A DNA stretch of 57,527 nt. It comes from Lachnospiraceae bacterium (GTDB lineage Bacteria > Bacillota > Clostridia > Lachnospirales > Lachnospiraceae). The stretch is taken from NCBI GenBank assembly GCA_017619615.1, contig JAFZRY010000018.1, forward strand, positions 1 to 57,527, in the 5' to 3' direction. The notes beneath the pieces are model-generated. The model did not search any database, was not told the origin of the DNA, and was given only the letters and a program-made list of their open reading frames with translations. Shown piece after piece: positions 1 through 57,527 of the stretch. Each line of letters opens with the position of its first letter. Position 1 is the first letter of the stretch. Both the position numbers and the translations under genes were made by a program.

Positions 1-241
1 CAATTCCTGCTTTGGCGGCCCGCAGTTCCTCCTGAAGCTGACGGCGCTTTTCGATCAGCTGGGAAAGCGGAGCAATCTCATCGTCCCGAAGATAGCGGGC
101 TTTTTTGACGCCGTTTTCAGACCATTGATGATAGAAATATACCTTCCCTCCAATTGATTTTTCTGCGATATATCCTTTGGGGAGCTTACTGATTTCCTCA
201 GTCAACGCGGCGATCTTATTCAAATCTTTCTGAGCTTTCAT
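1..241 (-). CDS. hypothetical protein with LPKGYI-type N-terminal module (runs off left edge)
   Basis: The gene starts at 241 on the minus strand, with AAAGGAGG eight bases upstream, and stays open to the window edge (80 codons seen). The visible part begins MKAQKDLNKIAALTEEISKL, followed by LPKGYI, an aromatic stretch KVYFYHQW, then a charged helix rich in Glu/Arg/Gln. From memory, short proteins of this layout (LPKG-I, aromatic strand, charged helix) are common in Firmicutes and sometimes precede nucleotidyltransferase or Fic-like domains; I cannot tell which applies here. A good promoter lies just upstream. No function is assigned. Confidence 0.6.
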   Translation of the reverse strand, partial: MKAQKDLNKIAALTEEISKLPKGYIAEKSIGGKVYFYHQWSENGVKKARYLRDDEIAPLSQLIEKRRQLQEELRAAKAGI

Positions 242-277
242 GCGGCTGCCTCCTTTATCCTCTGGTTTATACCCCGC

Positions 278-306
278 ATTATACCCCGTTATAACCCCTT
301 TTGCAA
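278..306 (-). promoter_or_regulatory. promoter of the left-edge gene
   Basis: On the minus strand TTGCAA (306-301) and TATAAT (283-278) are separated by 17 bp, about 40 bp upstream of the start codon at 241. The remainder of the gene-poor stretch 242-692 holds the pseudogene fragment described next, a 15-bp tandem duplication (tgttatgatatta units at about 603-631), and the ribosome binding site of the following gene. Confidence 0.6.
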
Positions 307-468
307 CAAGATTCTTGCTCTTGTCCACAGATTTCCTGATCATTCTTCCCGCCTTCTCCGATGCCCGGGACCGCCTTTCGCAGTCATCTTGGAACCCTTT
401 TCCGGTTATAAACTGCCTTTACTAAGCAAGGGGAAGGAATTGCGCGGTTTTTGCATTCATAGCCGTTT

Positions 469-657
469 TTATACCGTCCCCATTTCCGACCATTGCGGGA
501 TAATATGCTGCCCGCAGGGCTTCACCGTGTTGTCTCCGGAAAAACACAGTATTCCGGGAGCTTCAAAATCGTTGCAAAACCATTTTCCTGGCAGCCAAAA
601 CTGTGTTATGATATTATGTGTTATGATATTAACAGAAGCCTGGCGCCTCCGTATCAC
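469..657 (-). pseudogene. remnant of the 3' end of a P-loop gene
   Basis: Read on the minus strand, this stretch contains ILCFSGDNTVKPCGQ followed by IIPQWSEMGTV and a stop. This nearly matches ILCFSGDDTVKLCGQ / IIPQWSETGTV near the C-terminus of the P-loop protein encoded at 2810-1584. DNA similarity covers roughly 446-565 versus 1706-1830 in the same orientation. No start codon with a ribosome binding site and no upstream domain are present, so it reads as a leftover 3' fragment rather than a working gene. The two copies flank the EamA-like gene at 693-1679. Confidence 0.55.
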
Positions 658-692
658 GAGGCCATAAAAGCACTTAAGGAGGTTCTTGATTA

Positions 693-1679
693 ATGCTTTG
701 GTTTTTCCTGCTGTTCTCCACCGGCTGCTGGGGCCTGGCGGAAATCTTTTATAAAAAGGGCAATGTGGCCCATGAACGCTATGCCCATTTGAAAACGACT
801 GTTTTTGTCGGGATCTTTTTCGGCATCTATTCCCTGGTCATTGCTCTGACGCAGGATGTTCAGATAAAATACCTGCCTGCGAATTTTATCCGGTATCTGC
901 CGGTCGCAGCATGCTACATCGTTTCGATGGTATGTTCTTATTACGGGGTCAGGTATATTGAGGAATCTATTTCCGATCCCATTGAAAACACGTCGTGCGC
1001 CGTGGTTCCTGTCCTGTGTGCCGTTTTTCTGCACGAGGAACTCAGTTTTAAAACCGTCATTGCGATCATCATCGTTGTCGCCGGGATCCTCGGCGTCGGT
1101 TTTTTCGATTTTGCGGGGAAAGCTGACCGCGCGCGGGTATTCGGAAAAAAGCTTGCGCTTATTGCCCTGGCCATGCCGTTTTGTTATATGATCCTGGATG
1201 CGATCGGGACCTTCCTGGACATCTATTACACGACGGATGCGGAAACATCGGTTCTGATCGGTGTGACCGAAAGCAACCTTGAGCATACCGCCAACTGCTG
1301 TTATGAGTTCACTTTTCTGCTGGTCGCCATAGCGATCCTGATCTTTTTAAAGATGAAAAAGGTCAGACTTTTCAGCACCGAAGAGGATGAAGCCCGGATC
1401 TCCGCCGGGGAACAGCCTGAAAAGAAGAATATCTTTCAGAAGATCTACGGCCAGCGGAATAAGATAGTCGCCGCTTTATTTGAAACCGGCGGCCAGGCGA
1501 CCTACCTTTTTGCTTTGTCCGAGGGATCCGGGATCGCGGCGGTAATACTCGGAGCAGGTACGGTGATCACATCCTTCATCCTGTCAAGGATCTTTCTCAA
1601 AGAAAAACTGTCCGTTCTGCAGTATGTTTTTATCGGCATCATTTTTGTCGGCATCATTGCGCTCTCCCTGATCGGATAG
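693..1679 (+). CDS. EamA/DMT-family membrane transporter
   Basis: A 328-residue polytopic membrane protein of the size and pattern of drug/metabolite transporters: about ten hydrophobic segments, with an internal duplication suggested by the GFFDFAG and GIIFVGIIALSLIG segment ends. The substrate cannot be read from sequence. AAGGAGG lies about nine bases before the ATG at 693. A charged cytoplasmic loop (around residues 215-255, KMKKVRLFSTEEDEAR) splits the two halves. The gene is convergent with, and overlaps by about 95 bp, the P-loop gene on the other strand, and it is bracketed by two copies of a roughly 110-bp sequence, which suggests that it or its flank was inserted or rearranged. Confidence 0.75.
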   Translation: MLWFFLLFSTGCWGLAEIFYKKGNVAHERYAHLKTTVFVGIFFGIYSLVIALTQDVQIKYLPANFIRYLPVAACYIVSMVCSYYGVRYIEESISDPIENTSCAVVPVLCAVFLHEELSFKTVIAIIIVVAGILGVGFFDFAGKADRARVFGKKLALIALAMPFCYMILDAIGTFLDIYYTTDAETSVLIGVTESNLEHTANCCYEFTFLLVAIAILIFLKMKKVRLFSTEEDEARISAGEQPEKKNIFQKIYGQRNKIVAALFETGGQATYLFALSEGSGIAAVILGAGTVITSFILSRIFLKEKLSVLQYVFIGIIFVGIIALSLIG

Positions 1680-2810
1680 CAAAGCCCGTAAAGGAGATAA
1701 CCATCGTTTTTGCTCCGAATCCGTTTTTCTTGTATACACCGTCCCCGTTTCCGACCATTGCGGGATAATCTGCTGCCCGCAAAGCTTCACCGTGTCATCT
1801 CCGGAAAAACACAGTATTACGGGCAGGTTTTCGACAAAGAATTCTGTCGGTGTTTTAGGCGAGAGCTTACGGCGCACTCCTTCCGGGTCTGTCAGGATAC
1901 CGTCTTCGATGGAGAAAGAAATCCCAAGTGCGGAATTCGCATAAGTTCCATTCTTTGCCTCACAGGAAGGCGCATCCCGATGCGCAATGCCGAGGAATCG
2001 AAGCATTTCCGTTTCGTAAAGACTCCAATCCTGCGCTGTGATCTCGACTTTCAGTTTTTCGCAGTCCGCTTCGTCATAAAGCCTTGAAGCAAAATCCGCA
2101 TAATCCTTCAGAAAATCGAAAAACGCCGTCACATCCTGCTGTTTGTTCCGATAGTAAGGCCGCTCTTTGTCCCGTTCCCAGGTGGATTCCAGATCCCTGA
2201 TTCCGCGCTGTTTTTCAATAAAAGCGATGGAATCCTCCGTTTTTTCCCGGTACAGATAAATCAAGGCAGGGTGCAGGGGCCTGAGCAGATCCATGACGCC
2301 GTGAACAAAAGCTGCCAGTCTCAGATACCCCGCCCCGTTCAGCAGATAAGTAAAGATCTGATACTGGAATATGCTGCTGTCCAGGATGTAAACTGTATCA
2401 TTCTGCAATGCCGCCTTCACGAAGGCTTCCCATTTTTCATACGCGGCCGGTTCATACCGTTCCAACGGAAACTTCATCACATCATATTGCAGAAGTTCCT
2501 GATACCACGCGGCTTTTTCCTGTCCGGGCAGCCTTCTTGCCGCGGTCAGATAATCGATCCCCACCGTGGTCTCCCTGGTTTCAGCAATGCCGCTCAGCAT
2601 TTCGGCAGTTTCCGGATACTTTTCCATGAAAAGCCGGTATTCCTCTTTTGTCAGGCACGCCTCTGAAAAGAACAGCACGGGATGCGGCTGCGAGACCTCA
2701 TGCAGCCAGCGGACATCCCGCCCGTTTCTTGCAAGCTGTTCATAAAGCTTGTATGAATTCGTCGTCTTGCCTGTTCCCGGAAGTCCTTCCAGCAAAATCA
2801 GTCTGTTCAT
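1584..2810 (-). CDS. P-loop NTPase, thymidylate-kinase-like fold
   Basis: A 408-residue protein with a Walker A motif GLPGTGKT at residues 9-16, right after a first beta strand (MNRLILLE), as in nucleoside or nucleotide kinase-like P-loop proteins. A YILDSSIFQ strand around residue 135 could carry the Walker B acid. It resembles stand-alone Firmicutes P-loop proteins of unknown substrate. The last ~30 codons run antisense through the 3' end of the EamA gene and do not look like natural protein. The native C-terminus probably ended soon after the TGTVYTRK segment that is repeated at 469-657, so the downstream junction may be rearranged. There is only a weak ribosome binding site (GGAACG) before the ATG. 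Confidence 0.65.
   Translation of the reverse strand: MNRLILLEGLPGTGKTTNSYKLYEQLARNGRDVRWLHEVSQPHPVLFFSEACLTKEEYRLFMEKYPETAEMLSGIAETRETTVGIDYLTAARRLPGQEKAAWYQELLQYDVMKFPLERYEPAAYEKWEAFVKAALQNDTVYILDSSIFQYQIFTYLLNGAGYLRLAAFVHGVMDLLRPLHPALIYLYREKTEDSIAFIEKQRGIRDLESTWERDKERPYYRNKQQDVTAFFDFLKDYADFASRLYDEADCEKLKVEITAQDWSLYETEMLRFLGIAHRDAPSCEAKNGTYANSALGISFSIEDGILTDPEGVRRKLSPKTPTEFFVENLPVILCFSGDDTVKLCGQQIIPQWSETGTVYTRKTDSEQKRWLSPLRALLSDQGERNDADKNDADKNILQNGQFFFEKDP
1706..1830. repeat. right copy of the ~110-bp direct repeat flanking the EamA gene
   Basis: Bases 1741-1815 match 477-553 at most positions (gaccattgcgggataat, ctgcccgca, ttcaccgtgt, tctccggaaaaacacagtat). Similarity fades outside about 1706-1830. 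This copy is inside the coding region of the minus-strand P-loop gene, so it is probably the parent, and the left copy at 446-565 the derivative. Confidence 0.65.
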
Positions 2811-2954
2811 GGATCGTTCCCTGTTCCCGGGTTATTTCTTTGCTCAAAACTTATTGCTTTTTCAAATCCTGCGAAATCTGAGCGAAAAACAGCTATTAAT
2901 GCATATGCTATGATACAATAATGGTAGAAATTGAGCAATAGGAGACCTTAATGA

Positions 2955-3398
2955 ATGAGCGGGCTCAATGAAAAAACAGAATGGAAGAAACTCTTCTCAG
3001 AGGATAACCGGCTTCTGTATGAAGGCTTCACATACAAAGACAAACCGTGCGGGACAGGTGTGGCCTACTTCAGTAACGGGGCAAAATACCAGGAAGGACA
3101 ATTCGGGATCAAAGGACTATTGTCCGGCAAAGAATACTATCCGAACGGCAGCTTAAGGTTCGAAGGAGAGTTCCGGCTTAACAGGGCCTACGGGCCTAAT
3201 CCGCCTGTCAGCGGATCGTTCTATGATTCTGAGGGAAAGCTGCTGTATCAGGGAGAATTCAAACTTCACCGCGGGGGTGTCGGATATCCGGCGGTGGAGG
3301 TCCCCGAAGAATATGGCCCGATCCGTCAGAAAGATCACCCGGAGGACTTGAAATATCTTATGTGGGATGATGTAAGGACAGAAGAGGTTTCATCTTAA
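2955..3398 (+). CDS. MORN-repeat protein
   Basis: A 147-residue soluble protein with MORN-type repeats: LLYEGFTYKDKPCGTGVAYF, then YQEGQFGIKGLLSGKEYY, then LRFEGEFRLNRAYGPNP, then LLYQGEFKLHRGG. Each has the Y/F-x-G-x-F pattern and fits a short beta-hairpin ladder. A GGAG site precedes the start by about ten bases; an earlier ATG at 2951 gives only a six-codon frame. A TATGAT/TACAAT box is visible at about 2908-2920. Function unknown; bacterial MORN proteins are often scaffold or envelope-associated, but no signal peptide is present here. Confidence 0.7.
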   Translation: MSGLNEKTEWKKLFSEDNRLLYEGFTYKDKPCGTGVAYFSNGAKYQEGQFGIKGLLSGKEYYPNGSLRFEGEFRLNRAYGPNPPVSGSFYDSEGKLLYQGEFKLHRGGVGYPAVEVPEEYGPIRQKDHPEDLKYLMWDDVRTEEVSS

Positions 3399-3477
3399 AT
3401 AAGAACAAAAACCGCCCCGGTGTTTCGCGTTTTTACTTTTTTAGCGGCAAAAAAAAGTGCATTCCCCCGGAGAACTA

Positions 3478-3486
3478 TGCTACAAT
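3478..3486 (+). promoter_or_regulatory. extended -10 promoter upstream of the TAXI-gltS operon
   Basis: TGC-TACAAT, an extended -10 element, about 52 bp before the ATG of the TAXI lipoprotein gene. No convincing -35 hexamer is seen, which is tolerated with a TGN extension. The same TGC-TAnnnT pattern recurs in front of several genes in this window. Confidence 0.45.
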
Positions 3487-3537
3487 AAATAAAGTATAAA
3501 GAGTCGGGTAAAACAGTCAAAGAACGGAGGAAATGCT

Positions 3538-4515
3538 ATGAAAAAACTGTTTTCTTTCGCAGCGCTGATCATTGCCTGCGTCATGCTGCTGGCCGGCTGC
3601 CAGGGCGGGAACGAGCCCACCAAACCGGAGCCGGTGGAAGGCGGCCTGGTCTTTACGACCGGCGGCGAGCAGGGCACGTATTACCGTTTCGGCCAGGTCC
3701 TGGCGGGGAAGATCTCGGAAAAGACTTCTACGAAACTGAACATCGTGACATCCGGCGGTTCCCAGGAGAACATCCAGGCGATCCAGAGCGGCAGCGCCGT
3801 GATTGGATTTGTGCAGACGGACGTCCTCTCCTATGCGGCGGAAGGCACGCGGCTGTTTGACAGAAAAGCGGACAAGGTCACCGTCATTGCCGAGCTTTAC
3901 AAGGAGCAGGTGCAGATCATCACCATGGATCCCTCGCTCCGGTCCGTTTCCGACCTGAAAGGGAAAAACGTCTCGATCGGTTCGGCGGGATCCGGCGTGT
4001 ATTTTAACGCGATCGATGTCCTGAACGCCTACGGCCTGACGGAGCGCGACATCAATCCGACGTATCAGAGCTTCGGGGATTCCGTGAGCGCCCTGCAGAG
4101 CGGCAAGATCGACGCGGCTTTCGTCGTGGCCGGCGCGCCGACGTCTGCGGTATCGGGCCTGGCGGCCACCACGGACATTTACCTGATCGGGCTGGATGAC
4201 GAGCACATTGACAAACTGCTGGCATCCTCCCCGCATTACAGCAAGGCGACCATCAGCAAGAGGACTTACAACACTGCGTCCGACATCAATACGGTCGCGG
4301 TCGGCGCCGTGCTGGTCGCGAGCAGGGATGCATCGGAGCAGGATGTCTACAACATCATTTCCGGCATTTATGAAAACCTGGAGGCCATCACGAAGGTCCA
4401 TTCCAAAGGCGCGGAGCTGAACCTGCGGGCGGCAGCCGGGGTCACGGCGGCCCCTTACCATCCGGGCGCTGCCAGATACTTCGCCGAAAAGGGCATCACC
4501 GTTCCGACCGAATGA
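3538..4515 (+). CDS. TAXI-family solute-binding lipoprotein
   Basis: A 325-residue extracytoplasmic binding protein. A lipoprotein signal peptide ends in LLAGC (Cys21), so the mature protein should be membrane-anchored. The segment GGEQGTYYRFGQ just after, and SGGSQENIQAIQSG, are hallmarks of the TAXI family of TRAP-associated receptors. AACGGAGG precedes the ATG. TAXI receptors normally work with DctQM-type TRAP membrane proteins, and none is encoded here. Instead a GltS symporter gene starts 55 bp downstream with no terminator between, so the two are probably co-transcribed. A studied TAXI protein, VcGluP, binds glutamate/glutamine, which would fit this partner, but the ligand is not shown by the sequence. 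Confidence 0.85.
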   Translation: MKKLFSFAALIIACVMLLAGCQGGNEPTKPEPVEGGLVFTTGGEQGTYYRFGQVLAGKISEKTSTKLNIVTSGGSQENIQAIQSGSAVIGFVQTDVLSYAAEGTRLFDRKADKVTVIAELYKEQVQIITMDPSLRSVSDLKGKNVSIGSAGSGVYFNAIDVLNAYGLTERDINPTYQSFGDSVSALQSGKIDAAFVVAGAPTSAVSGLAATTDIYLIGLDDEHIDKLLASSPHYSKATISKRTYNTASDINTVAVGAVLVASRDASEQDVYNIISGIYENLEAITKVHSKGAELNLRAAAGVTAAPYHPGAARYFAEKGITVPTE

Positions 4516-4570
4516 CCCGCGTCACGGAACCGTACAGCACACTGACACACAGAAATGAAAGGAGAAAACA

Positions 4571-5773
4571 ATGAACGTTCTTGAGCTGGATATGTATCAG
4601 GCGCTGGCCGTGGCGGTGGTCATGCTGGTCTTCGGCCGTTTCCTGGTGAAAAAAATAGGTTTCCTCAGCAAATACTGCATTCCCGCCCCGGTCGTGGGCG
4701 GCCTGATCTTCGCGATCCTGCACGTGATCCTGAGGTCTTTCGGGATCGTGGAGTTCAACCTGGACACTACTCTCCAGGGCGTGTTCATGACAGCGTTTTT
4801 CTGCTCCGTCGGGTATATGGCGTCGTTCCGTGAGCTGAAGAAGGGCGGCATCGGCGTCATCAAGTTCCTGATCCTGGCGATCCTGATGTGCTGCATTCAG
4901 GATGTGATCGGCGGATTCGGCGCCAGGCTGTTCGGGCTGGACGGCCGGCTCGGCCTGGCGATGGGTTCGATCCCGCTGGTGGGCGGGCACGGCACGGCCG
5001 GTTCCTTCGGCCCGTTCCTGGAAGACCTCGGTGTCGCCAATGCCACCACGGTCGCGGTCGCGGCGGCCACGTACGGCCTGATCGCCGGCTGCATGATCGG
5101 CGGCCCCATCGCGACGTCCAAGATCCGCAAGCACAATCTGCGGTCCGCGGCGATCAAGACGCCGGAAGAAGCGAAAGCAGCGGAAGCTTCGGGCACCACT
5201 GACGCGGATCCGGGCATCTTCCATGAACCGGATCTGATGAACGCCACGATCTATATCGTCATCGGCGTCGGTCTCGGGACCGTCGTCTCCGCGCTGCTCG
5301 GCAAGCTCATTACGCTGCCCGGGTACATCGGCGCCATGATCGTCGGTGCGATCATCCGCAACATCCAGGAAGCCCGCAAGGTGCAGATCCCCATGAAGGA
5401 AATGGGCTCGCTCGGCAATATCTGCCTGTCCCTGTTCCTCGGCCTTGCCATGATCAATCTGAAGCTGTGGCAGCTCGTCAGCCTGGCACTGCCGATGATC
5501 GTCATTCTGCTGGTGCAGACCGTGGTCATATTCTTCTTCGCCTCGTACGTGGTGTACACGATCATGGGCAGGGACTACGACGCGGCTACGATCTCGTCCG
5601 GTTTCTGCGGCTTCGGCATGGGCGCGACGCCCAACGCCATGGCGAACATGCAGGCGATCACGAACAAGTACGGGCCCGCGCCGGTGGCGTTCATGATCGT
5701 GCCGCTGGTCGGCTCGCTGTTCATCGACTTCTTCAATGCGGCGATCATCACGGCGTTCGCGAACTTCCTGTAA
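4571..5773 (+). CDS. gltS: sodium/glutamate symporter
   Basis: A 400-residue polytopic membrane protein of the GltS (ESS) family, which imports glutamate with Na+. Family features visible: the N-terminal segment with YCIPAPVVGGL, the central IPLVGGHGTAGSFGPFLE loop, and the C-terminal SSGFCGFGMGATPNAMANMQ re-entrant region with its conserved Gly/Asn-rich motif. Length is normal for the family. The ribosome binding site is AAAGGAG. It lies downstream of a TAXI binding lipoprotein in the same direction and is followed by a strong terminator, so the pair forms a two-gene operon. Confidence 0.92.
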   Translation: MNVLELDMYQALAVAVVMLVFGRFLVKKIGFLSKYCIPAPVVGGLIFAILHVILRSFGIVEFNLDTTLQGVFMTAFFCSVGYMASFRELKKGGIGVIKFLILAILMCCIQDVIGGFGARLFGLDGRLGLAMGSIPLVGGHGTAGSFGPFLEDLGVANATTVAVAAATYGLIAGCMIGGPIATSKIRKHNLRSAAIKTPEEAKAAEASGTTDADPGIFHEPDLMNATIYIVIGVGLGTVVSALLGKLITLPGYIGAMIVGAIIRNIQEARKVQIPMKEMGSLGNICLSLFLGLAMINLKLWQLVSLALPMIVILLVQTVVIFFFASYVVYTIMGRDYDAATISSGFCGFGMGATPNAMANMQAITNKYGPAPVAFMIVPLVGSLFIDFFNAAIITAFANFL

Positions 5774-5808
5774 AAGGCGGCCGACAGGCCGGAAACCTGC
5801 CGTCTCCC

Positions 5809-5844
5809 AAAACCGCGGGGCATCAGCGTGTTCCGCGGTTTTTC
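5809..5844 (+). terminator. rho-independent terminator after gltS
   Basis: AAAACCGCGG (5809-5818) pairs with CCGCGGTTTT (5833-5842) around a 14-base loop and is followed by a T-rich tail. Confidence 0.8.
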
Positions 5845-5954
5845 TTTGTTCTGTTCCTGTTTGTTTCCGTCTTTGCAAAAAAAACTGATGCGGTGCTGTT
5901 ATCAAATGTGCTATATTACATTCATCTTTCCGTGAATTCCGCGAGGAGATCCCG

Positions 5955-6689
5955 ATGGACCGCATCGAAACGCCCGATTACCTGATCAAACTGCTGGATC
6001 ATAACAACCCGGCCGAACTGCGGGAAGTCCAGCGCCTCCGCTACGACTTCCTGCTCAAAGTTTTTGATGAGAACAAAACCGATGCCGCCGGCCTGGACGA
6101 CGACGGTTTTGACGCGTTTTCCGATTCGATCCTGGCCGTCGACAAGAAGACCGGCCGCATCGTCGGCACCTACCGGGTGGCGACAGAGAAGACGCTGCAG
6201 GGCCGGCTGTACAAGTCCGAGGAGGAATTCGACATCTCCGCGCTGCGGGCCGAGCCCGAGGGGATCATTGAGACGGGCCGGGCGGTGGTCCACGGCGGCT
6301 ACCGGTCGGGCGTGGTGATCGGCCTGCTCTGGAAGGCACTGATCTCCTACGCGCGGGACGAGGGCCTGCGGTATATCTTCGGCACCTGTTCGCTGCGCGG
6401 CACGGATCCCGGGGAATACGTCAACTGCACGTCTTTCTTAAACCAGTACTATGTCAGCGATCAATATGACATCCGGGCTGCCCGGAACGCCTTCGAATAC
6501 GGGACCAAAAAAGACCTGTCCATCGCGGAAGCGCGCATCCCGAGCCTGCTCAAGGCTTATCTGAAGATCGGCGCGCGCGTGTCGCGGAACGGGTTTATCG
6601 ACTATGAGTTCAACTGCTGCGACGTGATGATCGTCATGGACCGGCTGGGGCTGCACGAGCGGTACGTCAAACGGTTTTTCGGCGCATAA
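5955..6689 (+). CDS. GNAT-type N-acyltransferase (OlsB / COG3176 'hemolysin' family)
   Basis: A 244-residue acyltransferase-fold protein. The signature GIIETGRAVVHGGYRSGVVI followed by LLW matches the E-x-GR-x-V-x-x-x-YR-x-G-x-V block of the OlsB/putative hemolysin family. Members such as OlsB move a 3-hydroxyacyl chain from acyl carrier protein to ornithine, and related enzymes act on other amino acids, so a lipoamino-acid role is plausible. No second acyltransferase (OlsA) is adjacent. AGGAGA precedes the ATG by about seven bases. It is transcribed alone, bounded by terminators on both sides. Confidence 0.75.
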   Translation: MDRIETPDYLIKLLDHNNPAELREVQRLRYDFLLKVFDENKTDAAGLDDDGFDAFSDSILAVDKKTGRIVGTYRVATEKTLQGRLYKSEEEFDISALRAEPEGIIETGRAVVHGGYRSGVVIGLLWKALISYARDEGLRYIFGTCSLRGTDPGEYVNCTSFLNQYYVSDQYDIRAARNAFEYGTKKDLSIAEARIPSLLKAYLKIGARVSRNGFIDYEFNCCDVMIVMDRLGLHERYVKRFFGA

Positions 6690-6692
6690 AGG

Positions 6693-6731
6693 AAACGCCC
6701 CGGAAAGGCAGGGACCTCCGGGGCGTTTTCT
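6693..6731. terminator. bidirectional terminator
   Basis: AAACGCCCCGG (6693-6703) pairs with CCGGGGCGTTT (6718-6728), with A-runs and T-runs on the two sides. It lies between the convergent acyltransferase and trpB2 genes. Confidence 0.8.
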
Positions 6732-6734
6732 GTT

Positions 6735-8108
6735 TTACGGGACTTGCGGAAGGGCGGCGCGGTATCCCGCCAGTTCCCCGTCCGTCGGGACATAATCGTC
6801 CATCTTCCCGTCGTGGAATCTTTCATAGGCGACCAGGTCGAAATAGCCGGTGCCGGTGAGGCCGAAGACGATCGTCTTCTCCTCGCCGGTCTTTTTGCAT
6901 TGCAGCGCCTCATCCATGGCAACTTTGATCGCGTGCGCGCTTTCCGGCGCGGGCAGGATGCCTTCGACCCGCGCGAACTGCTCGGCTGCTTCGAAGACGG
7001 CCGTCTGCGGGACGGCAGCGGCTTCCATCAGGCCCTGGTCGTAGAGTTCGCTGAGGACCGGGCTCATGCCGTGGTAGCGGAGGCCGCCCGCGTGGTTCGG
7101 CGCCGGGATGAAACCGCTGCCGAGCGTGTACATCTTCGCGAGCGGGCAGACCATGCCGGTATCGCAGAAATCGTAGGCGTACACACCGCGGGTGAAGCTC
7201 GGGCAGGACACCGGTTCCACAGCGATGATGCGGGGATCCGCTTCGCCCCGGAGTTTTTCGCCCATGAACGGAGCGATCAGCCCGCCGAGGTTCGAGCCGC
7301 CGCCCGCGCAGCCGATGATCAGGTCGGGCCGGATCCCGTATTTGTCCAGCGCCGCCTTCGTCTCCAGCCCGATCACGGACTGATGCAGCAGCACCTGGTT
7401 CAGGACGCTGCCCAGCACATAGCGGTAGCCCGGCGTCCCGGCCGCCGCCTCGACCGCTTCGGAGATCGCGCAGCCCAGGCTTCCGGTCGTCCCGGGATGC
7501 GCCGCGAGGATCTTCCGGCCGACCTCCGTCGTCAGGGACGGGGAAGGCGTGACCGACGCGCCGTACGTGCGCATCACTTCGCGCCGGAACGGCTTCTGTT
7601 CGTATGAAACTTTGACCATGAAGACCTTGCAGTCCAGTCCGAAATACGCGCACGCCATGGACAGCGCCGTGCCCCACTGGCCTGCGCCGGTCTCGGTCGT
7701 GACGCCTTTCAGTCCCTGCTTTTTCGCGTAATACGCCTGTGCGATCGCTGAATTCAGCTTGTGGCTCCCGCTGGTATTGTTGCCTTCGAATTTGTAGTAG
7801 ATCTTCGCCGGCGTCTGCAGCTTTTCCTCCAGGCAGTAGGCCCGGACCAGCGGCGACGGCCGGTACATCCGGTAAAAATCGCGGATCTCCTGCGGGATCG
7901 GGATGAAGGCGTCCGTGTCGTTGAGTTCCTGCTGCACGAGTTCTTCGCAGAATACGCCCGCCAGTTCTTCCGCCCGCATCGGCTGCAGCGTTCCCGGGTT
8001 GAGCAGCGGCGCGGGTTTTTTCTTCATGTCGGCGCGGACGTTGTACCACGCCTGCGGCATCTCGTTCTCTTCCAGGTAGATCTTGTAGGGGATCTTCGTG
8101 TCTTTCAT
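6735..8108 (-). CDS. trpB2: TrpB2-type tryptophan synthase beta subunit
   Basis: A 457-residue PLP enzyme that should condense indole with serine to give tryptophan. The PLP lysine is K117 in EGNNTSGSHKLNSA, and the phosphate-binding loop is GCAGGGSNLGG. The N-terminal extension and length are typical of the TrpB2 branch (about 450 residues) rather than TrpB1 (about 400). The start at 8108 was chosen because AAGGAG lies ten bases upstream and the residues before it are untypical. No trpA or other trp genes are in view. The upstream leader is a T-box with a Trp (UGG) specifier, so expression should rise when tRNA-Trp is uncharged. A bidirectional terminator follows the stop codon. Confidence 0.92.
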   Translation of the reverse strand: MKDTKIPYKIYLEENEMPQAWYNVRADMKKKPAPLLNPGTLQPMRAEELAGVFCEELVQQELNDTDAFIPIPQEIRDFYRMYRPSPLVRAYCLEEKLQTPAKIYYKFEGNNTSGSHKLNSAIAQAYYAKKQGLKGVTTETGAGQWGTALSMACAYFGLDCKVFMVKVSYEQKPFRREVMRTYGASVTPSPSLTTEVGRKILAAHPGTTGSLGCAISEAVEAAAGTPGYRYVLGSVLNQVLLHQSVIGLETKAALDKYGIRPDLIIGCAGGGSNLGGLIAPFMGEKLRGEADPRIIAVEPVSCPSFTRGVYAYDFCDTGMVCPLAKMYTLGSGFIPAPNHAGGLRYHGMSPVLSELYDQGLMEAAAVPQTAVFEAAEQFARVEGILPAPESAHAIKVAMDEALQCKKTGEEKTIVFGLTGTGYFDLVAYERFHDGKMDDYVPTDGELAGYRAALPQVP

Positions 8109-8142
8109 TTCCGTATTCTCCTTTCTTTGCGGCGGGACGGAC

Positions 8143-8427
8143 AAAAAAACGATCCTGTCCCATTGACTGCTGGGACAGGATCGGAAAGGATCCTGCGGTG
8201 CCACCCGGCTTAGCGCGGTCTCCCGCACTCACTCTGCGCATACTGACATATGCCGGCCCTTGTTCACGGGGCGCCTCCCCCCGTCTCCCATACTTGGCCT
8301 GCGCCGTTCTGTTCGCCCTTGAAAGTCCATTCCCTGAAAGGCTGCATACCGCACTCCCACCATCTGCGGCTAGCTCTTCCTGCTCACCTGAAAGGTACTC
8401 ACTCTTTCGCATCGGTTTATTTCAGTT
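8143..8427 (-). promoter_or_regulatory. T-box riboswitch leader, tryptophan-specific, in front of trpB2
   Basis: On the minus strand, the conserved T-box core GGGTGGCACCGC (about 8207-8196) is followed by a terminator: CGATCCTGTCCC (8161-8150) pairs with GGGACAGGATCG (8183-8172) and seven Ts follow. The core presents UGGC, complementary to the GCCA end expected for tRNA-Trp. In the 3' side of Stem I, GGGAATGGACTTT contains a UGG codon (8329-8327) followed by a purine, the expected specifier position. The regulated gene is a tryptophan synthase, which supports Trp specificity. Confidence 0.85.
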
Positions 8428-8433
8428 TGTTTA

Positions 8434-8462
8434 TAAATATCACCCGGCGGGGAGCCTGTCAA
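8434..8462 (-). promoter_or_regulatory. promoter of the T-box/trpB2 transcript
   Basis: TTGACA (8462-8457) and TATTTA (8439-8434) on the minus strand with a 17-bp spacer, just upstream of the T-box leader. Confidence 0.65.
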
Positions 8463-8569
8463 CCGTTTTTCCGGACTTCGCGGGCAAAACGGAAAGAATG
8501 AAATAATGCTTGCAGGATAGTAAACACTTGGTTGATAAATGTGTGGACGACGGCCCGGTCGTGTGATCT

Positions 8570-9928
8570 TCAGGAGCGGCCCCGCTCTTTCTCCGCTTTT
8601 TTCATGATCTTTTGGTATGGAAGCATCATGCCTTCCGTCATTTTATTGCCCATCTTTTTGCGGAGTTTTTTGTTCTTCATCATGCCGCCGACCAGGTACA
8701 TCGCGGCGATACGGCCCTTCCTTTTCTGCGGGAAATCGTCGTAGAAGCCGTGCGATTTGTAAAAGCGGTGGTCTTCGCGCATGAGGCCCTGCATCTGGTA
8801 GATGAGGTCGCGGAAGATCTTGAGGCCGCCGACGCCGTAGAAATTCGCGGGAAGCTGCAACTGATGCGCGATGGCGTATTCGAGCGTGTCCGCGGTGCGG
8901 TCCACGGCTTCCGGCACGTCCGTGCTGACCGCGATGCCGGCGAGGAAATTGCCGCCCACCTGGGCGCGGGATTCCATCAGCAGCTGCAGGTTCGGCTCCG
9001 CGGCCAGGCCGCCGGCCACCAGGTAGGCGACGGGTTTGCCCATGGTCACGGTGCGGTGGCCGTTGCAGAACTGGCGGTCGTCGTAGGTCTTGAAGAGCGA
9101 GCCCATCGAGTGGTCTTTGATGCGGTAGGCATAGACGGTCGCGTCCGCAGTCTGGATGCGGGTGCGCAGGAAGGTGTCGAAGCCGTCCTTATAGACGCAG
9201 GTGCCGTCCGCGGCGCAGCGGAAGCAGCCAAGGCAGCCGCCGGCGAAGGAGAATTCACGGAGGTTGACGACGTCCGTCGGGCGGGGCATCCGGGCCGTGA
9301 AGCGGGCGATCATGGCCTGCAGTTCCGCGTCGTCCGGCGCGGCGTCGGTCACGATCACGACGCGGCCGTCCTGCGTTTTCGCAGGCGCGGCGTCAGCCGG
9401 TTCCTTCGCGGGTGCAACAGCAGCCGGGTCTTTCTCAGGCGCGGCGTCAGCCGGTTCTCCCGTCTGCCACAGCAGGAAGCGGAAATAGTCCAGCGCCTGC
9501 TTCTGGCCCTTTTCGGTCAGCAGGTCGTCCATGTCGGCGGACAGGCCCTGCAGGCAGACGAGGCCCAGGTCGCGGCAGTTGTCCTCAATGAAGCGGTGCG
9601 CGGTTACGTCGTAAAAATGCTTGGACGTCGTGATCTGCGCCGCAAATTTTCCCGTGAGGTCCGGCCCCTTTTCCTTCATCAGCTCAATAAACCGGTGCAG
9701 CTGCGCCGGCGCCAGGAAGGTGTAGACCGGGTAGCAGAACAGGATCAGGTCCGCTGCGGCCAGTGCCTGCGCGCACAGCGCGAAGTCCTTCTCCATGCTT
9801 TTGATGCGCTGCCCGACGTGCAGGACGTCGAAATGCTGTTCCGGGAAAAACTTTTCGATATAATTCACTGTCTGCAGCGTGATGCTGTTCGTCCCCGCCG
9901 GCGAACCGTTCAACACCAGGATATTCAT
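8570..9928 (-). CDS. double flavodoxin-fold NAD(P)H-dependent oxidoreductase
   Basis: A 452-residue protein made of two flavodoxin-like domains. Domain 1 (residues 1-150) begins MNILVLNGSPAGTNS, an FMN phosphate-binding loop. Domain 2 (about 188-400) carries GGCLGCFRC and GTCVYKD (Cys232, 235, 238, 244), a pattern typical of NADPH-dependent FMN reductases related to iron-sulfur flavoproteins. They are joined by an Ala/Pro/Glu linker with repeated EPADAAPEK-like units (about 158-184), encoded by a duplicated GCGCGGCGTCAGCCGGTTC (about 9387 and 9438). The basic C-terminal tail (residues 405-452) could be membrane-associated. AGGAGAGG precedes the ATG. Substrate unknown. Confidence 0.75.
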   Translation of the reverse strand: MNILVLNGSPAGTNSITLQTVNYIEKFFPEQHFDVLHVGQRIKSMEKDFALCAQALAAADLILFCYPVYTFLAPAQLHRFIELMKEKGPDLTGKFAAQITTSKHFYDVTAHRFIEDNCRDLGLVCLQGLSADMDDLLTEKGQKQALDYFRFLLWQTGEPADAAPEKDPAAVAPAKEPADAAPAKTQDGRVVIVTDAAPDDAELQAMIARFTARMPRPTDVVNLREFSFAGGCLGCFRCAADGTCVYKDGFDTFLRTRIQTADATVYAYRIKDHSMGSLFKTYDDRQFCNGHRTVTMGKPVAYLVAGGLAAEPNLQLLMESRAQVGGNFLAGIAVSTDVPEAVDRTADTLEYAIAHQLQLPANFYGVGGLKIFRDLIYQMQGLMREDHRFYKSHGFYDDFPQKRKGRIAAMYLVGGMMKNKKLRKKMGNKMTEGMMLPYQKIMKKAEKERGRS

Positions 9929-10072
9929 CGCGGCCTCTCCTCACGATTAATTTGTCTGTCGTCTGGGGCGGCCCTGTCCGTGCGGCAGCGGACCGCCCTG
10001 TTTGTCTGATCATACCACATTTCCGCGCGAATCGGAAGCTTTTTCAGCGGGGCGGCGGCGCTTTCCGTTTTG

Positions 10073-10101
10073 TTGACAAGCCCGCCCGCGCATGCTATCA
10101 T
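10073..10101 (+). promoter_or_regulatory. promoter of the NiCo riboswitch/CDF transcript
   Basis: Consensus TTGACA (10073-10078), 17-bp spacer, TATCAT (10096-10101). It lies about 40 bp upstream of the riboswitch aptamer. Confidence 0.75.
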
Positions 10102-10137
10102 AATCAAAACTCTTTGCACTGCACAGCCATCACCAGT

Positions 10138-10258
10138 ACAAACTGAACAGGCAGCGCGGCGCCCGGCGGCCCGCGTGTGGCCGGGTCGTGAAAATGACAG
10201 CAGAAGCGGACAGCACATCTGCGGGACAGGCAAAACTCCCGGGATGTGCTTTTGTTTT
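10138..10258 (+). promoter_or_regulatory. NiCo (czcD) riboswitch with transcription terminator
   Basis: The leader shows the conserved stretches of the NiCo aptamer in order: AACTGAACAGGCA (10141-10153), GGCCGGGTCGTGAAAATGAC (about 10179-10198), then CAGCAGAAGCGGACAGC, then ATCTGCGGGACAGG (10217-10230). These correspond to the four-way junction of the published structure. The expression platform follows: AGCACATC (10212-10219) can pair with GATGTGCT (10243-10250), followed by TTTGTTTTC. The 5' arm of that terminator is also part of the last aptamer helix, so metal binding should block termination (an ON switch). The next gene is a cation exporter, the usual target. The remainder of 9929-10306 holds only the promoter and spacer. 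Confidence 0.88.
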
Positions 10259-10306
10259 CTCCGCGGAAGGCGCGGCGGAAAGTGCGGGGCGGTTTGAGGA
10301 AGAGAT

Positions 10307-11179
10307 ATGGAAGAAGAAAGAATCGTGAAAAAAATGTCCCGCGCCGGCATCCTGGGGAACATCCTGCTGGCCGGGTTCAAACTGTTCGCCGGCGTGATCG
10401 GCCGGTCCGGCGCCATGGTGTCGGATGCCGTGCACTCACTGTCCGACGTGTTCGCGACGTTCATCGCGTATTTCGGCGTGCGGCTGTCGAAGCAGCCGGA
10501 GGACGAGGAGCACCCGTACGGCCACGAGCGCATCGAGAGCGTGGCGTCCCTGTTCCTGGGGCTGATCCTGGCTGGGACGGGCCTGGGCATCGGCTATACC
10601 GGCCTGGGGAAGCTGTTCGCGCCGGAGGAGCTGGAGATCCCGACGCTGCTGCCGCTGATCGCGGCCGCGGTGTCCATCGCCGCGAAGGAAGGGATGTTCC
10701 AGTACACGATGCATTACGCGAAGAAGCTGAATTCTTCGGCGTTCCAGGCGGATGCGTGGCATCACCGGTCCGATGCGCTCTCCTCGGTCGGCTCGTTCAT
10801 CGGCATCGGCCTGGCCAAGCTGGGCTTTCCGATCATGGACCCGATCGCGAGCCTGGTCATCTGCCTGTTCATCCTGAAGGTGGCGTACGACATCTCCAAG
10901 GACGCGGTCGCCAAGATGCTGGACACATCGTGCGGCGAGGAATTCGAGCAGGACGTGCGGAATTTCGCGGAAGCGCAGCCCGGGGTGCGGCATATCGACC
11001 TGCTTCATACACGCCAGTTCGGCAGCAAAGTGTACATCGAGCTGGAGATTGCGGTGCAGGGGGACCTGCCGCTGACAGAGGCGCACGCGATCGCGGAGAG
11101 CGTACACCGCGGGCTGGAGAACCGGTACCCCAGTGTCAAGCACGTGATGGTGCACGTGAACCCGGATACGGAGGAATAA
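10307..11179 (+). CDS. CDF-family cation efflux transporter (probable Ni/Co exporter)
   Basis: A 290-residue CDF protein with six membrane segments and a C-terminal cytoplasmic domain (about 205-290). The two metal-site motifs are present: H43-x3-D47 in SDAVHSLSD (helix 2) and H152-x3-D156 in DAWHHRSD (helix 5), with HPYGHER at 69-75. Such proteins expel divalent cations by proton antiport. The NiCo riboswitch upstream argues that the physiological substrate is Co2+ or Ni2+. A strong terminator follows, so it is monocistronic. The start gives the family's usual short N-terminus, after a purine-rich GAGGAAGAGAT site. Confidence 0.92.
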   Translation: MEEERIVKKMSRAGILGNILLAGFKLFAGVIGRSGAMVSDAVHSLSDVFATFIAYFGVRLSKQPEDEEHPYGHERIESVASLFLGLILAGTGLGIGYTGLGKLFAPEELEIPTLLPLIAAAVSIAAKEGMFQYTMHYAKKLNSSAFQADAWHHRSDALSSVGSFIGIGLAKLGFPIMDPIASLVICLFILKVAYDISKDAVAKMLDTSCGEEFEQDVRNFAEAQPGVRHIDLLHTRQFGSKVYIELEIAVQGDLPLTEAHAIAESVHRGLENRYPSVKHVMVHVNPDTEE

Positions 11180-11229
11180 AAAACGGCCCGGCCGGGAGGC
11201 CGGGACCGCTCGGAATGCCGGTCATGGAA

Positions 11230-11262
11230 AAAGGCCGGCCGGGAAAACCGGCCGGCCTTTTG
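11230..11262. terminator. strong bidirectional terminator
   Basis: AAGGCCGGCCGG pairs with CCGGCCGGCCTT around a short A-rich loop, with A-run and T-run flanks. It separates the convergent CDF exporter and the large secreted-protein gene. Confidence 0.85.
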
Positions 11263-11285
11263 AATTGGATCAGGCGCCGTTCGGA

Positions 11286-14200
11286 TCAGTTGCCGAAGTA
11301 GGCATCCGCCGCCTGATTGTAGAGGTACAGCGCCCGGGCCAGGGCTGCCAGGGTCTCATTGCTGCTGCCGAACGTGGCGTTCGCATAGCTCAGGCCGCAG
11401 AATTGGAAGGTGCGGGTATCGCCGCCGAACGAGGCGTTGATCGTGTACATGCCATCCAGGTTTTTGGCTGCGATGCCGGGGATGCTGACATACCATTTCT
11501 TCCCGCTCTTGACGACTTCGTACGCGTTGCCGTGCCCGTCGTCCGCCGTGATCTCCTTGGTGAAGTAAACACGGATCTCCGTGTCGCCTTCCAGGTTCAG
11601 GGCAAAGCTCTTATAGCCGACGGCGGCAGCGCCATCCGGAACGACGCGGTCCAGGGCCGGATCAGCCTCAAGGGCAGCCGCTTCCTCTGCCAGGTATCCT
11701 TCCGGATTCGCGAAGTTGTCCAGGTTGAAGTTGAAGTAGTTCTGGGCGGCGCCGCCGAAGTGCAGGATGGCCTTGGCCAGGTCGATGCTCGGCTGATTGG
11801 TGCTGGTCTCGATGATCGAGTTGCACCAGTCGGCCACGCAGAACTCGCTCGCGTTGTTCGGGACGGCTTCGCCGTTGGCGCGCACCAGGTTCATCTGGCT
11901 GCCGTTTTCGTCATACACGGTCAGGGTGACCGGGCAGGTCATCTCCTTCATGGCGATGTTGCTGTAGGACAGGCGGAACATACCGCTGGAGAGGTAACCG
12001 TGCGCACTGTCGCGGACCAGGTCAAAGTCGAGTTCCGCTTCCGTCTCGCCGTGGAAGACCAGCTTCGCTGCGGCCGCGCTTTCCGGCGCCGAGAGGAAGA
12101 AGTTGATGCCCAGCTTGCCATCCAGGTTCAGGGTCATGTAATTGACCAGCGCGTATACGCTGTCGCTGTACTGCGCGGTGTAGGTCGCAGGACCGGTCAC
12201 GGCGGTGATTTCCGGATCCCAGCCGGTGAAAGTGTACTCATGGAACGCTTCTTCGCGGACAGGCGTTTCGCCTTCGTAGACGGGCAGTTCGCCGGCCTGG
12301 AAGTTGCTGCTCTGCAGCACGGTGCCGTCGAAGTTTTCGAATACGATAGTGTAGCCGAGGGGATCGGTGTAAGTGTCCGTGAAGCTGTAGCCGCAGACGG
12401 TGCAGGTGTGCGTGGTGTAGCCGCCTTCAGTCGCCGTAGGAGGCGTCACGACGTCCTCATAGGAGCAGTTCTCAGTCTGCCTGTCTCCGCAGGAGGTGCA
12501 GCTGCGGCTGTGCGTGCCGTTGTTGTTGGAGGTCCAGTCGCCGTAGGTGTGGTCGTGAGGGGTCTCCTGCCAGTCGTACGGGGCCGTGGTATAGTAGCAG
12601 ATGCCGTCGAACGCCTCTTTCCAGAAGCGGATGGCGGACGTAGCGTTGCTGCCCATCTTGAAGTACTTGTTGGCGGACGAGAAGCCCAGGTAGGTGTACT
12701 GGCTGCCGGCCTGGTTGCGGGCCATGATCTTGATGCCGCCGCTCAGGTTGAACGTCCAGGCGCAGGTGTCCGGATCCAGGGAGTAGCTGTACAGGATGTT
12801 GTCCCGGTTGGCCAGGTAGGTCCCCGTCCCCAGGTTCCGGATCGTGAATTTGCCTTCAAAACTCTCAACGGCGAAGACGTAAGCATCGTCCACGTCGCGC
12901 AGCTGGTCATCCAGCCGCGTCATGCCGGTATTCGCCAGCGCTACCGCGCCGCCGGTGGAAGCCGCCTGATAATACGTATTGCCGTTCAGGCCCTTCATCG
13001 CGTACAGGCTGTCGTCATGGTTCCAGGTGATGACGTAGTTGCCGGCCCAGTCGTCCGGGATGGCGGTCACCAGTTCGTAGACGCGCTCGGTGCTGCCGCC
13101 CTCGCGGTGGATGAACAGCGCGTAGAAGGTCTTGTCGCCCTGCGGCGTGAAGCGGGCGCCGCGCGAATAGAACGACGGCCGGTCCGTGGTCACGGAGTGC
13201 TCGCTTTCGGCCCAGCCCAGGAAGGTCCAGCCTTCTTTATCGGTCGTGGCTTCCGGCATGGTCAGGGAGTCGCCTTCATAGACCATCTCGGTGTTCAGTT
13301 CCGTGCCGCTCACCATGAAGTGCACGTAGAATTTCTCTCTCGGCGCGAAGTTGATCTTAATCGTGCAGTCGGACTCGGCGGAAACGATAAAGACGTTGCC
13401 GTTCTGGGTGACAGTCGCGGTGCCGCTGATCACTTCGGCGCCGGCCGTATAATAACCCTCGGCCGGGGTGGCGGTGATCACGTTGTAGTTCGCGGAGACG
13501 GTGCCCCACTCTTCGTTGTTGGAGACGGCGTTGACCTCGAACTGCTCATACAGGGTCCAGGTGGAGTAGACGGTCTGGACCACGTCCACGTTGCCGTGGC
13601 CGGGATAGGGATCTTCACTCGAAGCCACGATGGGGAACGCCACGTGGTTCGCCACACACTGGGAGTAGGAGTAGTTGGAGTAAGCCGGATCCCAGTCGCC
13701 GTACTGGGCTTTCACTTTGCCGGCCGCCGCGGTGAGCGTGTCGCCGTCCTTGAGGTAACCCATCAGGGCCTTGACGTACTTCTCGTCGCCGTAGAAGGAA
13801 ACGGACTGCGAATAGCCCCAGACGGCTTCCACGCCTTTGGCGCGCAGGCCGCCCTCCATGCCGTCGGTGGCCATGCCGAGGCAGATGCCCATGTACAGGA
13901 AGCTGTGCGGTGCGGTATTATTGCCCATGTGATAACCGATGCAGGTGCCGTCCACATAAGCGTAGCTGCCGCTCTTGATCGCGTGGTGATAGGTGCCGTA
14001 CTGGCCCGTCTGCGACGCCGTGTCCTGAGTCGTGATGCCGGCAGTGGTGGTCAGCATGATATAGGACGTATTGGCCCGGGAAGTGTAGTCGCCGCCGGAG
14101 CCGCTGTAGTCGGTGTCGCCGTGGGAGTCGAACATCACCAGGCCGCACTGGGACATGACGGTTGCGATGTTGTCCACGGTGGCGTTGCTCATGGAGTAGC

Positions 14201-14828
14201 GCAGGCCCTGGCCGCCGGTAGCGGTGCAGAACGCTTCCCAGGCGGCTTTATAAGAAGGAGAATAGCCGTTGAAGGAAGAATCCGCGTAGCTGGAAGAAGA
14301 TTCCCAGAAGGGCTGGATCAGGCCGATCTTGTTGGAGGAAGGCCAGCCGCCCTGGATCTCGGAAAGATCCTGATACAGTTCCGCGGCGCGGGCCTCCGCC
14401 AGGGAGATCTCCTCGGGAGTGGGTTCATTTTCGGTGTTGTGCAGCTGCGCTTCCATGCGGGGGCTGTAGCAGCAGGGGATGCCCACGGTGGTCTCCCAGA
14501 CCAGGAAGTAGCCGTTCTGCTGCAGGGAGCCGGGGACGTAGGTGGAAGAGTTCTCGATGACCTCGATGACCTCGGGGATCATGGCGATATAATCCTCTTC
14601 CGTCATTTTGCCGACGCCGCCCATGGGCTGCGCGATCTCCGCGGTCTTCGCCGTGATGGAGGCAAAGACGTCGTTTTCGATCAGCGCGTTTTCCTCTTCG
14701 GTAAACACGTGGACGGGGGCCTCTTCGGACCCGCTCTGCCCGGCGGCGGAGGCCGCCATGGGAGTCAGGCCCAGGATCATGGCGACTGCCAGGAGCAGTG
14801 CCAGCAGGCGTGTGAATCGTTTGCTCAT
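11286..14828 (-). CDS. secreted multidomain protein with caspase/gingipain-like core and InlB-type repeats
   Basis: A 1180-residue exported protein with a signal peptide at residues 1-29 (hydrophobic LLALLLAVAMILGL, then AASAA). Residues about 165-400 resemble a clan CD cysteine peptidase: a strand CGLVMFDSHGDTD carries His236-Gly, and a strand FLYMGICLGMATDG carries Cys316, at the spacing expected of a His/Cys dyad. A region at about 480-575 and another at about 870-915 resemble InlB/Listeria-type beta repeats (GWTFLGWAES; FTGWDPEI). Around 785-845 there is a CxxC pair block (CTSCGD, CTVCGY). No LPxTG or SLH anchor is seen. Promoter TGGACA-N16-TACAAT lies at 14914-14887. Peptidase activity is inferred, not proven; a structural-only role is possible. 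Confidence 0.6.
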   Translation of the reverse strand: MSKRFTRLLALLLAVAMILGLTPMAASAAGQSGSEEAPVHVFTEEENALIENDVFASITAKTAEIAQPMGGVGKMTEEDYIAMIPEVIEVIENSSTYVPGSLQQNGYFLVWETTVGIPCCYSPRMEAQLHNTENEPTPEEISLAEARAAELYQDLSEIQGGWPSSNKIGLIQPFWESSSSYADSSFNGYSPSYKAAWEAFCTATGGQGLRYSMSNATVDNIATVMSQCGLVMFDSHGDTDYSGSGGDYTSRANTSYIMLTTTAGITTQDTASQTGQYGTYHHAIKSGSYAYVDGTCIGYHMGNNTAPHSFLYMGICLGMATDGMEGGLRAKGVEAVWGYSQSVSFYGDEKYVKALMGYLKDGDTLTAAAGKVKAQYGDWDPAYSNYSYSQCVANHVAFPIVASSEDPYPGHGNVDVVQTVYSTWTLYEQFEVNAVSNNEEWGTVSANYNVITATPAEGYYTAGAEVISGTATVTQNGNVFIVSAESDCTIKINFAPREKFYVHFMVSGTELNTEMVYEGDSLTMPEATTDKEGWTFLGWAESEHSVTTDRPSFYSRGARFTPQGDKTFYALFIHREGGSTERVYELVTAIPDDWAGNYVITWNHDDSLYAMKGLNGNTYYQAASTGGAVALANTGMTRLDDQLRDVDDAYVFAVESFEGKFTIRNLGTGTYLANRDNILYSYSLDPDTCAWTFNLSGGIKIMARNQAGSQYTYLGFSSANKYFKMGSNATSAIRFWKEAFDGICYYTTAPYDWQETPHDHTYGDWTSNNNGTHSRSCTSCGDRQTENCSYEDVVTPPTATEGGYTTHTCTVCGYSFTDTYTDPLGYTIVFENFDGTVLQSSNFQAGELPVYEGETPVREEAFHEYTFTGWDPEITAVTGPATYTAQYSDSVYALVNYMTLNLDGKLGINFFLSAPESAAAAKLVFHGETEAELDFDLVRDSAHGYLSSGMFRLSYSNIAMKEMTCPVTLTVYDENGSQMNLVRANGEAVPNNASEFCVADWCNSIIETSTNQPSIDLAKAILHFGGAAQNYFNFNLDNFANPEGYLAEEAAALEADPALDRVVPDGAAAVGYKSFALNLEGDTEIRVYFTKEITADDGHGNAYEVVKSGKKWYVSIPGIAAKNLDGMYTINASFGGDTRTFQFCGLSYANATFGSSNETLAALARALYLYNQAADAYFGN

Positions 14829-14886
14829 TGTTTACTCTCCTCTTGGGGGTTTAGTTTCAGTAAAAGGGTAAAAGTGCATCTAAATA

Positions 14887-14914
14887 ATTGTAGCATAAAT
14901 CCGGCGTTTGTCCA
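14887..14914 (-). promoter_or_regulatory. promoter of the large secreted-protein gene
   Basis: TGGACA (14914-14909), 16-bp spacer, TACAAT (14892-14887) with a TGC extension, about 60 bp before the ATG at 14828. Confidence 0.6.
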
Positions 14915-14998
14915 TATTTTTTATAGGGGGTGCGGGGCGGAAAATCCGTCTTTTTTTTGCAGTTCTGTAGGAAAAACGCGGCGGCGGCGCAGAGCCTC

Positions 14999-15027
14999 TT
15001 GCGAAACGGCCCGGAAAGTATTATGAT
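14999..15027 (+). promoter_or_regulatory. promoter of the zinc-ribbon/NapH-like operon
   Basis: TTGCGA, 17-bp spacer, TATGAT, 20 bp before the first ATG at 15048. Confidence 0.5.
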
Positions 15028-15047
15028 GGCGGCAAAGGAGGGACGGT

Positions 15048-15299
15048 ATGAACAATCTGAGAAACGCTAAAATCATCGTCCTGGCCGGCTGCGCGGTGAT
15101 GTGGGTCTTTATTATCCTGGGTCTGATCACGAACCTCGAGATCTTCGCGGAGATCGGGGTCGGCGTCGCCATCGGGACCGGCCTCGTCTGGTTCCTCCGC
15201 TGGCGCTGCCCGCACTGCGGGAAATTCATCCGGAAAGCCGCCACGGACGTCTGCCCGGCCTGCGGCAAAGAACTGGACTGGAAACTATTCAAAAAGTGA
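15048..15299 (+). CDS. small membrane protein with C-terminal zinc ribbon
   Basis: An 83-residue protein with two hydrophobic segments (about residues 8-26 and 30-48), followed by a CPHCGKF...CPACGKE zinc ribbon. AAAGGAGGG precedes the ATG. It is the first of two tandem paralogues; the second lies 28 bp downstream and a NapH-like iron-sulfur protein follows, so all three are probably one transcript. Function unknown; possibly a membrane-tethered metal-binding or regulatory unit. Confidence 0.7.
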   Translation: MNNLRNAKIIVLAGCAVMWVFIILGLITNLEIFAEIGVGVAIGTGLVWFLRWRCPHCGKFIRKAATDVCPACGKELDWKLFKK

Positions 15300-15327
15300 C
15301 GGGCGGAGCCGTCACGGGAGGAATGCA

Positions 15328-15576
15328 ATGAAACCCAAAATGGAACTGAAGATCGTCAAGCGCATCGTTCTGATCGGCTTTACCGTAGTATGCCTCTGCA
15401 TCATCCTGAGCGCCGCTACCAAACTGGACCTGTTCGCCTATATCGGGATAGGCCTGGCCGCCGCCACCATGATCTTCTGGGGGATCTTCGGGCGCTGCCC
15501 GGCCTGCGGGAAATTCCTGCGCCGCTCGTCCTCAAAGTTCTGCCGTCACTGCGGCCAGCCGATCAGCTGGAAATAA
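15328..15576 (+). CDS. small membrane protein with C-terminal zinc ribbon (paralogue)
   Basis: An 82-residue paralogue of the preceding protein with the same layout: a basic N-terminus, two membrane segments and a CPACGKFLRR...CRHCGQ ribbon. GGGAGG precedes the ATG. The tandem duplication has diverged clearly in sequence while keeping all four cysteines. The stop codon is 13 bp before the next start, which suggests translational coupling with the downstream ferredoxin membrane protein. Function unknown. Confidence 0.7.
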   Translation: MKPKMELKIVKRIVLIGFTVVCLCIILSAATKLDLFAYIGIGLAAATMIFWGIFGRCPACGKFLRRSSSKFCRHCGQPISWK

Positions 15577-15589
15577 GGGGCGCCGCCCT

Positions 15590-16417
15590 ATGCAGCAGGC
15601 AAAAAAGTACGTCTGGCCTCTCCTGATCCTGGCCGTATTCGAAGCGGTCGCGGTCACACTGTGGCTGACCAAACACAATCTGTTCTATCTGTTTAATTTC
15701 AGTTATATCGGACTCTCCGTTTCCCTGGGGATCTTTCTGTTTATCCGGAAATACCGGCACGCCCGGCGCGTCGTACAGCTCCTGGTGGGGCTGTACATGC
15801 TTGTCTATTTAGGCCTGATCTGCCGCGAAAACATGCAGATCGAGGGCTTCTGGTATTACCTGTTCACGGGCGTGTTCGAGGCGGCCACCATCCACTACGC
15901 CGTCGCAAAGATCTTCGGGCCGCTGCTGTTCGGCCGCGGCTGGTGCGGCTATGCCTGCTGGACGGCCATGGTGCTGGATTTTCTGCCCTATAAAGTCCCC
16001 GCGCAGCCGCGGAAAAAACTCGGATGGATCCGGTACGTCACGTTCGCGGCGTCGCTGGTGTTCGTGGGAGCGCTGTTTGTGAGCGGGACGGGGCGGATCG
16101 AACGGATCATGTTTTGGGCGTTCATCATCGGAAACGCCGCGTATTACGCGATCGGCATCGCGCTGGCCTTCCGTTTCAAGGACAACCGCGCGTTCTGCAA
16201 ATACGTTTGCCCGGTCACGGTTTTTCTGAAACCCATGAGTTATTTTTCCCTGCTGCGCGTCACCTGCGACAAGGAAAAATGCGTCTCCTGCGGGAAATGC
16301 CGGAAGGTCTGCCCGATGGACGTGGACATGACGGATAATTCCCGGCAGCGCGAAAACGGGACGGAATGCATCCTCTGCATGGAGTGCGTGAAGAACTGCC
16401 CGCGCGGCGCGCTGTGA
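15590..16417 (+). CDS. NapH/NosR-like membrane protein with two 4Fe-4S clusters
   Basis: A 275-residue protein with about six membrane segments and metal motifs in the order of the NapH/NosR/RdxA C-terminal family. GRGWCGYACW (about residue 120) and CKYVCPV (about 203) are the paired membrane-boundary cysteine motifs. Then come two [4Fe-4S] motifs, CVSCGKCRKVCP and CILCMECVKNCP, near the C-terminus on the cytoplasmic side. Such proteins relay electrons from the quinone pool or flavins to a partner. No obvious partner oxidoreductase is next door. A terminator follows directly. Confidence 0.82.
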   Translation: MQQAKKYVWPLLILAVFEAVAVTLWLTKHNLFYLFNFSYIGLSVSLGIFLFIRKYRHARRVVQLLVGLYMLVYLGLICRENMQIEGFWYYLFTGVFEAATIHYAVAKIFGPLLFGRGWCGYACWTAMVLDFLPYKVPAQPRKKLGWIRYVTFAASLVFVGALFVSGTGRIERIMFWAFIIGNAAYYAIGIALAFRFKDNRAFCKYVCPVTVFLKPMSYFSLLRVTCDKEKCVSCGKCRKVCPMDVDMTDNSRQRENGTECILCMECVKNCPRGAL

Positions 16418-16418
16418 A

Positions 16419-16445
16419 GGTCGCCCCGCGGGCGACCGTTTTTTT
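16419..16445 (+). terminator. rho-independent terminator
   Basis: GGTCGCC (16419-16425) pairs with GGCGACC (16431-16437) and is followed by a run of seven Ts. It ends the zinc-ribbon/NapH-like operon. Confidence 0.8.
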
Positions 16446-16495
16446 ACAGGGACGTGCTATCCTGGAGACAGAAAACAAACCGGGAGGGCAAAAAG

Positions 16496-17461
16496 ATGAA
16501 AGCAGACCTCAGCAGCACGGAGGCAGAGAAACCCATGAGTAAGATCGAGATCAGAAAAACCAGCATCACTGCGCTTGACACGGACGCCGTCGTCAACGCC
16601 GCGAACGAAGGCCTGTGGGCCGGCGGCGGGGTCTGCGGCGCCATCTTCCGCGCGGCCGGGCACCGGCGGCTGCAGGCGGCCTGCGATACAATCGGGCACT
16701 GCGATACCGGCTCCGCTGTGATCACGCCCGGCTTTGACCTCAAGGCGAAATATATCATCCACGCGGTCGGCCCGGTCTGGCGGGGCGGCCGGCACGGCGA
16801 GCCGGAGCAGCTCTACGGCGCGTATTACAGATCGCTGGAACTGGCTGCGGAAAACGGCTGCCGCTCGGTCGGCTTCCCGCTGATCTCCGCCGGGATCTTC
16901 GGCTATCCGCTCGAAGACGCCTGGCGCGTAGCGGTGAAGGCATGCGGGGATTTCCTGGATCAGCACCGGAACGTATCCCTGGACATCGTGTTTGCCGTAC
17001 TGGACGACGCGATCCTGAAAGCCGGCCGCAAAGCCCTGCGGAACAGCAGCGCCTCCCGCTATAAGATCGCGGAAAGGTCCGACTGGAAACGGCTCGACAT
17101 GCCGGAACAGCACGACACCTTCCTCCTCCGGCGGCCGTTTACGGCACAGGAAACGGCAGCGCTCCGCCGCGGGCACATCCCGCAGGAAATGGAGGACAAA
17201 TGGTTCTGGTTCATGGAGGGCGATACGCTTTTCGCGCACCGCAGCTGGACGGGCGTCTGCATCTACCGCATCGATCTCGGGCCGGACGGCGAACACACCG
17301 TGACTGTCAACCGGGATCCGGAACAGTACAAATGCACCAGTGCGGAAGAGGACGCTCAGCAGCTGAACAGCCTGCTGGACTGGTGGACCCAAGAGCCCTA
17401 CGATTATTATCAGGAATGGCTTGCCGAGACCGCGGACGCGTTAAATAAATGCGGGAAATAA
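16496..17461 (+). CDS. macro domain protein with extra C-terminal domain
   Basis: A 321-residue protein from the ATG at 16496, chosen for its GGGAGGG site nine bases upstream. Residues about 14-180 form a macro domain: DAVVNAANEGLWAGGGVCGA is the ADP-ribose-binding loop and FPLISAGIFGYP the second phosphate loop, as in O-acetyl-ADP-ribose deacetylases and ADP-ribosyl hydrolases. Residues about 195-321 form a second domain with DKWFWFMEGDTLFAHRSWTG, a motif I recall as a conserved stand-alone or macro-linked module of unknown activity. This suggests a two-part enzyme or a reader-eraser of ADP-ribose marks. It appears monocistronic. Confidence 0.78.
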   Translation: MKADLSSTEAEKPMSKIEIRKTSITALDTDAVVNAANEGLWAGGGVCGAIFRAAGHRRLQAACDTIGHCDTGSAVITPGFDLKAKYIIHAVGPVWRGGRHGEPEQLYGAYYRSLELAAENGCRSVGFPLISAGIFGYPLEDAWRVAVKACGDFLDQHRNVSLDIVFAVLDDAILKAGRKALRNSSASRYKIAERSDWKRLDMPEQHDTFLLRRPFTAQETAALRRGHIPQEMEDKWFWFMEGDTLFAHRSWTGVCIYRIDLGPDGEHTVTVNRDPEQYKCTSAEEDAQQLNSLLDWWTQEPYDYYQEWLAETADALNKCGK

Positions 17462-17581
17462 TACGGCCGGCTGACTGAAATACTACAGAACGGCGCTGTT
17501 TTGCTTCTTTCAAACGGCGCCGTTTTGTGTTATGATTTTTATTGTGAAACGTATATGTCCGCTACCGGAAAGGAGTTTGTG

Positions 17582-18781
17582 ATGCAGAAATTCGTTTACT
17601 ATGCCCCGACCGAGATCGTGTTCGGGCCCGGCACCGAGCTGCGCGCTGCGGAACTCGTGAAGAAGTACGGCGGAAGCCGCGTCCTGGTGATCTACGGCGG
17701 GCATTCCGCCAAAAAAAGCGGCCTGATCGACCGCGTGATCGGCAATCTGAAAGAAAACGGCCTGGAAGCGCTGGCGATGGGCGGCGTCGTGCCGAACCCG
17801 CTGGTCTCCACGGCGAAGGAAATGGTGAAAGCCGGGCTGGAATTCGGCGCGGACTTCATCCTGGGCGTCGGCGGCGGCAGCGTGATGGACACGTCCAAGG
17901 GCGTGGCGCACGCGATCGCAAGCCCGGAGCATGACATCTGGGATTTCTGGACCGGCACGAAAGTGACGAAGAGCCTGCCCGTCGGCGCCATCCTGACCAT
18001 CTCGGCCGCCGGCAGCGAGACCAGCAACTCCGCCGTGCTGACCAACGACCTGCAGACGCCGCCCACGAAGCGCGGCATCAATACGGACTTCAACCGTTGC
18101 AAGTTCGCGATCATGAACCCGGAACTGACCATGACGCTGCCGAAGTTCCAGATCGGCGCCGGCGCCGCGGACATCTTCATGCACACCTCCGAGCGCTATT
18201 TTGCGGCCATCCTGGGCAATCACCTGACGGACGAGATCGCGGAAGGCCTGTTCCGCGACATCATCTTCTACGGCCCGCACGGCGTGCAGGATCCGACGGA
18301 TTATGAGGCGATGAGCGAGATCATGTGGTGCGGCAGCGTGTCCCACGTCGGCCTGACCGGCATCGGCTCCAAGGGCGACACCCCCCGCGACGGCGACTGG
18401 GCCTGCCACCAGCTCGGCATGGCCATCTCCGCCCTCTACGACTCCACCCACGGCGCCACCCTGACCGCCGTCTGGGCCGCCTGGAGCCGCTACGTCAAGG
18501 ACGCGAACGTCGCCCGCTTCGCGCAGTTCGCCCGCAAAGTCTACGGCGTCGCCGAGCCCGACGACGAAAAGGCCGCCGAGGAAGGCATCCTCCTCACCAA
18601 CGCGTTCTTCCGCAGCCTCGGCATGCCGCTGTCCCTGACCGAACTGCTCGGCCACGAACCCACCGACGCGGAGATCGAAGCCATCGCCACCGAATGCACC
18701 TACGGCAAAAAGCGCACGATCGGCTCGTTCAAATCCCTCGCGTATGACGACATCGTCGCGATCTACAAGGCCTGCCGGTAA
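17582..18781 (+). CDS. iron-containing alcohol dehydrogenase (butanol dehydrogenase-like)
   Basis: A 399-residue group III alcohol dehydrogenase. GGGSVMDTSKG (about 98-108) is the NAD(P)-binding loop; conserved Asp and His metal ligands appear in GAADIFMHTSER and in the STHGATL region. The start at 17582 has AAGGAG seven bases upstream; the frame extends 27 codons further up but without a site. It resembles BdhA/YqdH-type enzymes that reduce aldehydes to alcohols during fermentation. A TGT-TATGAT extended -10 lies at about 17527-17535. It is followed by a dispersed palindromic repeat and a terminator. Confidence 0.88.
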   Translation: MQKFVYYAPTEIVFGPGTELRAAELVKKYGGSRVLVIYGGHSAKKSGLIDRVIGNLKENGLEALAMGGVVPNPLVSTAKEMVKAGLEFGADFILGVGGGSVMDTSKGVAHAIASPEHDIWDFWTGTKVTKSLPVGAILTISAAGSETSNSAVLTNDLQTPPTKRGINTDFNRCKFAIMNPELTMTLPKFQIGAGAADIFMHTSERYFAAILGNHLTDEIAEGLFRDIIFYGPHGVQDPTDYEAMSEIMWCGSVSHVGLTGIGSKGDTPRDGDWACHQLGMAISALYDSTHGATLTAVWAAWSRYVKDANVARFAQFARKVYGVAEPDDEKAAEEGILLTNAFFRSLGMPLSLTELLGHEPTDAEIEAIATECTYGKKRTIGSFKSLAYDDIVAIYKACR

Positions 18782-18788
18782 AACAGTA

Positions 18789-18841
18789 CCACTAAGGGAC
18801 GGTTCTTTCTGGCAGTGCCAATAGGAACCGTCCCTCAGTGG
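18789..18841. repeat. palindromic dispersed repeat (GGGACGGTTC family)
   Basis: CCACTAAGGGACGGTTC and GAACCGTCCCTCAGTGG are near-perfect inverted arms around an 18-base centre. The core GGGACGGTTCTTTC recurs at 51711-51724 and, inverted, at 53880-53893. Elements like this are seen in many Clostridia and behave like REP/MITE-type sequences. Confidence 0.65.
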
Positions 18842-18853
18842 CCTCAACTAAAG

Positions 18854-18883
18854 AACTCCCCCGGATCTCCGGGGGAGTTTTTT
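18854..18883. terminator. bidirectional terminator
   Basis: AACTCCCCCGG pairs with CCGGGGGAGTT around a four-base loop, with T-run and A-run flanks. It separates the convergent alcohol dehydrogenase and SGNH hydrolase genes. Confidence 0.85.
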
Positions 18884-19568
18884 ATATCCGGTACAGCGCC
18901 TGTTCCACATACGGCGTCAGCCACTCCAGGTGGCCGGCGCGGGATGGGTGGACGTCGTCGACCATGTACAGGGCGATCTGCTCTTCGGAGAGGGTGCGGA
19001 ACGCCTCGTCGCTCCACATATCGATCACGGGAACGCCCCATTTGGCGGCGATCCGGTGCAGCAGCGCGACCATCGCCGCATAACCGTCAGCGGCGCGCGG
19101 GCACGTGTAAAATACGACCGGGCAGCGCCATCTCCTCCGTGCGTACGCGATGATAAATTCGATCGCGCCGGCGACCGTCCCCGTGTCGAATGCCTTCTCC
19201 TCAAACCCGTCCGCGATCTCCCCGAGCGGTTTACCCAGCCGCGCGTCGTTCGTCGACAGCTGGCAGATGAACAGGTCCGCCCGCGGATCCTCCAGACGCT
19301 TCATCCGCGCCACATAGGAATCCGGCCCGCCGTCGGCCAGCGTGGTCCCGGAGACCGCCTCCTTCGTCACGGTGCAGCGGTCCCGCGCCGCGATGTAATC
19401 CGCGAACGAATTCCGCAGCGCGCACGCCCCCCGCGTCACGGAGGAGCCCAGAAAAATCAGGTGTTTCCCGGCCAGCGGGCTGTTCTCCAGCGGCGTCACG
19501 TTTTCCGGTGCGTACTGCGGCGCGTTGCCGGGCAGGGATAAATAATAAGCGCTTCCGGTCTGCGTCAT
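18882..19568 (-). CDS. SGNH/GDSL hydrolase
   Basis: A 228-residue serine esterase of the SGNH family. Block I is IFLGSSVTRG (likely nucleophile Ser43), block III is QLSTNDAR, and block V is D204-x-x-H207 in DDVHPSRAGH. It has no signal peptide, so it is probably cytoplasmic. Its ATG directly abuts the stop codon of the upstream FAD oxidoreductase gene (TAAATG), which indicates translational coupling in the three-gene operon 22387-18882. The substrate is unknown; a deacylation linked to the glycerol-3-phosphate-like oxidation genes is a guess. Confidence 0.82.
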   Translation of the reverse strand: MTQTGSAYYLSLPGNAPQYAPENVTPLENSPLAGKHLIFLGSSVTRGACALRNSFADYIAARDRCTVTKEAVSGTTLADGGPDSYVARMKRLEDPRADLFICQLSTNDARLGKPLGEIADGFEEKAFDTGTVAGAIEFIIAYARRRWRCPVVFYTCPRAADGYAAMVALLHRIAAKWGVPVIDMWSDEAFRTLSEEQIALYMVDDVHPSRAGHLEWLTPYVEQALYRI

Positions 19569-20942
19569 TTACAGCACGTCCTCTCCCGCCAGCATGCGGA
19601 CGGTCACGCCGCCGGCTTCCAGCTCCGCCAGGCAGTCGCCCAGACGGATGGGCGGCCGGACGCAGCAAGCCTTCAGCCGTCTGGCCGCTTCCTGCAGGTC
19701 ATCCCGCGGGATGGCCCGGTCGCTGCGCACGCTGACCAGCGGAACGGGGCCGCCTTCGACCCGCAGCGTCGTCGTAAGGGTCCGCATCGGGCGGATCCGC
19801 TCCTGTTCCGCGAAGGACAGGCCGCGGGGACAGCGGTTGCCGCTGACCGCCCCGGTTTCGGGATCGATCACGATCTGACAGCCGTTCGGGCAGATCGGGC
19901 ACGTCACGCTCCCGGGCGCCGGCAGACCCTTTACCATGCCGGAGCTCTCGCGGTCGTTCCAGGTCCGGAGCGGCTCGCCCTGCACGAAATGCGCCGCGTT
20001 CTCCCCGGCCAGCGTCCCCTGGTTGGACACGTAATCGGCCAGGTCCATCACTTTGCGGCAGTTCCCGCAGGCGAAAACGCCGGGGAGGTTCGTCATCAGA
20101 TATTCGTCCGTCAGCGCGCCGCGGCCCTTCTCGTCCACGGCCACGCCGGCGGTCAGCGCCACCTCGTTTTCAGGGATCAGCCCCACGGACAGCACCAGCG
20201 CGTCGCAGGGAACGGTCCACGCCCGGCCGGGGATCGGCCGCATCGCGTCGTCCACCGGGCTGACTTCCACGGCTTCCAGCTTCCGCTTGCCGATGATATT
20301 CGAAACGGTATGCGAAGTATAAAGCGGGATCCCGAAATCATACAGGCACTGGCTGATGTTCCGCGCCAGCCCGCCGGGCTCCTTCATCACTTCCAGGACC
20401 GCCTCCACGTGTGCGCCTTCCAGCGTGAGACGGCGGGCCATGATCAGGCCGATGTCGCCGCTGCCCAGAATCACGACGCGCTTCCCGCAGAGGATGTTCC
20501 GCACGTTGACGAAATTCTGCAGCACACCCGCGGTGAAAATGCCGGCCGGACGGCTTCCGGGCACCGAAATAGCCCCGCGCGTCCGCTCCCGGCACCCGGT
20601 CGCCAGTACGATGCTGCCCGCCTGGAATTCAACCAGCCCGTCCTTCCCCTGCGCCAGCAGCGTCCGCTGCGCCGTCATGCTGACCGCCTGCAGCCCCAGC
20701 CGCAGCGTCACGCCGGCCGCTTCGGCCTCCGCCAACGCCTTCGCCGCATACTCCGGCCCGCTGATCGACGCGCCGTAGCGGATCAGCCCGAAGCCGTCAT
20801 GGATGCACTGATTCAGGATCCCGCCGGCCCGGACGTCCCGGTCTATCAAAACAGCCCGTTCCGCCCCGGCTTTTTTCGCCGCCGCGGCCGCCGCCAGCCC
20901 GCCGGGGCCGGCGCCAAGCACCAAAACGTCGCACCGTTCCAT
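19569..20942 (-). CDS. FAD-dependent oxidoreductase fused to DUF1667
   Basis: A 457-residue two-part protein. Residues 1-330 are a pyridine nucleotide-disulfide-type FAD/NAD(P) oxidoreductase, with GAGPGGLAAA at 10-19 and GSGDIGLIMAR as the second dinucleotide loop. Residues about 344-457 are a DUF1667 domain with CPICPNGC and NRCPRG (Cys348, 351, 355, 371), likely metal- or Fe-S-binding. In many Clostridia and Thermotoga, GlpA-like, this oxidoreductase and DUF1667 are three separate genes; here the last two are fused. The ATG at 20942 shares one base with the preceding TGA. It probably forms a complex with the upstream GlpA-like subunit. Confidence 0.85.
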   Translation of the reverse strand: MERCDVLVLGAGPGGLAAAAAAKKAGAERAVLIDRDVRAGGILNQCIHDGFGLIRYGASISGPEYAAKALAEAEAAGVTLRLGLQAVSMTAQRTLLAQGKDGLVEFQAGSIVLATGCRERTRGAISVPGSRPAGIFTAGVLQNFVNVRNILCGKRVVILGSGDIGLIMARRLTLEGAHVEAVLEVMKEPGGLARNISQCLYDFGIPLYTSHTVSNIIGKRKLEAVEVSPVDDAMRPIPGRAWTVPCDALVLSVGLIPENEVALTAGVAVDEKGRGALTDEYLMTNLPGVFACGNCRKVMDLADYVSNQGTLAGENAAHFVQGEPLRTWNDRESSGMVKGLPAPGSVTCPICPNGCQIVIDPETGAVSGNRCPRGLSFAEQERIRPMRTLTTTLRVEGGPVPLVSVRSDRAIPRDDLQEAARRLKACCVRPPIRLGDCLAELEAGGVTVRMLAGEDVL

Positions 20943-22387
20943 CACTTCACCTCCCCGGAGAACATCTCGCTCCCCGGTCCGCGCAGCGTGACCTCCTCCG
21001 GCCGCATCCCGTATTCGCGCACCAGCATGTCCACGATCCGGTTCAGGCAGTACCCGCCGTTGCACCGCCCGGTGGTCGCCCACGCGCGGTATTTCACCGC
21101 GGACAGGCTCCGTGCGCCCAGCGGGTTTTCGATCGCCTGCCGGATCTCCGCCTTCGTCACGCGCCGGCAGCGGCACACGATCTCGCCGTACTCCGGGTCC
21201 TCCCGGATCAGCCGCTCCTGCTCCTCCCGCGCCAGCTTCGCGAACACCGGCGGGAAGCGGTGCGTCCGCACGGCGTTCTCTTTTTTAACCAGCGGAAGCC
21301 TCTGCCCGACCATCTCCCGCACCATCAGCGCGATCGGTCGCGACGCGGTCAGCCCCGGCGACTCGATCCCGACCAAGTTGATCAGCCCCGGGCAATCCTC
21401 CTCTTCCCTGATCACGAAATCCCGGTAGCCGCCCTCGTTTTCCGGCGCCAGCTTCGCCCGGATCCCGCTGTAATTTCCTATAACATACCGCCTTTTCAGC
21501 GTCGGCAGCAGCGCCTGCGCCTCCTGCCACAGCTTGTCCATGACCGGAGGCGTGCACGCGTAATCGTCCGCCTCATCGATATACTCCGCGCTCGGCCCCA
21601 CGATGATATTCCCGTGTACCGTCGGCGTCAGATGCACGCCCAGCCCGCCGATCCCCGCCTTCAGCGCGGGATACACCGGCATCTGCAGCAGCTCCTCCGC
21701 CACCTCGTCCAGAATGAAATACTCGCCCCGGCAGGGGTAGATGTGATAATCGTTCACGCCCGCCATCGCGCTGACCTTATCCGCGTACAGCCCGGCGGAA
21801 TTGATCAGCACACGACAGCGGTATTCGCCCTTCCCGGTCGTGACCGTGAACCCGCCGTCTTCCCGCCGGATCCCCGTCACTTCCTCCTCAAAGCGGAACT
21901 CTGCGCCGTTCTCCGCCGCGTTTTCCGCCATCGCAATGCAATATTTGAACGGATCCAGGATCGCCGTCTCCGGACTGTAAAAGCCGCCGATGCCGCCCAC
22001 GCCCGGGACCATCCGCTCCAGCTCCTCTTTCCCGATCAGCCGCAGCCCGCGGGTCCCGTTCGCCTCGCCCTGCGCCTTCAGCTTCCGCAGGATCTCCATA
22101 TCCTCCTCATCGAAAGCTACCAGCGCCTTCCCGGTCTTCCGGTACGGCACGTCCAGCTCGCGGCACAGCGCCTCCATCCCCCGGCTGCCCTCCACGCAGA
22201 GCCGCGCCATCAGGCTCCCCGGCCGGTTATTGAACCCCGCATGCACCACGGCGGAATTGCGGCCGGTCGTTCCCGCCGCTACGTCGCACTCTTTTTCCAG
22301 GACCAGCATGTCCAGCCGCGTAAACGCCAGCTCCCGCGCGATCGTACACCCGACCGCGCCCGCGCCTATGATGATCACGTCTTTCAT
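20942..22387 (-). CDS. GlpA-like FAD oxidoreductase with BFD-type [2Fe-2S] domain
   Basis: A 481-residue protein. The N-terminal dinucleotide fold (IIIGAGAVG, residues 6-13) and DAO-type FAD domain match anaerobic glycerol-3-phosphate dehydrogenase/L-2-hydroxyglutarate oxidase-like enzymes. The C-terminus has a BFD-type cluster site, CRCRRVTKAEI and CNGGYC (Cys405, 407, 442, 447). Likely role: oxidation of glycerol-3-phosphate or a related 2-hydroxy compound. AAGGAG precedes the ATG at 22387; the longer upstream frame has no site. It is the first gene of an overlapping operon with the FAD-DUF1667 fusion and an SGNH hydrolase. Confidence 0.85.
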   Translation of the reverse strand: MKDVIIIGAGAVGCTIARELAFTRLDMLVLEKECDVAAGTTGRNSAVVHAGFNNRPGSLMARLCVEGSRGMEALCRELDVPYRKTGKALVAFDEEDMEILRKLKAQGEANGTRGLRLIGKEELERMVPGVGGIGGFYSPETAILDPFKYCIAMAENAAENGAEFRFEEEVTGIRREDGGFTVTTGKGEYRCRVLINSAGLYADKVSAMAGVNDYHIYPCRGEYFILDEVAEELLQMPVYPALKAGIGGLGVHLTPTVHGNIIVGPSAEYIDEADDYACTPPVMDKLWQEAQALLPTLKRRYVIGNYSGIRAKLAPENEGGYRDFVIREEEDCPGLINLVGIESPGLTASRPIALMVREMVGQRLPLVKKENAVRTHRFPPVFAKLAREEQERLIREDPEYGEIVCRCRRVTKAEIRQAIENPLGARSLSAVKYRAWATTGRCNGGYCLNRIVDMLVREYGMRPEEVTLRGPGSEMFSGEVK

Positions 22388-22490
22388 GTTCCGCTCCTTC
22401 AAAGCAAAGTCCGCTGAAGAATCTCTGACAGTAATAAGATAGCACAAAAACGGAAGAAGCAAAAGAACTCTTCCGATTAATCCTGGCTTA

Positions 22491-22499
22491 TGATATAAT
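22491..22499 (+). promoter_or_regulatory. extended -10 promoter of the CARF-nuclease gene
   Basis: TGA-TATAAT, 68 bp before the chosen ATG. The -35 position (TTCCGA) is weak, which an extended -10 compensates. Confidence 0.5.
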
Positions 22500-22566
22500 A
22501 AAAAACACAAAAGAGAAACATCGTCCGATAATGAACCGAAAACCGCCGGGAAGGAAGGTCTGCCCC

Positions 22567-23829
22567 ATGACCCTGATCGAATTCTTTGAAAGCAGCATCG
22601 TCGAAAACATCTGCACCAGCATCGCCCACGCGCCGGACCGCGTCATTCTGATCGGAGAGCAGAACAAACTGCTGCAGAAGCACGCGAAGCGGTACCGGGA
22701 ATTCTTCCTGGAGCACGGGTATGACATCGAGTTCCTGTGGCGGTCCGTTGACAAGAACAAAGTGGAGACCATCATCAAAGCCCTCGAGGCGATCTTCGAG
22801 GAATACCCGGACTCGATCATCGACGTGACCGGCGGGGCGGATCTGTACCTTTTCTCGGCCGGTGTTTTCTGCGAACGGTACCGGGACAGAAACGTGCAGG
22901 TGCATTATATCAATATCCGCAGCGGCGCCACGTACGACTGCGATCTGGACGGTGAGAAGATCATCGAAAACAACCCGCTGCAGTTTTCCGTGGATGACAA
23001 TATCCGGCTGTACGGCGGAAAAATCGTGTACGACGACGAAAGACCCGAAGGCACCCATCTCTGGGATCTGAATGAGGACTTCAAGCGGGATATCCGCGCG
23101 ATGTGGGAGATCTGCCGCGAAGACCGCGGCCTGTGGAACTGGCAGATGGAAGTGCTCGGGGCCGCCGAACTGTTCCGGGATCCATCGAAGGGTCCGCTGG
23201 AGACCGTAGCCCCGCGGAGCAACGTATCCACCCACATGGAGCACAGCGGTTACAACGGGTACCTGTTCCGCTTCAGCCTGATCAAAAAACTGATCGGGGC
23301 CGGCCTGATCCTCCCGTCCTTCGAATTCGACAACTCCCGCCCGATCCGCATCGAATACAAAAACGAGCAGGTCAAACGATGCCTGACCAAAAGCGGACAG
23401 ATCCTGGAAATGATCGTCTATCTCGCCGCGTGCGAAGCCCGGGAAAAGAACGGGCTCCCGACTTACAACGACGTGATGACCGGCGTGTTCATCGACTGGG
23501 ACGGCGACATCCATACGGAAGATTCGTATCACGACGCGGAAAACGAAGTGGACGTGATCCTGATGCGCGGTATGGTCCCGATCTTCGTTTCCTGTAAAAA
23601 TGGCGGCGTCAGCGTTCAGGAACTGTACAAGCTGCAGAGCGTCGCGAACAAATTCGGCGGCAAATACGCAAAAAAGGTCCTCATCGCTCCCGCGCTGAAA
23701 GGACATGAAAACGAAACCGCCCTCCGCGAGCGTTGCCGCGACATGCAGATCCAGATCATCGACGACATTGAAAACTGGGACGAGACCCGGCTGTTCAACG
23801 CCATCAAAACGCTCTGGTCCTCGAACTGA
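22567..23829 (+). CDS. Card1/Can2-like CARF-domain nuclease (DUF1887)
   Basis: A 420-residue protein with the Card1/Can2 layout. Residues 1-150 form a CARF-like Rossmann domain: VILIGEQNK (27-34) and SIIDVTGGADLYLFSAGVF (83-101), where DVTGG corresponds to the ligand-contacting loop. Residues about 170-265 form a winged-helix-like middle. Residues about 275-400 form a PD-(D/E)xK nuclease: E281, E327-V-D329 and K344 in VSCKNG, followed by the helix QELYKLQSVANKFGG. Characterised relatives are switched on by cyclic tetra-adenylate from type III CRISPR complexes and cut single- or double-stranded DNA/RNA. No cas10, csm/cmr or array is in this window. GGAAGGAAGG precedes the ATG at 22567; an ATG at 22531 lacks a site. 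An MmcQ-EVE gene starts 19 bp downstream. Confidence 0.82.
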   Translation: MTLIEFFESSIVENICTSIAHAPDRVILIGEQNKLLQKHAKRYREFFLEHGYDIEFLWRSVDKNKVETIIKALEAIFEEYPDSIIDVTGGADLYLFSAGVFCERYRDRNVQVHYINIRSGATYDCDLDGEKIIENNPLQFSVDDNIRLYGGKIVYDDERPEGTHLWDLNEDFKRDIRAMWEICREDRGLWNWQMEVLGAAELFRDPSKGPLETVAPRSNVSTHMEHSGYNGYLFRFSLIKKLIGAGLILPSFEFDNSRPIRIEYKNEQVKRCLTKSGQILEMIVYLAACEAREKNGLPTYNDVMTGVFIDWDGDIHTEDSYHDAENEVDVILMRGMVPIFVSCKNGGVSVQELYKLQSVANKFGGKYAKKVLIAPALKGHENETALRERCRDMQIQIIDDIENWDETRLFNAIKTLWSSN

Positions 23830-23848
23830 TCTCTCCCGGAGGTGCACC

Positions 23849-24589
23849 ATGTGGCAGCAGGTCAAAGACTACATCCAAACCAAATATGACACCGCCCCGG
23901 AATTCCCCTGGCGCGCCTACCCGGACTATGCCGTCTTCCGCCACCGCGACAACCGCAAATGGTTCGCCCTGGTCATGGACGTCCCCGCCTCCAAACTCGG
24001 CCTCCCCGGCGACACGCCCCTCCCCGCCGTCAACCTGAAGATCGACGACGCCCTCTACCGCAGCATCCTCCTCCGCGAAAACGGCATCCTCCCGGCGTAT
24101 CACATGAACAAGCTGCACTGGATCACGGTGCTGCTGGACGGTACGGTCGCGGAAGAGCACGTGTTCGAGTTGATCGACGCAAGTTTTGAGGCGACGGCGT
24201 CCGCCGCGAAGAAGGAGAAGGCGCGGCCGGCGAAGGAATGGCTCGTGCCCGCGAATCCGAAATACTATGACATCGTGCGCGCGTTTGATGAGGCGGACAC
24301 GGTCAACTGGAAGCAGGGCGCCGGGATCCGCAAGGGCGATACCGTTTATATGTACGTGGGTGCGCCCGTGTCCGCGATTTTGTACCGGTGCCGGGTGACG
24401 GAGACCGAGATCCCGTATCATTTCGAGAGCGAGTACCTGACGATCACTGCGCTGATGACACTGAGGTTGGAGAGAAGGTACGGGAAGGAGGAGTTCACGT
24501 TTAAAAGGCTGAATGAGGAGTTCGGGATTAGAGCGGTGAGGGGGCCGAGAGGAGTGACGAATAAGTTGGGGAGTGAATTGAAAACATAA
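23849..24589 (+). CDS. MmcQ/YjbR domain fused to EVE domain
   Basis: A 246-residue protein. Residues 1-115 match the MmcQ/YjbR family, a CyaY-like fold thought to bind DNA: FPWRAYPDYAVFRHRDNRKWF, then LHWITVLLDGTV. Residues about 130-246 match an EVE/PUA-like domain: NPKYYDIVRAFDEADTVNW, then GIRKGDTVYMYVGAPVSAI. EVE domains bind modified bases and are frequent in type IV restriction and other defence proteins. It starts 19 bp after the CARF-nuclease with a CCGGAGG site, so the two are co-transcribed. The GC content of the gene drops towards its 3' end, close to the AT-rich boundary at about 24,590. Confidence 0.8.
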   Translation: MWQQVKDYIQTKYDTAPEFPWRAYPDYAVFRHRDNRKWFALVMDVPASKLGLPGDTPLPAVNLKIDDALYRSILLRENGILPAYHMNKLHWITVLLDGTVAEEHVFELIDASFEATASAAKKEKARPAKEWLVPANPKYYDIVRAFDEADTVNWKQGAGIRKGDTVYMYVGAPVSAILYRCRVTETEIPYHFESEYLTITALMTLRLERRYGKEEFTFKRLNEEFGIRAVRGPRGVTNKLGSELKT

Positions 24590-24650
24590 TCATTACTGTA
24601 TTAAAACATATGATTATAGACTATAATATGCAGAAGAGAGGAGATGGAAA

Positions 24651-24779
24651 ATGGCTAAAAGACATAAGATTACAATCCACCTAAAAAAACATGGTGTATG
24701 GTGGTGGCTTTTTATTGGTTGGTGGTGGCGCCCAATAATGTGGCTTATTATAGGTTTATTGGGTTATAGAGTAAAATAA
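24651..24779 (+). CDS. 42-residue Trp-rich membrane peptide
   Basis: A small frame with a good site (GAGGAGATGGAAA, then ATG) and a nearby TATAAT at 24622-24627. The peptide has a basic N-terminus (MAKRHKITIHLKKHG), then one hydrophobic segment with two WWW clusters (VWWWLFIGWWWRPIM, then WLIIGLLGYR). Seven of 42 residues are Trp. This fits a single-pass membrane peptide, such as a small toxin, holin-like peptide or membrane regulator. It sits directly after the CARF-nuclease/EVE pair, in AT-rich DNA, and is followed by a hairpin. No homologue is known to me. Confidence 0.5.
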   Translation: MAKRHKITIHLKKHGVWWWLFIGWWWRPIMWLIIGLLGYRVK

Positions 24780-24804
24780 TCGCCGTTTATTGTTAGTAAT
24801 TGAA

Positions 24805-24838
24805 AAAGGCCGAACAGAAAGCACTTTTGTTCGGCCTT
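24805..24838. terminator. bidirectional terminator
   Basis: AAGGCCGAACA (24805-24815) pairs with TGTTCGGCCTT (24828-24838). The minus strand has the better T-run, so it mainly ends the 25288-24851 gene, but it also lies just after the small Trp-rich peptide gene. Confidence 0.75.
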
Positions 24839-24850
24839 GGGTTATCACTA

Positions 24851-25288
24851 TTATTTCAGAGCGTCCCGAAGTTCTTCTTCTGAATAGCCAAAACAGTAAT
24901 CTTCGTCCATTCCATTTGAAAGCCAAATCCGAGCCGCATCATAAACGCTCAATCTTTCAGTATCTTCATCTTCTTCATCGTATTCCTCGTATTCATCGTC
25001 TTCATTCCTTCTTTTTTTCTCTGCACACTCCCAGCATATTATTGATTCAGACCAATAATCCCGAACATCCATCTCTGAAGGATTTGGTTCAAATACATCA
25101 AATAAACATCCGCACTCTTCACAAGTCTCATAATATACACCTTCCGTATGATACTCAACTGCCTCAATAGCACATTTTCCACAAAGCTTTACTTCAAAAT
25201 TATTATAAAGCAAGCCCGGGCATTCAATTTCGAATTCATTCTCTGCTTCTTCTGTGACAAACCTTTGTCCACACCATTCACACTTCAT
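24851..25288 (-). CDS. CxxC-rich acidic protein of unknown function
   Basis: A 145-residue protein with four CxxC knuckles in its first ~90 residues: CEWCG, CGKC, CEECGC and CWEC. These could hold two zinc ions, as in treble-clef or rubredoxin-like folds. Then come a highly acidic stretch (EDDEYEEYDEEDED) and a C-terminal helix pair (LSVYDAARIWLSNGM, then YSEEELRDALK). AAGGAGG precedes the ATG. Codon use is AT-rich, unlike neighbours on either side, so it is probably acquired. No family recognised; proteins of this look are frequent on phages and integrative elements. Confidence 0.7.
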   Translation of the reverse strand: MKCEWCGQRFVTEEAENEFEIECPGLLYNNFEVKLCGKCAIEAVEYHTEGVYYETCEECGCLFDVFEPNPSEMDVRDYWSESIICWECAEKKRRNEDDEYEEYDEEDEDTERLSVYDAARIWLSNGMDEDYCFGYSEEELRDALK

Positions 25289-25484
25289 TAGCAGTTCCTC
25301 CTTAATGATTTAGAATGATTGAGTTTTACTCTTGTTAAGTTTATTTTATAATAACTCATCTGTGAAATATACTGGTAAAACCGAACAATAAGGTTATCTA
25401 TTTTTCCAATATGATGCTTTTTATACTCTTTATGTTACTGTTATACAATTATTTGATAACTCTTTACTGAATAATAGCCACAAT

Positions 25485-26057
25485 TCATTTTTCAAACAAC
25501 AGACTATTATTTAATTTCTCTCCAAACCTCCTATGCCCTTCCCCCGTAAAATGCACCCCGTCATACGCCACCGGAATCCCCCACTCCCCGGCATCCGCAA
25601 ATCCAATCTCTTTCTCCTCCGCCAGCCTGCGATACTCCTCCGCCAGCCGCCTCGACTCCTCGATCACCGCTTCTCCCTGCACCCACGTCCCCGGCTTCAG
25701 CACCGGCGGTGCGATCAGCCAGACCGTTTCCGCGGCCTTCTTTTCCAGGATCAGGGAGACCAGGTTCTCCATCGCCCGCGCCGTCTCCTTCGCGGACAGC
25801 CCCATCAGCAGGTCATTGCTCCCCAGCATAATCACCACCGCATCCAGCGGCCCCACCGTCTCCAGCTGCCACACCATCACCTCATGCGCCGCCACCCGCG
25901 ACACCCCCAGGCCGTTCTGGCCGAAATTGTGAACGCGGAAGCCCGCCGCCGCCAGACGGTCCGGCCAGCGGACGTCTTTGGGGTAGCGCTCACCCCAGAG
26001 GGACTGCGGGTCAAAGCCGAAAGTGTTGGAATCGCCGAGGCAGGCTATGGTTTTCAT
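25485..26057 (-). CDS. SGNH/GDSL hydrolase (lysophospholipase L1-like)
   Basis: A 190-residue SGNH hydrolase. Block I is CLGDSNTFG with nucleophile Ser10, block II includes GQNGLG, block III is MLGSND, and block V is D166-x-x-H169 in YDGVHFTGEGH. It has no signal peptide. A GGAGG site precedes the ATG. It is close in layout to TesA/arylesterase-type enzymes; substrate unknown. The 196 bp upstream of the previous gene (25289-25484) are AT-rich and hold no recognisable gene. Confidence 0.88.
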   Translation of the reverse strand: MKTIACLGDSNTFGFDPQSLWGERYPKDVRWPDRLAAAGFRVHNFGQNGLGVSRVAAHEVMVWQLETVGPLDAVVIMLGSNDLLMGLSAKETARAMENLVSLILEKKAAETVWLIAPPVLKPGTWVQGEAVIEESRRLAEEYRRLAEEKEIGFADAGEWGIPVAYDGVHFTGEGHRRFGEKLNNSLLFEK

Positions 26058-26235
26058 GGGTCGTTCCTCCGGACGCGCTGAGGTGTCGTTAAATTCACAG
26101 GCATTATATCACAAATCTTCCGCAAAACTCATTTTTCCTGTCCCCCGCCCCAAAAATGTGCTATGATTACCCCGGAAAAACCGCGAAAACGCGCCGTGCG
26201 CATTCAAACTTACCGCGCACAGAAAGGAGCGCCTT

Positions 26236-26904
26236 ATGTTTCAATTTTGGGGAGACGGTTCCCAGGCCGCCCGCGACCTGGTAGACCAGATCCGCGTTCG
26301 CAGCACGGAAAACTTCAACTGGACCTTCATCTTCATCCTCGCCGTGGTCTTCTACGTATACTGGTCGGAGATCCACAAAAAGAATTACGAAGTGGTGCAG
26401 GCCGGGCTCGCGCTGTACGGCGTGCACTGGCTGTATGAGATCGGGAACGCCATTATCGGGCACGTGACCGGGTATCCGCTGTGGTCCGTGAGCAACGCGT
26501 CGACTACGTTCATCCTGCTGGTCGGCGTGTGCTGGGAGCTGTCCATGATGTTCTCGCTGGCGGGGATCATTTCGTTCAAGATGCTGCCGCAGGACCGGAG
26601 CAAACGGTATTTCGCGAAGAACGGGCGGCGCGGGATCAGCTGCAAGCTGGCCGGGGCGCTGGAGATGGCGCTGCTGTTCGCGCTGTTCGAGTCGTTCCTG
26701 GCGGCGACGTCGAACCACTCGTTCATCTGGGTGTATAAATGGTGGGGCGTGCTGCCCGTGTTCATCACGACGTACGTGCCGTTTTTCCTGGCCAGCAATT
26801 ACGTGCCGGACATGGCGCCCGCGAAGCGGAAGGCGTTCCTGATCGGCGAGTGGGCGCTGGTCGCGCTGCTGCTGGTCATCCTGATCCCGCTGGGGATCAT
26901 CTAA
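26236..26904 (+). CDS. polytopic membrane protein of unknown function
   Basis: A 222-residue protein with about six hydrophobic segments (first at about 28-46, last at about 200-220) and loops rich in aromatic residues. AAAGGAG precedes the ATG, and a TGC-TATGAT box sits at about 26158-26166. No family motif recognised. A CorA-like gene starts 48 bp downstream in the same direction without a terminator, so the two may be co-expressed. Confidence 0.65.
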   Translation: MFQFWGDGSQAARDLVDQIRVRSTENFNWTFIFILAVVFYVYWSEIHKKNYEVVQAGLALYGVHWLYEIGNAIIGHVTGYPLWSVSNASTTFILLVGVCWELSMMFSLAGIISFKMLPQDRSKRYFAKNGRRGISCKLAGALEMALLFALFESFLAATSNHSFIWVYKWWGVLPVFITTYVPFFLASNYVPDMAPAKRKAFLIGEWALVALLLVILIPLGII

Positions 26905-26952
26905 ACGGCCGGTTGAGCGGTCATCTGAATTCTGCAGAGAAGAGGAAAGCTT

Positions 26953-27870
26953 ATGTATTACCTGATCCGGGAGACCCTGGCCCCCTGCGGGGCTGACGAA
27001 ATCGCGACGGCGGATGTGCCGTACGTGGCGGTGCTGACGCCGGAGGAATGGCGGCGGAACCGCGAGCGGTTCGCGATGGGGATCGATATGGACGCCGTGC
27101 TGCCGGCGCTGTCACAGACGCGGGCAATCGTGAACTACGACTCGCTGACGGGGAACATTGCGATCCCCGCGGTGGGAGATTCGGAGCATCTGTCGGGCTC
27201 GTTCGCGTTCGCGCTGGACGAGCGGGGCGTCGTATTCATTGACGGGAGCGGGCTGGCGGAGTGCATCGTGCAGGCCGTGGCGGAGAGCCGGCGCTGGCGG
27301 ATGCCCGGGCTGGAGCGCTTTCTGTACGATTTTCTGGAGCAGATCATCGCGCCGGACCTGGCCCGGCTGGAGCAGTTGGAGCAGACGCTGGAAAGCCTGG
27401 AAGCCGAGATCCTGACTGGTGACGGCGAGCCCGTCATGGCCCGCCTCAACGACATCCGCGGCGACCTCCTGGACCTGAACCTGCACTACGGCCAGCTCCT
27501 GGACCTGGGCCTGGAGCTGGAGGAGAACGAAAACGGCTTTTTCGAAGAGGAAAACCTCCGCTACTTCCGCCTCTTCGCCGCCCGCGCCGACCGCCTGCGC
27601 GACATGGTCAACAACATGCGCGACTACACCGTCCAGCTGCGCGACCTGATCCAGACCCGCATCGACGTCAAGCAGAACCGCATCATCACGCTCCTGACCG
27701 TCATCACCACGATCTTCACGCCGCTGACGCTGCTCACGGGCTGGTACGGTATGAACTTCCGGTACATGCCGGAACTGGAATCGCGCTGGGGGTACCCGGC
27801 GGTGATCGCGGTGAGTCTGGCGATCGCGGGCGGATGCCTGCTGTATTTCAAGAGAAAAAAGTGGATGTAG
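26953..27870 (+). CDS. corA: CorA-like magnesium/divalent cation transporter
   Basis: A 305-residue CorA family protein. It has a soluble N-terminal alpha/beta domain, a long coiled-coil-like helix (about 125-235, with LARLEQLEQTLESLEAEI), and two C-terminal membrane helices. The signature GMN lies at 266-268 (GWYGMNF) between the helices, followed by an acidic loop. CorA pentamers import Mg2+ and sometimes Co2+/Ni2+. It is preceded by an unknown membrane protein 48 bp upstream and followed 26 bp downstream by a YD-repeat protein, so it may be the centre of a three-gene operon. Confidence 0.88.
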   Translation: MYYLIRETLAPCGADEIATADVPYVAVLTPEEWRRNRERFAMGIDMDAVLPALSQTRAIVNYDSLTGNIAIPAVGDSEHLSGSFAFALDERGVVFIDGSGLAECIVQAVAESRRWRMPGLERFLYDFLEQIIAPDLARLEQLEQTLESLEAEILTGDGEPVMARLNDIRGDLLDLNLHYGQLLDLGLELEENENGFFEEENLRYFRLFAARADRLRDMVNNMRDYTVQLRDLIQTRIDVKQNRIITLLTVITTIFTPLTLLTGWYGMNFRYMPELESRWGYPAVIAVSLAIAGGCLLYFKRKKWM

Positions 27871-27896
27871 GACCGAAAGAAAGGAAAGGAAACGAT

Positions 27897-28541
27897 ATGA
27901 GCAACCGGGAAATCACGGAACGCGACGCCGACGGCAACGTCACGAAACTCACCTGTCTGGACGCGAAAGGCGGCCTGATCTATACCCACGTCAGCGAATG
28001 GAAGGACGGCCGTCCGGTGCGCAAGACCAGTTACGGACCCGGCGGCGTCAAAACCGCGTCCTTTGAATACGCCTACGACGAGCAGGGGAACAACACGGAG
28101 GGCACCTGGTTCTCCTACAAAAACGGCGTCCTGATGAAGGCGACTTTTGTTTATGACGAAAACGCCCGGGTCATCGAAAAAACGCATCACGGCGCGGGGA
28201 CCGTGGCCACGAACAAGACCTTCCTGACCTATCGCGAAGACGGGAAGCTGGCCTGCTCGGAGTATTACGGCGTCTGGCCGGACAGCGCGCCGGTCTACAC
28301 GTACCGGGAATACGATGAGAACGGTTTCTGCGTGAAAAGCACCACGGAAGACGCGCAGCACCGGGTCCTGCATTACGATGTTTACACGCCGGCGGAGAAC
28401 GGCAAAGTGGCCGAATACACTAATTTTGACGCGGACGGAAAGCAGGTCTACCGCATCGTGTATTATTACGATGAAGAGGGGAATACCGTAAAAACCGAAC
28501 GGTATGACGCGGACAACACGCTGTATTCCGTAAAGAACTGA
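27897..28541 (+). CDS. YD (RHS-like) repeat protein
   Basis: A 214-residue protein made of about nine YD-type repeats: FEYAYDEQGN, FVYDENARV, YREYDENGF, YYYDEEGNTVKTERYDADN and similar. These normally form beta-sheet shells in RHS toxins and wall proteins. It lacks a signal peptide, toxin core (DPxG) and C-terminal toxin domain, so it is not a classic polymorphic toxin. AAAGGAAAGGA precedes the ATG at 27897; the longer upstream frame overlaps the CorA gene and is not favoured. Confidence 0.7.
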   Translation: MSNREITERDADGNVTKLTCLDAKGGLIYTHVSEWKDGRPVRKTSYGPGGVKTASFEYAYDEQGNNTEGTWFSYKNGVLMKATFVYDENARVIEKTHHGAGTVATNKTFLTYREDGKLACSEYYGVWPDSAPVYTYREYDENGFCVKSTTEDAQHRVLHYDVYTPAENGKVAEYTNFDADGKQVYRIVYYYDEEGNTVKTERYDADNTLYSVKN

Positions 28542-28591
28542 GCGGCGGAAAGAAAACACGGGACGCTTTCCGGGTTTATTCCGTTCCATAC

Positions 28592-28618
28592 AAAAAGGCG
28601 GGCTTTTGCCCGCCTTCT
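28592..28618. terminator. bidirectional terminator
   Basis: AAGGCGGGC pairs with GCCCGCCTT around TTTT, with A-run on the left (T-run for the minus strand). It lies between the convergent YD-repeat and opine-dehydrogenase-family genes. Confidence 0.8.
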
Positions 28619-28643
28619 GTATATTTGCTTCCGGACCGTTCCG

Positions 28644-29741
28644 TTACTCCGCTTTCTTCCCGCTCTGCAGGAAACCGATCACCTCTTCGCGGCTTAAGCC
28701 CCGGACGCCCAGACGGGCCGCATTTCTGCCTTCCGCCCGGAAATCCCGGTCATAAATGCTGGACAGCAGCAGGATCACGGCGTCGATGTTCTGCACGTCC
28801 ACGCCCGCGATATGCCCCAGTTCGGAGATCGGGACCAGGCTCATCGGCACGTCCTCCGTCACGTAACGCACGTCGATGGAATGCGCGCCTTTGATCTCCT
28901 GATACGCTTCGTTGTGCTGCAGCAGTTCATACAGGTCGCCGCCGTACGTGTCATACGATTTCTTCAGCCACTCTTCCGCGCTGAGGATGTCCGCCCCGTA
29001 CGCCTTGGCCACCGCCATCCGCTCCAGATCGATCCGGTGGATCAGTCGGGCCACGGCGGGGCTGATCCCTTCGATATAATGCAGGAATCCGTTTTTATCC
29101 GTCTCGATGCGGCCGATGTTGAGCAGCACCGGCGTGGGATGGAACAGCGCCCCGATGTTGGAAAGGCTGGTGACCAGGCAGCTGCTGACCGGCTTAAACT
29201 GCGGATAATACGGATGCAGCAGGGCCAGCACCTCATCCGTCCGGTCCGCCGGGAAAGCGGCGATATCCACTTCCTTTTTCACGCCGTAGATCTCCACGCG
29301 GGATTCCCCGATCCGCCGGCAGGAATAGATCAGCGTCTGCGTCTCGGCGATCACGACGTCAGCCGTGCAGCCGTTCTCCCGCAGGCCGTTCAGAAAATCC
29401 AGCGCCCCGCAGGTCCGGCCGGGGTTCAGAACGACCACCTGACCGTCCTCCAGCGCCCCCGCGATCTTCTCCGCGATCATCCTGTGCGTGAAAGAAGGCG
29501 TGACGACCATGATCAGGGCCGTGCCCCGGATCGCTTCGCACGCGTCCGCCGTGACCATTGCCAGCGGCCGGAATTCTTCCGTCCCGTTCAGGCACAGCTC
29601 GATGCCCCCGTTTTTCCGGATCCCTTCAATATACTGTGGGAAAAGATCACACAGATGGACGGAAGCCCCCTGACTGGCCAGATAGGCGGCAATGGCAGCC
29701 CCGCCGTTGCCTGCTCCGATTACTGCGATCGCTTTATTCAT
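28644..29741 (-). CDS. NAD/NADP octopine/nopaline dehydrogenase family protein
   Basis: A 365-residue opine-dehydrogenase family enzyme. The N-terminal NAD(P) loop is IGAGNGGAA (G9-x-G11-x-x-G14). NPGRTCGALDF and the NIGALFHPTPVLLN block (conserved His-Pro before the all-helical C-terminal domain) match this family. Such enzymes interconvert an opine (N-carboxyalkyl amino acid) with an amino acid plus a 2-oxo acid. It lies 31 bp downstream of an ornithine-cyclodeaminase-family gene in the same operon, under the RpiR-linked operator, which suggests a catabolic or biosynthetic step on an opine-like compound. Confidence 0.85.
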   Translation of the reverse strand: MNKAIAVIGAGNGGAAIAAYLASQGASVHLCDLFPQYIEGIRKNGGIELCLNGTEEFRPLAMVTADACEAIRGTALIMVVTPSFTHRMIAEKIAGALEDGQVVVLNPGRTCGALDFLNGLRENGCTADVVIAETQTLIYSCRRIGESRVEIYGVKKEVDIAAFPADRTDEVLALLHPYYPQFKPVSSCLVTSLSNIGALFHPTPVLLNIGRIETDKNGFLHYIEGISPAVARLIHRIDLERMAVAKAYGADILSAEEWLKKSYDTYGGDLYELLQHNEAYQEIKGAHSIDVRYVTEDVPMSLVPISELGHIAGVDVQNIDAVILLLSSIYDRDFRAEGRNAARLGVRGLSREEVIGFLQSGKKAE

Positions 29742-29772
29742 GTTCCGTCTCCTCGGTCTTGCCAGAATTCTG

Positions 29773-30795
29773 TCAGTCTTCCCAGTAAAGCAGTTTCGTG
29801 CCGACGCCGGTCTCCAGCGCTTTCCGGTAGCAGCGGGTGGTCACGGCCAGGTCCAGCAGGCCGGTGCCGATCGCGTTGAAATAAATGATCTCCTCGTCAT
29901 TTTCCCGTCCCGGCTTGCTCCCGTTCAGGATGCCGCCCAGCTGGGAGTAGATGTCTTCGTCCTTGACCAGGCCGTCGCGCCACATTAAGGCGACCGTGCT
30001 GACCATGCGGTGCTTGATGTTGAACCAGTTGTCCACTACGATCTTGTCCGCCAGACGGACGCAGTCATATTCCACTTCGTAGTCCGCGAAGTTGCACAGC
30101 AGGGTGCCCTTCTTCAGCCATTCCGCCTTGATGAACGGTTCGTTCGCCAGCGTCGCGCAGACGGTGACGTCGCTTTCGCGGACGGCCGCTTCCAGATCCG
30201 CGGCAAAATCGAACGCCACGTTCGGATATTTTTCGCGCGCTTCCGCGATGTAACGCTCCGCGTTGGCCTGGATGATGTCGTATACATGGACCTTTTCGAT
30301 CCCCGGGCGGACCATCAGGATCGCTTCCAGCTGCGTGCGGCCCTGTGCGCCGGCGCCGCAGACGGTCAGGACTCTGGAATCTTCCCGGGACAGCAGGCGG
30401 ACAGCAACGCCGCCGGAAGCGCCGGTCCGCTTGGCGGACACTTCGGTGCCGTCCGCGAAACAGATCGGGAGTTTTGTGTCCGGATCGTTCAGGATCATCG
30501 TCACGCTGGCGCGGGGCAGACCCTGCTTGTAGTTCTGGGGGCCGCTGCCGATCCATTTGATGCCGGCCATGTCATATTCGCCGCCCAGGTAGCCGGGCAT
30601 CGCGTTGATGCGGCCGAGTACGTTTTCGTCTTCCGGGGTCTTGCCCCAGCGCATGACCATTTTGCCGGGCGTGATCACGTCGCCTTCTTCCGTCAGCACA
30701 TAGGCACGCTCCACGTCATGCATGACTTCTTCCATGTTTCCCGCGCCCAGATTATGCATATCCTTGTTGTTGAGGAACAACACTTCCCTGTTCAT
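29773..30795 (-). CDS. ornithine cyclodeaminase/mu-crystallin family protein
   Basis: A 340-residue member of the OCD family. The NAD(P) loop is VCGAGAQGRTQ (around 145-155), and the substrate domain contains the conserved K of EVSAKRTGASGG. Family members deaminate ornithine to proline, reduce cyclic imines or dehydrogenate N-alkyl amino acids; the sequence does not settle which. GGAGG(AAAAAGA) lies upstream of the ATG. It is divergent from the RpiR regulator gene, and its promoter (TTGATT-N17-TACTAT) lies beside the 18-bp palindrome. Confidence 0.85.
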   Translation of the reverse strand: MNREVLFLNNKDMHNLGAGNMEEVMHDVERAYVLTEEGDVITPGKMVMRWGKTPEDENVLGRINAMPGYLGGEYDMAGIKWIGSGPQNYKQGLPRASVTMILNDPDTKLPICFADGTEVSAKRTGASGGVAVRLLSREDSRVLTVCGAGAQGRTQLEAILMVRPGIEKVHVYDIIQANAERYIAEAREKYPNVAFDFAADLEAAVRESDVTVCATLANEPFIKAEWLKKGTLLCNFADYEVEYDCVRLADKIVVDNWFNIKHRMVSTVALMWRDGLVKDEDIYSQLGGILNGSKPGRENDEEIIYFNAIGTGLLDLAVTTRCYRKALETGVGTKLLYWED

Positions 30796-30843
30796 TGCTC
30801 TTTTTCCTCCGGTTATGATTTTTTCCTGGCCGAAGCCACTTCG

Positions 30844-30872
30844 ATAGTAACATAAATAAAACCAATAATCAA
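30844..30872 (-). promoter_or_regulatory. promoter of the OCD/opine-dehydrogenase operon
   Basis: On the minus strand TTGATT (30872-30867), 17-bp spacer, TACTAT (30849-30844), about 50 bp before the ATG at 30795. The 18-bp palindrome at 30877-30894 is directly upstream of the -35. Confidence 0.65.
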
Positions 30873-30876
30873 GCTA

Positions 30877-30894
30877 AATAATATTTATATTATT
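30877..30894. promoter_or_regulatory. 18-bp palindromic operator (RpiR candidate), site 1
   Basis: AATAATAT-TT-ATATTATT: perfect eight-base arms around TT. It lies in the divergent region between the OCD gene and the RpiR regulator gene. The same architecture recurs at 32007-32024, with C/G replacing the outer A/T. Confidence 0.7.
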
Positions 30895-30913
30895 TTTTCT
30901 TTTTTAGCCCGGC

Positions 30914-30942
30914 TTGACAGATATCTGTTTCTGTAATAGGAT
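30914..30942 (+). promoter_or_regulatory. promoter of the RpiR regulator gene
   Basis: TTGACA (30914-30919), 17-bp spacer, TAGGAT (30937-30942). Confidence 0.65.
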
Positions 30943-30995
30943 AAAGCAAGTGAAAAACGGCGCCGGACACGCGCCGGACCGCAAGGATGGCATCC

Positions 30996-31856
30996 ATGGA
31001 CTCTTTATTCAAAACCCTGCAGGACACGTATCCCGGCCTGCCCAAGACCAAAAAAAAGATCGCCCGCTACTTCCTGGAAAACTACAAGGAGATCCCTTTC
31101 CGCACCGTCACGGAGCTGGCCGAGGAACTGGATATCAGCGACACTTCTATCGTCAAATACTGCAAGCAGCTCGGGTTCAACGGCTACGGGGACTTCCGCC
31201 ACGCCGTCTCCAATTACGTCATGACCGAGACTTCCTGGGGCAAACGGCTGGAGCAGCATATCGACGAAATGAAAGGGCGGGACGTCTATACGCAGGTCTT
31301 TCAGAACGTCCAGAACAACGTCATCGCGACCTTCCAGAATGATCAGAACATCTCGAATTTCAGTCTTCTGATCGACGAGATCCTGCGGGCTGAAGGCATT
31401 TACATCATTGGCTACCGATCCTCCGCCATTCTGGCGCGCTATCTGTCGCGGGCGTTGGGAGAACAGGGATTCCGCACCGTCCCGCTGACGCCGGAAAACT
31501 GCGACGTCCGGATCGTGGCCGCCCGGATAAAGCCCGGCGACCTTCTGATCTCCTTCAGCTTTGCCCGCTACGCACAGGACACCATCGACGTGATCACCCG
31601 TGTCACCGAAAAAGGCGTAAAGCACATCGCTTTCACCGATACGCCCCTAAGCCCGGCCGCCCGCCATGCGGACCGCTTCTTTATCATCAGCAACACTTCT
31701 TTCCACAACACGCCGTCCTTGAGCGGCGCGATCTCCTTCATCGACGCGATCCTCGCAGAAACCGCGCAGCGCGATCCCGACCGCGCGCGGACCAGAATGA
31801 AGGAAGTGGAGGAGTTCTTCGGGGGCCGCGACATGTATTCTTCTATTAAGAAATAA
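30996..31856 (+). CDS. MurR/RpiR family transcriptional regulator
   Basis: A 286-residue regulator. Residues 1-75 form the RpiR-type HTH (TVTELAEELDISDTSIVKYC, recognition helix DTSIVKYCKQLGFNGYGDFR). Residues about 115-250 form a SIS domain (GIYIIGYRSSAILARYLSRAL; GDLLISFSFARYAQDTIDV) that usually binds a phosphosugar-like effector. The ATG at 30996 is preferred because AAGG (30983-30986) is nine bases away; the ATG at 30987 is too close to it. It sits between two gene groups whose control regions share an 18-bp palindrome, so it is the likely local regulator. A terminator follows. Confidence 0.88.
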   Translation: MDSLFKTLQDTYPGLPKTKKKIARYFLENYKEIPFRTVTELAEELDISDTSIVKYCKQLGFNGYGDFRHAVSNYVMTETSWGKRLEQHIDEMKGRDVYTQVFQNVQNNVIATFQNDQNISNFSLLIDEILRAEGIYIIGYRSSAILARYLSRALGEQGFRTVPLTPENCDVRIVAARIKPGDLLISFSFARYAQDTIDVITRVTEKGVKHIAFTDTPLSPAARHADRFFIISNTSFHNTPSLSGAISFIDAILAETAQRDPDRARTRMKEVEEFFGGRDMYSSIKK

Positions 31857-31880
31857 AGGCCTGCCCTCTTTTATCCATCA

Positions 31881-31908
31881 AAACCGCCGTTTTCGGGCGG
31901 TTTTTTTG
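31881..31908 (+). terminator. rho-independent terminator after rpiR
   Basis: AAACCGCC pairs with GGCGGTTT around GTTTTCG and is followed by seven Ts. Confidence 0.85.
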
Positions 31909-31966
31909 TTTTCCCGGAATCTTCCGCTGTTTGTCAAAAAATTTTATAAATATTACCATTTCCCTA

Positions 31967-31995
31967 TTGAAAAACATTTATCTTTATGTTACCAT
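31967..31995 (+). promoter_or_regulatory. promoter of the amidase/Dpp operon
   Basis: TTGAAA (31967-31972), 17-bp spacer, TACCAT (31990-31995). The predicted start point (about 32003) falls just before the palindrome at 32007-32024, the position of a blocking operator. Confidence 0.7.
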
Positions 31996-32006
31996 ATCAT
32001 TGTCAG

Positions 32007-32024
32007 AGTAATATTTATATTACT
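32007..32024. promoter_or_regulatory. 18-bp palindromic operator (RpiR candidate), site 2
   Basis: AGTAATAT-TT-ATATTACT: perfect eight-base arms around TT, the same design as site 1 at 30877-30894 (14 of 16 arm positions shared). It overlaps the early transcribed region of the amidase/Dpp operon. Confidence 0.72.
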
Positions 32025-32056
32025 TTCCGTCAATCTACACAGGTAAGGAGTACGTC

Positions 32057-32950
32057 ATGGGAACAGCAGCATCACCTGTAAGAATTGCCTGCATCCAAAT
32101 GGAGATCATAGAAGGAAACGTGGAAGCCAACCTCAGCAAGGCGGAAGGCTTTATCCTTGAAGCCTGCCGGAACGGCGCCCGCCTGATCGTTCTTCCGGAA
32201 ACTTTTAACTGCGGTTTCTTCATGGACAGCCGGGAACAGGCCTTTAAGGTGGCCGAGCCCGTGCCGGAAGGCAGTTCCACGCAGCTGCTCATCCGGCTGG
32301 CGCAAGATAACGGCGTCTATATCTGTGCTTCTCTTCTGGAAAGAGTCGGCTATGACGTGTTCAACGCCGGGATCCTGGTCGGCCCGGACGGCTACATCGG
32401 GAAATACAGAAAGCTCCACCCCTGTGAAGACGAAGTGTATTTCGTGGAACCGGGCGATCTCGGGATCCCCGTCTTCCATACCCCCATCGGCCGGATCGGC
32501 CTGTGCGTATGCCTGGACGCCTATTATCCCGAAGTGTTCCGCATCCAGGCCCTGCAGGGCGCGGACATCGTCTGCTGCATGTTCAACTCCAGCGACGTCA
32601 AGGAGACCCGCCATCTGCCGGATCCCTTCCATACGCTGATCACCTCCATCTGCATGGCGAACGCCGTCAGCAATCACATCTTTACGGTCTGCTGCGACCG
32701 TGTCGGACGGGGCCACGCCTCCATCCACGGCAACAAATACGCCGGTCAGAGCGCGATCATCAGCCCCTGGGGCGGTCCCGTCACCGAGATCGCTTCCGAT
32801 GAAGAGGAAGTCATCCTGTACGCCGACGTCGACCTGTGCGACGCCCGCCGGAAAAACTACCACCCCACAAACAGCCGCCTGGCCGTCCGCCGCACCGACG
32901 TGTACAGCGCCGACCTGGGCTACGACCCCAAAAAGTATCCCCGTCAGTAA
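32057..32950 (+). CDS. carbon-nitrogen hydrolase (nitrilase superfamily amidase)
   Basis: A 297-residue nitrilase-superfamily enzyme with the catalytic triad visible: Glu48 in LPETF, Lys119 in KYRKLHP and Cys152 in CVCLDAYYPE. Members hydrolyse amides, carbamoyl groups or nitriles. There is no signal peptide, so it acts in the cytoplasm, probably on an imported substrate. It is the first gene of an operon that continues with a complete Dpp/Opp-type ABC importer. AAGGAG precedes the ATG. Confidence 0.88.
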   Translation: MGTAASPVRIACIQMEIIEGNVEANLSKAEGFILEACRNGARLIVLPETFNCGFFMDSREQAFKVAEPVPEGSSTQLLIRLAQDNGVYICASLLERVGYDVFNAGILVGPDGYIGKYRKLHPCEDEVYFVEPGDLGIPVFHTPIGRIGLCVCLDAYYPEVFRIQALQGADIVCCMFNSSDVKETRHLPDPFHTLITSICMANAVSNHIFTVCCDRVGRGHASIHGNKYAGQSAIISPWGGPVTEIASDEEEVILYADVDLCDARRKNYHPTNSRLAVRRTDVYSADLGYDPKKYPRQ

Positions 32951-33002
32951 GAATGTTAAGCGGAAAAGCTTACAGATAAGAACGTGAAAAAGGAGAAAAA
33001 CA

Positions 33003-34562
33003 ATGAAGAAAGTACGTGTACTCGCATGGATCCTGATCCTGGCCTTTATCCTGTCCGCCTGCGGCGGATCGGGCAAGGACGGGACGACTGCCGCTCCGCA
33101 GCCCGGTGAGACCACCGCGGCGCCCACGCCCGGCGAAGTCAAGAAGGACATCACCATCCTGATGCCTTCCGACATTACCGGCTTCGATCCCTGGGCCGCC
33201 TCGTCTGTTTACAACCAGCTGGTCCTGTGGCAGATGTACGACCGCCTGTATGAACTGGACGAAGACAAAAAGCCCAGTCCACAGCTGACCAAGGAAGCCA
33301 AGATGATCTCCGACACCGAATGGGAGATCAAAATCAAGGAAGAAGCCAAGTTCAGCGACAATACCCCGCTGACCTCCAAGGACGTGGCCGCCAGCATCAC
33401 CCGCGGCATCGAGTCCGGCCTGGGCGGCGCGATCTTCAAACCGCTGCAGTCCTGCGAAGTCATTGACGAGCACACCGTCAAAATCACGACCTCCACCCCT
33501 TATCCGCAGCTTCCCGTTGCGCTTTGCCAGCTGATCGCCTGCATCGTTCCCGCCGATTATCTGGCCCAGGCGACCGCTTCCGGCGACTGGAGCAACCCGA
33601 TCGGTTCCAACCGCTATAAATTCGGCAACCGCGTGCCCGGCACCAGCGTCACCCTGGTCAAGAACGAGAATTACTGGAATCCCGACGATGCCGCCAAGAA
33701 CGAATCCCTGACCTACAAGATCGTTCCGGAAGCCAGCACCCGAACCATCATGATCCAGACCGGCGAAGCCGACCTGAGCTCCGAATTCTCGACCGCCGAC
33801 ATGGAGATCGTCAAGAACGACGACAAGGTAAAAGTCTACAGCCACAAGTCCAGCGTCATGGTGTTCATGCCCCTGAACTGCGAATATGAGCCCTTCACTC
33901 ACAAGGAAGTCCGTCAGGCCCTGAACTACGCGATCAGCCGCGACAACGTCCTGCTGGTCAACGCGGACGGCTACGGCGTCACCAACTACACCTACCTGTC
34001 CCCGACCTGCTACGGCTGGCTGGACAACCCCAGCGGCTACAGCTACAACGTCGACAAGGCCAAGGAACTGCTGAAGCAGGCCGGCTATGAAGGCGGATTC
34101 AGCTTCGATCTGTATGTGACCCAGGCCTTTACCGCGGCCGGCACCCAGATCCAGTCCGACCTCAAGGCCGTCGGCATCACCGTCAACATCAAGATGATGG
34201 AAAGCCTGGACGACGTGGTCAAGCTGGCCACCGACGGCGCGCACGCCATGATCACCACCTGGGGCGCCAATCCGGAGCCCACGCTCGTACTGCCCCGCCT
34301 GGTCGGCGAGAGCGCTCTGGGCGCCTACAACCTGGCCCACTACGTCAACCCCGAACTGGAAGCGCTCTGGGCCGGCGGCTATGCCTCCCAGGATGTCAAT
34401 GACCGCATTCCTTACTACAAGCAGTGGCAGGAGATCCTCTGTGAAGACTGCCCCTGGGTCCCGCTGTACGTCGGCGAACTGTTCTGCCTGGCGAATGCCA
34501 ACCTGCAGGGCGTTCAGATGAACACCGAACAGATCTTCAAACTGCACGAGCTGCATTATTGA
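33003..34562 (+). CDS. ABC transporter substrate-binding lipoprotein, Dpp/Opp family
   Basis: A 519-residue family 5 extracellular solute-binding protein with a lipoprotein signal peptide ending LSAC (Cys20), then a low-complexity Thr/Ala/Pro linker. Family features include ITGFDPWAASSVYNQLVLWQ near the mature N-terminus and the VDKAKELLKQAGY segment. It binds a peptide, opine or other small amine for the importer encoded downstream. A stem-loop lies between it and the permease genes, as is common where the binding protein must be made in excess. Confidence 0.9.
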   Translation: MKKVRVLAWILILAFILSACGGSGKDGTTAAPQPGETTAAPTPGEVKKDITILMPSDITGFDPWAASSVYNQLVLWQMYDRLYELDEDKKPSPQLTKEAKMISDTEWEIKIKEEAKFSDNTPLTSKDVAASITRGIESGLGGAIFKPLQSCEVIDEHTVKITTSTPYPQLPVALCQLIACIVPADYLAQATASGDWSNPIGSNRYKFGNRVPGTSVTLVKNENYWNPDDAAKNESLTYKIVPEASTRTIMIQTGEADLSSEFSTADMEIVKNDDKVKVYSHKSSVMVFMPLNCEYEPFTHKEVRQALNYAISRDNVLLVNADGYGVTNYTYLSPTCYGWLDNPSGYSYNVDKAKELLKQAGYEGGFSFDLYVTQAFTAAGTQIQSDLKAVGITVNIKMMESLDDVVKLATDGAHAMITTWGANPEPTLVLPRLVGESALGAYNLAHYVNPELEALWAGGYASQDVNDRIPYYKQWQEILCEDCPWVPLYVGELFCLANANLQGVQMNTEQIFKLHELHY

Positions 34563-34602
34563 TCTGACCGTTTCCGGTCAGACTCTGTCAGCGGCGTGTT
34601 CT

Positions 34603-34635
34603 GCGAGCCCCGCCCCCGTGACGGGGCTCGCTTCT
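34603..34635 (+). terminator. stem-loop between binding-protein and permease genes
   Basis: GCGAGCCCCG (34603-34612) pairs with CGGGGCTCGC (34622-34631), followed by TTCTT. The short T-tract suggests partial termination or 3' mRNA stabilisation, giving more binding protein than permease. Confidence 0.6.
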
Positions 34636-34657
34636 TAAACTCATTAAAGGAGAAGTC

Positions 34658-35602
34658 ATGATTCGATATATCGGCAAACGATTATTGCTGATGCTGCCGG
34701 TCGTGATCGGAGTCATTTTCGTAGTGTACCTGATCATGTACCTTTCCCCGGGCGATGCGACCACAACGATCCTGGGGACAAGCTGGACGCCGGAAGGAGC
34801 AGAAGCACTCCGCGAACAGTTAGGCCTGAATCAACCGTTTTTCAAGCAGTTCTTCACTTACCTGTTCCACTTTTTCCAGGGAGATCTGGGGACCTCCTAC
34901 ATTACGAAAGAAGCGGTCATCAACCAGGTCCGGATCAGTTTTCCGAACACGGCCCTGCTGGTGCTGATCTCCATGACGCTGGCCGTCGCGGTCTCGATCC
35001 CGATCGGTATCCGCGCCGCCGTCAAGCCGAATTCCTTCTTCTCCGCGTTTACGACAGCTTTCGCGCTGGTCGGCATCGCGGCGCCGGGCTTCTGGATCGC
35101 CCTCCTGCTTGTCCTGCTGTTCTCCGTCAAGCTCGGCTGGCTCCATGCTTCGGGCCTGGAGACCTGGAAAGACGCCATCCTGCCGTCCATCGTGCTGGCC
35201 CTGAGCTTCATGGCGAGCATCTCCCGCATGATGCGTTCCTCCATGATCGAAGCGCTCGGGATGGACTACGTGCGGACCGCGCGGGCCAAAGGCGTGAAGA
35301 AGCACCGCGTCATTTACCGTCATGCCCTGGGCAACGCCCTGCTGCCGCCGCTGACCGTTATCGGCAGCTATATCGGCGAAATGCTCGGCGGCGCCGTCAT
35401 CTGTGAAACGGTCTTCGCCATTCCCGGCATGGGCCGTCTGATGGTCAACGCCGTCCTGCAGAAGGATACGCCCAGCGTACTGGCTTCCGTTTCGATCATG
35501 GCGATCTGTGTGGCGATCATGTCGCTGATCACGGACCTGGCCTATGCCTTCTTCGATCCGCGGATCAAGGCTCTGTACATGAGAGGAGGGAAATCGAAAT
35601 GA
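34658..35602 (+). CDS. ABC transporter permease, DppB type
   Basis: A 314-residue permease with six membrane segments. The N-terminal MIRYIGKRLLLMLPVVIGV and the EAA-loop region (YVRTARAKGVKKHRVIYRHA) are typical of DppB/OppB. AAAGGAG precedes the ATG. It overlaps the DppC-type gene by four bases (ATGA). It pairs with DppC to form the import channel of the system. Confidence 0.92.
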   Translation: MIRYIGKRLLLMLPVVIGVIFVVYLIMYLSPGDATTTILGTSWTPEGAEALREQLGLNQPFFKQFFTYLFHFFQGDLGTSYITKEAVINQVRISFPNTALLVLISMTLAVAVSIPIGIRAAVKPNSFFSAFTTAFALVGIAAPGFWIALLLVLLFSVKLGWLHASGLETWKDAILPSIVLALSFMASISRMMRSSMIEALGMDYVRTARAKGVKKHRVIYRHALGNALLPPLTVIGSYIGEMLGGAVICETVFAIPGMGRLMVNAVLQKDTPSVLASVSIMAICVAIMSLITDLAYAFFDPRIKALYMRGGKSK

Positions 35603-36510
35603 GTACGCCTTCTGTCGACAAAAAAACGATGAGCCGCCGGGAGTACATGAAAACTTACCGGAAGACCAGCCGCCTGAAGGAAATGTGGGACGTTTTCGTC
35701 GCCAACCGGCTGGCTGTCCTCGGTCTGATCATTATCACGATATTCGTCCTGCTGGCGCTGTTCGCCAACGTGATCGCGGATTACGACACCGTCGCGATCG
35801 CTTCCAATCCGGTGGACCGGTTCCAGGGCCCCAGCTGGAAGCACCTGCTGGGCACGGATGAGATGGGCCGCGACATTTTCGCCCGCATCATCCACGGCGC
35901 CCGGATCTCGCTGCGCATCGGCGTGCTGTCCGTTCTGGTCGGCCTGGTCTTCTCCTGCATTATCGGGGCGACGGCCGGCTATCTGGGCGGGGTCGCAGAC
36001 GACATCATCATGCGTATCATCGATATCATGGCCTGCATCCCGCGTATCGTGATGGCCATCGCCATCGTTGCGGCGTTCGGGTCCAGCGAATTCAATATGA
36101 TCATGGCGCTCGGCATCGCCACCATCGCATCCATGTCCCGGGTGGTCCGCTCCGCGGTGCTCTCCGTACGGGACACGGAATATGTGGAGGCGGCCAAGGC
36201 CGTCGGCCAGAATACCCCCAAGATCGTGTTCTCTCACATCCTGGTCAACTGCGTGGCCCCGATCATCGTGCAGAGCACGCTTGCGATCGCTACGAACGTG
36301 ATGAGTGTTTCCTCTTTGAGCTTCCTGGGCATGGGCATCGCGGCGCCGGCGCCGGAATGGGGCTGCATGATCGCCACCGCCCGCGGCAACATGAGACAGT
36401 ATCCTTTCCTGGTGATCGCGCCCGGCATGGCGATCTTCCTGACCTCCATGGCGTTTAACCTGGTGGGCGACGGTCTCCGGGACGCGCTGGATCCTAAATT
36501 AAAGAGATAA
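35599..36510 (+). CDS. ABC transporter permease, DppC type
   Basis: A 303-residue permease. The cytoplasmic N-terminal segment, the HLLGTDEMGRDIFARIIHGA block and the EAA loop (YVEAAKAVGQNTPKIVFSHI) identify the DppC/OppC family. It starts inside the stop codon of the DppB-type gene (four-base overlap), and the DppD-type ATPase gene begins 11 bp after its stop. Confidence 0.92.
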   Translation: MSTPSVDKKTMSRREYMKTYRKTSRLKEMWDVFVANRLAVLGLIIITIFVLLALFANVIADYDTVAIASNPVDRFQGPSWKHLLGTDEMGRDIFARIIHGARISLRIGVLSVLVGLVFSCIIGATAGYLGGVADDIIMRIIDIMACIPRIVMAIAIVAAFGSSEFNMIMALGIATIASMSRVVRSAVLSVRDTEYVEAAKAVGQNTPKIVFSHILVNCVAPIIVQSTLAIATNVMSVSSLSFLGMGIAAPAPEWGCMIATARGNMRQYPFLVIAPGMAIFLTSMAFNLVGDGLRDALDPKLKR

Positions 36511-36521
36511 GAGGCGGCAAG

Positions 36522-37562
36522 ATGGAAGAGATCACCAATACCAACAATGCTTTATTAGAGATAGAAGATCTCCATATCCACTTTGTCAGCAAAGTGGAGA
36601 CGGTCAAAGCGATCAACGGGCTGAACCTCGTCGTCCACAAAGGGAAGACTCTCGGGCTGGTCGGCGAGACCGGCGCCGGCAAGACGACGACCGCGCTGGC
36701 CATCCTGAACATGATCGCCAAGCCGCAGGGCCGGATCGTGGCCGGACGGATCACGCTGGACGGGGAAGACATCTTCAGCAAAACGGAAGACCAGATGGAG
36801 GGCATCCGCGGCAACACGGTCTCCATGATCTTCCAGGACCCCATGACCAGCCTGAACCCGGTCATGACCGTGGGCGACCAGATCGCCGAAGTGCTGCAGA
36901 TCCATAAAAAGCTCAGCAAGACCGCCGCCGCCAAAGAAGCCCAAAAAATGCTGGAAACGGTCGGCATTCCCGGGGCCCGCTCCGTGGAATATCCGCACCA
37001 GTTCTCCGGCGGCATGAAGCAGCGCGTCCTGATCGCGCTGGGACTGGCCTGCACGCCCAAACTGCTGATCGCCGACGAACCGACCACCGCGCTGGACGTG
37101 ACGATCCAGGCCCAGGTGCTGGAACTCATGAAGGACCTGAAGGACCAGATGAACATGTCCATGCTGATGATCACGCACGACCTGGGCATCGTGGCCGAGG
37201 TCTGCGACGAAGTGGCCGTCATGTACGCGGGCGCGATCGTGGAAAGCGGGACGCTGGAAGACATTTTCGACCGCAAGCGTCATCCGTACACCGAAGGGCT
37301 GTTCAACTCCCTGCCGGACGTCAATAACCGCACGCAGAGCCTGAAGCCGATCGGCGGCCAGATGCCGAACCCGGCCGACCTGCCGCAGGGCTGTTCCTTC
37401 CACCCCCGCTGTGAATACGCGATGCCGAAGTGCTCGCAGGAAGAACCGCCGACGCACCGCTTCTCCGAAACGCACTGCGCCAAATGCTGGCTGTACGAAA
37501 ACACGGATCAGTGCATGCTGGCCTCTCAAGACTATGTTCCTTCCCAGGGGGTATCGGAATGA
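36522..37562 (+). CDS. ABC transporter ATP-binding protein, DppD type
   Basis: A 346-residue ATPase with Walker A GETGAGKTT, Q-loop MIFQDP, signature FSGGMKQRV, Walker B LLIADEPTTALD and switch His in MITHD. The C-terminal oligopeptide-type extension has the cysteine-rich CSFHPRCEYAMPKC...C motif that can hold an Fe-S cluster in this family. It partners with the DppF-type ATPase whose gene overlaps its stop codon. Confidence 0.92.
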   Translation: MEEITNTNNALLEIEDLHIHFVSKVETVKAINGLNLVVHKGKTLGLVGETGAGKTTTALAILNMIAKPQGRIVAGRITLDGEDIFSKTEDQMEGIRGNTVSMIFQDPMTSLNPVMTVGDQIAEVLQIHKKLSKTAAAKEAQKMLETVGIPGARSVEYPHQFSGGMKQRVLIALGLACTPKLLIADEPTTALDVTIQAQVLELMKDLKDQMNMSMLMITHDLGIVAEVCDEVAVMYAGAIVESGTLEDIFDRKRHPYTEGLFNSLPDVNNRTQSLKPIGGQMPNPADLPQGCSFHPRCEYAMPKCSQEEPPTHRFSETHCAKCWLYENTDQCMLASQDYVPSQGVSE

Positions 37563-38524
37563 GCGACAACGTCATCCTTGAAGTCAACAACCTGAAAAAA
37601 TATTTCAAGACCCGGTCCGGCATGCTTCACGCGGTCGACGACGTCAGTTTTACGATCGAGCGGGGCAAGACGCTGGGCATCGTAGGCGAATCCGGCTGCG
37701 GCAAGACGACCACCGGCCGTTCGATCCTGCGTCTGGTCGAGCCGACCTCCGGCACCGTGATCTTCGACGGCACGGACATCACGAAGCTGAGCAAACGCGA
37801 ACTGCGGAAAAAACGCCAGGAGATGCAGCTGATCTTCCAGGATCCGTTCTCCTCCCTGAATCCGAAACGGACCGTTTGCCAGACCATCGAGGAAGTGCTG
37901 AAGCTGACCGGGGAATACAAAAACTCCGACGAACGCTTCCACCGCGTGCTGGAGATCATGGAAATGGTCGGCCTGGACGAGCGCCTGATCAACGCGTATC
38001 CGCACGAAATGGACGGCGGCCGCCGGCAGCGTCTGGGCATCGGCCGCGCGCTGGCGATGAAGCCGAAATTCATCGTCTGCGACGAGCCCGTTTCCGCGCT
38101 GGACGTCTCCATCCAGGCGCAGATCCTGAACATGCTGCGCTCCCTGCAGAACGAACTGGGGCTGACCTACATCTTCATCACGCACGACCTGTCCGTCGTC
38201 AACTACATCTCGGACGACATCGCCGTGATGTACCTGGGCCGGCTGATCGAGAAAGCGTCCACAGAAGAACTGTTCCGCAACCCGCTGCACCCGTATACGA
38301 AAGCGCTGCTTTCCGCCCTGCCCGTGCCCAGCCTGCATAACCGCCAGAAACGGATCCTGATCAAGGGCGAGATCTCCTCGCCGATCGATCCCAAGCCGGT
38401 CTGCCGGTTCGCGGCGCGCTGCGACCACTGCACGGAAGCCTGCCTGAAGGGCGAACCTCCTCTCGTGGAAGTTTCGCCGAACCACTTCGTTTCCTGCTTT
38501 ATGGTACAGCCGGAACAGGGGTAA
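37559..38524 (+). CDS. ABC transporter ATP-binding protein, DppF type
   Basis: A 321-residue ATPase. Walker A is GESGCGKTTTG, Walker B is FIVCDEPVSALD and the switch is FITHD. The signature loop reads MDGGRRQRLG instead of the usual LSGGQRQR, so the canonical Ser is replaced by Asp. The C-terminal part has the CRFAARCDHCTEAC cysteine motif. The start at 37559 overlaps the preceding TGA by four bases; longer frames read upstream inside the DppD-type gene. Confidence 0.92.
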   Translation: MSDNVILEVNNLKKYFKTRSGMLHAVDDVSFTIERGKTLGIVGESGCGKTTTGRSILRLVEPTSGTVIFDGTDITKLSKRELRKKRQEMQLIFQDPFSSLNPKRTVCQTIEEVLKLTGEYKNSDERFHRVLEIMEMVGLDERLINAYPHEMDGGRRQRLGIGRALAMKPKFIVCDEPVSALDVSIQAQILNMLRSLQNELGLTYIFITHDLSVVNYISDDIAVMYLGRLIEKASTEELFRNPLHPYTKALLSALPVPSLHNRQKRILIKGEISSPIDPKPVCRFAARCDHCTEACLKGEPPLVEVSPNHFVSCFMVQPEQG

Positions 38525-38538
38525 AGCGGACGGAAAAC

Positions 38539-39507
38539 ATGAAAAACTTATCAAACCGGAGCAAAGGATATCTGCTGATCGGACTGGCGGCAATACTGTT
38601 CTCCACCACGGAGATCGCGCTCAAAGCCCTGGGGGATTCCTTTGCCCCGATCCAGCTCACCAAGGAGCGGCAGCTTGTCGGAGCTGCCGCTTTGGGTCTC
38701 ATCCTGTTTCTGCGCGGCGGCCTGCGGAATATGGCTCTGCGGGGCAGAGACTGGCTGACGGTCCTGATGATCAGTTTCATCGTGGGCGTCGTCCATATGT
38801 CCCTGATCCAGCTGGCCCTGCTGACGGAGGACGCGTCGGCGGTCGCCGCGATCCTCTCAAGCAGCCCCGTCTTCTCTTTTCTCTTTGCGCACTTTATCCT
38901 GAAGGAGCCGCTCCGGCTCAATCATTACCTGGCCCTGTTGTTCCAGGTGGCCGGGATCCTGGCGATCCTGAACCCTTCCTCGCTGGAAATGACCCTGCGC
39001 GGATTTCTGTTTGTGCTGTTCGGGACGCTGTGCTTCGCGCTGTACGGGACGCTGGCTAAGAAGAATTTCAGCCGGTTCTCCAGCGGACAGCTGGCTTTCC
39101 TGACGCTTCTGTGCAGCAGTCTGGAGCTCCTCCTGATCCTGCTGGTCGGAAGGACGGCGGCCGGCGCGGCGTTATATCAGCGGATCGGGCTGGATTTTTA
39201 CGCCAACGTCCCGCTGATCCCCAACCTGACGTGGGAAAGCGCCCTGATCTTTCTCTATGTCGCCGTGGTGCTGGCGGGGGGCGGACAGCTGCTGAATACG
39301 GTCATCGTGGAGTATACCTCCGCGACGGAGAGTTCGTTTATCTATTTCCTGAAGCCTGTCATTTCCTGCGCTCTGGCGTTTCTTCTGCTTCATGAGACCA
39401 TCAGCCGGAACCGGATCCTCGGGCTGGTCTTTTCCGCTGCCGCCTCTCTTCTGGCTATCTTCCCTGCTTTGCTGGCGCAGCGGGCGGTGCGAAACAAAGA
39501 CACATAA
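38539..39507 (+). CDS. EamA/DMT-family transporter
   Basis: A 322-residue membrane protein with ten hydrophobic segments in two halves, typical of EamA drug/metabolite exporters. It starts 14 bp after the DppF-type gene in the same direction, so it is probably the last gene of the amidase/Dpp operon. There it may export a product or excess metabolite of the imported compound. No substrate can be inferred directly. A bidirectional terminator follows. Confidence 0.85.
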   Translation: MKNLSNRSKGYLLIGLAAILFSTTEIALKALGDSFAPIQLTKERQLVGAAALGLILFLRGGLRNMALRGRDWLTVLMISFIVGVVHMSLIQLALLTEDASAVAAILSSSPVFSFLFAHFILKEPLRLNHYLALLFQVAGILAILNPSSLEMTLRGFLFVLFGTLCFALYGTLAKKNFSRFSSGQLAFLTLLCSSLELLLILLVGRTAAGAALYQRIGLDFYANVPLIPNLTWESALIFLYVAVVLAGGGQLLNTVIVEYTSATESSFIYFLKPVISCALAFLLLHETISRNRILGLVFSAAASLLAIFPALLAQRAVRNKDT

Positions 39508-39540
39508 AAAGGCCCGCACGGCGCAGGCCAAGCAAGTATA

Positions 39541-39576
39541 AAAAGGATGACGGCCAGACGCCGTTATCCTTTTTTT
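39541..39576. terminator. bidirectional terminator
   Basis: AAGGAT-GACGGC pairs with GCCGTT-ATCCTT around CAGAC, with T-runs on both strands. The stop codon of the minus-strand rrf2 gene lies within the stem, so coding and terminator overlap. Confidence 0.75.
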
Positions 39577-39968
39577 ATCAGATCGCTCAGTTTCTTGCTG
39601 TAAAAGAAATCATGGGTCAGCCGCGCGTATTCCGCCCAGAGCGGAAAGGTCTCGCAGCCCGCCGCCCGGGAGCAGGGAGCCGCGCCTTCCGCCAAGCAGG
39701 AGACGGTGATCAGGGGGCCTTCCATGAGTTCGATGATCTCGCCGGCCGTGTATGCCTCCGGGGGGCGGACCAGGCGGTAGCCGCCGCCTTTGCCGCTCGC
39801 GCCGACGATCAGGCCGCCGGCGACCAGCTCGCGCACAATGATCTCCAGGTACTTTTTCGAGAGCCCCTGGCGGGCCGCGATGTCCTTGAGCGGGATCGGG
39901 CCGCCGCCGTCGTGCTCCGCCAGATCGAGCATCACGCGGATCGCGTACCGTCCTTTTGTTGAAATCAT
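39564..39968 (-). CDS. Rrf2/IscR-type transcriptional regulator
   Basis: A 134-residue winged-helix regulator. MISTKGRYAIRVMLDLAEH and the recognition helix LSKKYLEIIVREL identify Rrf2. Three cysteines, Cys91, Cys99 and Cys105 (SCLAEGAAPCSRAAGC), are the usual [2Fe-2S] ligands. It probably senses Fe-S status and represses its own gene and the divergent iscS-iscU pair. GGGAGGG precedes the ATG. The shared intergenic region has two matching CCTATTG...CAGTAGG sites. Confidence 0.9.
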   Translation of the reverse strand: MISTKGRYAIRVMLDLAEHDGGGPIPLKDIAARQGLSKKYLEIIVRELVAGGLIVGASGKGGGYRLVRPPEAYTAGEIIELMEGPLITVSCLAEGAAPCSRAAGCETFPLWAEYARLTHDFFYSKKLSDLIKKG

Positions 39969-39994
39969 GCTTCAGCCCTCCCGTTTCGTTTTCC

Positions 39995-40026
39995 CCTATT
40001 GTACAGTAGGTAAATAGGTAAATCAA
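39995..40026 (-). promoter_or_regulatory. rrf2 promoter with Rrf2 operator
   Basis: On the minus strand TTGATT (40026-40021), 17-bp spacer, TACAAT (40003-39998). The sequence CCTATTGTACAGTAGG (39995-40010) overlaps the -10, consistent with autorepression. Confidence 0.7.
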
Positions 40027-40042
40027 GCGTTTTCTTCTTTTA

Positions 40043-40075
40043 CCTATTGACACAGTAGGCGAATGGCATTACAAT
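40043..40075 (+). promoter_or_regulatory. iscS promoter with Rrf2 operator
   Basis: TTGACA (40047-40052), 17-bp spacer, TACAAT (40070-40075). CCTATTGACACAGTAGG (40043-40059) covers the -35 and matches the rrf2 operator nearly base for base. Confidence 0.75.
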
Positions 40076-40108
40076 ACAGACCGAAAGCTTACCGAAGGAG
40101 CCAACATT

Positions 40109-41293
40109 ATGATCTATGCCGACAATGCCGCTACCACCAAAATGAGCGAGGCGGCCATCCATACCATGACGGAGCTGCTGCAGGACGCCTGGGGCAACCC
40201 GTCCAGCCTGTACACGCACGGCCAGAAGGCCAAGGAAGTGCTGGAGAAGGCGCGCGAGGACGTCGCGGCCGCGATCGGCGCGGAACCGCGCGAGATCATC
40301 TTCACCTCGGGCGGCAGCGAGGCCGACAACCAGGCCATCCGCTCCGCCGCCGAATCCGGCCGCCGGAAGGGCAAAACGCACATCATCTCGTCCGCGTTCG
40401 AGCACCACGCCGTGCTGCACACGCTGGAAAGACTGAAAAAAGAAGGCTTCGAAGTCACGCTGCTCGACGTGCATGAAAACGGCCTGATCCGCCCGGAGGA
40501 GGTCGAAGCGGCCATCCGCGAAGACACCTGCCTGGTGACGATCATGACCGCCAACAACGAGATCGGGACCATCGAACCCATCCGCGAGATCGGCGCCGTC
40601 TGCCGCGCGAAAGGCGTGCTGTTCCACACGGACGCGGTGCAGGCGGTCGGGCATATCCCGCTGAACGTGAAGGAGGACAACATCGACCTGCTCTCCGCGT
40701 CGGCGCACAAGTTCCACGGGCCGAAGGGCGTCGGGTTCCTGTACGTGCGGAAGGGCGTCCCGGTCACCAACCTGATCGAGGGCGGGGCGCAGGAGCGCGG
40801 CCGGCGCGCGGGGACGGAAAACGTGCCCGGGATCGCAGCCATGGCGACGGCGCTCAAGGAAGCCATCGCGCACATGCCTGAAAACACCACCAAACTCACG
40901 GCCCTGCGGGACCGCCTGATCGACGGCCTCCTGCAGATCCCGCACTCCGCGCTGAACGGCGACCGCGCGCAGCGGCTCCCGGGGAACGTGAACTTCTGCT
41001 TTGAGGGCATCGAGGGCGAATCCCTGCTCCTCCTGCTGGACGACAAAGGCATCCAGGCCTCCTCGGGCAGCGCGTGCACGTCCGGGTCGCTGGACCCGAG
41101 CCACGTCCTGCTTGCCATCGGGCGCGTGCACGACGTCGCGCACGGTTCGCTGCGCCTGAGCATCGGCGAGGACCTCACGGAGGAGGATGCGGACTACATC
41201 ATCCGCTCCGTCGGCGAAGTCGTGACGTACCTGCGCGGCTTCTCCCCCATCTGGCGCGACCTGATGGCGGGCAAGAAAGAATTCATCCTGTAA
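40109..41293 (+). CDS. iscS: cysteine desulfurase
   Basis: A 394-residue NifS/IscS-type PLP enzyme that takes sulfur from cysteine for Fe-S assembly. The PLP lysine is Lys201 in [12 protein letters not shown], and the persulfide cysteine is Cys323 in SSGSACTSG, whose short loop fits the NifS/IscS branch rather than SufS. AAGGAG precedes the ATG. The scaffold gene iscU starts 12 bp after its stop, and the divergent rrf2 gene is likely the regulator. No mnmA follows here, unlike in many relatives. Confidence 0.95.
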
Positions 41294-41305
41294 GGAGGCA
41301 GACCC

Positions 41306-41689
41306 ATGGCATTATACAGTGAAAAAGTAATGGATCATTTCCGCAACCCCCGCAACGTGGGCGTGATCGAGGACGCCAACGGCATCGGGGAAGTGGGCAA
41401 CGCCAAGTGCGGCGATATCATGAAAATGTACCTGAAGATTGAGGACGGGATCGTCGTGGACGTGAAGTTCGAGACCTTCGGCTGCGGCAGCGCCATCGCC
41501 TCCAGTTCCATGGCGACGGAGCTGATCAAGGGCCAGCCCGTGAGCGAGGTCAAAAAGCTGACCAACAAAGCCGTCGCCGAAGCCCTGGACGGCCTGCCCG
41601 ACTACAAGATGCACTGCTCCGTCCTGGCCGAGGAAGCCATCCAGGCCGCCCTGGAGGACTACGAAAAGAGGACGGGGATCAAGATCTGA
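41306..41689 (+). CDS. iscU: Fe-S cluster assembly scaffold
   Basis: A 127-residue IscU/NifU-N scaffold. The three cluster-binding cysteines are Cys35 (NAKCGD, with Asp37), Cys60 (FGCGSA) and Cys104 (MHCSVLAEEA). It receives sulfur from the cysteine desulfurase encoded just upstream, in one operon. AAGGAGG precedes the ATG. It lacks the LPPVK motif of proteobacterial IscU, as expected for the Firmicutes NifU-like type. Confidence 0.95.
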   Translation: MALYSEKVMDHFRNPRNVGVIEDANGIGEVGNAKCGDIMKMYLKIEDGIVVDVKFETFGCGSAIASSSMATELIKGQPVSEVKKLTNKAVAEALDGLPDYKMHCSVLAEEAIQAALEDYEKRTGIKI

Positions 41690-41722
41690 CCCGCCGAAAA
41701 TATATTTGACCCCCGCTGCAAC

Positions 41723-41770
41723 AATGCAGGTGCCCCGGCTGTTTTGACAGTGAAAGCACCTGCATTTCTG
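41723..41770 (+). terminator. stem-loop after iscU
   Basis: AATGCAGGTGC (41723-41733) pairs with GCACCTGCATT (41756-41766), followed by TTCTG. The loop is long, so efficiency is uncertain. Confidence 0.5.
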
Positions 41771-41803
41771 CTTGAAAATCCAATGAAACGGAGACCCGAC
41801 TCC

Positions 41804-43054
41804 ATGAAAAACCGCATCCTGAGCGCCGCGCTCGCCGCCCTCCTGATCCTTTCCCTGGCCGCCTGCGGCAGCCAGCCCAAAACCACCGATCCGGCCACCA
41901 CACCCGCCGGCCCGGACAGCTCGCAGACACCTGCCACCACCGCGCAGCCTGCCACCGCCCCGGCCACGACCCCGGAGCACACCTACCAGGTCCTCTCCCC
42001 ATCCGGCGAACTCCTGGCCGAGATCGACTACCTCGCCGCCGCCACCGCCGCGGACGACGGGATCTTCTACAGTGTCTTCCATCCTGAGGAAAACAAGCTC
42101 ACTGACGACGCGGAATACCACTTATTCCGCACCTCGGACAAAACCGACATCTTCCTCGGCCGGCTGGAGAATCAGGGCTATGAAGCCCTCTATTCCCGCA
42201 CGGAGTTGAACGGCGTCGTCTACACCCTCGCCCTGACCGGCGACCCCATGGATAACGAGCAGGACACCCTCTGGCTCCTCCAGGCGGACGCCAAGGCGGG
42301 CACACTGAACCGTTACAAAGTTTCGGAGCACGCCCACCCCTACACCGCGCTGGCCGTGGTGAACGGCAAACTGCTGATCATGAACCATGAGATGAACGAG
42401 CCGAAGACCGACTCCGTCTATGAATTCGATCCCGCCTCCGCCTCCGTCCGCCAGGTCCTCACCCTTTCGACCGCGTCCGATTCCCTGCGCGGCCTCAGCG
42501 CGGACGGCGACGGCTTCTGCGTCCTGCGCCTTTCCCTCAGCAACGGCATGCCGAACGGGATCTTCCTGGACCGCTATGACAGCGCGTATAACAAAACCTC
42601 CGAAACGTCCATCACCGACCTCTTTACCCGGGCCGCGCAGAATGTCCATGGGATCATGTCCGCGGAAGACGCCATGAACGAGGCCGGCATGCCTGCCAGC
42701 GCCTTTTCCCTGACCGACGGCCGCTTCCTGGCCTACGAAAACTTCAGCATCACCCACATAATCTTTGACCTGGAGACCGGCGAGACCCTGTTTGCCGGAG
42801 ACGACCCCTACCCCTCCTCCCTGGGCGGCGGCGATAAGGTCTTCTACAAGATGCTCTTCCCCGAAGGCGAAGACAAGACCCCTGAATTCTTCCGCCTGCA
42901 GAACGGGCAGATCGAACACCCCACGTTCACGCTTCCGGAAGACTACCTGATTCAGGGCCTTTCCCACTCGCCCGCCGGCACCTGGCTCGCCCGCATGACC
43001 GACGGCACGGGCGCGAACCGGCCGGACGTGTACATCCTGTGGCAGGAACCGTAA
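41804..43054 (+). CDS. lipoprotein of unknown function
   Basis: A 416-residue protein from the ATG at 41804, whose signal peptide ends LSLAAC (Cys21). An exposed Thr/Pro/Ala/Gln-rich linker follows (about 22-62). The rest looks like an all-beta, propeller-like fold with repeated strands such as TLWLLQADAKAGTLNRYKV and SVYEFDPASASVRQVLTL. No catalytic motif is recognised. A GGAGA site lies upstream. It may be a surface sensor or structural lipoprotein. Confidence 0.72.
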   Translation: MKNRILSAALAALLILSLAACGSQPKTTDPATTPAGPDSSQTPATTAQPATAPATTPEHTYQVLSPSGELLAEIDYLAAATAADDGIFYSVFHPEENKLTDDAEYHLFRTSDKTDIFLGRLENQGYEALYSRTELNGVVYTLALTGDPMDNEQDTLWLLQADAKAGTLNRYKVSEHAHPYTALAVVNGKLLIMNHEMNEPKTDSVYEFDPASASVRQVLTLSTASDSLRGLSADGDGFCVLRLSLSNGMPNGIFLDRYDSAYNKTSETSITDLFTRAAQNVHGIMSAEDAMNEAGMPASAFSLTDGRFLAYENFSITHIIFDLETGETLFAGDDPYPSSLGGGDKVFYKMLFPEGEDKTPEFFRLQNGQIEHPTFTLPEDYLIQGLSHSPAGTWLARMTDGTGANRPDVYILWQEP

Positions 43055-43148
43055 ACGCAGTTCTGCGGCCGCCGGCACTTGGCCTCAGGCATTCGGCTGC
43101 CGGCGCCTGACCGCCGCCATCCGGCCGTTTAACATACTCATCCTCCCC

Positions 43149-43190
43149 GGGCCGCTCTGTCCTAAAAAACAGATGCGGCCCCTTTCTTTT
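43149..43190 (+). terminator. rho-independent terminator
   Basis: GGGCCGC-TCTGT pairs with ACAGA-T-GCGGCCC around an A-rich loop, then CTTTCTTTTT. A TGC-TATACT promoter for the next gene begins immediately after, at 43191-43199. Confidence 0.75.
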
Positions 43191-43256
43191 TCTGCTATAC
43201 TGATGGCAGGACTCCCCGCTGCTCCGGCAGTTTTCCCGTCGAACGGAGGGTTTGCC

Positions 43257-43988
43257 ATGTTTTCGTCCCTGTTTTCCTCATCCGTGACATCGCTCTGGAT
43301 CGGGCTCGCGTATATCGCGGGGGGCGCCGCCATGTGCGTGGGACTCGTCGCGCTGATCATCAAGGTATTTCCCGTAAAAGCGGAATTATCGCGCAAACTG
43401 CTGCATTTTTCCGTGATCGCGGTACTGTCCATCTGGCTGTACGCGTTTGAAAACTGGTTGATCGCGGAGCTGACGATGGCGGTGTTCCTGGCCGTCTTTT
43501 TCATCGCGCTGCTCGTAATCGAAAAGACACGCCTGTTCCGCTTCCTCTCCCGCGTCGCCTCGGAACGCACGCCCGGCGAGCTGCGGAAAAGCCTGTGCGT
43601 CATGTGTATCATGTTTATGATCCTGGTCGCCGTGTGCTGGGGATATCTGGATGAAAGGATCCTCGCCCTGGCCAGCATTTTCGCGTGGGGGCCGGGCGAC
43701 GGGGCGGCCGCGCTGATCGGCAAACGGTTCGGACGCATCAAGATCGGGCCGGGACGCAAAAAGTCGCTGGAGGGCTCGCTGGCCATGTTAGCGGTCTCGT
43801 TCCTGTGCGTGCTGATCATCCTTCTGGCCGGGCGCGTGTTCCCGTTCGGGTCCGCGCTGCTGGTCTCGCTGGCGACCGGCGGCGTGACCGCGTTCATGGA
43901 ACTGATGATCACCGACGGCTCGGACACTATTTACTGTCCCATGGCCGCCATGACCGTCCTGTGCCTCGCGCACGTGGTGTATCTGTAG
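43257..43988 (+). CDS. phytol/dolichol-kinase-like membrane protein (CTP-transferase fold)
   Basis: A 243-residue protein with about seven membrane segments. RKLLHF near residue 45 and WGPGDGAAALIGKRFGR...KKSLEGSLAM (about 142-176) are the motifs of the VTE5/SEC59 branch of the CDP-diglyceride synthase superfamily, which phosphorylates polyprenols or related lipids using CTP. The ATG at 43257 has GGAGGG eight bases upstream; the longer frame from 43173 reads through the promoter and is rejected. Nine bases separate it from the next gene. Confidence 0.75.
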   Translation: MFSSLFSSSVTSLWIGLAYIAGGAAMCVGLVALIIKVFPVKAELSRKLLHFSVIAVLSIWLYAFENWLIAELTMAVFLAVFFIALLVIEKTRLFRFLSRVASERTPGELRKSLCVMCIMFMILVAVCWGYLDERILALASIFAWGPGDGAAALIGKRFGRIKIGPGRKKSLEGSLAMLAVSFLCVLIILLAGRVFPFGSALLVSLATGGVTAFMELMITDGSDTIYCPMAAMTVLCLAHVVYL

Positions 43989-43997
43989 GAGGGGGCC

Positions 43998-44651
43998 ATG
44001 GACGCAGAAAAGAAAAGCAGCCGCCGCACGCTCCTCCTGTCCGTGCTGCTCAGCGCGCCCGGGCCGCTGATCCTGGGGCTCGGCCTCACCGTGGGCCGCA
44101 GCTCCACGCAGATCTCGGATTTCACGCGCCGGACCGCGGAGCTCCTGGCGCTGATCGTGGCCTACGTAATCTACACCGTCACGAACCGGCGCGAGGACAC
44201 GGACGCCAATAAAAAAGCCTCCCTGGAGAGGAAAGGCAATCTTTTCACCGGCGTGATCATGTGCATCAGCGGCCTCTGCATGCTTCTGCTCACCCTTCTG
44301 TCCGGCCGCGAGGACAAGGGGAACGTCGTTCCCGCGCTGATAGTCTCCTTCCTGGGCGTAGTCGCCAACACGATCTTCTGGCGGCGCTACACCGTCCTTT
44401 TCCGCCGCGAGGGCAACGCCATCCTGGGCGTCCAGGCCCGCCTCTACGGCGCCAAATCCGCCGTGGACATCTGCGTCACCGCCGCCCTCGCCGCCGTCCT
44501 CCTCTTCCCGGGCACGCGCGCCGCGGACCTCATCGACCGCGTCGGCTCCGTGCTGGTGGCGGGGTACATGGTGTGGTGCGGGATCCGGACGATCCGGGAA
44601 CAGCGGACCGGAAACAAAGAACAATTTCCGAAAGGAGAATCCCTTTTATGA
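43998..44651 (+). CDS. CDF-like membrane protein lacking metal-site histidines
   Basis: A 217-residue protein with about six membrane segments arranged like a cation diffusion facilitator without the cytoplasmic tail. In place of the helix 5 HxxxD it has ARLYGAKSAVD, and helix 2 also lacks the His-Asp pair. It may transport something else or be non-transporting. GGAGG precedes the ATG. Its stop overlaps the next start by four bases (ATGA), so it is coupled to the HD protein. Confidence 0.6.
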   Translation: MDAEKKSSRRTLLLSVLLSAPGPLILGLGLTVGRSSTQISDFTRRTAELLALIVAYVIYTVTNRREDTDANKKASLERKGNLFTGVIMCISGLCMLLLTLLSGREDKGNVVPALIVSFLGVVANTIFWRRYTVLFRREGNAILGVQARLYGAKSAVDICVTAALAAVLLFPGTRAADLIDRVGSVLVAGYMVWCGIRTIREQRTGNKEQFPKGESLL

Positions 44652-45091
44652 TCTATACCGACCTGACCAAAAAAGCCATGATCTTCAGCTTCCGCGCGCA
44701 CGGCAGCGCGGTCGACAAGAGCGGCATCCCCTACGTCTTTCACCCGCATCACGTGGCGGAAAGCATGCCCGACGAGATCACCACCGCCGTCGCCCTCCTG
44801 CACGACGTGGTGGAGGACACGAAGTACACGTTCGACGATCTCCGCCGCGCCGGCTTCCCGGAAGAAGTCCTCGCACCCCTGCAGCTGCTCACGCACAAGA
44901 AAGGCGTCCCGTACCTGGATTACGTCAAAAACCTGTCCGCGGACCCGGTCGCGCGACGCGTCAAACTGGGCGACCTGGCGCACAACAGCGACCTCACCAG
45001 ACTGAACAGCGTGACGGAAGAAGACCTGAAACGGATAGAAAAATATAAGCAGGCGCGGCAGATCCTGCTGGACGCGGAGAACGCGGAATAA
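44648..45091 (+). CDS. small HD-domain protein, RelA/SpoT-type (p)ppGpp hydrolase-like
   Basis: A 147-residue stand-alone HD protein like the MESH1/small alarmone hydrolase family. His35, His52-Asp53 and Asp109 (FHPHH, LLHDVVEDT, LGDLAHNSD) give the metal site, and Glu56-Asp57 is the catalytic ED pair of the hydrolase. It lacks a synthetase domain. Likely role: removing (p)ppGpp or a related 3'-phosphorylated nucleotide. The start was chosen at the ATGA overlap with the preceding gene, with AAAGGAG upstream. A terminator follows. Confidence 0.85.
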   Translation: MIYTDLTKKAMIFSFRAHGSAVDKSGIPYVFHPHHVAESMPDEITTAVALLHDVVEDTKYTFDDLRRAGFPEEVLAPLQLLTHKKGVPYLDYVKNLSADPVARRVKLGDLAHNSDLTRLNSVTEEDLKRIEKYKQARQILLDAENAE

Positions 45092-45097
45092 AACGAA

Positions 45098-45124
45098 CGG
45101 GCGGCCGGTGGCCGCCCGCTTTTT
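45098..45124. terminator. rho-independent terminator
   Basis: CGGGCGGCC pairs with GGCCGCCCG around GGT and is followed by CTTTTT. It ends the lipid-kinase-like/CDF-like/HD operon and faces the convergent nitroreductase gene. Confidence 0.8.
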
Positions 45125-45127
45125 GCC

Positions 45128-45646
45128 TCAAATGCGGTAAATGTAATTCTCCTTCCGCGGCGCTCTCTCCGGCGCCGGCGCGGCCGGATACCCGAGGATC
45201 AGGTGGCCGATCCCTTCGTAATCGCCTTCGATCCCCAGTTCTTTCAGGATCGCCTTCCCCTCATCGCTCTCAAACTCCTGCTTCGCGCGATGGATCCAGC
45301 AGCTCCCCACGCCCAGCGCTGCCGCCGCATTCATCAGGTTCCCCATCACCAGGCTCCCGTCGTACACATACGTCGGCACCGCCTTATTCGCCAGCACGAC
45401 CAGCACTTCCGGCGCCCCGTAGAACGGATCACCGTCCATCCCCATGATGGCGGCATTCATCTTCGAGAGCTTGTCCCGCACGGCGCGGTCCGTGACGGCG
45501 ATGATGATGGGGGACTGCTTGCCCATGCCGGTGGCGGCAAAGGTGCCGGCGGCGAGGATCTGATTTAGGGTTTCTTCAGGGATAAGGTCCGGAAGGTAGG
45601 AGCGGCAGGAGCGGCGGGTGGTGAGGGTGGTAAGGGTGTCTTGCAT
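45128..45646 (-). CDS. nitroreductase family protein
   Basis: A 172-residue FMN-dependent nitroreductase-fold protein. RRSCRSYLPD near the N-terminus is the FMN phosphate-contact motif, and ALGVGSCWIHRA and GIGHLILGYPA are the typical later blocks. The start at 45646 has AGGAGG seven bases upstream; the longer frame to 45712 runs into the AT-rich intergenic DNA. It is short for the family, as are many clostridial members. Substrate unknown. The AT-rich island begins just upstream of this gene. Confidence 0.85.
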   Translation of the reverse strand: MQDTLTTLTTRRSCRSYLPDLIPEETLNQILAAGTFAATGMGKQSPIIIAVTDRAVRDKLSKMNAAIMGMDGDPFYGAPEVLVVLANKAVPTYVYDGSLVMGNLMNAAAALGVGSCWIHRAKQEFESDEGKAILKELGIEGDYEGIGHLILGYPAAPAPERAPRKENYIYRI

Positions 45647-45835
45647 GGTGGTACCTCCTGGGAATGCTTCTTTTGATTCTATTATCTCCGATGATGAGAA
45701 AATATGCAACAATTGAATTCCCCTTCCATCTATGATATTGTTGTACTGCGTATATTGAATTAAGTGAAATCACTTTGCCATAGTGACAGAAAAGAGTGAT
45801 GATCAAAACAACCATCTATCGTAACAGGGGAGACA

Positions 45836-48800
45836 ATGAATCAGGAAACGCTTACTGAACTGCGACAAGGCCTTGAGACCGCGTATATCGATAGTTCCGT
45901 TTCTTCGGCTACTATGTTCCAGCCGCAGTTTATTTCCAATGACTATCATGAAGGTAAAAAAGTTCTGTCTTCTATCGAAGAGGAATTACATTCCTGTGAC
46001 AGCTTTAGGATCAGTGTTGCATTTATTACAATGAGCGGTATCGCCCCTTTGCTTCAGACGCTGTACGAGCTCGAGCAAGCTGGTATTTCTGGACAAATAC
46101 TGACAACTAATTATCTTTCTTTTAGCGAACCAAAGGCTCTTCGCCTTTTGCATGAGCGCAAGAATCTTCAAATCAAAATGTATGATGTGGAGGCTGCAAG
46201 AGAAGGTTTCCACACCAAAGGATATATCTTCAAAAAAGATGAAATCTACCGGATCATAATCGGAAGTTCAAATATCACCAGTACAGCTCTTACCAGTAAT
46301 AAAGAATGGAATACTAAGATTGTTTCTACTGAAAATGGCGAGATGGCAGAGCAGATTTTGGCTGAATTCCAGAAATTCTGGAAATCCGAATATGCTCTTG
46401 AGTTTGAAGATTTTATTGAACGGTATCAAACACAATATGAGATTGTCAAACATCAGCGAGAAGCTGCTATAGCAGATAATCCTATTTCTATCGCAAAATA
46501 CCGTCTACAGCCTAACTCCATGCAAGTTGGATTCATTGCGAACCTTAAGAAGATTCTGAATCTAGGAGAAAAACGAGCACTCCTAATTAGCGCTACAGGT
46601 ACCGGGAAAACCTTTGCTTCTGCTTTTGCAATGCGGGAACTTGGGTTTAAGCGTGTTTTGTTTTTGGTACACAGAAATCAGCTTGCCAGACAGGCAAAAC
46701 TGTCTTATGAACGTGTGTTTAGCCATTCGGTAAGTACAGGGATTGTAGGCGCTGGCCATTATGACTATGATGCAGATTATGTGTTTGCGACCAGAGATAC
46801 TTTGTGGCGTGAAGACCATCTTCATCATTATAAACCGGAGGACTTCGACTGTATCATTCTTGATGAAGCACATCATAGTTCTGCCGATACATACCAGCGG
46901 ATTATGAGTTATTTTCGTCCTCGTTTGTGGCTTGGTATGACTGCAACACCAGACAAACGTGATGACCATATAGAAGGACGAAATATATATGAAATCTTCC
47001 ATTACCAGATCGCCTACGAGATTCGTCTGCAGCAGGCTATGGAAGAAGATTTGTTGTGTCCTTTCCATTATTTTGGAATCAGCGACCTTTCCCTGATTGG
47101 TGACGAGAATAGTGCTAACAGAAAGCTATCCGTAGAAGATTTTTACCGACTAATTAGTGATGAACGTGTTAATCATATAGTTGAGAAAGCCACATACTTT
47201 GGCCATAGTGGAAATCGAGTAAAAGGACTGATTTTTTGTAGTCGAATTGCGGAAACAAAAGAACTGTCCAATAAATTTAACCATATCATCAATCCTGAAA
47301 ACGGGAAGTTCTTCCGCACCATCGCCCTTAATGGGGATGCTTCGGAAGAAGCGCGTGCTGAAGCATTTGAACGTCTCGCAATGAATGAAGAAGATGCGGA
47401 GGAGGGGCGGCAACCTCTGGATTACATTTTTTCCGTTGAGATTCTTAATGAAGGTGTTGATATTGTTGAAGTTAATCAGGTGATCATGCTGCGTCCGACG
47501 GAATCTCCTATTGTTTTTATTCAGCAGTTAGGAAGAGGCCTGCGAAAGGCGGATGACAAAGAATATGTGATTGTTCTTGATTTTATCGGAAATTATGAAA
47601 AGAATTTCATGATCCCAGTTGCTCTATCCGGAGACCGAACCTACAACCCGGATACAATTCGCAAATATGTAATTAGCGGTAATAGCACCATTCCTGGTGC
47701 TTCCACCGTCCATTTTGATGCTGTTGCACGGGAAAAGATATTCCGATCCATCGACAAGATTCGTGGAATGAAATCCATTATTCGGGACAGCTATGTTTCC
47801 CTTAAGAATCGGCTGGGACGGATCCCTTATCTAATGGATTTTTATGAGAATGGAGAGATCGATCCTTTGGTGATTATTCGAGAATACAAGACCTACCAGG
47901 ATTTTCTTCTGGCAGCTGAACCTGATTTGTATAAAGGGAAAATCAGTGATCTTGAAAGGCTTACACTGGATTACCTTTCCAAGACTGTTTTAAGCGGCGT
48001 GCGTCCATATGAATTGGAGATATTAAACCGTTTACTTACTTCAGACCATATATCACTTGACAAACTTTCTGAAGAGCTGAAAGATGCTTACCTTTCTTCC
48101 TTTGACCTGGCTTCACTAGAAAACGCAATCCAGGTTCTGGAAGGTCGATTCGTGAGCAAAGAAGAAGAATACCAGAAATATAAGCCCATTAGTATTCTAA
48201 ACAATCCGCAGGACGGGTTTATCCGACGAATGAAGAGTTATGCTGATCGTCTGCAGCACGAGGAATTCTATCGACAGATTCATGATATTATCTCTGTGGG
48301 ACTCACTCGCTATCATGACAAATATGGGTCTGTACAGAGAAAGGAAGGGCCATTTGTGCTATATGAGAAATACTCTCGCAGAGACGTGAGCCTTTTAATG
48401 AACTGCGGAAGGGATTTATCTTCCACTATGTATGGGATGAAGCGGATCGATGACGATGTCTTTATCTTTATCACCTATCATAAAATCGGCGCGGGGAGCG
48501 AAGATCTTCAATATGCTGAAGGAAAACCAGATTACGCAGATGCCTTTTCTGACAACATGACGTTCCGCTGGGATTCTCAAATTGGGAGAGGACCTGAAAG
48601 CAGTTATATGCAAGATGTTATAAGCGCGACAAGAAAGCATCTTTTGGTTAAAAAAAGTGATGCGGAAACCAGCTTTTATTACATGGGCACTTTCGACGTT
48701 ATTGAAACACGAGGTGACAAAAAACTAGATAATAGCGGGAGATTACGCGATATTACAAAGGTTACTATGAGAATGCATCATGGGGTCCGTGAGGACTTGT

Positions 48801-48841
48801 TAAAGTATCTGGAGAGCAATTTAATGGAGGAAGTGGTATGA
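45836..48841 (+). CDS. SauUSI-like type IV restriction enzyme (PLD nuclease-helicase-DUF3427)
   Basis: A 1001-residue protein with three parts. Residues 30-200 form a phospholipase-D-type nuclease domain with H126-x-K128 (FHTKGY) and the downstream GSSNITSTAL. Residues about 225-640 form an SF2 helicase: Walker A SATGTGKT (252-259), DEAH (343-346), TATPD and motif VI QQLGRGLRKA. Residues about 650-1000 match DUF3427. This order is that of SauUSI, which cleaves DNA containing methylated or hydroxymethylated cytosine. The gene is clearly AT-richer than its surroundings. A NUDIX gene overlaps its stop codon by four bases. Likely role: defence against modified phage or foreign DNA. Confidence 0.85.
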   Translation: MNQETLTELRQGLETAYIDSSVSSATMFQPQFISNDYHEGKKVLSSIEEELHSCDSFRISVAFITMSGIAPLLQTLYELEQAGISGQILTTNYLSFSEPKALRLLHERKNLQIKMYDVEAAREGFHTKGYIFKKDEIYRIIIGSSNITSTALTSNKEWNTKIVSTENGEMAEQILAEFQKFWKSEYALEFEDFIERYQTQYEIVKHQREAAIADNPISIAKYRLQPNSMQVGFIANLKKILNLGEKRALLISATGTGKTFASAFAMRELGFKRVLFLVHRNQLARQAKLSYERVFSHSVSTGIVGAGHYDYDADYVFATRDTLWREDHLHHYKPEDFDCIILDEAHHSSADTYQRIMSYFRPRLWLGMTATPDKRDDHIEGRNIYEIFHYQIAYEIRLQQAMEEDLLCPFHYFGISDLSLIGDENSANRKLSVEDFYRLISDERVNHIVEKATYFGHSGNRVKGLIFCSRIAETKELSNKFNHIINPENGKFFRTIALNGDASEEARAEAFERLAMNEEDAEEGRQPLDYIFSVEILNEGVDIVEVNQVIMLRPTESPIVFIQQLGRGLRKADDKEYVIVLDFIGNYEKNFMIPVALSGDRTYNPDTIRKYVISGNSTIPGASTVHFDAVAREKIFRSIDKIRGMKSIIRDSYVSLKNRLGRIPYLMDFYENGEIDPLVIIREYKTYQDFLLAAEPDLYKGKISDLERLTLDYLSKTVLSGVRPYELEILNRLLTSDHISLDKLSEELKDAYLSSFDLASLENAIQVLEGRFVSKEEEYQKYKPISILNNPQDGFIRRMKSYADRLQHEEFYRQIHDIISVGLTRYHDKYGSVQRKEGPFVLYEKYSRRDVSLLMNCGRDLSSTMYGMKRIDDDVFIFITYHKIGAGSEDLQYAEGKPDYADAFSDNMTFRWDSQIGRGPESSYMQDVISATRKHLLVKKSDAETSFYYMGTFDVIETRGDKKLDNSGRLRDITKVTMRMHHGVREDLLKYLESNLMEEVV

Positions 48842-49281
48842 AAACAATCAAGGTTGTTGCGGCCATTATCCAGTCATTCGGTAAGGATGGAGAGTCACTT
48901 GTTTTTGCAACACAGCGCGGATATGGAGAGTATAAAGACTGGTGGGAATTCCCTGGTGGAAAAATAGAAACCGGTGAAACGCCAGAAGAAGCATTGGTTC
49001 GCGAAATCCAAGAAGAACTGGCGGTTATTATTACAGTTGACAGGTACCTTACCACCGTTGAATACGACTATCCTGCATTTCATTTATCTATGGATTGCTT
49101 TTGGTGCAGTTTGACCGAAGGACATCTGACACTTCTGGAACACGAGGCTGCAAAATGGCTTCCTTTAAGCGACTTACGACAGGTGGATTGGTTGCCGGCA
49201 GATTTGATAGTCATTGATGCAGTCGAGAACGAACTTCAGAAGGGGAGAAGCCAAGAAATAGGTTTTGAAGGTGGGATATGA
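48838..49281 (+). CDS. NUDIX hydrolase (MutT-like)
   Basis: A 147-residue NUDIX pyrophosphatase. The Nudix box spans residues 41-63 (GGKIETGETPEEALVREIQE begins at 40) with Glu47, Arg55, Glu56, Glu59 and Glu60 in place; Ala replaces the usual Gly near its end. MutT-like members remove oxidised or otherwise modified dNTPs. Translation starts inside the stop codon of the SauUSI-like gene (ATGA overlap), so it belongs to the same AT-rich module, a linkage that points to a joint function rather than housekeeping. Confidence 0.9.
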   Translation: MKTIKVVAAIIQSFGKDGESLVFATQRGYGEYKDWWEFPGGKIETGETPEEALVREIQEELAVIITVDRYLTTVEYDYPAFHLSMDCFWCSLTEGHLTLLEHEAAKWLPLSDLRQVDWLPADLIVIDAVENELQKGRSQEIGFEGGI

Positions 49282-49508
49282 GTTTATTACACAAAGTACT
49301 AAAAAAAAATAATCCTGCAAGGTCTTACGACCCCTCCCTCCTCCGCCCCGTCATCCTCTCCAGCATCTGCACCGGAGAAAAAACCGCCGGCTTCCAGGAG
49401 ATCTCGACAGGGAAATTCCGGGAAGTGATGCTGGTCAAAAATGATGCGGATATCCAGAGATTCCGGGAACAGTACGGAATCGAGGGAGAGATCAAAACCA
49501 TATATTGA
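49278..49508 (+). CDS. small conserved protein (76 residues), AT/GC chimeric coding
   Basis: A 76-residue protein that starts inside the NUDIX stop codon (ATGA overlap). The first ~14 codons are AT-rich like the upstream genes (MSLLHKVLKKNNPA), then from about 49,320 codon use becomes GC-rich like the host (PSLLRPVILSSICTGEKTAG, then FREVMLVKNDADIQRF). I recall a small Firmicutes family with the SICTGE...GF pattern, of unknown function. The join suggests that the right border of an inserted segment falls within this gene, replacing its original N-terminus. Confidence 0.65.
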   Translation: MSLLHKVLKKNNPARSYDPSLLRPVILSSICTGEKTAGFQEISTGKFREVMLVKNDADIQRFREQYGIEGEIKTIY

Positions 49509-49519
49509 CACATCAAACA

Positions 49520-49538
49520 GGGCGGCCAGTGGCCGCCC
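49520..49538. terminator. stem-loop between convergent genes
   Basis: GGGCGGCC pairs with GGCCGCCC around AGT. The T-tracts on either side are poor, so it may only be a weak terminator. Confidence 0.5.
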
Positions 49539-49565
49539 CTGCTCGTTATTATACCTATATTCTTT

Positions 49566-51683
49566 CTATTTCACCGTCAGCGTCGCCGGCTTCGAATACA
49601 CCGTGTTTCCCGCAGCATCCTTCACCCTACAGCGGTACTGGTACCCGTTCCGCTTGGCTTCTGCGGAGACTTTGAGGGTCGCCGTGTTGTAGCCCTGGGT
49701 GGCGCTGGTGCAGTTGCTCCAGCTGTCGGAGGAGGATTTCCGCCACTGCCACAGATAACTCTTGGCGTTGGTCGCGCTGACCTTAAACGTGGCGGTCTTG
49801 CCCGCGGTCACACTGACGGAGGAAGGATTCGAAGTGATCCCCAGGACCTTCAGCGTGACGGTCTTCGTGTACACCGTGTTGCCGGCGGAGTCTTTGATGC
49901 GGCAGCGGTACTGGTAGCCGTTGCGGTACGTCTTGGCGGCCACTTTGAGCGTGGCAGTGTTGTAGCCCGTGGTCGCGCTGGTGCAGTCGTGCCATTCGTC
50001 GGAGGAGGAGGTGCGGAACTGCCACTGGTAGGTCTTGCTCTTGCCGGTCGCCACGACCTTAAAGGTGGCGGTCTTGCCCGCGGTGGTGCTTACGGAGGTG
50101 GGCTGGGTCTTGATGCCCAGGACGTATAAGTAAGCGGCTTTGGAATAACTGGCCTGGCCCGAGGCGTTCTTCACGCGGCAGCGGTACTGGTAGCCGTTGC
50201 GGGCGGTGGTGGCGGAGACCTGCAGGGTGGCTTTGTTGTAGCCGGTGGTGGCGCTGGTGCAGTTCGTCCAGCTGTCGGAGGAGGACTTGCGCCACTGCCA
50301 CTGGTAGGTCAGGCTCTCGCCCATGGCGGATACGGTGAATTTCGCCGTGGTGCCTGCTTTTACGACCTTCTGCTTGGGCTGGGTCTTGATGATGGGCTTC
50401 ACGGGGGTATCTTTAATGACAGTGTCCTTGTCGCAGTAGAGCCAATACGGATCGGTCTCCCCGGGGGCAGTATACTTCCAGGACCAATAGTCGCCGTACT
50501 CCTGAAAGTCCCCGTCCCACCAGGTTTGGAGGAGTTTCGGGCAGCCGTAGAGGTTCAGTGATATCAAATTGGCGTTCTGACAGTCAAGGGTGTTCAGTTT
50601 GGGGCAGATGGCGACGGTCAGGGAGGTCAGCGGGTTATCGTAGCAGTTGAGATATTCCAGGGCCGGGAAGCCGCTGACGTTGATCGAGGTCAGCTGGTTG
50701 CTGCTGCAGTAGAGGTCTTTCAGAGCGTCGCAGCCGCTGACGTCCAGGGTCGTCAGTTCGTTGCCGTAGCAGTTCAGCCCTGTCAGGGCGGTCAAACCGG
50801 TTGCTTCCAGGTGCGTCAGCCGGTTGTTGGCGCAGTTGATGTAATTAATCTTTTTACAGCTGGTCGGTTCCAGAGAGGGCAGGATGTTGAAATAGCAGTA
50901 CAGTTCCAAGAGGTTGGGGCAGGCGCTCAAACTAAGCGCCGTCAGCCGGTTGTCGCTGCAGCGGAGGTATTCCAGGTCGGCGCATCCTTCGATGTTCAGC
51001 ATAATCATGTTGTTGGCGTTGCAGTTCAGGTCCTTCAGGAGCCCGCACTTGCTGACGTCCAGGGAGGATATCTCGTTGTGAGCGCAGTTCAGGGTTTCCA
51101 GTTTGGTGTTTTTCGTCAGGTTGAGCGTCGACAGGCCATTGAAACTGCAGTTCAGGTACGTGAGTTTCGGGCAGGCGGTCAGGGTGAGCGACGAGATCAC
51201 GTTTTCTTCGCAGGACAACAGCGCCAGTTTGGTGTTTTTCGTCACGTTGAGCGACATCAGCCGGTTGTTGCCGCAGGCCAGGTTGACCAGATTCGTGTTG
51301 CTGGTCACGCTCAGGGAAGCCAGCCGGTTGTTGCTGCAGTACAGGGTCGTCAGCGCGGTGCACTGCGACACGTCGAGCGATGACAGGTCGTTCGAGTTGC
51401 AGTACAGTTCCCGGAGCGACGTGAAGTATTCGACACCTTTCAGGGAGGAGATCTCCTTGCTCATCACATTGATGTTCGTCACGGCATCGATCTCCGCCTG
51501 GCTGAGGGTCCCGTTCCCGTTCGTGTCGAATTTTTCCGACACATAGGCGCGGAACGTGGCGTCCGGGAAGTTGGTGCTGTTGATGGTGACGCTGGCCGCG
51601 TGTACTTTTCCGGGGAGGGAAAGGGCGAGGGCGGCGAGAGCCAGGAGGAGGACGGTCAGGGTGTTTCGCACGGTCGGTTTCAT
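49566..51683 (-). CDS. secreted Cys-rich LRR protein with EF-hand-like loop and three Ig-like repeats
   Basis: A 705-residue exported protein. The signal peptide is at residues 1-29 (LLLALAALALSLPG, then HA-A). FDTNGNGTLSQAE (about 53-65) is an EF-hand/dockerin-like calcium loop. Residues about 75-400 contain leucine-rich repeats of about 21 residues in which the conserved position is often Cys (LTTLYCSNNRLASL). Residues about 445-705 hold three Ig-like repeats of about 85 residues (TAGKTATFKV...YQWQWRKSSSDSW...GYQYRCRVKD). It is paralogous to the upstream 663-residue protein, from which it is separated by 79 bp, so the two are probably one transcript. No sortase motif. Likely a surface or secreted adhesion protein. 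Confidence 0.82.
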   Translation of the reverse strand: MKPTVRNTLTVLLLALAALALSLPGKVHAASVTINSTNFPDATFRAYVSEKFDTNGNGTLSQAEIDAVTNINVMSKEISSLKGVEYFTSLRELYCNSNDLSSLDVSQCTALTTLYCSNNRLASLSVTSNTNLVNLACGNNRLMSLNVTKNTKLALLSCEENVISSLTLTACPKLTYLNCSFNGLSTLNLTKNTKLETLNCAHNEISSLDVSKCGLLKDLNCNANNMIMLNIEGCADLEYLRCSDNRLTALSLSACPNLLELYCYFNILPSLEPTSCKKINYINCANNRLTHLEATGLTALTGLNCYGNELTTLDVSGCDALKDLYCSSNQLTSINVSGFPALEYLNCYDNPLTSLTVAICPKLNTLDCQNANLISLNLYGCPKLLQTWWDGDFQEYGDYWSWKYTAPGETDPYWLYCDKDTVIKDTPVKPIIKTQPKQKVVKAGTTAKFTVSAMGESLTYQWQWRKSSSDSWTNCTSATTGYNKATLQVSATTARNGYQYRCRVKNASGQASYSKAAYLYVLGIKTQPTSVSTTAGKTATFKVVATGKSKTYQWQFRTSSSDEWHDCTSATTGYNTATLKVAAKTYRNGYQYRCRIKDSAGNTVYTKTVTLKVLGITSNPSSVSVTAGKTATFKVSATNAKSYLWQWRKSSSDSWSNCTSATQGYNTATLKVSAEAKRNGYQYRCRVKDAAGNTVYSKPATLTVK

Positions 51684-51702
51684 GGCTTTTCCTTTCTTGG
51701 GT

Positions 51703-51735
51703 GGGACAGGGGGACGGTTCTTTCCGTCCCGTTTT
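51703..51735. repeat. dispersed hairpin repeat (GGGACGGTTCTTTC family)
   Basis: GGGACGG (51711-51717) pairs with CCGTCCC (51724-51730), flanked by GGGACA and GTTTTG. It matches the reverse complement of 53871-53902 almost base for base. It lies in the gap between the two LRR genes and could act as a partial terminator. Confidence 0.7.
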
Positions 51736-51762
51736 GAGCGGGCGGCGGGGGCCGCTCCTGCG

Positions 51763-53754
51763 TTATTTCACAGTCAGGGTCGCCGCTTTCGAATACACTG
51801 TATTCCCTGCGGAATCCTTTACGACGCAGCGGTACTGGTAGCCGTTCCGGTACGTCTTGGCGGCTACTTTGAGCGTGGCGGTGTTGTAGCCCGTGGTGGC
51901 ACTGGTGCAGTTCTTCCAACTGTCGGAGGAGGAAGTGCGGAACTGCCACTGATAGGTTTTGGCGTTGGTGGCTGCGACTTTGAAGGTCGCGGTCTTGCCT
52001 GCAGCCACGCTGGCGGAGGAAGGCTGCGTCTTGATCCCCAGCACTTTCAGGGTGACGGTATTGGAAGTCACCGAATGGCTTGCGGAATCTTTTACCACGC
52101 AGCGGTACTGATAGCCGTTCCGGTACGTCTTGGCGGCCACTTTGAGCGTGGCGGTGTTGTAGCCCGTGGTCGCGCTGGTGCAGTTCTTCCAGCTGTCGGA
52201 GGAGGAAGTGCGGTACTGCCACTGATAGGTCTTGCCCTTGCCGGTCGCCTCGACTTTAAAGGTTACCGTCTTGCCGGCCGTCGTACTGACGGATTTCGGC
52301 TGTGTCTTGATGCCCAGAACGTTGAGAGTGGCCACTTTCGAATAGACGGACTTTCCGGAGGAAGCGGTGACCTTGCAGCGGTACTGATAGCCGTGGCGGG
52401 CGGTGGTGGCGGAAACTTTCAGAGTGGCGGTGTTGTAGCCCGCGGTCGCGCTGGTGCAGTTCTTCCAGCTGTCGGAGGAATTCTTGCGCCACTGCCACTG
52501 ATACTTTAATCCCGCTCCGTATGCCGTCACCGTGAATTTGGCCGTGTTGCCGGCGACGGCGTTTTTGCTCTTCGGATGGGTCGCGATGACGGGCGTCTCC
52601 CCGGGGTTGACGGTCACGGTATCATCGCAGGAGATGCAGTAATATCCGCCCTCATCCGCGGGATAATAGGTCCATTCCTGCATATCATCGAAGTCAATAT
52701 GCTGTCCTGCATAATAGGTTATGATCAGGCGCGGACAGCCGGTGAGGTTCAGGGAAGTAAGGTTGTTTACGTAGCAGAACACACTGTTCAGCGCGGTGCA
52801 GTCGCTGATCTTGAGCGTCTTCAGACTGTTATTATAGCAGTACACACCTTGCAGGGCCTTAAACCCGCTCACGTTCAGCGAGGTCAGTTTATTGTTGTCG
52901 CAGTACAATAATTCCAGGGCGGTGCAGCCGCTGAGTTTCAGGGAGGTCAGTTTGTTCTCCGAACACGCCAGATATTTCAGTTCGGGGCAGCTGCTCAGGT
53001 CCAGGCCGGTCAGCCGGTTTTTATCACAGCACAGCTGCTTCAGGATCGGACTGCCGCTCAGGTCGAGCGAGGTGATTTTGTTGGAATAGCACTGCAGATA
53101 TTCCAGGACGGAGAACCCGCTCACGTTTAAGGACGTCAGCTGATTGTCCGCGCAGTAAAGGGCTTCCAGTTCGGTGCATCCGCTGATGTTCAGGGTGGTC
53201 ATGCCGTTGTCCGAACAGTCCAGGTTCCACAGCGCGGGGCAGTAGCTGGCATTCAGGCTCGACAGTTGGTTTTCCTCGCAGAACAGCTGCTCCAGCTTCG
53301 AGCATCCGCTCAGGTTGAGCGAAGTCAGTTCGTTGTCGACGCAGTACAGATAGACCAGCTCGGAAAGGCCTTTCACGGTCAGGGACGTCAGCTGATTATA
53401 ACTGCAGTCCAGATATTTCAGGGAGGTGCATTTGCTGACGTCCAGCGAGGTCAGGGCGTTTCCGGTGCAGTCCAGATCCGTCATCGCGGTGAAGTAGGCG
53501 ATCCCTTTCAGGGATCCGATCGACATGTTCGAGACGTCGATGGAGACGACGTCTGCGATCTCGGTCTGGCTGAGGGAGCCGTTCCCGTTCGTGTCACAGT
53601 AGTTGCTCACATATTCCCGGAAGATGGTGTCCGGGAAGTTGGTGCTGCTGACGGCGATGCCGCCCGCCGCGTACGCTTTTCCGGGGAGGGAAAGGGCGAG
53701 GGCGAAGAGCACCAGAAGGAGGACGGTCAGGGTGTTGCGCATGGTCGTTTTCAT
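51763..53754 (-). CDS. secreted Cys-rich LRR protein with EF-hand-like loop and Ig-like repeats (paralogue)
   Basis: A 663-residue paralogue of the downstream gene with the same plan: signal peptide (LALSLPGKAYAA), YCDTNGNGSLSQTEI calcium-type loop, about fifteen LRR units of the LxYLDCSYNQLTSL type, and three Ig-like repeats at about 405-663. The DNA of the Ig-like repeats is nearly identical between repeats and between the two genes, a pattern expected from recent duplication or gene conversion. The start at 53754 was chosen because the same AAAGGAAAAGCC-ATG context precedes both paralogues. A TTGTTT-N17-TATAAT promoter lies at 53857-53829. Confidence 0.82.
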   Translation of the reverse strand: MKTTMRNTLTVLLLVLFALALSLPGKAYAAGGIAVSSTNFPDTIFREYVSNYCDTNGNGSLSQTEIADVVSIDVSNMSIGSLKGIAYFTAMTDLDCTGNALTSLDVSKCTSLKYLDCSYNQLTSLTVKGLSELVYLYCVDNELTSLNLSGCSKLEQLFCEENQLSSLNASYCPALWNLDCSDNGMTTLNISGCTELEALYCADNQLTSLNVSGFSVLEYLQCYSNKITSLDLSGSPILKQLCCDKNRLTGLDLSSCPELKYLACSENKLTSLKLSGCTALELLYCDNNKLTSLNVSGFKALQGVYCYNNSLKTLKISDCTALNSVFCYVNNLTSLNLTGCPRLIITYYAGQHIDFDDMQEWTYYPADEGGYYCISCDDTVTVNPGETPVIATHPKSKNAVAGNTAKFTVTAYGAGLKYQWQWRKNSSDSWKNCTSATAGYNTATLKVSATTARHGYQYRCKVTASSGKSVYSKVATLNVLGIKTQPKSVSTTAGKTVTFKVEATGKGKTYQWQYRTSSSDSWKNCTSATTGYNTATLKVAAKTYRNGYQYRCVVKDSASHSVTSNTVTLKVLGIKTQPSSASVAAGKTATFKVAATNAKTYQWQFRTSSSDSWKNCTSATTGYNTATLKVAAKTYRNGYQYRCVVKDSAGNTVYSKAATLTVK

Positions 53755-53828
53755 GGCTTTTCCTTTCTTCACTCAGAACGATGACAGATATGGGCTAAAA
53801 AGATGGGAACGGACATTTTCGCAATTAT

Positions 53829-53857
53829 ATTATAGCGTATCGGGCGGGAAAAAACAA
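53829..53857 (-). promoter_or_regulatory. promoter of the LRR gene pair
   Basis: On the minus strand TTGTTT (53857-53852), 17-bp spacer, TATAAT (53834-53829), about 75 bp before the ATG at 53754. Confidence 0.6.
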
Positions 53858-53870
53858 TAAAAATAAAAAA

Positions 53871-53902
53871 AGCGGGACGGAAAGAACCGTCCCCGTGTCC
53901 CG
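53871..53902 (-). repeat. dispersed hairpin repeat acting as terminator of the YibE/F gene
   Basis: On the minus strand GGGACGG-TTCTTT-CCGTCCC is followed by GCTTTTTTT, a proper rho-independent terminator for the gene ending at 53936. The sequence is the inverted copy of the repeat at 51703-51735 and shares its core with 18789-18841. Confidence 0.75.
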
Positions 53903-53935
53903 AAAAAGCGGACGGCCGGCGGCCGCCCCTGCGGG

Positions 53936-55105
53936 TTATTCAACGTTCGATTTTCCGAGCAACACTGACGAGATCAGCGCGGTCAGCGGGATCGCCAGGA
54001 TCATTCCGATGCTGCTCGCGATGCCGCTGATTACCTCCACCGCCGCGTATGCGGAACTCAGCAGCTGGTATTTGCCCAGGCCGAGTGAGAACAGGTAGAT
54101 GATCAGCGTGAAGCCGCTGCCCAGGAAGGCGAGGATCAGGGTGTTGGTCATGGTGCCGACCATGTCGCGGCCGATGTTCATGCCGGAGCGGAAGAGGTCG
54201 CGGCGGCTGAGGGCGGGGTTCGCAGCGTGCACTTCCTCCAGGGCGGAGGAGATGCTCATGGCGACGTCCATGACGGCGCCGAGGGCGCTGATGATGATGC
54301 CGCCCACCAGGAGGCCGGAGAGGCCGATGGGGACGCCGGTCTGGCGGAGCTGCAGCAGCGGCTCCACCTCCGCGGTGCGGTAGCCGTTGATGCGGGCCAG
54401 CCCCTGCGCCAGCAGGCCGAAGCCCATGGCGAACGCCGTGCCCGCCAGCGTGCCCAGCATCGCGCACACGCTCTTGCGGTGCAGGCCGCCCAGGACAGTA
54501 AAACTGAACACCGCGATGAACGCGCAGGTGAGGAAGACCGTGGGAAGCGTAGGCGCGCCTTTGAGGAGCAGCGGGATCAGCAGCAGGAAGAGGCACAGGA
54601 CGGTGAAGACCAGGCCCACCAGCGATTTGGCGCCGCGTTTGCCGCCCACCAGGATCGTGACCAGGAAAAACAGGCCCACGGCGATCAGCAGGGCCGGGAT
54701 GCGGTTGTATTCGAACACGGTGGCGCGCACGTCGCCGGAGGCGTAGGTGGAGATGGTGAGGACGACGCCGTCGCCCTTCTGAAGCGGCACGCCGTAGAGC
54801 GGGCCGGCGTAGTTGTAGGCCAGCAGGGTCTTGCCCTTGTACTGGCCGCTGAGGACCTCCGCGGTCAGCATCTGCTCGCCGCGGTACATGCCTTCGGCGA
54901 CGTCGTCCGCCGCGGTGGTGTCCGTGAGGATCTCCACGACGCGGGCTTTTTCATACTCGACGTAATCCTCTGCCTGTATGGTTTCCGAACTGTCCGGGGC
55001 GAGGACGGTAAGGCGGATGACGACAAAAAGGGCGGCCGCGAGGACGAGCAGGAGGAGGGAGAATTTTTCACGGCGGAGCCAGTCCGCCAGGCGGCCGGAT
55101 TTCAT
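53936..55105 (-). CDS. YibE/F-like membrane protein
   Basis: A 389-residue protein. An N-terminal membrane anchor (about 15-35), an extracytoplasmic beta domain (about 45-130, VLSGQYKGKTLLAYNY, then GDGVVLTI) and about seven further membrane segments match the YibE/F-like family, whose function is not established. The start at 55105 has GAGG nine bases upstream and follows a promoter (TTGACT-N17-TATTCT at 55170-55142). The frame stays open for 400 more codons upstream, but that part is the antisense of the next gene. Confidence 0.8.
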   Translation of the reverse strand: MKSGRLADWLRREKFSLLLLVLAAALFVVIRLTVLAPDSSETIQAEDYVEYEKARVVEILTDTTAADDVAEGMYRGEQMLTAEVLSGQYKGKTLLAYNYAGPLYGVPLQKGDGVVLTISTYASGDVRATVFEYNRIPALLIAVGLFFLVTILVGGKRGAKSLVGLVFTVLCLFLLLIPLLLKGAPTLPTVFLTCAFIAVFSFTVLGGLHRKSVCAMLGTLAGTAFAMGFGLLAQGLARINGYRTAEVEPLLQLRQTGVPIGLSGLLVGGIIISALGAVMDVAMSISSALEEVHAANPALSRRDLFRSGMNIGRDMVGTMTNTLILAFLGSGFTLIIYLFSLGLGKYQLLSSAYAAVEVISGIASSIGMILAIPLTALISSVLLGKSNVE

Positions 55106-55141
55106 GGGTTTGAGCCTCGATTCGTGTGGGATGATAAGGCA

Positions 55142-55170
55142 AGAATAACAAGATTTGAGGGGGAAGTCAA
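55142..55170 (-). promoter_or_regulatory. promoter of the YibE/F-like gene
   Basis: On the minus strand TTGACT (55170-55165), 17-bp spacer, TATTCT (55147-55142), 37 bp before the ATG. Confidence 0.6.
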
Positions 55171-55375
55171 GGGCGGCCCCCGGCCTGCCGGAGGGGCGGT
55201 CACCGGCCGCCCGGAGACGCGACAGGCACAAACGAAGATGTAAAGGAAATCGCTTAAAATACTTCATTATCATTAGGTAAAAAACTTTCGTTTTCCGGGC
55301 GTTTTCTGCTATACTGTAGGATGAGTTTTTGCGGACTGCGCGCAAAGCGCGAATAAGAAAAACGGGAGGAAAAAC

Positions 55376-57527
55376 ATGAAACAAGTCTTCAGGAAAGTCC
55401 TGTCGGCCGTTCTGGTTTTCGCCATGATCTTCTGCCTGCTTCCGGCGGGTAAGGTCAGCGCGGAAGAGAACGGATCCGTCTGGACTGAGGTGACGGACAT
55501 CGCGGCCGCGGCGGCCTCGGAGAAGTCCATCGCCATCACGATGACCAAAGGAAGCACCACTTATGCGCTTCCGACGGCAGATGCGACCAACGCCGGCCCC
55601 GCTGCCAAGGTGGGAACCATCGGCGCGGACGGCAAGCTGACGCTGGATGATGTGGAAAGCGCCTACGGCTGGACCATCACCGCAGTTGACGGAGGCTATA
55701 CCATCGGGAACGCTTCCGGCAAGTATCTGAATGTGATCAACAATAACAACGGCGTTCGTGTCAACGGAACTTCTGCCGTCTGGTCGATCACTAACGGATA
55801 TCTGACAGCTCAGGACACTGCGACACCGCCAAACACCCGGTATCTCGGCGTGTACGATGGTACCCCCAACTGGCGCTGCTATACCTCGATCAACAGCAAC
55901 ATCCAGGGCCAGACCCTGAAGTTCTGGGAGATCGATACGGCTGGGGGCGAGACCCCTTCCACCGTTGCCACCCCTACCGCCTCCCCGGCTCCCGGCGAAG
56001 TGGTTTCCGGCACGGTCGTCACCTTCTCCTGCGCTACTGACGGCGCAGTCATTTCCTACAGCACGGATGACGGCGCGACCTGGACCGAGGGCACCAGCTT
56101 CACCGTAACGGAAGCGGTCACCCTGAAGGTCAAGGCCGTGAAGGACGGCGAGGAAAGCACCGTCGCGACCTTTGCGTATACGATCAAATCCGAAGAGCCG
56201 GCCGGGACCGAGTTTGTCAAACTGACGGAAGCCCCTCAGGACGGCGACACGGTCGTGATCTATTATCCGGCCGACTCCAAGGTCATGAGCACCACGGATT
56301 TCTTCTACAACAACAAGAAGCATGAACTGGTCGCCTTATCCGCCACCGTTGCGGATGACAAGATGACCGTTACCGACGAAGCTGTCGCCATCCTCGACGT
56401 AACGGTGGATGAAAACGGCAAATACACCTTCGTCAACCAGGACGGCAAGTACCTGGAGATCGACGGCACGAACGTCCAGTTTGTGGACACCGCTACAGCC
56501 AACACCCTGTTCGTTCTGGAAGAAGCGACCAACGGCTGGTATGTCAGATGTGATACTGCTGTTTACAGCGGCAACGCCCAGTATATGGAGTATTACAGCA
56601 ACTACTTCACCGTCTACAAGATGGGCACGAACACTGCCATCTACACCTTCCAGTTCTTTGGCAAGGAAGAAGTTCCTGCCCATACCGGGCTGGTCACGGA
56701 TCTGGCGCAGCTGACTGACGGCGCGAGCGTCGTGATCTTCAACCCCGCCCACATGAAGGCCCTGAGCCAGACGATGTCCGGCTACTACATGGCCGGTATT
56801 GACGTCACCATCACGGACGGCGTCCTTGCGGGCTATGGCGACACCGAAAAGTTCACCGTCATCATCAATGACGACGGCTCTTACAGTTTCGCGGACGCTT
56901 CGGGCCAGAAGCTCGGCATGCAGGACAGCTACACCAGCACCACCATGGGCGCCCCTAATGACAAATGGGCCGTGACTGCTGCCAACACTGCGGACTGCTT
57001 CTACTTCCAGAACACCGTGCGCGGCAACTATCTGGAATGGTACAACAGCAAGAACAACTGGAGCACTTATACCACGATCTCCGACGAGACCCTCTTCGCG
57101 CAGCAGATTTATGTGGTGCCTGCTGATGCACCTCAGCCTCCTGTTACCGTCGCCACTCCTACTGCCTCCCCCGAGCCCGGCGAAGTGGTTTCCGGCACGG
57201 TCGTCACCTTCTCCTGCGCAACTGACGGCGCGGTCATCTCCTACAGCACGGATGACGGCGCGACCTGGACCGAAGGCACCAGCTTCACCGTAACGGAAGC
57301 GGTCACCCTGAAAGTCAAGGCCGTGAAGGACGGCGTGGAAAGCACCGTCGCGACCTTCGCGTATACGATCAAATCCGAAGAGCCGGCCGGGACCGAATTC
57401 GTCAAACTGACGGAAGCCCCTCAGGACGGCGATACGGTCGTGATCTATTACCCGGCCGACTCCAAGGTCATGAGCACCACGGATTTCTTCTACAACAACA
57501 AGAAGCATGAACTGGTCGCCTTATCCG
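55376..57527 (+). CDS. large secreted protein with chitobiase-type C-terminal-like repeats (runs off right edge)
   Basis: Starts at 55376 with GGGAGGA upstream and a TGC-TATACT extended -10 at 55307-55315; open to the window edge (717 residues seen). A signal peptide lies at residues 1-31 (VLVFAMIFCLLPAGKVSA). Residues about 196-260 and 591-655 are near-identical modules with GTVVTFSCATDGAVISYSTD...WTEGTSFTVTEAVTLKVKA, resembling the CHB_HEX_C_1 (chitobiase/hexosaminidase C-terminal) fold seen in large extracellular enzymes. Between them are beta-rich segments with DGDTVVIYYPADSK and ASVVIFNPAHMKALSQ, which resemble each other. Proteins built this way are often extracellular nucleases or phosphoesterases whose catalytic domain comes later; here none is visible yet. 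Confidence 0.78.
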   Translation, partial: MKQVFRKVLSAVLVFAMIFCLLPAGKVSAEENGSVWTEVTDIAAAAASEKSIAITMTKGSTTYALPTADATNAGPAAKVGTIGADGKLTLDDVESAYGWTITAVDGGYTIGNASGKYLNVINNNNGVRVNGTSAVWSITNGYLTAQDTATPPNTRYLGVYDGTPNWRCYTSINSNIQGQTLKFWEIDTAGGETPSTVATPTASPAPGEVVSGTVVTFSCATDGAVISYSTDDGATWTEGTSFTVTEAVTLKVKAVKDGEESTVATFAYTIKSEEPAGTEFVKLTEAPQDGDTVVIYYPADSKVMSTTDFFYNNKKHELVALSATVADDKMTVTDEAVAILDVTVDENGKYTFVNQDGKYLEIDGTNVQFVDTATANTLFVLEEATNGWYVRCDTAVYSGNAQYMEYYSNYFTVYKMGTNTAIYTFQFFGKEEVPAHTGLVTDLAQLTDGASVVIFNPAHMKALSQTMSGYYMAGIDVTITDGVLAGYGDTEKFTVIINDDGSYSFADASGQKLGMQDSYTSTTMGAPNDKWAVTAANTADCFYFQNTVRGNYLEWYNSKNNWSTYTTISDETLFAQQIYVVPADAPQPPVTVATPTASPEPGEVVSGTVVTFSCATDGAVISYSTDDGATWTEGTSFTVTEAVTLKVKAVKDGVESTVATFAYTIKSEEPAGTEFVKLTEAPQDGDTVVIYYPADSKVMSTTDFFYNNKKHELVALS
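55961..56341 (+). repeat. first copy of a 1185-bp-period direct repeat
   Basis: 55961-56341 and 57146-57527 are nearly identical in sequence, in frame (395 codons apart), and code for the chitobiase-C-like module plus the start of the next module. The second copy is cut by the window edge, so the true repeat length is at least 381 bp. Confidence 0.9.
57146..57527 (+). repeat. second copy of the 1185-bp-period direct repeat (cut by window edge)
   Basis: Differs from the copy at 55961 by scattered, mostly silent substitutions (for example GTC for GTT, ACT for ACC), which implies selection on the protein or a recent duplication. Confidence 0.9.

Follow-up and report, generated by a model that had tools for sequence, protein, structure and literature searches.

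Can2, Card1 and Cdn1 are effectors of type III CRISPR systems. Four residues of Can2, Ser19, Thr42, Lys99 and Tyr118, are described as the cA4 contacts common to Can1 and Can2 (PMC7969007). In Cdn1, T9, Q11, T37, K104 and Y124 are reported as highly conserved across the Can2-family clades compared in that study (PMC12825302), and we take T9, T37, K104 and Y124 as the equivalents of Can2 S19, T42, K99 and Y118. The metal site of Cdn1 is described as comprising E274, E308, D310 and K325, with E323 as the glutamate of the ExK motif (PMC12825302). Every CARF family is stated to include genes unlinked to CRISPR-Cas (PMC4012209), and orphan DUF1887 proteins are already in print. One of them is VC1899, which has Asp9, Asp34, Arg96 and Val115 at the four contact positions and for which cA4 gave no regulation in vitro (PMC7969007). 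Such orphan CARF proteins pose the question of what, if anything, turns them on.

The DNA analysed here, called the window, is a 57,527-nucleotide contig (JAFZRY010000018.1) of a Lachnospiraceae bacterium, belonging to a 1.98-Mb, 34-contig assembly that is 90.8% complete. The features of interest are the following:

22567..23829, + strand: gene of a CARF-PD-(D/E)xK nuclease of the DUF1887/PF09002 kind, 420 aa, from profile, PADLOC and structure matches
22567..22971, + strand: its CARF domain, approximately residues 1-135, from alignment to Can2
23392..23766, + strand: its PD-(D/E)xK domain, approximately residues 276-400, with E281, E327, D329, S342 and K344
23849..24589, + strand: MmcQ/YjbR-EVE fusion, 246 aa, a YjbR domain followed by an EVE domain
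24651..24779, + strand: Trp-rich hydrophobic ORF, 42 aa, AT-rich

The sequence-only reading of this region had described a Card1/Can2-like gene located 19 bp before an MmcQ/YjbR-EVE fusion and followed by a Trp-rich 42-aa ORF, and all three elements were confirmed. The CARF protein is firmly assigned to the DUF1887-type (Card1/Can2/VC1899-like) nuclease family. The PADLOC model CARF4--CARF_PDDEXK matches its residues 2-398 (5.7e-27), and a profile search with the protein retrieved Can2, VC1899 and Card1. The CARF and PD-(D/E)xK folds are both present in one chain, in the same order as in Can2, Card1 and Cdn1. VC1899 is the best structural match (PDB 1XMX; 16% identity). The score to the Pfam family Card1_endonuc is 23.5 bits, below Pfam's own cut-off of 26.4. 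The protein looks like a signal-gated enzyme predicted to cut DNA or RNA, of a kind that type III CRISPR systems usually activate.

In the profile alignment, Can2 S19, T42, K99 and Y118 correspond to E8, E31, D92 and Y114 of the window protein. Only the Tyr of the four shared cA4 contacts is kept, and the other three are acidic (Ser to Glu, Thr to Glu and Lys to Asp). The protein thus differs from Can2, Card1 and Cdn1 by the replacement of the Ser, Thr and Lys contacts and by a Ser in place of the ExK glutamate. It also differs from VC1899, in which Lys99 is matched by an Arg and the nuclease domain has ECK; the window protein has Asp and SCK at these places. We found neither Lys nor Arg at the Lys99 position in any of the 28 aligned rows of its branch (E 11, D 7, S 5, G 3, N 1, P 1). 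The Ser19 position is occupied by D 11, S 9, E 4, G 2, N 1 and H 1, and the Thr42 position by D 9, Y 7, H 4, S 2, T 1 and others. Loss of the Lys is uniform in the branch, whereas the Ser19 and Thr42 positions are mixed; the Tyr118 position is mixed as well (R 8, Y 6, F 4 and others).

Since three of the four contacts are acidic and none of the cyclases searched for was found in the assembly (see below), the trigger is probably not cA4 made by Cas10. That the ligand of the window protein is not cA4 is likely but unproved; another ligand or state would gate the enzyme. This idea has a precedent, as the 2014 CARF paper noted two CARF families in which a positive residue after strand 4 is mostly absent and proposed that families of this sort bind distinct ligands (PMC4012209). 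By analogy with Can2, Card1 and Cdn1, the window protein is probably a homodimer, in which a ligand bound in the CARF pocket would rearrange the metal-dependent PD-(D/E)xK nuclease. The reading that we favour, by a modest degree, is that the gene is an orphan and encodes a metal-dependent nuclease that is probably intact and is controlled by something else than cA4 from Cas10.

In the equivalence that we draw with Cdn1, residues E281, E327, D329 and K344 of the window protein stand at the positions of E274, E308, D310 and K325, and S342 stands at that of E323. In the branch, E281, E327 and K344 are each conserved in 27 of the 28 rows and D329 in all 28. Serine is found at the ExK position in 27 of the 28 rows, and activity of the window protein might therefore be reduced. 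Ser at this position also occurs in the Lys-bearing, Cas10-linked members. As these members carry SCK too, we dropped this motif as a mark of the orphan branch.

These features could also be those of a degenerate remnant, i.e. a former ancillary nuclease of a type III system that no longer has its CRISPR partner or its ligand site and is now drifting, a fate also proposed for VC1899. The replaced ExK glutamate is consistent with decay, as are the acidic residues at two pocket positions, found also in VC1899, the best structural match. The gene is patchily present, in a single one of the 16 genomes of the genus, and one relative, in genome G041, is split. Against this, catalytic and GG-motif residues are kept in 26-28 of the 28 rows across deep divergence, and full-length copies are present in 26 of 299 family genomes. 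Comparison of the window gene with its 71%-identical relative (locus L031) gave a pN of 0.178, well below the pS of 0.821; as synonymous sites are saturated, these values say only that amino-acid change has been much slower than silent change. We thus regard a remnant as unlikely, and the window protein is, on balance, more probably a living nuclease.

The distribution of the relatives was determined in the family and the genus. A single-sequence search found CARF relatives in 29 of the 299 family genomes and a profile search in 33, the 26 full-length proteins including the window's own. The only copy among the 16 genus genomes is that of the window. From this distribution, the gene is sporadic here. 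A scan of viral contigs, reaching close relatives only, found none, phage records gave no match by DNA or by CARF protein, and plasmid records gave no match to the CARF protein. The relative in G041 (L078:9855-10761, + strand) is split into ORFs of 225 and 93 aa and looks broken.

We analysed the surroundings of three near relatives, at loci L031, L032 and L033, which are 71, 45 and 43% identical to the window protein, respectively. At L031, a protein with a RyR domain (4e-35) is encoded before the CARF relative, and the ORFs after it read as hsdM and hsdS. At L032 (8001-17272), the relative is followed on the same strand by genes for a TIR-TPR protein and for an IetA-scoring protein. At L033 (8001-13337), it is followed on the same strand by a gene for an AAA/peptidase M41 (Pfam) protein that also scores to IetA. 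The IetA-scoring proteins of these two loci share one BLAST cluster, and the arrangement is possibly a small defence cluster. Judging by their gene contents, the near relatives thus lie in defence-like surroundings. Together with the family membership, these surroundings suggest a role in defence for the window protein. More broadly, four family loci have a common neighbourhood whose ORFs resemble, by reading, dnaB, rplI and a gdpP-like gene. Across 31 loci, no neighbour cluster is shared by more than eight, and the one that reaches this number varies in distance and strand.

Can2, Card1 and Cdn1 belong to type III systems; in contrast, no Cas10 was found in the window's assembly. The cyclase search covered three kinds of enzymes, and neither the Cas10 palm (PF22335), nor SMODS (PF18144), the sole CD-NTase family covered, nor mCpol (PF18182) had a match in this 90.8%-complete assembly. 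In a set of 29 genomes, mCpol exceeded its cut-off in none, with one match below the cut-off in G089. A local type III system was thus rejected for this assembly, for which the orphan status of the CARF gene is firm; a Cas10 gene could lie in the missing part. The sequence-only reading had proposed a CARF nuclease without type III CRISPR, with an activating nucleotide coming from elsewhere, and had called for a genome-wide search for cas10 or a cyclase. The search bears it out as far as the assembly goes, in that we found no type III locus and the activator is probably not made by a local Cas10.

The assembly does have one Cas1 match. It belongs to a CRISPR locus on another contig (L075:1-8000; G000:C9) with an array of approximately 30 repeats, beside which are encoded, in order, a 1364-aa protein, Cas1 and ORFs of 106 and 221 aa. 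The locus looks like type II-A from its gene order, the sizes of the products and the start of the large protein, and the names Cas9, Cas2 and Csn2 are putative, on the same grounds.

We next looked at Cas10 linkage in the family. Cas10 was counted at an E value of 1e-8 or better for PF22335, a line chosen after the matches had been seen, because most of the weaker matches fall on model positions 50-132 and resemble GGDEF proteins, and because weak matches also turn up in the E. coli control. At this threshold, 36 of the 299 family genomes have Cas10. Among the 26 genomes with a full-length CARF relative, only one (G267) has it, against 3.1 expected (P of one or fewer, 0.15). With the curated cut-off, the proportions are six of 26 (G049, G050, G089, G160, G180 and G267) versus 64 of 299, and at E 1e-3 they are nine of 26 versus 108 of 299, again without enrichment. 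Thus, Cas10 is not enriched with the CARF branch in the family.

In a sample of 398 genomes of the phylum, 25 have a CARF match, and Cas10 was checked in 19 of these and in 52 unmatched genomes. Strong Cas10 matches are present in all 11 genomes with Lys-bearing CARF members. Among the six genomes with Lys-less members, only G613 has one, and G654 (with an Arg), G431, G581, G510 and G485 do not; G581 and G510 pass the curated cut-off with weak matches. Six of the 52 genomes without a CARF match have strong Cas10. For the family and the phylum combined, strong Cas10 occurs in two of 32 Lys-less genomes. A Fisher test of Lys against Cas10 (11/0 vs 2/30) gives p 1.4e-8 with kinship ignored. We do not rely on this value because of that kinship, as the tree provides one change and one independent pair. 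In this tree of 44 rows, eight of them with the Lys, the Lys state changes once (support 81, by SH-aLRT alone, and with long branches present), so the correlation with Cas10 amounts to one independent contrast. The window protein groups with those of L031-L033 inside the Lys-less part.

The composition of these sets calls for some precisions. Four of the 11 Lys genomes (G519, G484, G376 and G368) entered through shorter ORFs (194-309 aa) in which the nuclease part is of another kind or not visible; in G376, a full-length CARF member is present as well. Outside the 32 and 11 genomes are G041 (split copy), G234, G289 and G261 (long proteins, partial match), and G209, G092 and G272 (partial or other kinds of CARF), of which G092 and G272 have the Lys. 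G617 and G660, searched for Cas10 but with an unreadable pocket, are also outside, as are G542, G628 and G658, which lie outside the Cas10 search too; G628 has the Lys. L031-L033 are in the alignment, and their genomes are outside the Cas10 search. The genome G558 encodes a 739-aa ORF (L102) with two CARF-bearing halves in tandem, the Lys being kept in the aligned half, and has Cas10 on the same contig.

Two Lys-less members, in G613 and G267, have type III genes nearby, so the loss of the Lys from the pocket does not necessarily imply the absence of a Cas10 link. In G613 (L120:1081-11387, - strand), the CARF nuclease gene is directly upstream of a co-directional type III-like cluster. This cluster comprises RAMP-like ORFs (names by reading) and the genes for a 558-aa protein with hydrophobic stretches towards its C terminus and for a Cas10-like protein with GGED (Cas10 match 1.8e-30); no direct-repeat family was found in this stretch. 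In G267 (L076:3090-10898, - strand), the CARF member is approximately 4.5 kb from Cas10-like, RAMP and Cas6 genes (Pfam). Its Cas10-like protein is short and bears SGDD, and a 517-aa protein of the cluster looks like a CARF-HEPN protein by motif reading, with no Pfam hit.

These two cases leave room for a cyclic oligoadenylate effector acting in trans, for which cA4 or another such molecule would come from a type III system on a plasmid, on a phage or in the unassembled part of the genome and would be bound differently. The Tyr kept at position 114 and the incompleteness of the host assembly are compatible with this scenario. Nevertheless, it would have to accommodate acidic residues at phosphate- and base-contacting positions and the presence of Cas10 in just one of the 26 family genomes. 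The CARF protein also has no plasmid or phage match, which counts only against a mobile effector and not against a mobile cyclase. We judge an effector in trans to be improbable, slightly more so than a remnant, and keep to an orphan nuclease responding to something other than Cas10-made cA4. Extended to relatives, this reading would be that, in a branch of DUF1887 CARF nucleases widespread in this bacterial family, a pocket without the Lys and often acidic has taken the place of the cA4 pocket, and that these proteins act as stand-alone sensor-nucleases for a ligand that is not a cyclic oligoadenylate, mostly unlinked to Cas10; we propose this only tentatively and consider it less likely than not.

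The Lys-less branch seems to be the new part, as a literature search did not find an orphan DUF1887 branch of this kind; the 2020 CARF classification, outside the reach of that search, may describe it. A branch that keeps most catalytic residues, lacks the Lys contact and is not enriched with Cas10 is well suited to deciding between two possibilities, namely that CARF domains respond to molecules besides cyclic oligoadenylates or that effectors can survive as remnants over long periods.

Finally, the initial proposal was that the CARF nuclease, an EVE sensor and a membrane peptide form one defence operon. The three genes are on one strand, separated by 19 and 61 bp, with ribosome-binding-like sites. 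Co-transcription of the first two is plausible given the 19-bp gap and the GGAGGTG that precedes the ATG of the MmcQ-EVE gene. In addition, MmcQ/YjbR-EVE genes are reported to adjoin variable regions in which mobile and defence genes abound, particularly in Streptococcus (PMC7641849). However, tblastn searches (E 1e-3) of 38 loci of CARF relatives, some truncated where their contig ends, found the MmcQ-EVE protein, the Trp-rich peptide and the product of a neighbouring 145-aa ORF in none; the same result had first been obtained with 32 shorter loci besides the window's. This result gives no support to the proposed unit of three genes, and a conserved operon was rejected.

The MmcQ-EVE gene has a history of its own and is not a conserved partner of the CARF gene. 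MmcQ/YjbR-type matches occur in 222 of the 299 family genomes, most of the listed ranges being the YjbR part alone, and matches spanning both domains in at least 22. Three of the latter genomes (G000, G040 and G067) also have a full-length CARF relative, which in G040 and G067 is on a different contig. In G154 and G267, a partial-length match and a CARF relative are likewise on different contigs. In the congener G238, a match 67% identical starts 4 bp after a CorA gene whose product is 85% identical to the CorA encoded at 26953 of the window, and the G238 genome yielded no CARF relative. The linkage on which the initial proposal depended is therefore not conserved. The G238 match corresponds to the first 245 residues of a 622-aa ORF (L077:8479-10347, - strand). 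The window protein has the same two-domain fusion as the published MmcQ/YjbR-EVE proteins; these are described as frequently carrying an N-terminal DUF1831 (PMC7641849), whereas the only Pfam hit of the 246-aa protein is YjbR. Its position beside the CARF gene would fit a chance insertion at a variable region of the kind reported.

There is no conserved link between the Trp-rich peptide and the CARF gene either. Among 149 further family genomes (150 searched with its own), a single further match to the peptide turned up, within a different ORF that bears cysteines and lies on another contig than the CARF gene of the same genome; phage and plasmid records gave none. Taken with the 38 loci and the CorA-adjacent gene of the CARF-less congener, this makes a single defence operon very improbable. 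The ORF with this further match, at L091:1375-1698 (+ strand), contains a Trp-rich stretch like the window peptide and has paired cysteines close to each of its ends.

A promoter scan of the window gave 11 sites where 2.8 would be expected, most of them in the AT-rich DNA that follows the genes; predicted terminators are at chance level. The window has no tRNA gene, and its only Rfam match at the gathering score is a NiCo riboswitch at 10133-10231 (+ strand; 62.8 bits).
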